IMG/VR virus record: IMGVR_UViG_3300020034_000057
Coordinates: 1-29,693 of that record
Length of the DNA: 29,693 nt
DNA from: a virus
Direction: 5' to 3' (one strand)
A model generated the notes under the pieces. That model saw nothing but the letters and a program-made list of their open reading frames with translations, did no database searches and was not told the origin of the DNA. Numbering within the stretch: position 1 is the stretch's first letter; every line of letters starts with the position of its first letter. This document shows positions 1-29,693 of the stretch, piece after piece. Position numbers and translations under genes: made by a program.

Positions 1-58
1 AGTAAAGTAAGAATAAGTATACATATAGATGAAAAAGTACTTAAAATTTTCAAGTGTG

Positions 59-167
59 AGTACCAGTGTAAGAATGAAAGTAGGTACTTTCGATATAGAA
101 ATATTTCTCAGAAACGGGTACCACCTATCTCAACCACCCGGCCTATAAGATGGGGTTGACAATACCC
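59..167 (+). promoter_or_regulatory. Structured 5' leader with two hairpins ahead of the first gene
   Basis: The 204 bases before the first gene hold no open frame that I support. Two inverted repeats are visible. AGTACC (59-64) pairs with GGTACT (83-88). Farther on, GGGTA (116-120) pairs with TACCC (163-167) around an inner stem TCAACC (130-135)/GGTTGA (154-159). The second block is much more GC-rich than its surroundings. It could be a leader RNA, a terminator-like element of an upstream operon without a U-tract, or operator DNA. It matches no riboswitch class I can name. Confidence 0.4.
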
Positions 168-185
168 CCGGTCTTAGTTTATAAA
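156..185 (+). promoter_or_regulatory. Possible promoter for the gene at 205
   Basis: TTGACA at 156-161 is followed after 18 bases by TATAAA at 180-185, placing a start about 12-15 bases before the ATG. This resembles a sigma70-type promoter. Bacteroidetes normally use a different -7 box (TAnnTTTG), so a phage-specific or host-adapted promoter is only one reading. The same TTGACA hexamer occurs upstream of the SSB-like gene at 20905, which modestly supports a role. Confidence 0.3.
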
Positions 186-204
186 TCTTTTAAACCCTAA
201 AATT

Positions 205-519
205 ATGTCACTTTTAAAAAAGTATGCTGATGCTATCGCTGTTAAAGGTAATCGCGAAGTTCATTATGGTCGTCTTATATCCTTTGCTCCTTCTAAGCCT
301 GTCACTATGAATGGTGACATCAAGGATAAGCTCAATATGATCATTGAGTTTGATGGTGTTAAGACTAAATGGTATGTGCTGAAGGATGCTGTGTATGGTC
401 TACCTAACTATGTTGGACCTGATGGTGTGATGTGTGCTGCTACTATCCAAGAAAGTGAGCCTGATGAAACAGGCAAGACCTTTGCAAACATGGTATCACT
501 AGGAATTCAGGCTATCTAG
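205..519 (+). CDS. Small conserved-looking phage protein, unknown function
   Basis: This 104-residue protein has no family I recognise. It has no signal peptide or membrane segment and looks like a compact alpha/beta domain. The ATG follows an A-rich leader containing TTTTAAACCCTAA and no Shine-Dalgarno site, as is usual in Bacteroidetes. Codon use is richer in GCT, GTC and ATC than most genes in the window. With its own leader, possible promoter and a terminator overlapping its stop codon (TAG), it is probably a monocistronic, well-expressed early gene. Function is unknown. Confidence 0.8.
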   Translation: MSLLKKYADAIAVKGNREVHYGRLISFAPSKPVTMNGDIKDKLNMIIEFDGVKTKWYVLKDAVYGLPNYVGPDGVMCAATIQESEPDETGKTFANMVSLGIQAI

Positions 520-530
520 CCTGTTTTCCT
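508..530 (+). terminator. Rho-independent terminator overlapping the stop codon
   Basis: CAGGC (508-512) pairs with GCCTG (519-523), with two further T-A/A-T pairs inside, and is followed by TTTTCCTTGTTT. The TAG stop of the 104-aa gene lies within the hairpin. Confidence 0.6.
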
Positions 531-556
531 TGTTTCCAGCGCGTTTCATAGACTCA

Positions 557-576
557 CACTCTATATATATAGAGTG
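557..576. repeat. Perfect 20-bp palindrome
   Basis: The 20 bases read CACTCT, then eight alternating A/T bases, then AGAGTG, and are identical on both strands. It is the first of three inverted repeats in the 257-base gap 520-776, which has no gene I support. A dimeric repressor operator, a transcript-end hairpin, or a DNA cruciform in a replication or regulatory region are all possible. Confidence 0.5.
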
Positions 577-586
577 AATTGTGATT

Positions 587-669
587 TGGATGGGTAGCAT
601 AGTCAGTGAAGGGCATTGATTATGCTATCTTATCCATAATAATAGTGTTATAAGTGATGTAATGCATCA
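587..669. repeat. Two further hairpins in the 520-776 gap
   Basis: TGGAT (587-591) pairs with ATCCA (632-636), enclosing GGTAGCATA (593-601) paired with TATGCTATC (621-629, one G-T pair). The 19-nt loop is purine-rich. A smaller hairpin, TGATG (655-659)/CATCA (665-669), follows. The region contains no open frame that looks like a gene. It may be a noncoding RNA, an antiterminator-like leader or an origin-associated structure; the sequence alone does not decide. Confidence 0.4.
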
Positions 670-776
670 TACCATGTCACTCACATTCACTCTCTTTATC
701 ATGTTAATCATAATGTTGATTCTCTAGCGTATACATAAACTCAATTTATTTATAAATACCTATAATATATACATCT

Positions 777-932
777 ATGAAGTCTAAAACAACGATAAAC
801 ATAATTGCGATAGTTATAATGTATTTATTCATCTATTGCTGTGTAACAATCTCATTATCAAGGAATGTAATACATAAAATATATGTACAGCATGAGCTGA
901 AAATGAGTAAATACTATTCTAAACAACATTAA
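777..932 (+). CDS. 51-aa single-pass membrane protein
   Basis: This short frame encodes a hydrophilic start (MKSKTT), one strongly hydrophobic helix at about residues 7-28 with two Cys, and a basic, polar tail ending KQH. Its stop lies ten bases before the next ATG. The charge pattern suggests an N-in single-pass inner-membrane protein. Small membrane proteins of this kind recur in this block (3616, 4581). There is no known family; a superinfection or envelope role is only a guess. Confidence 0.55.
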   Translation: MKSKTTINIIAIVIMYLFIYCCVTISLSRNVIHKIYVQHELKMSKYYSKQH

Positions 933-942
933 CACAATTGAT

Positions 943-1161
943 ATGGAAAGATATATTGTATGGAAAGAAATAGTTGATTATCATATTAAGATGATTAATC
1001 AACAACATTCTGATCATATGTATTCATTAGTTCAAGATCATTGTGCTGTTATTGTAGCACTTATGCCTTATATTGCATCATTAACATATGATCTTTATGC
1101 TAGAATATGTAAGATTAATCATGTATTAATGTGTGATGATATTAAATACTCTGAATATTAA
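943..1161 (+). CDS. 72-aa protein, unknown function
   Basis: The protein is predicted mostly helical, with several Met, His, Tyr and Cys residues and an acidic C-terminus ending KYSEY. No motif is recognised. Its start follows an AC-rich leader right after the 51-aa membrane protein, so the two probably share a transcript. Immediately after its stop lies the long-stem RNA structure at 1165-1257. Confidence 0.65.
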   Translation: MERYIVWKEIVDYHIKMINQQHSDHMYSLVQDHCAVIVALMPYIASLTYDLYARICKINHVLMCDDIKYSEY

Positions 1162-1164
1162 TAT

Positions 1165-1257
1165 AGTTGGTAAAGATAGGAATCAGTAAGCCTGATTAGG
1201 TATTGTAATGATACTGGTAACAAGAGCCTATAGACGCAGCTTCTATTTTTACCAACT
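1165..1257 (+). ncRNA. Candidate structured RNA with long closing stem and internal hairpins
   Basis: Bases 1165-1181 pair with 1241-1257 over 17 positions, 15 Watson-Crick and two G-U, which is long for this AT-rich DNA. Inside are ATCAG (1182-1186)/CTGAT (1192-1196) with a 5-nt loop and GTAT (1200-1203)/ATAC (1211-1214) with a 7-nt loop TGTAATG. A GC-richer single strand (1216-1240) could form a third arm. The shape is a multibranched, tRNA-sized fold. It lacks a U-tract, so it is not a simple terminator. I do not recognise a hammerhead core or any named riboswitch. It sits between the genes at 943 and 1294 and may be a leader, a processed small RNA or a ribozyme. Confidence 0.55.
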
Positions 1258-1293
1258 TATACAATTAATATAACATTTAAACCCCTTAATACA

Positions 1294-1671
1294 ATGAGAA
1301 CATTTAGACTATTAGCTTATAAGCTAGATGATAGTAAAGGTACAGATATGAAAAAAGCATTTCATGCTATTGATATAGTTGAGAATATAGCACAATATCT
1401 AGCTAAACTATATAATGGTAAGACAGATTGTTCTAGTTGTGGATGTGTTCAATACTCAGATACATTAATTATTGATGTATCTGAACCACATGCAAGATTG
1501 ATTGAGAAAGAATATCTATTCATTAGTGAGACATTTAAAAGCCAATATGGTATTAGTTATGAATTATACTCTAAAGAGTGGTTCATTAAGAAATATGAAG
1601 CAATACCAGAAGGTCATTTTCCAGGTAAAACTCCTAAAGAAAGAATATTGAATAGATTAAGATCACTTTAA
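1294..1671 (+). CDS. 125-aa protein, unknown function
   Basis: This soluble protein has a short Cys cluster (CSSCGC, about residues 46-51) that could bind a metal. A helical C-terminal half is rich in Lys and Tyr and ends RLRSL. There is no signal peptide or membrane helix and no family I recognise. The ATG follows a leader with TTTAAACCCCTTAAT, the same type as before the gene at 205, suggesting a shared leader or promoter class. It is preceded by the structured RNA at 1165-1257. Confidence 0.7.
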   Translation: MRTFRLLAYKLDDSKGTDMKKAFHAIDIVENIAQYLAKLYNGKTDCSSCGCVQYSDTLIIDVSEPHARLIEKEYLFISETFKSQYGISYELYSKEWFIKKYEAIPEGHFPGKTPKERILNRLRSL

Positions 1672-1705
1672 CATTTTTTAAACCATCTAATAAACCCTAA
1701 TAATC

Positions 1706-1921
1706 ATGTCAACCATTCTCAACAACCACATCAATTATGTAAAACCATCAGTATATGAACAAGATTCATCAAATGGTAAACAAATCAATGCTCTTGTAGT
1801 TGCTCCAACAACTGTAGAATATGATCATGCTGGTCATGCACATAATCTTATCCCTCTTATGGAGGTTTGTAAAATTAATTATAAAAACAAATTTATAAGG
1901 ATGGCACAAATAATAGAATAA
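1706..1921 (+). CDS. 71-aa protein, possibly truncated by the adjacent HNH gene
   Basis: The N-terminal half uses C-ending codons (AACAACCACATC) and follows a leader holding AAACC and AAACCCTAATAA motifs, like other separately expressed genes here. The C-terminal third switches to plain AT-rich codons and Lys/Asn/Ile-rich sequence, and the stop is seven bases before the decayed HNH endonuclease. I infer that the protein may be a 5' fragment of a longer gene whose 3' end survives as an open frame at 2359-2457. Function is unknown. Confidence 0.6.
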   Translation: MSTILNNHINYVKPSVYEQDSSNGKQINALVVAPTTVEYDHAGHAHNLIPLMEVCKINYKNKFIRMAQIIE

Positions 1922-1927
1922 AATTAT

Positions 1928-2457
1928 ATGGATATAAATTGGATAGAAGAAGCTGGATATAATATACTTGAAGAAGGTGTATTATTAATATTAAAGGTAT
2001 ACAAGTAAGATCTCGTAAAAGAGGTAAATATCAAGTAATTACTTTAAAAAATAAAAGTGGTGAAAGATTTACATTAAGTTTAAGTAGAATAATATGTAGT
2101 AAGTTTCATCCAAATCCAGATAATTTACCACTTGTTAGTCATGAAGATAATAATACAAATAATAATCATGCAAATAATCTTAAATGGTGCACTGATTCTT
2201 ATAATGTTAAAAAATCTTTTGATGAAGGTAGATCAAAACCACCTTTAAAAGGATTACATCATTCAGTTAATCCTAAATTAGGATTAGAATTTTATAAGGC
2301 TGTAGATAGTATGATAGAATATTTAAATGATGAGTCTTTGCTCTAATTTCTACTATAGTACCATGCTATACTTGTTCTTCTTCAAATAGAAAAAAGATCG
2401 TTTGAATTAATAGTAGAAGAATTAGATAAATTACAATTAGAGGGTGTACAATTATGA
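1928..2457 (+). pseudogene. Broken HNH homing endonuclease (NUMOD4/HNH type)
   Basis: An ATG at 1928 opens a frame beginning MDINWIEEAGYN that stops at 2006. The continuation lies in another frame from about 1981, consistent with one missing base near 1971-1985. It encodes a DNA-contact region and then an HNH motif (LVSHEDNNTNNNHANN, then LKWCTDSYN), the usual pattern of phage-borne HNH endonucleases. That frame ends at TAA 2344-2346. After a further TAG (2356-2358) it reopens to 2457, where its TGA overlaps the next ATG as ATGA, a normal gene-end signature here. The element is a dead mobile endonuclease, or an active gene with a sequencing error. The 3' piece may be the end of the gene it interrupted. 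Confidence 0.75.
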
Positions 2458-2867
2458 GAAAAACAACACATGAAATTATAGATGAGATAGCTGCTCATTA
2501 TAATTTAGGTAATAGAAGTATAATGGGTGAAAAAGCTTTAGTAGATGGTAAAATGGTTGACTTATGTGTGTACAATGGAATAGACAGAAGACATTGTGCA
2601 TTTGCATATATGATGATTGATCCATCTATTATTAAAAAAGAAGATGAAAAGAATACATGTTATGTAATTATAGATCATTATGCATATAGTGATGCTGATT
2701 TAATATTAAAAGAAGAATTCAGAGGTTATGATACTAAATTTTATAGGAGTATTCAAATGTTACATGATCAAGAAGAACATTGGACAAATGAAGGTTTAAG
2801 TGAATTAGGTAAAGAATATGTTAAACAAATAAAGATAGATTATCCTAGTAGTACACCACATGATTAA
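2454..2867 (+). CDS. 137-aa acidic protein, unknown function
   Basis: This soluble alpha/beta protein has a helical N-terminus (MRKTTHEIIDEIAAHY), a central stretch rich in Tyr, His and Asp, and a tail ending SSTPHD. No catalytic motif or family is recognised. The start overlaps the stop of the preceding remnant by ATGA, so it was once translationally coupled to that gene. The lipoprotein gene follows after 11 bases. Confidence 0.7.
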   Translation: MRKTTHEIIDEIAAHYNLGNRSIMGEKALVDGKMVDLCVYNGIDRRHCAFAYMMIDPSIIKKEDEKNTCYVIIDHYAYSDADLILKEEFRGYDTKFYRSIQMLHDQEEHWTNEGLSELGKEYVKQIKIDYPSSTPHD

Positions 2868-2878
2868 ACAACACTCAA

Positions 2879-3424
2879 ATGAAAACACTAATAAGACTCG
2901 CCCTGATTCTCTTTTCTACAGGCTCTATAGTAGTGTCCTGTACAGAAGAAATCTTTACACCTGTGTATGTTAATAAGCCTTGGACTCAATCTCAAATAGA
3001 TAGTCTTAGAGCATTATTAAGACCTGATACAGTATTTAAAGATCGTATACTTATTGATAGTTTCAAGGTAACAATACCTGGACCTACAGTATATATGCCT
3101 GCAACTAATAAAGATTCTTTAATATATGTATCAGTACCAGGTAAAGATTCATTAGTATATGTATATATTCATGATACAACAGTAGTAAGAGAACATACAT
3201 ATCAAGATACTTTATTTGTGTATGGTGGTAGAGGATATTATAGTGTACCTCCACCAATTCAAAAGATAGTTACATTGTTCTATAAGAAATGTGTAGACTA
3301 TAATAAAGTAAATGCACCAGGATGGAATATATCAAGTGGTCTTATATCAATAAGTCCTTGGTTACTATCTGAAAATCCTGATCCAGGATGGTCATCTACA
3401 GGTACAGCATCTTACGGAATGTGA
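2879..3424 (+). CDS. Lipoprotein, interrupted by an in-frame TGA before its natural end
   Basis: Residues 1-20 are a type II signal peptide ending VVS before Cys21. The sequence continues CTEE, acidic residues resembling the Bacteroidetes lipoprotein export signal, so surface or outer-membrane anchoring is likely. The mature part has repeated short strands with PGKDSL/ATNKDSL and VYVYIHDTT, suggesting a beta-rich stalk, then aromatic Gly/Pro-rich sequence. The frame ends at TGA 3422-3424, but the same frame stays open and codon-typical to 3619. A phage-encoded lipoprotein could act in superinfection exclusion or lysis; no specific role can be shown. Confidence 0.75.
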   Translation: MKTLIRLALILFSTGSIVVSCTEEIFTPVYVNKPWTQSQIDSLRALLRPDTVFKDRILIDSFKVTIPGPTVYMPATNKDSLIYVSVPGKDSLVYVYIHDTTVVREHTYQDTLFVYGGRGYYSVPPPIQKIVTLFYKKCVDYNKVNAPGWNISSGLISISPWLLSENPDPGWSSTGTASYGM

Positions 3425-3460
3425 TTTATAAAAGTAAAAGATGATTTAACAGTTGATGAA

Positions 3461-3619
3461 ATGTTAACACCTATTTGGAGAGAGCTTGCTAGATGGCAGA
3501 TGAGTAAGAGATATTCTCATAATGAATCTGAAATACTTAGTCCATACTTTAATCCTAATACAGTTACATATTCAACAGTAGAACAACATAAAGCTGAAAT
3601 AGATCAGTTATTCAAATGA
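3461..3619 (+). CDS. In-frame continuation of the lipoprotein after TGA, or separate 52-aa protein
   Basis: Directly after the lipoprotein TGA, 64 codons continue in the same frame, starting FIKVKDDLTVDEM, to TGA 3617-3619. Coding character starts at once, before the first ATG at 3461, which argues that this was or is the C-terminal domain of the lipoprotein (stop read-through, nonsense mutation or base error). If translated alone it would start at 3461 and give a helical, polar protein (MLTPIWRELARWQ onward). The next gene overlaps its stop by ATGA. Confidence 0.5.
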   Translation: MLTPIWRELARWQMSKRYSHNESEILSPYFNPNTVTYSTVEQHKAEIDQLFK

Positions 3620-3750
3620 GTTGGTCAGATGTATGCTATATGATAGCAGGATTTTCAATAGGTATATACTTTGGTCCTATATTAGAGAAATATAAGATAA
3701 GTATAAAGATTACAAGAACTGATAAAAAAAGAATTGATTATGATGATTAA
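3616..3750 (+). CDS. 44-aa single-pass membrane protein
   Basis: The short frame starts with ATG overlapping the previous TGA. Residues 6-24 form a hydrophobic segment (CYMIAGFSIGIYFGPIL), followed by a strongly basic tail ending RIDYDD. The coupling to the lipoprotein extension suggests co-expression at the envelope. No family is recognised. Confidence 0.6.
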   Translation: MSWSDVCYMIAGFSIGIYFGPILEKYKISIKITRTDKKRIDYDD

Positions 3751-3762
3751 ATATTAAATACT

Positions 3763-4092
3763 ATGTTATATCCCACACTTATAAAAGATAAAATACTCAC
3801 AATTAAAGGATGGAAATGTGTTATTGTACTAGCAACATATGCTGCTGGAGGTTATGCAATAACATTAAAAGATGCTGAAGATGGTTCACCAATAGGTACT
3901 CTAACAAAGTATTTAGATGGTATTCCAGAATCATGTGTTGCATTAGATGTTAACAATTGGGGAGATGAACTACCTTGGATATTACTTGAAAATAATATTA
4001 TAGAAGATAACCTTATTAATGTATTAAAAAGTGGATATTGTCTTTATCCAGTATATAAATTACATCCAGATATTCTAAAGCAAGTACAATGA
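3763..4092 (+). CDS. DUF4313 family protein
   Basis: The 109-residue sequence fits DUF4313, a small family of unknown function common in Bacteroidetes and their phages and mobile elements. Visible landmarks are the segment GYAITLKDAEDGSPIGTLT, the conserved LDVNNWGDE, and a C-terminal SGYCLYPVYKL. It has no signal peptide or membrane helix. It overlaps the next gene by ATGA, so both belong to one operon. Family assignment is by remembered pattern, not by search. Confidence 0.8.
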   Translation: MLYPTLIKDKILTIKGWKCVIVLATYAAGGYAITLKDAEDGSPIGTLTKYLDGIPESCVALDVNNWGDELPWILLENNIIEDNLINVLKSGYCLYPVYKLHPDILKQVQ

Positions 4093-4328
4093 AACTATTT
4101 GATACATTAAAAGGTAAGAAAGTAATTGTTACTACTGATTATGGAGATATACAGTTAACTATTAAGGAAGTAAAAGAGGAAACAGAATATGTTGAAACTG
4201 GTCCTTCTAATCAAGCAAATGATTGGTATCCTGAAGGTTATCATAAAACTACATATAGAGTAACATTTGATAATGGTAAAGTAAAAGTATATGATAATCT
4301 TTCAAGTATAAATTTAGTTGAAGCATGA
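4089..4328 (+). CDS. 79-aa conserved phage protein, unknown function
   Basis: The protein appears to be a small beta-rich domain: MKLFDTLKGKKVIVTTDYGD, a central EVKEETEY segment, then NDWYPEGYHKTTYRVTFDNG. This layout resembles small proteins seen in Bacteroides phages, but no function is known. It is coupled by ATGA to both neighbours. Confidence 0.75.
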   Translation: MKLFDTLKGKKVIVTTDYGDIQLTIKEVKEETEYVETGPSNQANDWYPEGYHKTTYRVTFDNGKVKVYDNLSSINLVEA

Positions 4329-4603
4329 TAACAGATATAGTTATAGCATTATCAATTGTATTATATGTACTAGGTGCATTAATAGCAATAGGTTATCAAT
4401 ATAAGTACTCAAAGTATATAGATAGATCAGGTGGAGAACTTGATCATATAACAAGAGCAGTAATGATAGGTTCATTATCATGGATCATAATAGGTATTGC
4501 ATATTATTATATGAGTACAAATAGAAAACCAACTCGTAAATCTAAAAAGAAAACAAATGAAAGAAGAACAAATAAGATTGATGAAGAAAGAAGCGAGGAG
4601 TAA
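4325..4603 (+). CDS. 92-aa two-helix membrane protein with basic tail
   Basis: Two hydrophobic helices are clear at about residues 4-24 and 45-63, joined by a polar loop (YKYSKYIDRSGGELDH). A highly charged C-terminal tail follows, rich in Lys/Arg and ending ERSEE. A hairpin membrane protein with a cytoplasmic tail is expected. The size and shape are compatible with a holin-like protein, but no lysin is nearby. The start overlaps the previous stop by ATGA, and the end overlaps the 30-aa frame at 4581. Confidence 0.7.
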   Translation: MITDIVIALSIVLYVLGALIAIGYQYKYSKYIDRSGGELDHITRAVMIGSLSWIIIGIAYYYMSTNRKPTRKSKKKTNERRTNKIDEERSEE

Positions 4604-4673
4604 TAATATTGAAAAAGTTATTATTACCTCAATATGTTATCTTATATTTGGAGCACTATTATCTTATTTATGA
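4581..4673 (+). CDS. 30-aa membrane peptide
   Basis: This tiny frame starts inside the end of the preceding gene and ends in an ATGA overlap with the next. The sequence is a basic start (MKKEARSNN) followed by one hydrophobic helix at about residues 13-30. Overlap signatures at both ends match the translational coupling used throughout the window, which supports it despite the length. It also shows that the next gene starts at 4670 and not farther upstream. Confidence 0.5.
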   Translation: MKKEARSNNIEKVIITSICYLIFGALLSYL

Positions 4674-5023
4674 GTGATAAAAAGTATTCACCAAACAATA
4701 TTTCATATGAGAAGAACTATATAATAGAGAAAGTATACTCTATTATATGTTCTTCTGATGAAGTAGCTAAATGGCATAGTAATGATATTACTGTTAAGAA
4801 TGGTGAAGCTATACCATTAAGAGCAAGAAAATTTCTAGACTATCATTTAACAGATGAATTATGTCAAGAATGGGTTAATCTAATTGCTGATATAATGTTA
4901 ATAAAAGGAGATGTAAGAGAATATCAGATTAGACTTCACAATTGGTTAGTGAAGCATGATATTTATGAACAATTCTTAGAACAATTTGATATTAAAGTTA
5001 GAAATTATGGCAATAAAACTTGA
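4670..5023 (+). CDS. 117-aa helical protein, unknown function
   Basis: The chosen start gives MSDKKYSPNN and overlaps the previous stop as ATGA; an upstream ATG at 4634 would add residues encoded within the 30-aa membrane peptide gene. The protein looks all-helical and acidic to neutral, with two Trp-containing helices (CQEWVNLIADIMLIKG and RLHNWLVKHDIYEQF). No motif is recognised. It overlaps the following gene by 17 bases. Confidence 0.7.
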   Translation: MSDKKYSPNNISYEKNYIIEKVYSIICSSDEVAKWHSNDITVKNGEAIPLRARKFLDYHLTDELCQEWVNLIADIMLIKGDVREYQIRLHNWLVKHDIYEQFLEQFDIKVRNYGNKT

Positions 5024-5225
5024 AGATTTAAAAGATTCAGATATAGGTAGAAAGGTATCATATCGTAATTATCATAATCAAAAGGATGCACCTGGTACAT
5101 TGGCAAATTGGAATCATAGATTTATATTTGTAAACTATGGTAATCCTGATAATAATATAGCAACAAGACCAGAAGATTTAACATTTATTGAAGAAGAAGC
5201 TCCAACAATGGGTAAAAGTTATTAG
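5007..5225 (+). CDS. 72-aa conserved phage protein (GRKVSYRN... type)
   Basis: The start at MAIKLEDLKDSD is preferred over the ATG at 4986, which would lie deeper in the preceding gene. The order 'DIGRKVSYRN', 'GTLANWNHRFIFVNYG', 'ATRPEDLTF' is a recurrent small phage protein plan, a compact beta barrel-like domain ending in a helix or acidic tail. Its molecular function is not known. Stop is TAG, which argues against TAG recoding. Confidence 0.7.
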   Translation: MAIKLEDLKDSDIGRKVSYRNYHNQKDAPGTLANWNHRFIFVNYGNPDNNIATRPEDLTFIEEEAPTMGKSY

Positions 5226-5227
5226 AT

Positions 5228-5446
5228 ATGATTAAGAATCCATATGACATACATCTATTATGTCAAAATAAAGATATACCTTATCTAACATTTCAAGAGA
5301 TAAGATTAATTATATTTAATTATATTTATAATATAAAAGGTATTGAAGTTAAGGAAGTGTTCACAGTACCTATAATTTCATCACAACTATTTACATTAGG
5401 ATTAAAAAAAGCACATACATATTTTAAATTAGCATTATATAAATAA
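5228..5446 (+). CDS. 72-aa protein, unknown function
   Basis: The protein is Ile-, Tyr- and Lys-rich with a moderately hydrophobic middle (EIRLIIFNYIYNI), probably two or three helices. It is not a clear membrane protein. No family is recognised. It sits two bases after the preceding stop and five before the secreted protein, within the same operon. Confidence 0.6.
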   Translation: MIKNPYDIHLLCQNKDIPYLTFQEIRLIIFNYIYNIKGIEVKEVFTVPIISSQLFTLGLKKAHTYFKLALYK

Positions 5447-5451
5447 GAATT

Positions 5452-5727
5452 ATGAAAACAATTATGAAATTAACTTTGCTAGTATTGATCTTAGGATTAT
5501 GCAGCACTGTAGTAACAGCACAAACAGAGTTTTGGGCATCAAAATCCAATTCAAGAGATCAAGGTAAATTAGTAAGGAGGCATAAAGCATGGACTAAAGA
5601 TGCAATGTGTCATACTTATGCTGATAATAATATACAACAAAGAGCGTATATTAGAAGATTAGAGTTTTATAGACCTAATACAGAAGATAGACCAAAGTAT
5701 AAAAGAGTTAAACCCTGGAAAAGATGA
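5452..5727 (+). CDS. Secreted/periplasmic small basic protein
   Basis: Residues 1-23 are a Sec signal peptide: basic start, Leu/Val/Ile core and VTA before Gln24, a signal peptidase I site. An internal ATG (codon 5) could also start it. The mature 68-residue part is very basic, with KLVRRHKAW, RRLEFYRP and KRVKPWKR, and two Cys including one in the signal region. A secreted basic peptide encoded by a phage could act on the envelope or lysis, but nothing specific is visible. The stop overlaps the next start by ATGA. Confidence 0.7.
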   Translation: MKTIMKLTLLVLILGLCSTVVTAQTEFWASKSNSRDQGKLVRRHKAWTKDAMCHTYADNNIQQRAYIRRLEFYRPNTEDRPKYKRVKPWKR

Positions 5728-5999
5728 GAGTCGTATGCAAAAGACAATTAATGTTTGAAATGAAATTTGTAGATTTCATTCGGAGAATGTTAACTCCTAG
5801 TGATAAAATGAGATTACCTAGAGTTAATTCAATATATACTGTATTAGCTTATATAGAAAGAGATGGTAAATGTTACTACAGGTTAAAAGGATTTCCTGTA
5901 GATCAATATTTTGTATCAGAAGCATTTGATTTTTATAATCAAAGCTGTAATATGGATGAAAGAATGCATATAGATATACTAGAACCTCAACTTAACTAA
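5724..5999 (+). CDS. 91-aa conserved phage protein, unknown function
   Basis: A basic N-terminus is followed by a beta-rich middle with YTVLAYIERDGKCYYRLKGF and a C-terminal half with acidic residues. The strand pattern looks like a small barrel. It is coupled to the secreted protein gene by ATGA. No function is known to me. Confidence 0.65.
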   Translation: MRVVCKRQLMFEMKFVDFIRRMLTPSDKMRLPRVNSIYTVLAYIERDGKCYYRLKGFPVDQYFVSEAFDFYNQSCNMDERMHIDILEPQLN

Positions 6000-6000
6000 C

Positions 6001-6312
6001 ATGAAAAACGCTAAAGAATCAATCAAGAAAAGGAAATCATTTACACGAAGAAGGAATGGTTTAGTTAAACAAGTACTATCATTCTTTGTAATAGTACTTA
6101 CCAAAGAAGCTAAGAAAGCTATTAAAATAGGTGGTGCAAATGCTGTATTAGACAGTACACGTAAAGTCTTAAGAAAGTTTAGACAAACTGCATTAAGACA
6201 TCCAGCTAAATCTAATAGTGTATTTAGTAAGCCTAGAATTAAGAATGGTGAAAGTATTCGTTATAAAATGAATGGTGAACCATACTTCAAACATGGAGCA
6301 AGAATAATATAA
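6001..6312 (+). CDS. 103-aa highly basic protein
   Basis: The protein is strongly basic throughout, with KKRKSFTRRRNG near the N-terminus, a hydrophobic stretch (VKQVLSFFVIVLT), and later RKVLRKFRQTALRHPAKS. Nucleic acid binding is a reasonable inference; a peripheral membrane role is the alternative. No family is recognised. It is the last small gene before the 708-residue protein. Confidence 0.65.
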   Translation: MKNAKESIKKRKSFTRRRNGLVKQVLSFFVIVLTKEAKKAIKIGGANAVLDSTRKVLRKFRQTALRHPAKSNSVFSKPRIKNGESIRYKMNGEPYFKHGARII

Positions 6313-6323
6313 AGTTTAATTAT

Positions 6324-8450
6324 ATGAGAGAGTTCAATAAAAAAATTCAAGAAAAGTTTAATGAAATATGTAAATCAGGTAGATTATTTAAAGTATTATT
6401 AACAGGTCATGAAATATGGGAATTATATTTAAAATCATTCTCTAAAGAGGATGATCCTATATTTCGTGACCCTAATAGTAGTGTTCATAACTGTAATAAC
6501 TGTAATAATTTCATTCGTAGATATGGTAACATAGTATCAATAGATAGTAATTATAATATTACTACTATGTTTGATGTATCTATAGATGATGAATATGAGA
6601 ATACAGTAAAGCTCCTATCTACAGCAATAAAGAATTCTAAAATTAGTGAAGTATTCTTTGAAACATTTACTGAACTTAATGCATTACCTTATGAATCATG
6701 CACTAAACACAATGAAAAGTTTCAATTAGGTTTAGCAGTAAATACAAAACGCTATACTAAAGAGGAAGCAGAAAAATATGGTGTCGTTAAGCCAGATGAA
6801 ATAAGAAAGTTTGATCATATCCACTTATTCTTAAATAAAGAATTTGTGGATATGTCTGGTAAATCAATTGAATCTATAATGGGAGAGTTTAGAGATGCTA
6901 AGAATGTATTCCAAAGAGCAATGGAAACTATATCATTAGATACTCTTAATCTTGTTAAAGATTTGATTAATCAAGGTTCTTTGTTAGATGGTGCCACACA
7001 TTTATATAAGATAGAACAAATAATCCCTCTAAAGAAAGAATACGATGGGATTGGTATTAATAGATTAGATAATTGGTGTTGGATTAAATCATATAAGCTT
7101 CCATTTGCTAAGTTTAGAAATGAACTTATAGGTGTATTGTGTGCTGAGTTATCAGAAGGTGAAGAACTCAATAAGGCTGTGCAGTCTTGGAATAAAAGAG
7201 TTGATCCTGCTAATTATATGAAAGCAGTTGCACCTATTACCAGAAAGCAGATAGAAGATGCTAAACAATTTGTTGAAGAAAATGGATATACAGAATCATT
7301 TAGCAGAAGATTTGCAACTATAGATGATATTAAAGTATCAGAAATATTGCATTCTAATGTAGGTGAAGGTAAAATTAAATCTGTATCTATATTTGATGGA
7401 GTTAAATCAACTTCAACAAGGCATAAAAGAAGTGAGTTTGAAGGAGTGGAAGAAGTTACTATTGATAAGTTTATGAAGGATATTCTACCATCATGCTCAT
7501 CAGTAGAAGCATTCTTAGCTAATACACACGATGGAAACTTAGTATCATTGACTACATCTACTGAGAATGGTAAAGCAAAGCCAATCTTTAAGTGGAATAA
7601 CTCTTATTCATGGACATTTAATGGCAATTTAGCTGGTAAATCACAGATTAAAGAAGCTGTTAAGTCACAAGGAGGTAAAGTTGATGGTGTATTGAGGTTC
7701 AGTATTATGTGGGCTGAAGATGCTATTGATAATTCTGATCTTGATGCACATTGTGTAGAGCCTAAAGGTGGTAGACATATCTATTTTGGTGATAAAGTCT
7801 CTACAACAGGAGGTAATTTAGATATTGATATTACTCAACCACAGAATCATAAAGTACAAACAAAGAGGGAAGTAGTAGAAAATATTACTTATCCTTCTAT
7901 TAATAGAATGCTTAATGGTACATATCAATTTCATGTTCATCAGTTTGCATCAAGGAACTCTAAAGGTTTTAAAGCTGAGATAGAGTTTAATGGTGAAATA
8001 TACTATTATGAATATAACAGACCAGTAGTAGATAATATAGGAGTAGCTCTTGTAACTCTAAAAGATGGTATATTTACTATTCAACATGCACTACCTGAAT
8101 CAGCAATCACTACTAAAGAAGTATATGGTCTTGAAACAAATCAGTTTCATAAAGTAAATCTTATATGTCTATCTCCAAATCATTGGGGAGAAAACAATGT
8201 AGGAAATAAGCATTATTTATTTATGCTTGATAGTTGTAAATCACCTGTATCTATAAGAAGTTTTCATAATGAGAATCTATTACCTGAATTAGCAGCACAT
8301 AGAAAAGTGTTGGAGGTATTAGGTACAACTAACATGATTGAATCAACAAATAAACAGTTGTCAGGATTAGGATTCAACGCAACAGTTAGAGATGAATTGA
8401 TTGTAAGGTTACAAGGTACTCATAAAAGAGTAGTAAAGATTAAATTTTAA
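6324..8450 (+). CDS. Large conserved phage protein with YfaP/DUF2135-like domain
   Basis: This 708-residue protein has at least two parts. Residues 1-330 are mostly helical, with a Cys/Asn-rich motif HNCNNCNNFIRRYGN near residue 55. Residues about 455-563 form a beta-rich domain resembling YfaP/DUF2135: LRFSIMWAED, then NSDLDAHCVEPKGG with a D-x-D-like acidic site, 'GGNLDIDI', and 'GTYQFHVHQF'. Such domains occur with von Willebrand/TerY-type and surface proteins and may bind a metal. It has no signal peptide, so it is probably cytoplasmic or virion-associated. Similar long proteins occur in large Bacteroides phages without a known role. It is the longest reading frame in the first third of the window and directly precedes the tRNA locus. 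Confidence 0.8.
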   Translation: MREFNKKIQEKFNEICKSGRLFKVLLTGHEIWELYLKSFSKEDDPIFRDPNSSVHNCNNCNNFIRRYGNIVSIDSNYNITTMFDVSIDDEYENTVKLLSTAIKNSKISEVFFETFTELNALPYESCTKHNEKFQLGLAVNTKRYTKEEAEKYGVVKPDEIRKFDHIHLFLNKEFVDMSGKSIESIMGEFRDAKNVFQRAMETISLDTLNLVKDLINQGSLLDGATHLYKIEQIIPLKKEYDGIGINRLDNWCWIKSYKLPFAKFRNELIGVLCAELSEGEELNKAVQSWNKRVDPANYMKAVAPITRKQIEDAKQFVEENGYTESFSRRFATIDDIKVSEILHSNVGEGKIKSVSIFDGVKSTSTRHKRSEFEGVEEVTIDKFMKDILPSCSSVEAFLANTHDGNLVSLTTSTENGKAKPIFKWNNSYSWTFNGNLAGKSQIKEAVKSQGGKVDGVLRFSIMWAEDAIDNSDLDAHCVEPKGGRHIYFGDKVSTTGGNLDIDITQPQNHKVQTKREVVENITYPSINRMLNGTYQFHVHQFASRNSKGFKAEIEFNGEIYYYEYNRPVVDNIGVALVTLKDGIFTIQHALPESAITTKEVYGLETNQFHKVNLICLSPNHWGENNVGNKHYLFMLDSCKSPVSIRSFHNENLLPELAAHRKVLEVLGTTNMIESTNKQLSGLGFNATVRDELIVRLQGTHKRVVKIKF

Positions 8451-8456
8451 AGATTT

Positions 8457-8602
8457 TTGGATGTAGCTCAGTCTGATAGAGCGTAGCACCGAGCCGGTAG
8501 CTTAGGGGTTAAAGCACCTGACTTATAATCAGGAGATCGGAGGTTCAAATCCTTCCCGGCCCAACATTGCTAAGGTCAAAGGTTTAAATCCTTTCATCCA
8601 AA
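8457..8602 (+). tRNA. Interrupted tRNA with a second tRNA inside its anticodon loop
   Basis: The two halves fold as one tRNA. The acceptor stem is TTGGATG (8457-8463)/CATCCAA (8595-8601), the D stem GCTC/GAGC, the anticodon stem TAGCA (8484-8488)/TGCTA (8568-8572), and the T arm AAAGG/CCTTT, with A8602 as discriminator. Between CC (8489-8490) and ACAT (8564-8567), the anticodon loop is filled by the complete tRNA-Ile. Removing the 73-base insert leaves 73 bases with a 6-nt loop, so the anticodon cannot be read. The usual G19-C56 tertiary pair appears as A and T (D-loop AGTCTGATA, T-loop TTTAAAT), an apparent compensating change. It may be a dead gene or a tRNA matured from two halves. Confidence 0.7.
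8491..8563 (+). tRNA. tRNA-Ile (anticodon TAT), nested in another tRNA
   Basis: This is a full cloverleaf: acceptor GAGCCGG/CCGGCCC with one A2-C71 mismatch, D arm GCTT/AAGC, anticodon arm CCTGA-CTTATAA-TCAGG, variable region of five bases, T arm GGAGG-TTCAAAT-CCTTC and discriminator A. Anticodon TAT reads ATA, a codon very frequent in these AT-rich genes and usually minor in the host, which explains why a phage would carry it. The 3' CCA is not encoded. It sits exactly within the anticodon loop of the tRNA at 8457-8602. Confidence 0.88.
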
Positions 8603-8627
8603 CTATGTTAATAATATACTAAAGACT

Positions 8628-8702
8628 TTGAATGTAGCTCAATCCGGTAGAGCACCGCTCGGTAAATAGCGGGGGTTAGAGGTTCAAATCCTTTCATTCA
8701 AA
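8628..8702 (+). tRNA. tRNA with abnormal 8-nt anticodon loop
   Basis: The fold is clear: acceptor TTGAATG/CATTCAA, D stem GCTC/GAGC, anticodon stem CCGCT/AGCGG, T arm AGAGG-TTCAAAT-CCTTT, discriminator A8702. The anticodon loop is CGGTAAAT, eight bases instead of seven, with no T in the expected position 33. GGT (Thr) is the most readable anticodon, but I do not assign identity. Acceptor and D arms are close to those of the interrupted tRNA, so the two are probably duplicates. A damaged gene or a frameshift-type tRNA are both possible. Confidence 0.75.
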
Positions 8703-8743
8703 CTAAAACATTATCAACAATTAAAACTTAAAACTCAAAAACA

Positions 8744-9115
8744 ATGGAAAACTTTAAATTAGCAAGTCAACAAAAACTAAGATTTCAAACTAATAGAGGT
8801 TTGTTATCAACAGAACAACTATGGGATTTATCTCTAGAAGATCTAGATGTTCTAGCGGTATCATTAGAAGCACAACATAAGGAATCAGGAAAGAAATCTT
8901 TTATAGTTAAAACATCTGCAAAAGATAAAACAGCAAAGCTAAGATTTGATCTAGTATTAGATGTTCTTAATACTAAAATAGCTGAGAATGAAGCTGCTGC
9001 TGAAGCAAGGGATATTAAAGAACATAACAAGAAGATCATTACTCTTATTGCAGAGAAAGAAGATGAATCTTTGAAAGGTAAATCAATTAAGCAATTAGAA
9101 GCTATGTTAAAGTAG
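8744..9115 (+). CDS. 123-aa conserved phage protein, charged and helical
   Basis: The ATG follows an AAAACTTAAAACTCAAAAAC leader after the tRNAs. The N-terminus (KLRFQTNRG, then LSTEQLWDLSLEDLDVLA) and the C-terminal helix (EKEDESLKGKSIKQLEAMLK) are the pattern of a small protein family widespread in phages of many hosts and of unknown function. It is almost entirely helical and highly charged. Its position with its own leader suggests strong expression together with the gene at 9213. Stop is TAG. Confidence 0.8.
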   Translation: MENFKLASQQKLRFQTNRGLLSTEQLWDLSLEDLDVLAVSLEAQHKESGKKSFIVKTSAKDKTAKLRFDLVLDVLNTKIAENEAAAEARDIKEHNKKIITLIAEKEDESLKGKSIKQLEAMLK

Positions 9116-9128
9116 CATAAGATATTGT

Positions 9129-9173
9129 AATCTATTGGCCAGTAGATTATATGAGGTGAATCTAACTACCTCA
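9129..9173 (+). promoter_or_regulatory. Two inverted repeats in the leader of the gene at 9213
   Basis: AATCTA (9129-9134) and TAGATT (9143-9148) flank TTGGCCAG, making a 20-base near-palindrome. A second hairpin TGAGGT (9152-9157)/ACCTCA (9168-9173) follows. Both lie in the 97-base gap between stop 9115 and ATG 9213. They could be operator sites or mRNA-stabilising leader hairpins. Confidence 0.4.
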
Positions 9174-9212
9174 ACAAGTGTTAGAATGTTTAACCACAAA
9201 AATGTACACAAA

Positions 9213-9854
9213 ATGTCACAAATTAAATCAGTAAAAAGAGTTGTCAACAATGCACTCCAAGGAGAATTGATTGATACAAATGTTCAAACATCAAGTAAAG
9301 TTAATGTTCTAGCTGAACTTAACATTGGTGATCCAAGGTTTCGTAGAGGATCTACACGTCATGCATGGTTTGCAGTGACAATGGCATCACTTGAAGCTTT
9401 GGGTATTCCTCAAGAGCAACTTGATGCAATTGAAAAGCTTGCTTATGGTGAATCAATCGAATTGAATTTCGAGCATCCTATGGTAGCTGGTCAAGAATTG
9501 GCTATTCAAATTTCAGAATCAACTACTCCATATAATGAATATGAAGAGAAGAATTCTTTGAAGGTAGCAAAACAACTTCCTATTACTCCTGAAGTTGCAG
9601 CTAATAAGGGTATGAGAACAGAGTATGATTTGTCTAAATTTATTGGACAGACTGGTTATTTTACAGATGGAGATGAAAATCTTATCTATACCAGGGCTAC
9701 TGTAGGTATCAAAGGACAAATTCAACATAGGATGATTGAAAGTCCTTACTTTGTACCAAGTTCAGAGCTTGAAGGTTATGGTGCTACTCTTGTTGATGCA
9801 TCAAAATCAACTGTGAAGGAAGAGGACTTCAAAGAAGAAGAACAAGGAGCCTAA
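9213..9854 (+). CDS. 213-aa conserved phage protein, probably abundant
   Basis: The start at MSQIKSVKRVVNNALQGE is chosen because an A/C-rich leader precedes it. The frame is open upstream to a TTG at 9135, but that stretch overlaps the two inverted repeats. The protein is soluble with RFRRGSTRHAWFAVT and a region ending YFVPSSELEGYG, then a very acidic tail (KEEDFKEEEQGA). Proteins of this plan recur in crAss-like replication arms without a named function. The acidic tail would fit a DNA-mimicking or SSB-type protein, which is inference only. Codon use is richer in C and a strong terminator follows, both consistent with high expression. Confidence 0.8.
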   Translation: MSQIKSVKRVVNNALQGELIDTNVQTSSKVNVLAELNIGDPRFRRGSTRHAWFAVTMASLEALGIPQEQLDAIEKLAYGESIELNFEHPMVAGQELAIQISESTTPYNEYEEKNSLKVAKQLPITPEVAANKGMRTEYDLSKFIGQTGYFTDGDENLIYTRATVGIKGQIQHRMIESPYFVPSSELEGYGATLVDASKSTVKEEDFKEEEQGA

Positions 9855-9875
9855 GTGTTGTTGAGGGTTGTAAAA

Positions 9876-9907
9876 GTAAGAAGCCTCCATGTGGAGGCTT
9901 CTTTACT
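9876..9907 (+). terminator. Strong, probably bidirectional terminator
   Basis: GAAGCCTCC (9880-9888) and GGAGGCTTC (9893-9901) form a 9-bp GC-rich stem around ATGT, followed by TTTACT on the + strand. Read on the minus strand, the same hairpin is followed by TTACTTTTAC. It lies between the + strand gene ending 9854 and the minus-strand gene ending 9984, so it can end both transcripts. Confidence 0.85.
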
Positions 9908-9983
9908 AAAACAATATGAAAGACAAATAGAATAAGATGCAATACTAAAGAGAGTATATAAAATTCTTCAACTGGTCTGTATC

Positions 9984-10103
9984 TTAGAATTTTACAATAC
10001 CTCTCTTTTGTAACTCGATAGCTCTAGTGATCTGAAGTTTTGCTTGAACTTTAGAGATCATTGGTCCCCTTGGAGTAGCTATTTTTAATACGGTAGAAGT
10101 CAT
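9984..10103 (-). CDS. 39-aa basic protein on the minus strand
   Basis: Read on the minus strand, an ATG at 10103 opens a 39-residue frame (MTSTVLKIATPRG at the start, KRGIVKF at the end), strongly basic and probably helical in the second half. Three things support it. Its leader ATTAAACGATTAAAATT-ATG closely matches that of the + strand gene at 205. A bidirectional terminator lies just downstream. Finally, no + strand frame explains this 279-base gap (9855-10133). It is the only gene opposing the general direction. A small DNA-binding regulator is one possible role. Confidence 0.55.
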   Translation of the reverse strand: MTSTVLKIATPRGPMISKVQAKLQITRAIELQKRGIVKF

Positions 10104-10133
10104 AATTTTAATCGTTTAATCTTACTAACGTAA

Positions 10134-10388
10134 ATGTACAAAAAGAGTTCCAACAATCCAAAGTTCAAGATTACCTTCTTTAGAGGTGATGGTGATTACG
10201 TTGTTTGCCGTAGAATATTAGGTCTATGGATACCTATACATCATGGAAACTTGATCGCAACTAAATATGACGAATATTATTTGCGATTCTATGGGGATTG
10301 TTACCACACTCATGTGGTAAGAATTACACAAGCATTAGTTAAATCAAAAGGAATATACAATTTAATAGTATTAAGCTATGCTAACTAA
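10134..10388 (+). CDS. 84-aa protein, unknown function
   Basis: The protein is basic and beta-rich with many Tyr and His (IPIHHGN, YHTHVVRIT). It starts only 30 bases from the head-to-head minus-strand gene and overlaps the polymerase start by 11 bases, so it is probably co-translated with it. Codon use in the first half is more C/G-rich than that of the polymerase. No family is recognised. Confidence 0.65.
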   Translation: MYKKSSNNPKFKITFFRGDGDYVVCRRILGLWIPIHHGNLIATKYDEYYLRFYGDCYHTHVVRITQALVKSKGIYNLIVLSYAN

Positions 10389-12702
10389 TTATTTCATTAC
10401 TAGACGTACTCATGATTTAGGTAAGCCTATAGAAAAGAAAGTAGTAATTGATGATTTAGGTAGAGAATTTCCAGCAATTAGTGATGTATCAACTAATGAG
10501 ATAATAGTAACTGATTCATTAGATTTCTTTCATGAAATAATGAAGAATCATGATGAATTTGGTCTTGATACAGAAAATAATAGTCTCAATCAATTCTATG
10601 CTGATCAATTATTAACACAAATAGGAATACCAGGTATATCATTTGTAATTGATGAAGGATCAATTAAAGAAGATTACATGCGTAATTATCTTAATAAGAT
10701 ATATATTGGTATAAATTTACAGTATGATTACAGAATACTTAAATATAAAAGAGGATGGGAATTTAGAAGATTAATAGATGTAATGATTAATGAGCAAATC
10801 ATTAATAGAGGTAGTGGTAGATTAAATAATGCTGAAGCTTTATATGAAAGAAGAATAGGACAACCTCTTCCAGAAGATAAATCTACTCGTAATGATTTTA
10901 AAAGTATGACTCAAAAGTCTACATTTAGAAGAAATCATATAGTTTATTCAGGTTTTGATCCACAAATAGGACTACAAGTATTACCAATACAACAAGAAAT
11001 ACTAGGAAGATTTCAATTAGATTTTAGAGCTAATTGTATAGCAATGCCTCTTATTCCTATTCTTGGTGATATGAATCTAGAAGGTAGAACTCTTAACAAG
11101 AAGCAATGGAGTGATCTTCTTGAACAAAATAAGAGAGATAAATTTAAATATGAATTACAATTAGATGCTATTGTAAAGACATTTGCAAAAGATAATGTTA
11201 AATTAAGAGGAGGTATATGGTCCTCAGCATCAAGAAAGAGAAGAGTAATGGAGGTAGAACAAACAGATCTGTTTGGTATAAGTACTACAACTTCAAATGA
11301 ATCTGTAAAGAATATATCTTATGGATCATCAAAACAATTAGCAAAGTTATTTAATATATTAAAAGAACCTTTACCTCAAACAGAAGATAAAGATGCTGAG
11401 AGAGTATGGGGAGAAGATGCTCCAATGAAAGTATCATTTGATGAACCATCTCTAGAGCAATACAAAATAGAGTATCCTGAATCAAGGATGACTGAATTTA
11501 TAAACATACTCTTACAACACAAAGAAGTAAGTAAAGCAATTAGCTCTTTTGGAGAAATATATCTCAAAGAGTATGTCAAAGATGGAAAACAAGGTAAAAA
11601 ACATAAAAGAGGCTATTATCAACCATTAACTGATAAGATACATACCATATACAAACAGGAATTTACTGAAAATGGTAGAATATCATCAGGTGGAGATAAA
11701 AAGAAAAAGGGTGAACTAGGTGTAGGATTCGATAACTCACAAAATTGGGTTAAAAAGAATGAATACAGAAATTGTGTTACTCTTACTCAACAAGAAATAG
11801 ATGAAGGTTGGTTAATAAGTACTAGTGATTTAACTGCTGCTGAACTGGTAATATTAGCAAGTAAGTCAAAGGACACCAATTTAATGAAGTATTGTAGAGA
11901 GGATTTGCACAGTTATCTTGCAAGTCACTCATATACTAAAGTAATAGAATATATTCTCAATACAATGAATGCTAATAGAGCATATGATGAATTATATGAG
12001 CTATTAAAAGTCAATAGATTACAGAAAATGTATCTAATAGATGGTAAATATCCTAATAAAGAACAGATAGATATTATTACCAGACAAAGAGTATCTAAAG
12101 CATTAGAAACAAGAGCACTTACAGTTAATAAAAAGGAGCATCCTGATATAAGAGAGCCATATAAGAATGTAACTTATGGTATTGTATATGGTGCTCAAGA
12201 ACATAAGATAGCTAAGACATTAAATATAGCTGGATATTATGCTAGATTAGTAATTGAAGGTATAAATATAGCTATACCTGAAGCTATGAGGTATCTTAGA
12301 GCTGTTGCTAGATTTGCTGTTAAGAATGGATACATAGAATTTAATGAAAGAACACATTCAAGGAAGTGGTTTAAGTATTGGTTAGAAGCAAGAGAATCAG
12401 GTAGAGATTTATCAAGTTTTGAAAGATCATCTATTGAAAGAGAAACTAAGAATATAGTATGTTCTGGTACTCAAGCTGATGCTCTAAAAGAATGTATGGT
12501 TGAAATTGATAAATATGTAAGAAGTAATAATATTGATTTTACTTTTCTTTTAACAATACATGATGAGATAGTCTATAAACATAAAGATAAAAATTTAAGA
12601 AAAAAAATAGAAGAGATAATGTCAGAAGTTTGTAATAGATACTTAACTGGTATAACTATGGAGGTAGCTGGACATACAGGTATTTTTTGGCACAAAGACT
12701 AA
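10378..12702 (+). CDS. polA: Family A DNA polymerase with 3'-5' exonuclease
   Basis: This is the replicative polymerase. The N-terminal DEDD exonuclease shows motif I GLDTEN (Asp64, Glu66) and motif II INLQYDY (Asp117), so proofreading should work. The polymerase domain has motif A with SDLTAAEL (Asp484, Glu489 region), motif B ending YKNVTYGIVYG (Lys596, Tyr600, Gly601) and motif C IHDE (728-730). The 774 residues are typical of phage family A polymerases, and there is no 5' nuclease domain. Some crAss-like phages carry this enzyme and others a family B one. The gene is intact, so the adjacent homing endonuclease is not in an intron here. The family is certain from motifs; the symbol denotes family only. 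Confidence 0.95.
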   Translation: MLTNYFITRRTHDLGKPIEKKVVIDDLGREFPAISDVSTNEIIVTDSLDFFHEIMKNHDEFGLDTENNSLNQFYADQLLTQIGIPGISFVIDEGSIKEDYMRNYLNKIYIGINLQYDYRILKYKRGWEFRRLIDVMINEQIINRGSGRLNNAEALYERRIGQPLPEDKSTRNDFKSMTQKSTFRRNHIVYSGFDPQIGLQVLPIQQEILGRFQLDFRANCIAMPLIPILGDMNLEGRTLNKKQWSDLLEQNKRDKFKYELQLDAIVKTFAKDNVKLRGGIWSSASRKRRVMEVEQTDLFGISTTTSNESVKNISYGSSKQLAKLFNILKEPLPQTEDKDAERVWGEDAPMKVSFDEPSLEQYKIEYPESRMTEFINILLQHKEVSKAISSFGEIYLKEYVKDGKQGKKHKRGYYQPLTDKIHTIYKQEFTENGRISSGGDKKKKGELGVGFDNSQNWVKKNEYRNCVTLTQQEIDEGWLISTSDLTAAELVILASKSKDTNLMKYCREDLHSYLASHSYTKVIEYILNTMNANRAYDELYELLKVNRLQKMYLIDGKYPNKEQIDIITRQRVSKALETRALTVNKKEHPDIREPYKNVTYGIVYGAQEHKIAKTLNIAGYYARLVIEGINIAIPEAMRYLRAVARFAVKNGYIEFNERTHSRKWFKYWLEARESGRDLSSFERSSIERETKNIVCSGTQADALKECMVEIDKYVRSNNIDFTFLLTIHDEIVYKHKDKNLRKKIEEIMSEVCNRYLTGITMEVAGHTGIFWHKD

Positions 12703-12706
12703 TAAA

Positions 12707-13231
12707 ATGAAAGAAATAAAATTATACGGCAAAAGACAAGGAATAGTTTTAGTAGATGATGAGGATTATGATAGATTAAGTATATTTAGATGGTATCTCG
12801 GATCAGGTGGTTATATTGGAAGATCAAAAACTACAGTAGAAAGAAGAGATATAACTCTTAAACATATACCTAAATATATAAGATTACATCGTGAAGTATT
12901 AAATTTTCCTGATTATCAAATAGATCATAAAGATAGAAACAGATTAAATAATCAAAAAGATAATCTTAGAGAGTCATCACAAAGTCAAAATGTTGCAAAT
13001 ACATCAAAGAAAAGTAGTTTAACAAGCTCTAAATATAAAGGGGTAAGCTGGCATAAGAATGAAAAGATGTGGTATTCAAGTATTAAACTTAATGGAAAAT
13101 CAAAACATTTAGGTAGAACTAGTGATGAAAAAGAAGCAGCAATTTTATATAATGAAGCAGCTACTAAATATTTTGGTGAATTTGCAGTATTAAATATAAT
13201 AGATAATGGCAAAGAAACAAGAAATAAATAA
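12707..13231 (+). CDS. HNH homing endonuclease with AP2 DNA-binding domain
   Basis: Residues about 57-98 carry the HNH nuclease: LHREVLNF with His61, QIDHKDRNRLNN with Asp73-His74, then Asn residues and 'NLRESSQSQNVAN'. Residues 109-163 form an AP2-type DNA-binding domain (SKYKGVSWHKNEKMW, 'KHLGRTSDEKEAAILYNEAA'). This two-domain design is standard for free-standing phage homing endonucleases, which cut an unoccupied site in a relative's genome and copy themselves in. Its position four bases after the polymerase gene suggests the target is polymerase-linked. The C-terminus overlaps the next gene by 26 bases, so insertion did not leave a clean gap. Confidence 0.92.
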   Translation: MKEIKLYGKRQGIVLVDDEDYDRLSIFRWYLGSGGYIGRSKTTVERRDITLKHIPKYIRLHREVLNFPDYQIDHKDRNRLNNQKDNLRESSQSQNVANTSKKSSLTSSKYKGVSWHKNEKMWYSSIKLNGKSKHLGRTSDEKEAAILYNEAATKYFGEFAVLNIIDNGKETRNK

Positions 13232-13502
13232 ATCTGAAAGGTTATTTAGATTACAAAGGATCCAAACATGTACTAAATGTAATGGTACACCACCTGTAAA
13301 AGAGTGTAATCTTCAAGGATTAATATTCAATGCATGTGAAATATGTCTTGAAGTAGTAGGTGATCATCATAAGGAAGGAACACCTATTATAGTTAAGGAA
13401 ATACCATCAAGATCAAAACATACTGATGTGAATCCTGTTAGTCATAATCTTCCACAAGATATAATACCAGGTAAAACATCATTTAATGATTTAAAGATAT
13501 GA
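13206..13502 (+). CDS. 98-aa zinc-ribbon-like protein
   Basis: Cysteines at about 22, 25, 34, 44 and 47 (TCTKCNG, VKECNLQG, NACEICLE) form two CxxC knuckles spaced like a zinc ribbon or finger. The C-terminal half is extended and Pro/Ser/Lys-rich. Such small zinc proteins often bind nucleic acid or a polymerase; the neighbourhood between polymerase and ligase fits that. The start overlaps the HNH gene, and the stop overlaps the next gene by ATGA. Confidence 0.7.
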   Translation: MAKKQEINKSERLFRLQRIQTCTKCNGTPPVKECNLQGLIFNACEICLEVVGDHHKEGTPIIVKEIPSRSKHTDVNPVSHNLPQDIIPGKTSFNDLKI

Positions 13503-13651
13503 CAAATGATTGTAAAGTAGATAGAAGAATTGAAATAGCTAATAGAAAGTATCTATTTTCTTATTCTTCTCCTACTTATGGTTGTGTTACACTTGTTTGG
13601 ACTGAATTAGGTTGGAAAGCAATTGGTAGATGGACAATGAAAAAACTTTAA
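13499..13651 (+). CDS. 50-aa protein, unknown function
   Basis: A short frame starts with ATGA overlap and ends three bases before the ligase ATG. The sequence is basic with three Trp and several Tyr in the C-terminal half (YGCVTLVWTELGWKAIGRW), looking like a small beta-hairpin domain. Both junctions match genuine neighbours, so I accept it despite its size. Confidence 0.6.
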   Translation: MTNDCKVDRRIEIANRKYLFSYSSPTYGCVTLVWTELGWKAIGRWTMKKL

Positions 13652-13654
13652 ATT

Positions 13655-14905
13655 ATGATACATAAAGATTGGGAAGTATTATATACATTAGATACTGCTA
13701 AAAAGATTAGAGTATTTAAATGTAGAGTTGAAGAAGATGATTTTGATTTTCTTATAATTACTCTAACCGGACTATTAGGTGGAAAATTAATAGAAAAAAT
13801 AGAAAGAGTTAAAGCAGGTAAGAATATTAATAAAGCAAATGAAACTACTCCATTAGCTCAAACTTTATTACAAGCTGATAGTTTATGGAGAAAGAAATGG
13901 AATAAAGGATATAAATCTGAAAAACATTTAAAGAATGCATTAAATCCTACCACTGAAGCAGTTGATCAAGGTACAACTATAGATGTAATAAACCAAGCAA
14001 ATAAGTATTTACCTAATTGGTGGTATACTAATGAAAACTGGGACGAATTACCAATGCTTGCTACACCACAAAAAAAGATTAAGAAGATAGAATTTCCAGC
14101 TTATATACAACCAAAGTATAATGGAGTTAGATGTTTAGCTAAGTATAAAGATGGTAGGATTGTATTAATTAGTAGAGGAGGTACATATTATAAGATTCCA
14201 CATTTAGAAAAACAAATATGGGAATTAACGTTTCCTATAAAGAATATTATATTAGATGGTGAGTTATATAAGCATGGTGCAAATCTTCAAGATATATCAG
14301 GAGCAGCTAGAACAGAAGAGGATGGTAAATTATTTGGTTCTAATGATTGGTTAGAATATCATGTATATGATGCAATAGATACAAGTCTCCCTGAATTAAA
14401 TAATATCAGCAGAGAATCACTCTTAAAAGCTTTAAAAGATGTTAATGATTCAACTCATATTAAATTTGTTAAAACTAATATAGCACTAGATAAATTAGAG
14501 ATAAAAGAAAATCATGATCAATACATTGAAGAAGGTTATGAAGGTGCTATTGTTAGAATAAGAGAAGGTAAATATGAATTCAATACACGTAGTAAGAGTC
14601 TTATTAAAGTAAAAGAGTTTATAGATGAAGAGTTTCAAATTATAGGTTTTAGTGCTGATGTTAATAAAAGTATAGAAGAATCATTTGTTTTTAAACTTAA
14701 AAACAATATAGATAATCAAGTATTTTTAGCAAGACCTACAGGTACAGCAGCACAAAAGAGAATATGGTATGAAAACATTGATGCTTATATAGGTGATTTT
14801 GCTACAGTAAGATTTCAAGAAAGAAGTACTGGTGGATTACCAATTCAAGGACATGTTCGTAGTGATTTAACAGAAGTTTTACATATACGCCCATCAGATG
14901 AATAA
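13655..14905 (+). CDS. ATP-dependent DNA ligase with N-terminal WGR-like domain
   Basis: The enzyme seals nicks in phage DNA. Residues 1-90 resemble a WGR domain (VLYTLDTAKKIRVFKC, then 'TGLLGGKL' and 'KANETTPLAQ'), as in several phage ligases. The nucleotidyltransferase core starts near 148: motif I KYNGVR with AMP-accepting Lys154, motif III DGELY (201-205), IIIa EYHVYDAI, motif IV EGYEGAIVR (293-301) and motif V LIKVKEF (Lys318, Lys320). The OB domain at the end includes 'ATVRFQERSTGGLPIQG'. All catalytic motifs look intact. RNA ligase is less likely given the OB-fold C-terminus. Confidence 0.93.
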   Translation: MIHKDWEVLYTLDTAKKIRVFKCRVEEDDFDFLIITLTGLLGGKLIEKIERVKAGKNINKANETTPLAQTLLQADSLWRKKWNKGYKSEKHLKNALNPTTEAVDQGTTIDVINQANKYLPNWWYTNENWDELPMLATPQKKIKKIEFPAYIQPKYNGVRCLAKYKDGRIVLISRGGTYYKIPHLEKQIWELTFPIKNIILDGELYKHGANLQDISGAARTEEDGKLFGSNDWLEYHVYDAIDTSLPELNNISRESLLKALKDVNDSTHIKFVKTNIALDKLEIKENHDQYIEEGYEGAIVRIREGKYEFNTRSKSLIKVKEFIDEEFQIIGFSADVNKSIEESFVFKLKNNIDNQVFLARPTGTAAQKRIWYENIDAYIGDFATVRFQERSTGGLPIQGHVRSDLTEVLHIRPSDE

Positions 14906-14948
14906 AAAATTTAATAATCAAACTGGATGTTATAAAATAGATATATGA
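14898..14948 (+). CDS. Possible 16-aa coupling ORF
   Basis: A 16-codon frame (MNKKFNNQTGCYKIDI) starts within the end of the ligase gene and ends in an ATGA overlap with the next gene. It fills almost exactly the 39-base gap between them. Its value may be to pass ribosomes from the ligase to the next gene and not to make a protein. Chance is a serious alternative at this length. Confidence 0.3.
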   Translation: MNKKFNNQTGCYKIDI

Positions 14949-15202
14949 AGAAATGGTCATATCATACATCATTTGATGTTGAATTTAAAGATGGAACAAA
15001 ATTAAGTATGCAAAGTCAGTTATATCAAGTGGGAGTATATTGTATATTAAATAATGATTCTAGAACACAAGGTGGTTGTACTCCAAGTTCTATGGTTATT
15101 AGAGAAAGAAAACTTAAAAAAGATCCTAATGTAATTAAGTTAGAATTTGGTACACTTATAACAGTAGCTACAGTAGATGGATTATTTAAAAAATTAGAAT
15201 AA
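14945..15202 (+). CDS. 85-aa conserved phage protein
   Basis: This beta-rich small protein starts MKKWSYHTSFDVEFKDGTKLSMQ. Its first half resembles the first half of the next gene product (both have 'F-K-[DN]-G-x-K-L'), so they may be diverged duplicates. No known family or catalytic residues are evident. It stands between the ligase and a protein with an SSB-like tail, suggesting a DNA-metabolism accessory role. Confidence 0.65.
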   Translation: MKKWSYHTSFDVEFKDGTKLSMQSQLYQVGVYCILNNDSRTQGGCTPSSMVIRERKLKKDPNVIKLEFGTLITVATVDGLFKKLE

Positions 15203-15204
15203 AT

Positions 15205-15525
15205 ATGGAAGAAAAAGAAGAATGGGAATTAGAATCCCTGAATATTAACCGTAACTGGTATGGAAATAAAGATCATTATTATATTGGTAGTGTTAAATTT
15301 AAAAATGGTGTAAAATTAGAGGTATCTCTTAAATTAGATCATATAGCAGCTACAAAGATGATTAATTTAGTTAGAGAAGAACTAGAGCAAAGTGCTAAAG
15401 ATCTTAGTAATCTAATAATGAAATCAATGCCAACAGCTATAAAAGCAAGTACAATAGAAGTAGATATACTTCCACCAGCTCCACCACTAGAGAATAATAG
15501 TGTAAATGATGATCTACCATTTTAA
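15205..15525 (+). CDS. 106-aa protein with SSB-like acidic C-terminal tip
   Basis: A beta-hairpin-like N-terminal part (YYIGSVKFKNGVKLEV) is followed by a long helix (ATKMINLVREELEQSAKDL), a Pro-rich linker (LPPAPPLENN) and the ending NDDLPF. That end closely matches the acidic amphipathic tip of bacterial SSB (DDxPF), which docks primase, helicases and polymerase subunits. The fold before it is not an obvious OB domain. It may therefore be a small SSB-like or SSB-mimicking hub protein in the replication complex. The tail resemblance is direct; the role is inference. Confidence 0.7.
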   Translation: MEEKEEWELESLNINRNWYGNKDHYYIGSVKFKNGVKLEVSLKLDHIAATKMINLVREELEQSAKDLSNLIMKSMPTAIKASTIEVDILPPAPPLENNSVNDDLPF

Positions 15526-15534
15526 ATATTGCTT

Positions 15535-15750
15535 ATGGATATTGAAATAAGTCAAGAAGATAGAAATAGAATAGAATTAGTTTTTATACAAAGAATGACT
15601 AATGCTAGAGTAAAATTTAAAAGTAAAACGTTTTATAAACTACAAGCTGAATTCTTTAGTGGAGTTATGGCTGCATATAACTTAGTCCCTCCTTATTGGG
15701 CTATAACTATAATGACTAATAGAGAAATAGTAGCTAAATATAATATTTAA
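15535..15750 (+). CDS. 71-aa protein, unknown function
   Basis: The start at MDIEISQEDRNR is the first ATG; a TTG two codons earlier is not needed. The protein is helical, with a basic middle (RMTNARVKFKSKTFYKLQ) and a hydrophobic, aromatic stretch (YNLVPPYWAITIMTN). It is too polar to call a membrane protein. It lies four bases before the helicase. Confidence 0.65.
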   Translation: MDIEISQEDRNRIELVFIQRMTNARVKFKSKTFYKLQAEFFSGVMAAYNLVPPYWAITIMTNREIVAKYNI

Positions 15751-15753
15751 ATT

Positions 15754-17253
15754 ATGGATGAACAATTAAATCTAATATTAACATGGTTTCAACAATTAGA
15801 CATTAAAGTCAATGTTGATAAACTAAAGAGACAACTATCAGTAATAAACAATTGGGTTAAGTATAAAAGAGTTGGTGTATTTGAAGCAGTTACTGGTTTT
15901 GGTAAGACTTATGTTGCAATCATAGGAATATATAGACTTAATCTTGCTTATCCACTTGCTACAATCATTGTAGTAGTTCCTTCTGCTAAGTTATTCAAAG
16001 ATTGGGAAGATCATATAATTAACTTTGATCTAAAGAATGTTACTGTTTATGTTGTTAATACTTATACTCAGAACTTCATCGAAACTAGACAAAGATACAA
16101 GTGTACTTTTCTAATTTGTGATGAAGTTCATAGAGTATTAGGTACAAGAGGTATACAATTTAATAAGACCATACAATGTACTGAATTTGATATGTTTCTT
16201 GGTCTAACTGCAACTCTTGAATTACAGGAAAGACAAGTTCTAGCTGATCTTAACATTCCAATTGTTGATACAATCACAATGTCAGAGGCAAGAAGATTTG
16301 GTTATGTATCAGATTATGCTATATATAATCTCGGTATTACAATAAATGAGCAAGAAAGAGAGAAATATAACAAGGTCAATGATATATATCATGGAACTTT
16401 TGCTAAATTTAATTACTATATGGAGTTTACACAGAATATACAGCTCATAAAAGCTTGTATGGTATCTGATATTAAGAATGCTCTTGTTGGTAATGAATGG
16501 AACACTGCATTAGGATGGAGGACATGGTATGCTACTGAAATGGGATGGGATGGTCATGATAAAACACATCCTTGGTCACCTGACAATCTAAGAAAATATG
16601 CTAATCAATGGAATTATGCACTAGGAGCAAGGAAAACCTTTCTCTATGAGGTATATGAAAAGATAAATGTAACAAGACAATTAATAGAGAAGTTTAAAGT
16701 TCCTACAATTACATTTGCAGAGACTACTAACTTTGTTGATAAACTTGTACATGAGCTTACTCTATATGGTATCAAATCTAGAGCATATCATAGTAATATA
16801 AAACCTATGATAATCCATCAAAAAGAGAAAGCATATCGTAATAGAAAGAATGCCTTATTATTTAAAAAGAGAGTAAATGGTACTATCATTGATGAAGGTG
16901 ATGGAAACTATGCTATTGAGTATGATAAGGAGATTAAAATTGCTGGTAAAAATCTTAAACAAAAGATAATAAATGAATTTGAAGATAAAGTAATAGATGT
17001 ATTATGTACTGCAAAAGCTTTAGATGAAGGATTGAATATTGAAGGTATAGAATTGGTTATAATCTGTTCTGCTACAGGTAAGAAAAGAGCAAGGATTCAA
17101 AGAACTGGTAGAGGATTAAGATTTGCTATTGGTAAAATGGCAAGAATAGTCAATCTATATATATTAGATAGTCAAGATGAAGTATGGTTGAAGAAAAGTC
17201 AGAAAGGAGAAACAAATATAAGATACATAACAGATATAAATGAAATACTATGA
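15754..17253 (+). CDS. SF2 DNA/RNA helicase (DEAD/DEAH-like)
   Basis: This ATP-driven helicase has the two RecA-like lobes of superfamily 2. Lobe 1 contains Walker A AVTGFGKT (Lys51), VVVPSAKL (motif Ia), motif II DEVH (123-126) and motif III GLTATL. Lobe 2 contains 'KALDEGLNIEGIELVI' (motif V) and RIQRTGRGLRF (motif VI, near 446-456) with arginine fingers. The 499 residues have a sizeable helical insert between the lobes (about residues 195-300). This type of helicase is a standard part of crAss-like replication modules and probably acts in fork restart or recombination. The stop overlaps the next gene by ATGA. Confidence 0.93.
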   Translation: MDEQLNLILTWFQQLDIKVNVDKLKRQLSVINNWVKYKRVGVFEAVTGFGKTYVAIIGIYRLNLAYPLATIIVVVPSAKLFKDWEDHIINFDLKNVTVYVVNTYTQNFIETRQRYKCTFLICDEVHRVLGTRGIQFNKTIQCTEFDMFLGLTATLELQERQVLADLNIPIVDTITMSEARRFGYVSDYAIYNLGITINEQEREKYNKVNDIYHGTFAKFNYYMEFTQNIQLIKACMVSDIKNALVGNEWNTALGWRTWYATEMGWDGHDKTHPWSPDNLRKYANQWNYALGARKTFLYEVYEKINVTRQLIEKFKVPTITFAETTNFVDKLVHELTLYGIKSRAYHSNIKPMIIHQKEKAYRNRKNALLFKKRVNGTIIDEGDGNYAIEYDKEIKIAGKNLKQKIINEFEDKVIDVLCTAKALDEGLNIEGIELVIICSATGKKRARIQRTGRGLRFAIGKMARIVNLYILDSQDEVWLKKSQKGETNIRYITDINEIL

Positions 17254-17489
17254 CTCCTCAACATCTATTAGAAATTAGAGTAACTATTGTAATGAGTAAG
17301 TTAGGATATAACCTAATGACTAGTTTAACAGATTATCAAAATGAACTTAAAATAATGTTTAAACATGAAGCAACAACAGATGAAATAGAAAATGCTCTTC
17401 ATAATATTGAAGAAGCTCATATAGTTAAAGAACTAGATGAGGATAGAGAAAAGAGTATTATTGATTTACCAGAAGATTATACATATTAA
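17250..17489 (+). CDS. 79-aa helical acidic protein
   Basis: The protein appears all-helical with an acidic second half (ATTDEIENALHNIEEAHIVKEL, ending PEDYTY). A winged-helix-like or helical bundle fold is possible. It is translationally coupled to the SF2 helicase, so a helicase partner is plausible. No family is recognised. Confidence 0.65.
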   Translation: MTPQHLLEIRVTIVMSKLGYNLMTSLTDYQNELKIMFKHEATTDEIENALHNIEEAHIVKELDEDREKSIIDLPEDYTY

Positions 17490-17490
17490 C

Positions 17491-17763
17491 ATGATACAAA
17501 TAGATAAAAAGAAAAAGGAAATTCCTTTAGCAGGAACAGGGCCAAGAAGATTTTTTCCTGAAAAGCTTAAATATCCATTTCATCTTTTAGATGTAGGTCA
17601 AAGTTTTACTGTAGCATTAGATGGTAGAGAAGGTAGTTATGTATCAGTATTGGTAGCAAATGCTAAGAAAGTTAAAACTATGGCACCTTTAATTAAAGGT
17701 AGAAAATTTACACAAAGAGTAATTAGAGATGAACATTTAGTAAGAGTTTGGAGAATTAAATAA
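17491..17763 (+). CDS. 90-aa small conserved phage protein
   Basis: The ATG at 17491 directly after the previous stop is chosen over one at 17437 inside the preceding gene. Features are a basic N-terminus (DKKKKEIPLAGTGPRRFFPEK), LLDVGQSFTVAL, and a basic C-terminal half (KFTQRVIRDEHLVRVWRIK). This order is seen in small phage and plasmid proteins that may bind DNA, but no function is established. The chain is strongly basic. Confidence 0.7.
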   Translation: MIQIDKKKKEIPLAGTGPRRFFPEKLKYPFHLLDVGQSFTVALDGREGSYVSVLVANAKKVKTMAPLIKGRKFTQRVIRDEHLVRVWRIK

Positions 17764-17786
17764 CCATTAAATAACCATTTAAAACC

Positions 17787-18155
17787 ATGACTAAGAAAGA
17801 AAAAGCAGGACTAAAGAGTGAAAGACTTAGCAAGTCTTTAAAAGCTTATTGGAAGAAAAGAAAACTTAAAGCTACAAGAGCAGAAAAATTACAAGCTGTA
17901 AAAGAGATTTTACCTACTGTAGAAGAGAAAATGAAAAGATTAAAGAGTATTGCTCCTGGTCCTACTGGTAGAGATTTTATAGATACAAGAGCATATAAAG
18001 AAAGAATAGATGCTTTAGAAAAAGCAAATGCTTATTTAAGAGATTTAAATGATAAATATCAAGAAAAATATGAGTTATTAAGAGTAAAATATCAAATGTT
18101 ACAAGAATTAGGATTTAGTATTCAAAAGATTTCAAGTGTTATGACTAATGTATGA
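17787..18155 (+). CDS. 122-aa coiled-coil protein
   Basis: A very basic N-terminal third (KKRKLKATRAEKLQAV) is followed by a Pro/Gly hinge (SIAPGPTGRD) and a long charged helix with leucine heptads (ALEKANAYLRDLNDKYQEKY). A DNA-contacting basic end plus a dimerising coiled coil is the natural reading. The leader has ACCATTTAAAACC before the ATG, like other separately initiated genes here. The stop overlaps the next start by ATGA. Confidence 0.75.
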   Translation: MTKKEKAGLKSERLSKSLKAYWKKRKLKATRAEKLQAVKEILPTVEEKMKRLKSIAPGPTGRDFIDTRAYKERIDALEKANAYLRDLNDKYQEKYELLRVKYQMLQELGFSIQKISSVMTNV

Positions 18156-18715
18156 TTAGTGATATAGAGAAATATGTGGATTTTCTAACCAAGAATAAGA
18201 TAACTGAACATCAGTTTCTTATTCTATGGTTAGTCCATACTAAAGATGTCAAAAGTATTGCTAAGTATAAGAGAGCTAATGGTGATTTTAGTTTGGATGC
18301 TGTAAATGATTTAATAGATAAGGGATGGATAAATGATTTTGGTATTAAAGATAAAGGTAGACCATTTGATATATTTAATTATGTAGTAACAGATAAATTT
18401 ACAGAAGTTGTCTTAATAGATCAAGAAAGTGCTTATGAACAATTATGTAAAGTATATCCTAAATGGTTTGTTATTAATGGAATAAGAGTTCCTGCTATTA
18501 GTGGTGATCCTTATACAATTGAAAAAGAATATTTTAAGTGTTATAAGGGTGATAGAATTGAACATGAAAGAATTGTAAGTATTACAGAGAAGTATTTTAA
18601 AAATAAACCTCCAATGGCTAAGATAGAAAATTATATAAAGAATAGAATGTGGAACCTTATAGAAGAAACACTTCCAGGTCAAGGTAATAATCTAGATGCA
18701 TTTAAACAACTTTAA
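18152..18715 (+). CDS. 187-aa protein before the DnaB-like helicase, unknown function
   Basis: The N-terminal 60 residues look like a winged helix (TEHQFLILWLVHTKDV, 'FSLDAVNDLIDKGWI'). The C-terminal half is basic and helical and ends QGNNLDAFKQL. Its position two genes upstream of the replicative helicase makes an initiator or helicase-loader role possible. No ATP-binding motif is present, so it is not a DnaC-type loader. No family is named with confidence. Confidence 0.7.
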   Translation: MISDIEKYVDFLTKNKITEHQFLILWLVHTKDVKSIAKYKRANGDFSLDAVNDLIDKGWINDFGIKDKGRPFDIFNYVVTDKFTEVVLIDQESAYEQLCKVYPKWFVINGIRVPAISGDPYTIEKEYFKCYKGDRIEHERIVSITEKYFKNKPPMAKIENYIKNRMWNLIEETLPGQGNNLDAFKQL

Positions 18716-18720
18716 TAACT

Positions 18721-18912
18721 ATGGCTAAAGACTCAATACTTTCAGACAAAAAAGCAAAAAGAACAGTATTAAGAGAATTAGTAAGAGGTTTATCTATATC
18801 TCTTGTTAATGTAGATTTAACTCCACTAACACACTATGAAAAAGAAAATTTTCAAATAATACAACGAACACTTAAAAGATTAACAGACTCTCTTAGCTAT
18901 AACAACACATGA
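18721..18912 (+). CDS. 63-aa helical protein
   Basis: This small basic helical protein (SDKKAKRTVLRELVRGLS, 'IIQRTLKRLTDSLS') overlaps the DnaB-like helicase start by ATGA. DnaB-like proteins in this phage group lack the DnaB N-terminal domain; a small separate helical partner coupled to it is therefore of interest. No family is recognised. Confidence 0.65.
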   Translation: MAKDSILSDKKAKRTVLRELVRGLSISLVNVDLTPLTHYEKENFQIIQRTLKRLTDSLSYNNT

Positions 18913-19976
18913 GCGATTTTGATGATTTCTTAGATGATGTAGATAGAGGTAGATTAGGTTATAACAGATCATTAACAACTGGTATGCCTAAACTAGATGG
19001 TGCTATAGGAGGAGTACAAAGAGCTACATATTATTTAATAGGTGCTAATACTGGTATGGGAAAGACTGCTTTTGTAGATGCAGCTTTTGTACTTAATCCT
19101 TTTAATCATTTTAGGAAACAGAATGATGATTTACCTAAGTTAGGCTTTCGAGTATTTTACTATTCATTTGAGATTAGTAAGAAAAGAAAGATAGCTAAGT
19201 GGGTATGTTATCTTATGCTTGTTAAATATGGTATTATAATAGATATAAAAGAAGTATTATCTAGAACTTCAACTTTAAGTGCTGAAAAATATAATAAGAT
19301 AAAAGAATGTAGAAATTTTATAGAAGATATGATGGAGTTTGTTCATATTTATGATAGACCTTGTAATCCATTTGGTGTATATAAGAATACAGAAACTTAT
19401 ATGTTAGCTAATGGAAAAGTTCAAGATATGTCAAAGACTGTTAAAGGAGTAGAGTTAAAATTCCAGGCTTATGTTCCTAATGATCCCAATGAAATAGTAA
19501 TAAATGTTGTAGATCATATTTCTCTTTTTAGACCTGAAACAGAATATAGAACTAAAAAAGAAATTATTGATAGAGATTCAGAAAATGCCATAAGTTTACG
19601 TAATATATATGGAGTATCAAGAGTATCTGTATCTCAGTTTAATAGAGACATGGCAGATATGGATAGAAGAAGGTTTACTGATCTTAGCCCTCAACTTGAA
19701 GATTTTAAGAATACTGGAAATAGTCAAGAAGATAGTGAAGTAACTATGACTTTATTCAATCCACTCAGATATAATATACAAGAATATGGTGGTATGAATC
19801 TTAATAGATTAGGTGGAAGATATAGATCTTTAAGTGTATTAAAAAGCAGAGATGGTGCTGATATGCTTAAATTAAATCTAAATTTCTTAGGAGAAGCAGG
19901 ACATTTTAGGGAATTTCCTAATCCTATGATGGATGATGATTATAATAAAGCAAAAGAATATAGACCCTTTACATAA
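18909..19976 (+). CDS. DnaB-like replicative helicase (RecA-fold)
   Basis: The ATPase core starts near residue 18. It shows TTGMPKLDGAIGG, Walker A GANTGMGKT (Lys52), Walker B VVDHISLF (Asp202), and VSVSQFNRDMA followed by LEDFKNTGNSQEDSEVTMTL, the sensor and D-x-R-x-S-like region of DnaB enzymes. The usual N-terminal DnaB helical domain (about 100-150 residues) is absent, as in other phage versions, so 355 residues is expected. It unwinds the fork ahead of the polymerase and works with the primase at 23102. Confidence 0.9.
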   Translation: MSDFDDFLDDVDRGRLGYNRSLTTGMPKLDGAIGGVQRATYYLIGANTGMGKTAFVDAAFVLNPFNHFRKQNDDLPKLGFRVFYYSFEISKKRKIAKWVCYLMLVKYGIIIDIKEVLSRTSTLSAEKYNKIKECRNFIEDMMEFVHIYDRPCNPFGVYKNTETYMLANGKVQDMSKTVKGVELKFQAYVPNDPNEIVINVVDHISLFRPETEYRTKKEIIDRDSENAISLRNIYGVSRVSVSQFNRDMADMDRRRFTDLSPQLEDFKNTGNSQEDSEVTMTLFNPLRYNIQEYGGMNLNRLGGRYRSLSVLKSRDGADMLKLNLNFLGEAGHFREFPNPMMDDDYNKAKEYRPFT

Positions 19977-19982
19977 AATAAT

Positions 19983-20189
19983 ATGATACATGATACAAAT
20001 TTCGTAGATTCATCACCAAGTATTGATCTATTAATAGATTGGCTTAAAAAAGAAAAAGAAGGTGGAGCAACTTATGTGACTATAATGGTATCACCATTAG
20101 AAGAAGCAAATGACTCTGAACTTGTAGATTCAGGTGAATATGCAGAAGAAGAAGATGGACCAAAAACAATAAAATTATCTTGTGAATGA
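19983..20189 (+). CDS. 68-aa acidic protein
   Basis: The protein is highly acidic (SELVDSGEYAEEEDGPK) with an N-terminal amphipathic helix (SIDLLIDWLKKEKE) and a short beta pair (TYVTIMVS). It ends in ATGA overlap with the Sak4-like ATPase. A partner or regulator of that ATPase is possible; there is no known family. Confidence 0.65.
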   Translation: MIHDTNFVDSSPSIDLLIDWLKKEKEGGATYVTIMVSPLEEANDSELVDSGEYAEEEDGPKTIKLSCE

Positions 20190-20884
20190 GTTACGTATCA
20201 GAGTTAATAGCAATAGTAGGACAAAGTGGTACAGGTAAAAGTACTTCTATAGAGAATATGAATTCAGCATCTACATTTATAATAAATGTAGCAGGTAAAC
20301 CTCTTCCTTTTAAAGGATGGGCAAAGAAGTATAAGTTATTAGATATGTCAACAGCAGAAGGTAAGAAAGGAAATTATTATTCTACTCATGCTTTTGATAA
20401 GATAGTTGATCTAATGACTTATGTTAGTAAAGAAAGACCTGAAATTACTGATCTTATTGTAGATGATTTTCAATATATAATGAGTGATGAATTTATGCAA
20501 CGTGCTTATGAGAGGGGATGGGATAAATTTACAGAAATGGCACGACATGTATATGATATACTAGATAAAGGTAGAAAGTTAAGAGGTACTTTGAAGGTGT
20601 ATATTCTCACTCATGATGAAGTTGTAAAGCAAGGAGTCAATGAGAGGCGTAAAATGAAGACTATTGGTAATCTATTGGATGATAAGATTACATTAGAGGG
20701 AATGTTTACGTATGTAATCTTTACACACGTAGAAAAACAGGTAGGTAAAGATCAATCTACGTATTCCTTCATTACTAATACAGATGGATGGACTACAGCA
20801 AAATCTCCAAAGGGATGCTTGCCTTATAAAATTCCGAATGATCTGACTTTAATTTCTAAAGCCATTGAAGATTACAAAAATTGA
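20186..20884 (+). CDS. Sak4-like RecA-fold ATPase (recombination)
   Basis: The 232-residue protein has Walker A GQSGTGKST (Lys18) at the very N-terminus, Walker B LIVDDFQYIM (Asp93-Asp94), and later YILTHDEV and 'YVIFTHVEK'. This is the layout of the phage Sak4-type single-strand annealing ATPases, which promote homologous recombination with an SSB partner. The likely SSB gene follows directly. After the TGA stop, the +1 frame stays open for 28 codons with an amphipathic helix, so the true C-terminus may be longer. Confidence 0.85.
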   Translation: MSYVSELIAIVGQSGTGKSTSIENMNSASTFIINVAGKPLPFKGWAKKYKLLDMSTAEGKKGNYYSTHAFDKIVDLMTYVSKERPEITDLIVDDFQYIMSDEFMQRAYERGWDKFTEMARHVYDILDKGRKLRGTLKVYILTHDEVVKQGVNERRKMKTIGNLLDDKITLEGMFTYVIFTHVEKQVGKDQSTYSFITNTDGWTTAKSPKGCLPYKIPNDLTLISKAIEDYKN

Positions 20885-20966
20885 AAATAAATTTCATCAA
20901 AGACTTGACAGTGATCAAGTTATTTCTTTAATTCATGTATTAAATCAACTATTAATAAATGTTTAA
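20880..20966 (+). other. Open +1 frame extending the Sak4-like gene
   Basis: After an A5 run (20876-20880) the frame one base forward continues IENKFHQRLDSDQV, then SLIHVLNQLLINV, to TAA 20964-20966. It has no ATG of its own. One A fewer in the run would fuse it to the Sak4-like protein. It overlaps the possible promoter at 20905-20932, so only one of the two readings may be right. Confidence 0.3.
20905..20932 (+). promoter_or_regulatory. Possible promoter of the SSB-like gene
   Basis: TTGACA at 20905-20910 is followed after 16 bases by TTTAAT at 20927-20932, leaving a leader of about 45-50 bases rich in A before the ATG at 20987. The gap of 102 bases in an otherwise gapless operon makes an internal promoter plausible. 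The spacing and -10 match are imperfect. Confidence 0.35.
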
Positions 20967-20986
20967 TCACTTAACAAACAAAAATT

Positions 20987-21571
20987 ATGGAATTCGGTAA
21001 TCTAAACATCATCACCCAACAATTCACAAGAAAAGTTACTAATCCTAAAGGTCAGGATTATGAAGGTATTAAGTTTCGCAGATGGAATGCTAAGAAAGCA
21101 ATTAAAGATGAAGAAACAGGTAAAGAAACAGGTGATTTTGAAACAACTATCAAAGAAACATTTACTTTCTCTGATAAATTGTTTGAGTCACTTAATCTTA
21201 ACACATATGCCTGTGTTCATGCTGTAACTTCTAATGGTGTATTTCTTCTTATTGTAGATGATCAAGATGAAGTAAAGCCTGAAGCAAAGTTCATGCGTAG
21301 ATCTACTAAGAAAACTGGAGAAGAACAAGGAAAGACTGGTGGATTTTCTCATATGTTTCTTGTAGAAGACCTTACTAAAGCTAATATTCTTAAAGCTGGT
21401 GTAAATGGTAACCAATATATTAAGCTTGAAGATGCTGGTAGTGAATTTACAGGTATTCCTTCTGTAGTTCATGGTATTTATAAACTTGATGTTGATACCA
21501 GTGTTGAAGATGATGAAGAAGGAGAAGGCAAGAAAGAAGTAGCAGAAGTATCTGCTAAAGAAAATTTCTAG
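20987..21571 (+). CDS. Probable single-stranded DNA-binding protein
   Basis: The 194-residue protein is beta-rich with basic and aromatic residues in the first 60 positions (TQQFTRKVTNPKGQDYEGIKF, then RRWNAKK) and a long acidic tail (VEDDEEGEGKKEVAEV) ending in Phe. Acidic tail plus terminal Phe is the layout of phage SSBs such as T7 gp2.5. Position right after a Sak4-like ATPase, own leader and strong terminator, and C-richer codons all fit an abundant SSB. An OB fold cannot be proven by eye, so this is a context-based call. Confidence 0.6.
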   Translation: MEFGNLNIITQQFTRKVTNPKGQDYEGIKFRRWNAKKAIKDEETGKETGDFETTIKETFTFSDKLFESLNLNTYACVHAVTSNGVFLLIVDDQDEVKPEAKFMRRSTKKTGEEQGKTGGFSHMFLVEDLTKANILKAGVNGNQYIKLEDAGSEFTGIPSVVHGIYKLDVDTSVEDDEEGEGKKEVAEVSAKENF

Positions 21572-21590
21572 TTAGAGGGGTTTAACTGGT

Positions 21591-21643
21591 GGGGGAGTAG
21601 GTAGCAGTAACCAAGCTGCCTATATCCCCCTTATTTTTGTTTA
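21591..21643 (+). terminator. Rho-independent terminator after the SSB-like gene
   Basis: GGGGGA (21591-21596) pairs with TCCCCC (21625-21630), and TAGGTAGC pairs with GCTGCCTA inside it across a small internal loop. TTATTTTTGTTT follows. It is the longest GC-rich stem in the window. Confidence 0.88.
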
Positions 21644-21665
21644 ACTACACAATAAATAAAGACAA

Positions 21666-22496
21666 ATGAGTGTTAATGTAAATGCATCAAGTGAACAGGT
21701 TGTTAAAGCTGCTGATAGGTTTACAGGTATTACAAATATGGTAGTACTTAATATAAATCCTACAATGGAGGAGCTTAAAGCACTAGGATCAAATCCTAAT
21801 AAAGAACCAGAATATATAACAGAAGAACTTAAAGATGGTATTACAGTAGTAAAGAATAGACTTAATATTGGTCTTTTCCATTTACAAGGTAAATTTAAGG
21901 CTCCATTAACTTTCTGGTTAGAAAATAGAGCACGTTGGAATAAAGATCGTAATAAAGTAGAGTGGATAAATAAGTTTGGTGTTACTGCATGGGGAAAGTC
22001 AGAAACTGAACCTCCTACAGAGAAATGGTTTAAAGAAGATATGGCTAGACCTGCTCTTGTAGGTGAAGGTAAACTTAGTCAATTTATAGCTTCTTGGGCT
22101 AACTCAGCAAGAGATCAACAAGCAGTTCTTGATAATCCTATGGCTTTAGCTACAGGTGATCTTACTGAAATCAAAGCTTTACATGCTGCTATTCATAACA
22201 ATGAAGTAAGAGTACTTCTTGGTATGAAGAAAACTACAGATGTTAAAGGTAATACTAATTGGTGGCCTACTGTATATGATGGTTATTTTGATAGACCATA
22301 CAATACAACTTATGATGGTTTCCAAAAAGCACTTGCTAATGAATATGGTGCTTTCAAAGCAGATTATCAAGGTTCATTACAATTAAAGAAATGGGAAGGT
22401 GCAGCTAATGTAGCACAGGATCAAGCAAGTAATCTTGATGCTCCTTCTCCTAACAATGCTCCTGGTACAGGTGCAGGTGGAGGATATAGTTTTTAA
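21666..22496 (+). CDS. 276-aa conserved replication-module protein, unknown function
   Basis: The soluble protein has a beta-rich middle with many Trp (FKAPLTFWLENRARWNKD, 'WINKFGVTAWG', 'NWWPTVYDGYF'), and a flexible Ala/Asn/Pro/Gly tail ending GGGYSF. Similar proteins lie beside the SSB gene in crAss-like genomes. The many exposed Trp and Lys would suit a nucleic acid-binding protein, but I assign no function. It lies between two terminators with its own A-rich leader (AATAAATAAAGACAA), so it is probably transcribed with its neighbour by read-through or from its own start, and at a high level. Confidence 0.75.
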   Translation: MSVNVNASSEQVVKAADRFTGITNMVVLNINPTMEELKALGSNPNKEPEYITEELKDGITVVKNRLNIGLFHLQGKFKAPLTFWLENRARWNKDRNKVEWINKFGVTAWGKSETEPPTEKWFKEDMARPALVGEGKLSQFIASWANSARDQQAVLDNPMALATGDLTEIKALHAAIHNNEVRVLLGMKKTTDVKGNTNWWPTVYDGYFDRPYNTTYDGFQKALANEYGAFKADYQGSLQLKKWEGAANVAQDQASNLDAPSPNNAPGTGAGGGYSF

Positions 22497-22515
22497 ATCA
22501 ACCAACTAAACTGAG

Positions 22516-22544
22516 AGCTACCCTAGAGATAGGGTAGCTTTTTT
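22516..22544 (+). terminator. Rho-independent terminator
   Basis: AGCTACCCTA (22516-22525), loop GAGA and TAGGGTAGCT (22530-22539) give a perfect 10-bp stem, followed by a T-tract to 22544. It ends the SSB-region transcript; the next gene starts only seven bases later. Confidence 0.92.
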
Positions 22545-22551
22545 AACAACC

Positions 22552-22941
22552 ATGAATATAGAAAGTAAAGAGTATGCTTTAAATATATTAATTAAAGGAA
22601 CTGATACTAATCAAATATCAGATGGTTATCATACATTTGGTGAATTATATGAACATCGAATTATACTATATATAGCTTTATGTAAACAAGTTAATCATAC
22701 TAGTATAATGTATAGTAATGTTCCACTTGCTTGGAGAAGTAAATTACATTCAGATGGTACTTCATTTGAAGGATGGTTTCTATTAGGTATTGCTAAAGCT
22801 AAAGGTCATCAAATAACATATCATTTACCAGAAAAGTATTGGAATATGTTAGAAGGTATAGAAATATTAGATAAAGCACCTGAATTTGATGGTCATACAA
22901 GTGCAGATGTATTAGAAAGACTTAAAGAATACTTTATCTAA
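22552..22941 (+). CDS. 129-aa conserved phage protein (SDGYHTFGELYEHR type)
   Basis: The sequence follows a family found in many phages: SDGYHTFGELYEHRIILYIAL near residue 24, a central LHSDGTSFEGWFLLGI, then 'ITYHLPEKYW', and a C-terminal EFDGHTSADVLERL. The conserved His, Asp and Gly residues suggest an enzyme or metal site, but the family has no established function. It starts right after a terminator, and its stop overlaps the next start as TAATG. Confidence 0.75.
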   Translation: MNIESKEYALNILIKGTDTNQISDGYHTFGELYEHRIILYIALCKQVNHTSIMYSNVPLAWRSKLHSDGTSFEGWFLLGIAKAKGHQITYHLPEKYWNMLEGIEILDKAPEFDGHTSADVLERLKEYFI

Positions 22942-23102
22942 TGGAAAGGAATTATATAAAGATATTCAAAGCCATCAAGCTTCATAATCCGGGTGCTAGT
23001 AAGAAAGAATTAAGAAAAGCTTTTAGAATTATGCATACTAGATGGACACTATCTTTATATTGGGATGTATTATGGAGACATATATATAAAAGTACAAGAT
23101 AA
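22941..23102 (+). CDS. 53-aa basic protein
   Basis: The short frame is bounded by TAATG overlaps with both neighbours, strong evidence of reality in this genome. The protein is basic and helical with Trp/Tyr-rich second half (RWTLSLYWDVLWRHIYK). A DNA- or primase-associated role is possible, as it is coupled to the primase gene. No family is recognised. Confidence 0.65.
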   Translation: MERNYIKIFKAIKLHNPGASKKELRKAFRIMHTRWTLSLYWDVLWRHIYKSTR

Positions 23103-24064
23103 TGCCAATAGAACCTGGGATAAACCTAACGAAGGAGACAATTTTATCAAAGGTAACACAAGAGCAGATATTTGAAGCATATTTAGGACTACCAGTAGAT
23201 ACAGGAACTAGTTATATAAATCCTCTACGTGTAGATAAAAGACCAGGATGTAGATATTATTACAATGCACTTGGTAAATTATACTTTCATGATTTTGGTA
23301 AGAATCATTGGGATTGTTTTGCAGTAGTTCAATATAAGTTTGCTTGTACCTTTGCTGAGTGTTTAAAAATAATAGTTAAAGATTTCAGTTTAAATCATCT
23401 TAGTAGTACTAACAATGTTGTTAAGTACATCCCTGAAACTAAGATTCGTGAAGTAATCAAAGTAAGTGTTAGAGATTGGAATGATAAAGATATAGAGTAT
23501 TGGGCACAATACAATATATCTCCTACTATTCTTAAAATTGGTAATGTTTATCCATGTAAGAGTGTATGGATTAATGATGAACATTACAAAATAAAGAGTA
23601 TTGATCCTTGCTATTGTTACTACTTCGGTAACAATATGTACAAGTTATACTTTCCATTTAGAGACTATAATAGATTCTTTCAAAATATTCATCTTAGTGA
23701 TAATACATTACAAGGATTTCATTTACTTCCTGCAAGTGGTCCTTATCTTGTATTAACAAAAAGTTATAAAGATGTATTGAGTCTTTATTCATTTGGAATT
23801 GTATCTGCTGCTGTTTTATCCGAGTATCATCTTATTAAAGAAGAATTATATGAACATCTACTTAGTAGATTTCCTCTAATAGTTACTCTATTTGATAATG
23901 ATGAAACTGGTAGGAAATTAACAATAAAATATATTAATAAATATAGAACTCCATACCTTCTCTTTCCTATAGGTTCCTTTGCTAAGGATTTTAGTGATAA
24001 TGTTAAAAGATTTGGAGTAGATAAAATGAATGAAATATGCAAATTGAAACTAAGTACAATTTAG
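23102..24064 (+). CDS. DnaG-like (TOPRIM) primase
   Basis: The enzyme makes RNA primers. The N-terminal half (residues about 38-95) looks like the DNA-binding zinc-ribbon-like region of phage primases, with INPLRVDKRPGC and YFHDFGKNHWDCF, though most zinc Cys are absent. The TOPRIM domain spans about 213-305: VLTKSYKDVLSL, catalytic acidic motif DNDETG (265-270), and KDFSD (295-299). The first TOPRIM position, classically Glu, is Lys/Ser here, as I recall for many phage primases of this group. At 320 residues with no helicase domain, it must work with the separate DnaB-like helicase. Confidence 0.85.
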   Translation: MPIEPGINLTKETILSKVTQEQIFEAYLGLPVDTGTSYINPLRVDKRPGCRYYYNALGKLYFHDFGKNHWDCFAVVQYKFACTFAECLKIIVKDFSLNHLSSTNNVVKYIPETKIREVIKVSVRDWNDKDIEYWAQYNISPTILKIGNVYPCKSVWINDEHYKIKSIDPCYCYYFGNNMYKLYFPFRDYNRFFQNIHLSDNTLQGFHLLPASGPYLVLTKSYKDVLSLYSFGIVSAAVLSEYHLIKEELYEHLLSRFPLIVTLFDNDETGRKLTIKYINKYRTPYLLFPIGSFAKDFSDNVKRFGVDKMNEICKLKLSTI

Positions 24065-24264
24065 AAGATAAGGTATGGTGTTTATCGGGAGACAAAGTAT
24101 ATCAATTAGCAATAATAAAGATTGAAATAACAATAAGGAAGGATAACACATGGATTATGTATGAATTAATAGAAAAACCTAATTATCCAGGTAGATTTTA
24201 TATGTCAAGTGTAAATGAGAAGTTTTGTTTTAGTACTAAAGAAGAACTACTAGCATCATTATGA
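24037..24264 (+). CDS. 75-aa small conserved phage protein
   Basis: The protein is a beta-rich domain starting YNLEDKVWCLSGDKVYQLAI and ending with 'FSTKEELLASL', a pattern repeated in many small phage proteins whose role is unknown. It overlaps the primase end by 28 bases and the following gene by ATGA, consistent with tight coupling. Confidence 0.7.
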   Translation: MQIETKYNLEDKVWCLSGDKVYQLAIIKIEITIRKDNTWIMYELIEKPNYPGRFYMSSVNEKFCFSTKEELLASL

Positions 24265-24524
24265 GAAATATAAAAGCAGTTAAATTAGAGTTTAAAGGGA
24301 TTAGTGGTCTTAATAATTGGTTACAAAGATCAGAGTATATACCATATAATGTTTATCTAGAAATATTAAAGTTATTAAATGGTTGGGAAGATAGGTATTT
24401 GTATACACCTAATGAACTTAAAGAATTTGAAAGAACTAAAGATGAACTAGATGAAACTATTACAACAGATAGAAATACCAAATTATCCGAGAAAGATTCT
24501 TCTAAGCAAAGCAAGAAGAGCTAA
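24261..24524 (+). CDS. 87-aa protein, unknown function
   Basis: A compact N-terminal part (KAVKLEFKGISGLNNWLQR) is followed by a highly charged tail rich in Glu, Asp, Lys and Ser (ELDETITTDRNTKL, then SEKDSSKQSKKS). The tail region overlaps the start of the RusA-like gene by 74 bases in another frame; the low-complexity tail may be the price of that overlap. No family is recognised. Confidence 0.65.
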   Translation: MRNIKAVKLEFKGISGLNNWLQRSEYIPYNVYLEILKLLNGWEDRYLYTPNELKEFERTKDELDETITTDRNTKLSEKDSSKQSKKS

Positions 24525-25146
24525 GTATTTTAAACAAAGTGATAAATTACCATTAAAATATCTTCAAAAAGGTACAGTTGAGTATTTTGTTGATGAAGGT
24601 AATAGTGCTAAAGATAAAGATGGTAATATACATTTATTAAAAGAAGAATATGTATGGTTAAAAAATTGTTTATTTAGTACAGCTACAAATGAGTGGATTA
24701 TTAAGAATACTAAAGTAGCTGGTACTGAAAGATGGGAACTTATTAATGGTCAAAAAATGTATGATTTTAGTTATAATCCTACACAAGGACTTATAATAGA
24801 TGTTATACATAGACATTTTTGGAAATATTTAAAAGATATAGAACCAATTAAAGAGTCTCCTATCTTTATTCACTATCATTTTGATTGTTTTATTACTAAT
24901 CCAAGTGATCAAGATTTAGATAATTATGCTTTACCTTATTATAAATCATTTCAAGATACATTAGTTGAAACTAATATTTTATCAAATGATTCATTTAAGC
25001 AAGTTAAAGGATTTAAAGTAACAGGACAAGAAAGAGAAAAAGGTATAGAAGAAAGATACACAGGTTTAAATTTTAGAGATAAACCTATTGATCTTATTCA
25101 TTATAGTGATTTATTAACAGTAAAAATTTATGCCAATACAGTATAA
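24451..25146 (+). CDS. RusA-like Holliday junction resolvase
   Basis: The C-terminal half has the RusA signature: PIFIHYHFDCFITN, then the acidic motif DQDLDN (153-158) with Lys165, then 'FQDTLVETNILSNDS' (Asp169, Asp180), matching the Asp/Asn/Lys pattern that binds metal and cuts four-way junctions. The protein is longer (231) than E. coli RusA (120), with an extra N-terminal region of about 135 residues of unknown fold. The only early ATG is at 24451, inside the preceding gene; a later non-ATG start cannot be excluded. It fits a recombination-dependent replication scheme with Sak4-like ATPase and SSB. Confidence 0.72.
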   Translation: MKLLQQIEIPNYPRKILLSKARRAKYFKQSDKLPLKYLQKGTVEYFVDEGNSAKDKDGNIHLLKEEYVWLKNCLFSTATNEWIIKNTKVAGTERWELINGQKMYDFSYNPTQGLIIDVIHRHFWKYLKDIEPIKESPIFIHYHFDCFITNPSDQDLDNYALPYYKSFQDTLVETNILSNDSFKQVKGFKVTGQEREKGIEERYTGLNFRDKPIDLIHYSDLLTVKIYANTV

Positions 25147-25366
25147 TAAAAAAGCATTTACTCTACAAGAGAAAATAGATAAGGCATTTCAACTAACATA
25201 TCATATTCATAATATTGCTGAAGCACAATTTATGAGAAACTTCTTGATCGAACTTATAGAGAAAGGATATACCAAGCTCCCTACTATATTTACACAAGAT
25301 AAAGTAGATAAACCTGATCCTAGTATAATAGATAAGATTGAACAATTAAAAAGAACAATGGAATGA
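25130..25366 (+). CDS. 78-aa helical protein
   Basis: Mostly helical (LQEKIDKAFQLTYHIHNIAEA), then 'FMRNFLIELIEKGY' and an acidic, Pro-containing tail. It overlaps the RusA-like gene by 17 bases and the next small gene by ATGA. No family is recognised. Confidence 0.65.
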   Translation: MPIQYNKKAFTLQEKIDKAFQLTYHIHNIAEAQFMRNFLIELIEKGYTKLPTIFTQDKVDKPDPSIIDKIEQLKRTME

Positions 25367-25524
25367 AAAAGTTCTTAGCAAAATATTTAGGTATATATAA
25401 AATACGTGAGATAAAACAAGATGGAGAAAGAATATTTATAAATGGTGATTTTCAGAATGTTTATAAATTAGTAAAAACCGAGAAGTATTTCCTTTGGATT
25501 AAATATAAAACAATAACAAGATGA
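25363..25524 (+). CDS. 53-aa basic protein
   Basis: The short frame has ATGA overlaps at both ends. The sequence is basic and beta-prone (KFLAKYLGIYKIREIKQDGE, 'YFLWIKYKTITR'). It is coupled to the nuclease gene. Function is unknown. Confidence 0.6.
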   Translation: MKKFLAKYLGIYKIREIKQDGERIFINGDFQNVYKLVKTEKYFLWIKYKTITR

Positions 25525-26651
25525 TAGACTATCATAAAAATAATGTAAATGAACAAGGTGAATTTGTAATTAGTCACAGTCATCTTTGTAAATTAGATCC
25601 ACTATTAGGAGGTCATCCTAAATCATTTTATAAAGCATTAACTGATCCTAATATAGGAAAAGATAATCCTACATTTGATAATGGTAATATGCTTCATCAC
25701 TGGTTAGAACATAAAGATAACTTTGTTATTAGTGATATAAATAAACCATCTGAAAAATTGGGTCAATTAGCAGATGGTATTAATAATTTAGCATTAGAAG
25801 ATAACTGGAAAAATGATCCAATGTTTCTTGAAGTAGGTAAACATGATTCTCAAATACAAATTGAAGATTATGATACTTATAAAAGTATATATCAAAAGAT
25901 ATATACTAAAGCAGCTACACAAGAGGAGTTAGCTATATTTGTAGCTTGTATTAGATTTGCCAGAAAGCAAATTAATTATAATAGTAATCTTGTTGAAAGT
26001 ACTTATCTAAAGAAAGTACAAGAGATTGTACCTTATCTTGAACATTTAAGAGAAGCTGATGGTAAAGTTATATTAACATCAAGAGAAAAAGACACTCTTA
26101 ATAATGCTCAAGAATCATTAGCTAATCATCCTTTTGCAGCAAAGCTAATATTTGAACAAAAAGGAATTAATGAACAAGAATTCTTTTGGAAAGTACCTTA
26201 TAGTGCTAATGATTCTACACTATCTGTAAATGAAATACCTAAATTTTTACATAGAAAAGCTAAAGTAGATAAACATCGTATAGATGAGTTTAATAAAACT
26301 CTTGATATTACAGATTTAAAGACTTCTAATTTTCCAGTATCTACATTTCCTACTGGTGCTTATACAAAATATGCACTAGGTAGACAATTAGCTAATTATC
26401 AGAATGCATTCTTTGAAAATCATAAAGAATATATATCTGCTGAATGGAAGATTAATCTATTTAATGTAGTAATACAACTTAATGATGAATTCCCTGTAAT
26501 GGTATTTAGAACTTCTAATCCTTCAACTTTTCTATTTAGAAAAGAACTAGCTGATCTTGAACAAAGAGCAGCATATCATATTGAGAGAAATATGTGGAAT
26601 ATTACAATGGAAGAAAGTAATAATATAAAAGGAGCATTTGTACAAATATGA
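25521..26651 (+). CDS. PD-(D/E)XK exonuclease (RecE/Cas4-like fold)
   Basis: The protein shows the layout of phage PD-(D/E)XK exonucleases. An early FDNGNMLHHWLEHK (His59, Glu63) matches the G-x-x-x-H-x-x-x-E element. The core has KAKVDKHRI with Asp250 and LDITDLKTSN with Asp265 and Lys267, followed by a helix with Gln (RQLANYQNAFF) that matches the usual downstream Gln/Tyr. It probably resects DNA ends to feed Sak4/SSB-mediated annealing. At 376 residues it has a larger helical insert than lambda Exo. ATGA overlaps at both ends place it in the recombination operon. Confidence 0.85.
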   Translation: MIDYHKNNVNEQGEFVISHSHLCKLDPLLGGHPKSFYKALTDPNIGKDNPTFDNGNMLHHWLEHKDNFVISDINKPSEKLGQLADGINNLALEDNWKNDPMFLEVGKHDSQIQIEDYDTYKSIYQKIYTKAATQEELAIFVACIRFARKQINYNSNLVESTYLKKVQEIVPYLEHLREADGKVILTSREKDTLNNAQESLANHPFAAKLIFEQKGINEQEFFWKVPYSANDSTLSVNEIPKFLHRKAKVDKHRIDEFNKTLDITDLKTSNFPVSTFPTGAYTKYALGRQLANYQNAFFENHKEYISAEWKINLFNVVIQLNDEFPVMVFRTSNPSTFLFRKELADLEQRAAYHIERNMWNITMEESNNIKGAFVQI

Positions 26652-27097
26652 CAAACGATAGATTTTATAAATTAATGGCTGAAACTTTCGATTCAGCCTT
26701 AAAGATTGCTAAATCTAAAGGACAAGATTATACAGTTGGTAATCCTGATGCACTTTGGAATTTCAAAGAAGCAGGTAGAGATATTGAATTATCACCTGAG
26801 AAAGCTTTGTATATAGGTATGAATAAGCATTATAAAGCAATAGTAAATTATATTAAAACAGGTGGACAATCTGAAAGTGAACCTATTGATGAAAGAATAA
26901 AAGATTGTATTAATTATCTTGTATTATTAAGAGGTTTAATTGTTGAAAAAAGAGAAAGTAATCCACATGGTCCTATAGTACTTGGTAAAAATCTTGCTGG
27001 AACTGAAAGAATTATTATACAAGGTGGAAATATTACTACAAATGAGGATTTTAAAGTTCCAGATCATCCAGAAAAAGACAAATTTAGAGACAAATGA
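26648..27097 (+). CDS. Nmad1/DUF1599-like protein (nucleotide-modification associated)
   Basis: The helical sequence has KGQDYTVGNPDALWNFKEAG and then 'DERIKDCINYLVLL', typical of the DUF1599/Nmad1 all-alpha family, related in pattern to MazG-type nucleotide pyrophosphohydrolases and linked to modified-nucleotide pathways in phages. A Glu-x2-Glu-type metal site is not obvious. The C-terminal 45 residues (Pro-, Asn- and Gly-containing) look disordered. It lies two genes before the UDG homologue, so the pair may concern nucleotide pools or base modification. Assignment is by pattern. Confidence 0.65.
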   Translation: MTNDRFYKLMAETFDSALKIAKSKGQDYTVGNPDALWNFKEAGRDIELSPEKALYIGMNKHYKAIVNYIKTGGQSESEPIDERIKDCINYLVLLRGLIVEKRESNPHGPIVLGKNLAGTERIIIQGGNITTNEDFKVPDHPEKDKFRDK

Positions 27098-27339
27098 ATA
27101 CAACATTATTTGAAGATATAAATGAATTTGCAGATGCTTGTAATCAAACAACAGGTGGAACTTTTTCTATAAGTAAAAAGAAAGACAATAGATGGCAAGT
27201 TGCATTCTATAATCAAGGTAAATATTTCATAAGTGAAAGTTTACATTTAGCTGTAATGGAAGCTCATCAATGGCTTATAGAAAGTAGGAAAGCAGTAGAA
27301 GTTGAAACAAAGTATACATTATATACAATTAGACGATGA
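27094..27339 (+). CDS. 81-aa conserved phage protein
   Basis: A small alpha/beta protein with TGGTFSISKKKDNRWQVAFY and 'LHLAVMEAHQWLIES', a pattern common in Bacteroides phage accessory proteins. It resembles a three-strand sheet plus helix, like small double-stranded-RNA-binding-type folds. Function is unknown. ATGA overlap on both sides links it to the Nmad1-like protein and the UDG homologue. Confidence 0.68.
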   Translation: MNTTLFEDINEFADACNQTTGGTFSISKKKDNRWQVAFYNQGKYFISESLHLAVMEAHQWLIESRKAVEVETKYTLYTIRR

Positions 27340-28115
27340 CACTTGAAGAAATAATTGGTGAATCATGGGCAAAAGTTATAGGTAGTGAATTTCAAAAGGA
27401 GTATATGCAAAAGCTAAGTGCAGGACTTAGACAGACAAGAGAGAATAAGCTTAAAGTTATATATCCTGAAAGTGAAGATGTATTTAAAGCACTTAAATTG
27501 TGTCCTTTTGACAAAGTTAAAGTAGTAATCATAGGTAAAGAACCATATTATCAAGGTAATGCAGATGGATTAGCTTTCTCTTATAAAAAAGGAGAAAGAA
27601 AAGGACAAGGAGTTCAATCATTAGATGTAATACTTGATGAAATTGAGAATGATGTATATGCTGGATTTAATGTAAATAAGGATTATGAATTAGAGTACCT
27701 TGCTAAACAAGGTGTTCTACTTCTTAATGCTGTATTAACAGTAGAAAAGAATAAACCTGATTCTCATGCTAATGTAGGATGGCAACAATTTACTTCTGCT
27801 ATTATAATGCATATACTAGGGAGAATTGGACCTAAAGTATTCATGTTATGGGGAAAAGATGCTCAACTCATATATCATGAAGCTAGTAAATTTCAAACAA
27901 TATTTAGTGATGTTTTTTTACTTAAAGCTTATCATCCTGCTTATGATCTACATAAAAGAGATAGTTTTGGTAGAATAACAGTTAAGTATCCAGATGGTTT
28001 TACAGGATGTAGACATTTTAGTAAGGCTAACACATTTTTACTTGCAAATCAAATAGGTGCTATAGATTGGTTACCTGATCCCGAAAATACATGGAGCAAG
28101 ATGCCACCTTTTTAA
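27336..28115 (+). CDS. Uracil-DNA glycosylase homologue (family 1) with altered catalytic motif
   Basis: The family 1 (Ung) fold is clear. VVIIGKEPYYQGNADGLAFSYK (65-84 region) aligns with the water-activating motif GQDPYHG...GLAFSV. LLLNAVLTVEKNKPDSHANVG and 'GWQQFTSAII' follow, then 'VFMLWGKDAQ', and AYHPAYDL with His200 in the place of HPSPLS. Thus the catalytic Asp is Glu69, and the neighbouring Gln and His are Lys and Tyr. The family's Leu intercalation loop is not conserved. The protein may be a slow glycosylase, have another substrate, or act as a uracil-DNA-binding replication factor, as poxvirus D4 does. Ung-type genes are a regular part of crAss-like genomes. The C-terminal tail of about 30 residues is extra. 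Confidence 0.88.
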   Translation: MTLEEIIGESWAKVIGSEFQKEYMQKLSAGLRQTRENKLKVIYPESEDVFKALKLCPFDKVKVVIIGKEPYYQGNADGLAFSYKKGERKGQGVQSLDVILDEIENDVYAGFNVNKDYELEYLAKQGVLLLNAVLTVEKNKPDSHANVGWQQFTSAIIMHILGRIGPKVFMLWGKDAQLIYHEASKFQTIFSDVFLLKAYHPAYDLHKRDSFGRITVKYPDGFTGCRHFSKANTFLLANQIGAIDWLPDPENTWSKMPPF

Positions 28116-28411
28116 TAAATAGTAGAGTTCAATACTCTATGAAATACTGTAATGGAGCAGCTATTATTGATAGATTATTTGTTGAGAAAGAACATAGAGG
28201 AAAAGGATTAGCTACTCATTTTCTAAAACAAATATGTTTTGTAGCTGATAGTGAGAATTATATTCTATTAATTACTCCTAGTAATTTTCAAGGAAGTAAT
28301 GTAAATAGACTTATAAAATTCTATAAGAGATTTGGATTTGTTAAAAGAAAAGGACTTTTTGAATTACCTACAAGTGCAATGATGAGATTACCTAAAAAAC
28401 AAAATAAATGA
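28091..28411 (+). CDS. GNAT-family N-acetyltransferase
   Basis: A compact GNAT domain: strand pair at the start, motif A AIIDRLFVEKEHRGKGLA (acetyl-CoA pyrophosphate loop R-x-x-G-x-G/A at 36-41), then helix THFLKQI, and 'YKRFGFVKRKGLFELP' as motif B. At 106 residues it is shorter than usual (about 140-160), lacking the first helices. It overlaps the UDG gene by 25 bases. The substrate is unknown; phage GNATs may modify host proteins or small molecules. Confidence 0.8.
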   Translation: MEQDATFLINSRVQYSMKYCNGAAIIDRLFVEKEHRGKGLATHFLKQICFVADSENYILLITPSNFQGSNVNRLIKFYKRFGFVKRKGLFELPTSAMMRLPKKQNK

Positions 28412-28704
28412 TAGAAGAAGGAATACACATTAATGGAATATATGAACATTATAAAGAGAAACATCTTTATAAAGTCAAAGGTATTGCTTATCATGCAGGT
28501 CTAAGTGCTCCTGTAGTAATATATGAAGGATGTACTCCTAATGGAATATTTAGAGCTATAAGAAAATATAGTGAAGATGGTAATACAGTAACTTATGTTA
28601 AACAACCATTCTATAGAGACTTAGAAGATTTTGTTTCAAATGTTGTAGGAGGTTATCCTAATAATCCAGCTATACCAAGATTTAAATACATTAAAACCCT
28701 TTAA
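28408..28704 (+). CDS. DUF1653-like small protein
   Basis: The start GIYEHYKEKHLYKVKGIAYH is the DUF1653 pattern (G-x-Y-x-H-Y-K), followed by 'APVVIYEGC', and ends with a Pro-Asn-rich part and RFKYI. The family is common in bacteria and phages and its function is unknown. ATGA overlap joins it to the GNAT gene. The Arg/Pro-containing C-terminal half is longer than in simple family members. Confidence 0.65.
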   Translation: MIEEGIHINGIYEHYKEKHLYKVKGIAYHAGLSAPVVIYEGCTPNGIFRAIRKYSEDGNTVTYVKQPFYRDLEDFVSNVVGGYPNNPAIPRFKYIKTL

Positions 28705-28706
28705 TT

Positions 28707-28949
28707 ATGGCACAATTCCTTAAAGTAACACTACTCGTAGAAGAAGAAGGTAAAGATATTGAAATACCAACATTAATTAACATAGAATGTATAGAGTCAT
28801 TTCGATTAGATAAAGATGTAATATGGTTATATTATAGAAATCAAACAGATAAAGAAGGTTATGCAACAACAGAAAGAATTAAAGAGTCTGCTCCCCTTAT
28901 TAGTGAAGCATTAAAAAAAGAAGGTGTATATGTAACTAAATTTATATGA
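28707..28949 (+). CDS. 80-aa protein, unknown function
   Basis: A soluble alpha/beta protein (KVTLLVEEEGKDIEIPTLIN, 'KDVIWLYYRNQTD'), beta-rich then helical. The ATG follows AAAACCCTTTAATT, a leader-like motif seen before other genes here, even though the gap is only two bases. No family is recognised. ATGA overlap with the next gene. Confidence 0.65.
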   Translation: MAQFLKVTLLVEEEGKDIEIPTLINIECIESFRLDKDVIWLYYRNQTDKEGYATTERIKESAPLISEALKKEGVYVTKFI

Positions 28950-29209
28950 GAAGAAACTTTATATTTCATTTTAATAGACTTGATGAAACTACTCATAAAG
29001 TTACATGGAAAGTTATTGAGTTTATGGAAGGAGATGATTTTGGTGTTATGGAACCTGCTGCTGTAAATATTGTAGATGGTATTAATTGTACTACACCATT
29101 ATGTACAATGACAAGACCTCAAAAACCTAGAGCAGTTATGACTGGTACAGGTGTAGTTAGAATTGAAATACATAATCAAGAAACTATAGCAGTAATAACA
29201 GATATATGA
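28946..29209 (+). CDS. 87-aa beta-rich protein, unknown function
   Basis: A beta-rich sequence (NFIFHFNRLDETTHKVTWKV) with two Cys in the middle (CTTPLC) and a Pro/Lys/Arg stretch (TRPQKPRAVMTG). No signal peptide. It is coupled by ATGA to both neighbours. A small beta-sandwich or OB-like domain is possible; there is no known family. Confidence 0.62.
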   Translation: MRRNFIFHFNRLDETTHKVTWKVIEFMEGDDFGVMEPAAVNIVDGINCTTPLCTMTRPQKPRAVMTGTGVVRIEIHNQETIAVITDI

Positions 29210-29430
29210 AATCAATGAAAGTAATAAAAAATGTACCTACAAGAATACCACTAATAAGTGGACTTGTAATGCAACTAGCTCTAGAACATTATAATGCTCC
29301 AGAATGGTTATATGCTGTTTGGTATACTATATATATTCCTATGTTTATAGCTTGTATTGTTATAGTTTGGAGACAAGAACATGTAGATATATTTGAAGAA
29401 TTTAATAAATTACTTAATGAGAAACTATGA
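29206..29430 (+). CDS. 74-aa two-helix membrane protein
   Basis: A hydrophobic segment at about residues 13-27 is weak, and a second at about 34-55 (YAVWYTIYIPMFIACIVIVW) is strong. An acidic-to-neutral tail ends NEKL. At least one membrane pass is likely. Coupled by ATGA overlaps on both sides. It resembles small phage membrane proteins of unknown role; no lysin is near to suggest a holin. Confidence 0.65.
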   Translation: MKSMKVIKNVPTRIPLISGLVMQLALEHYNAPEWLYAVWYTIYIPMFIACIVIVWRQEHVDIFEEFNKLLNEKL

Positions 29431-29627
29431 CAATAAGTACAGCAGAAATAAAAGGAATATCTGATCATTTAGCAGAAACTTTTAATTTAAATAGAGCAAA
29501 AGTTGAAGATGCTATATATGATTTTATAAGTGATGTAGCTACAGAAGATGCAGATGCTTTAAAGAATAAACTTATACAAAGAGAATTAGATAGAGAACAA
29601 GAAGATTTAACTAACTCACAAATGTAA
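29427..29627 (+). CDS. 66-aa acidic helical protein
   Basis: The protein is helical and acidic (RAKVEDAIYDFISDVATEDA, 'RELDREQEDLTNSQM'). No family is recognised. The stop overlaps the next ATG as TAATG, continuing the operon off the window end. Confidence 0.62.
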   Translation: MTISTAEIKGISDHLAETFNLNRAKVEDAIYDFISDVATEDADALKNKLIQRELDREQEDLTNSQM

Positions 29628-29693
29628 TGACAGTAGAAGAACTTAAAGAGTCTGATTGGTATAAAGAAAGACCTCAGATTATTAAAGATTTAA
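29627..29693 (+). CDS. Partial gene running off the window
   Basis: A frame opens with TAATG overlap and reads MTVEELKESDWYKERPQI, then IKDL, to the last base. This 'LKESDWYKERP' start is a common N-terminal pattern in phage proteins, but with 22 residues nothing more can be said. Confidence 0.55.
   Translation, partial: MTVEELKESDWYKERPQIIKDL

Follow-up and report, generated by a model that had tools for sequence, protein, structure and literature searches.

In archaea and eukaryotes, tRNA introns usually lie at position 37/38 within a bulge-helix-bulge motif and are removed by a splicing endonuclease and a ligase. Group I introns occur in bacterial tRNA anticodon loops, and in the engineered tRNA scaffold for recombinant RNA, the anticodon loop receives a foreign RNA, which the fold of the host tRNA then carries. 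We know of no protein-based splicing of nested tRNAs in bacteria. The closest described case comes from the Lak megaphages of Prevotella, whose tRNA introns were called 'enigmatic' and in one of which, within a tRNA-Thr(TGT), the intron 'itself may encode a tRNA', shifted by one nucleotide relative to the intron as predicted; the description was based on metagenomes, with no phage in culture (Devoto et al. 2019, PMC6784885). The literature that we searched, which was thin on subscription journals and bioRxiv, held no other precedent.

The stretch of DNA analysed here (the window) is a 29,693-base IMG/VR virus record in which an outer tRNA fold at 8457–8602 holds a whole tRNA-Ile at 8491–8563 in its anticodon loop, both on the plus strand. 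The inner gene was detected by ARAGORN and by Rfam RF00005; it satisfies the cloverleaf at model score (70.2 bits), carries the Ile anticodon TAT, which reads AUA, and has no encoded CCA. The outer tRNA consists of a 5′ half at 8457–8490 (acceptor strand 8457–8463, D arm 8466–8482, 5′ strand of the anticodon stem 8484–8488 and loop bases CC at 8489–8490) and a 3′ half at 8564–8602 (loop bases ACAT at 8564–8567, 3′ strand of the anticodon stem 8568–8572, variable region AGGTC at 8573–8577, T arm 8578–8594, acceptor strand 8595–8601 and discriminator A at 8602). A first-pass annotation, made from the sequence of the window, had reported this nesting together with perfect pairing of the outer stems, and both observations held: TTGGATG pairs with CATCCAA in the acceptor (7/7), GCTC with GAGC in the D stem (4/4), TAGCA with TGCTA in the anticodon stem (5/5) and AAAGG with CCTTT in the T stem (5/5). 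The A–T pair that it had noticed at the outer 19–56 contact, where G–C is usual, is also present (A19 at 8476, T56 at 8585). Its statement that both tRNAs fold well needs one amendment, in that both folds are real but the inner acceptor contains a single A–C mismatch, at pair 2–71.

In the ARAGORN check that had been proposed, default and intron modes missed the outer gene on the intact locus. Once 8491–8563 had been removed in silico, ARAGORN -ps returned the outer gene as a 74-nt tRNA with a 6-nt anticodon loop. When the inner tRNA was held fixed and both flanks were dinucleotide-shuffled, the observed outer score of 33.5 was matched in 0 of 3,000 shuffles, and any outer tRNA at all appeared in two; the nested arrangement therefore far exceeds chance. 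In silico, the minimum-energy fold is a cloverleaf for the spliced outer tRNA and likewise for its two nicked halves. The double cloverleaf, at −39.4 kcal/mol, lies 0.7 kcal/mol above the minimum (−40.1 kcal/mol) and so is not the predicted minimum-energy fold. With its acceptor, D, anticodon and T stems intact, the outer tRNA departs from a standard tRNA in its anticodon loop: excision would leave CC/ACAT (the slash marks the joint), which is 6 nt rather than 7 nt long and has no U33, a feature that the first-pass annotation had missed. Shifted stems or splice sites that might restore U33 were tried by hand and rejected, T being absent at the required loop position. AUA is the most frequent Ile codon across 12 ORFs of the window (193 of 358), and a tRNA-Ile(UAU) is therefore useful cargo.

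The replication genes of the window match the DNA polymerase A, DNA ligase, DnaB and uracil-DNA glycosylase families, and its nearest annotated isolates are the Cellulophaga phages phi17:2 and phi4:1. Scanning IMG/VR with a D-arm/D-arm pattern led to a 145,865-base record, which is phi4:1, and to a homologous nest whose stretch is 100% identical by BLAST across all seven phi4:1 and phi17:2 records. Both complete genomes carry this nest annotated solely as tRNA-Ile (in phi4:1, the GenBank entry is the inner gene alone, at 143233–143305), and the outer gene is overlooked by standard annotation in the window and in phi4:1 alike. The end of the 5′ exon, GAGCGTAGCACC, is identical in the window and phi4:1, and the 3′ exon GCTAAGGTC is also common to the two nests. 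The nest in the isolates encloses a different inner tRNA, tRNA-Ile(GAT), with an encoded CCA, and its excision from phi4:1 would leave the loop CC/TAAA, again 6 nt without U33. Both nests lie upstream of a phrog_2018 family gene that has no assigned function (8744–9115, plus strand, in the window; gp193 in phi4:1), being adjacent to it in phi4:1 and separated from it by one further tRNA in the window. The phrog_2018 products of the two phages are 35% identical, so the split between them is old.

The outer tRNAs of the window and phi4:1 differ at positions that preserve the fold. Acceptor pairs 2–71 and 7–66 and T-stem pairs 1 and 3 are altered on both sides, T-stem pair 2 is changed on one side with pairing retained, and the tertiary 19–56 contact is A–T in the window and G–C in phi4:1. 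The first-pass annotation had named loss of outer pairing in relatives as the result that would speak against its reading; in phi4:1, 2 of 21 pairs are broken (1–72, T–T; 31–39, A–A), five others are changed with pairing kept and the rest are unchanged. On the evidence of the pair-preserving double changes and the swap at 19–56, the outer fold has been maintained while nested, in agreement with the structural selection that had been suggested. Because the exact nest is represented by two independent lineages, this conservation amounts to a single pairwise comparison. Targeted IMG/VR pattern scans for a third homologue of the exact nest gave phi4:1 alone, an initial scan of IMG/VR with the exact outer pattern gave no matches, and a structural scanner found no additional nest among relatives of the genes on either side of the locus. 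An empty, insert-free site was not found in these relatives; un-nested tRNAs in the same slot of L003 and L005 are similar but are not clear orthologues.

The nest follows a 708-aa gene without assigned function (phrog_1735; 6324–8450, plus strand), which served to find relatives, and is followed by a tRNA-like gene at 8628–8703 (plus strand; ARAGORN 'gtaa'; RF00005, 55.4 bits). The acceptor and T arm of this neighbour are similar to those of the outer tRNA, and its 8-nt anticodon loop, CGGTAAAT, has no U33. Unusual loops are also seen in tRNAs near phrog_2018 in relatives (CGCTTAA in L001, CCGATAT in L003, TGTGGT in L004, TTCCATTAT in L005 and ACCATACAA in L237). Odd loops occurred in 4 of 5 un-nested tRNAs lying just upstream of phrog_2018 (those of L003, L005 and L237 and the window neighbour), compared with 8 of 51 elsewhere (Fisher p = 0.006, on a small sample grouped post hoc). 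Two relatives have, in place of tRNAs, an unusual, possibly structured RNA behind the 708-aa gene (L010, 7118–7570; L016, 7107–7320); the L016 stretch starts with TGGTGTC and finishes with GACACCA, like an acceptor stem enclosing a long insert. ARAGORN also called phage-borne tmRNA genes in two relatives (L011, 8428–8792; L005, 2034–2324). The phi4:1 record (L219–L226) has an array of 24 further tRNAs at 87–91 kb; the 12 of these resolved by our own finder all retain U33, unlike the nested outer tRNA, and ARAGORN -ps gave a two-base anticodon, that is, a short loop, for the array tRNA at 90853–90927.

We looked for a wider class of such inserts with pattern scans of IMG/VR followed by the structural scanner, and counted structurally checked cases alone, because a double-T-arm scan had picked up other tRNA irregularities besides true nests. 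Among the matches listed, at least 25 distinct, well-scoring tRNAs, including that of the window, carry T-arm-bearing inserts in the anticodon loop, and 22 of 25 outer tRNAs among these matches retain Y32–U33. U33 was part of none of the search patterns and gives the fair measure; one scan demanded AA before the stem, which biased the AA count. When the insert was taken out at its mature tRNA ends, an exact 7-nt loop remained in seven cases among the matches listed: CTTC/TAA (L123) and CTTCT/AA (L203), both Arg UCU; CTTTT/AA (L145, Lys UUU); CTT/ATAA (L079, Ile UAU); TTT/GTAA (L210) and CTTG/TAA (L192), both Thr UGU; and CTGT/TAA (L099, Asn GUU). The 3′ cut falls immediately after an encoded CCA in five of the seven (L079, L123, L145, L203 and L210). 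The broader class looks spliced because exact 7-nt loops return with mature tRNA ends. A BLAST search of the L123 nest among phage records gave no match. Some of the inserts are full tRNAs and others are acceptor/T-arm minihelices of about 40–52 nt, a form that RNase P can recognize. In cellular genomes (257 Gb), the same pattern gave 17 matches, mostly tandem duplications of 3′ halves, with one clear nest; nests therefore belong mainly to phages, and true debris differs from them in appearance.

Several variants were seen alongside these cases. In one sub-class (L190, L199, L205, L208, L209 and L211), the loop is split as CTNN/NAA and a conserved 5′ module of approximately ACNGNNTGGTTYACNGNAACRAACC precedes the inserted tRNA. 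Within this module, CRG and CYG covary and GGTT is able to pair with AACC, resembling a small H-type pseudoknot; Rfam returned no family match for it in L205, L208 or L209. It may function in cleavage or splicing. In L204, L206, L207, L133 and L184, phage tRNA-Ala(UGC) and tRNA-Asn(GUU) genes contain inserts of 64–92 nt with a T arm and without a full inner cloverleaf, joined at CTTG/CAA or CTGT/TAA. In six cellular cases (L316, L317, L319, L322, L324 and L326), the 3′ half of a tRNA gene is repeated in tandem after the gene, which may be the remnant of an integration site.

The window holds a genuine nested pair of a recurrent class, and we lean towards a reading in which its inner tRNA is released by tRNA maturation and its outer RNA is kept tRNA-shaped, here more likely without a decoding role. 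The cuts by RNase P and tRNase Z, what then becomes of the outer halves and any joining of these are inferred from the anatomy of the locus. RNase P would free the inner 5′ end between 8490 and 8491, tRNase Z or exonuclease trimming would make the 3′ end between 8563 and 8564, and CCA would be added to the released tRNA-Ile afterwards. The outer RNA would then consist of two halves joined through the acceptor and anticodon stems. Since the loop formed on joining would have 6 nt and no U33, the outer RNA of the window and phi4:1 is probably not a normal decoding tRNA; we put more weight on a tRNA-shaped, non-decoding RNA, or on one whose actual junctions are shifted by one base. It might serve as a non-decoding tRNA-like element, acting as a processing signal, a stabilizing scaffold or a decoy.

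One possible history, to which we give appreciable but less than even credence, is that a non-decoding tRNA-like element stood upstream of phrog_2018, its fold kept to punctuate mRNA, to protect 3′ ends or to act as a decoy towards anticodon nucleases or enzymes that bind tRNA, and that its free loop later took in the tRNA-Ile. The excess of odd loops in this slot favours such a history, but the numbers are small and grouped post hoc, and the canonical loops of other class members would be left unexplained. In true splicing, the inner tRNA would be cut out by RNase P and 3′ processing, and the outer halves would be sealed by a 5′-P/3′-OH RNA ligase to give a decoding tRNA; across the class, the seven exact loops with U33 speak for this. 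RNase P and tRNase Z leave 3′-OH and 5′-P ends, which are the substrates of such ligases and are unsuited to the end chemistry of RtcB, so a 5′-P/3′-OH ligase would fit the ends expected of outer halves in the class at large. Among 15 records searched, most of which are fragments and nearly all of which carry a nest, four have an Rnl2-type RNA ligase domain (PF09414); a T4-Rnl1 type is present in 1 of 13, and RtcB in none of 13 records that hold nests or related inserts. For the window, however, splicing is rather unlikely. The loops of both the window and phi4:1 have the wrong length and no U33, the complete phi4:1 phage genome has no Pfam match for RtcB, Rnl1 or Rnl2, and the window ligase, considered as an RNA ligase, was rejected on its match to DNA ligases. 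The first-pass suggestion that this outer tRNA could become functional through an RNA ligase is not supported at this locus. Across the class, the canonical 7-nt loops of many members imply resealing of the outer halves. It is conceivable, and we put it forward tentatively, that in several phage lineages a tRNA or acceptor/T-arm minihelix behaves as an anticodon-loop intron of a tRNA and is excised by RNase P and tRNase Z (or at the CCA end), with an RNA ligase rejoining the outer tRNA so that one transcript would yield two tRNAs.

Recombination of one tRNA gene into another, leaving the outer tRNA as a relic, had been offered as an alternative in the first-pass annotation, and tRNA arrays do recombine, as the many partial tRNA duplications of the cellular scan illustrate. 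Such an origin is very improbable here. Every outer stem is intact in the window, inspection of the locus revealed no target-site duplication, and cellular debris has a different anatomy, consisting of repeated identical 3′ halves. The nest is also common to phi4:1, where four double pair-preserving changes and the 19–56 swap argue that it is not fresh debris. An assembly or binning artefact might be suspected in a 29.7-kb metagenomic contig, but the homologous nest in the isolate genomes phi4:1 and phi17:2 effectively refutes it.

Compared with known systems, the window resembles archaeal and eukaryotic bulge-helix-bulge introns in having an anticodon loop interrupted by an insert. It differs in that the insert is itself a tRNA, follows the second loop position (C33) rather than lying at 37/38, and would probably be cut by RNase P and tRNase Z. 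Other phages, in which removal of the insert at its mature tRNA ends leaves exactly a 7-nt loop, also point to these enzymes as the splicing cutters. Group I introns share insertion into a tRNA anticodon loop, but the 73-nt insert of the window is too small for a group I core, and Rfam recognized tRNAs alone at the locus and no such core. The engineered tRNA scaffold is artificial, whereas the nest is natural and its insert is another tRNA. With the Lak introns, the window shares a phage tRNA gene whose anticodon loop holds an insert of tRNA fold, with no known splicing machinery. A canonical 7-nt loop with U33 on removal, which the window and phi4:1 lack, is a trait of the spliced-looking members of the class and was no criterion in the Lak description. 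The window nest is thus of the same kind as the Lak introns and differs from them in its Cellulophaga-phage-like lineage, insertion after position 33, inner Ile tRNAs and the non-canonical loop left behind. What is new is this other lineage and its cultivated relatives: because the homologous nest is present in phi4:1 and phi17:2, isolate phages of Cellulophaga baltica, the processing of tRNAs inside tRNAs is directly testable.
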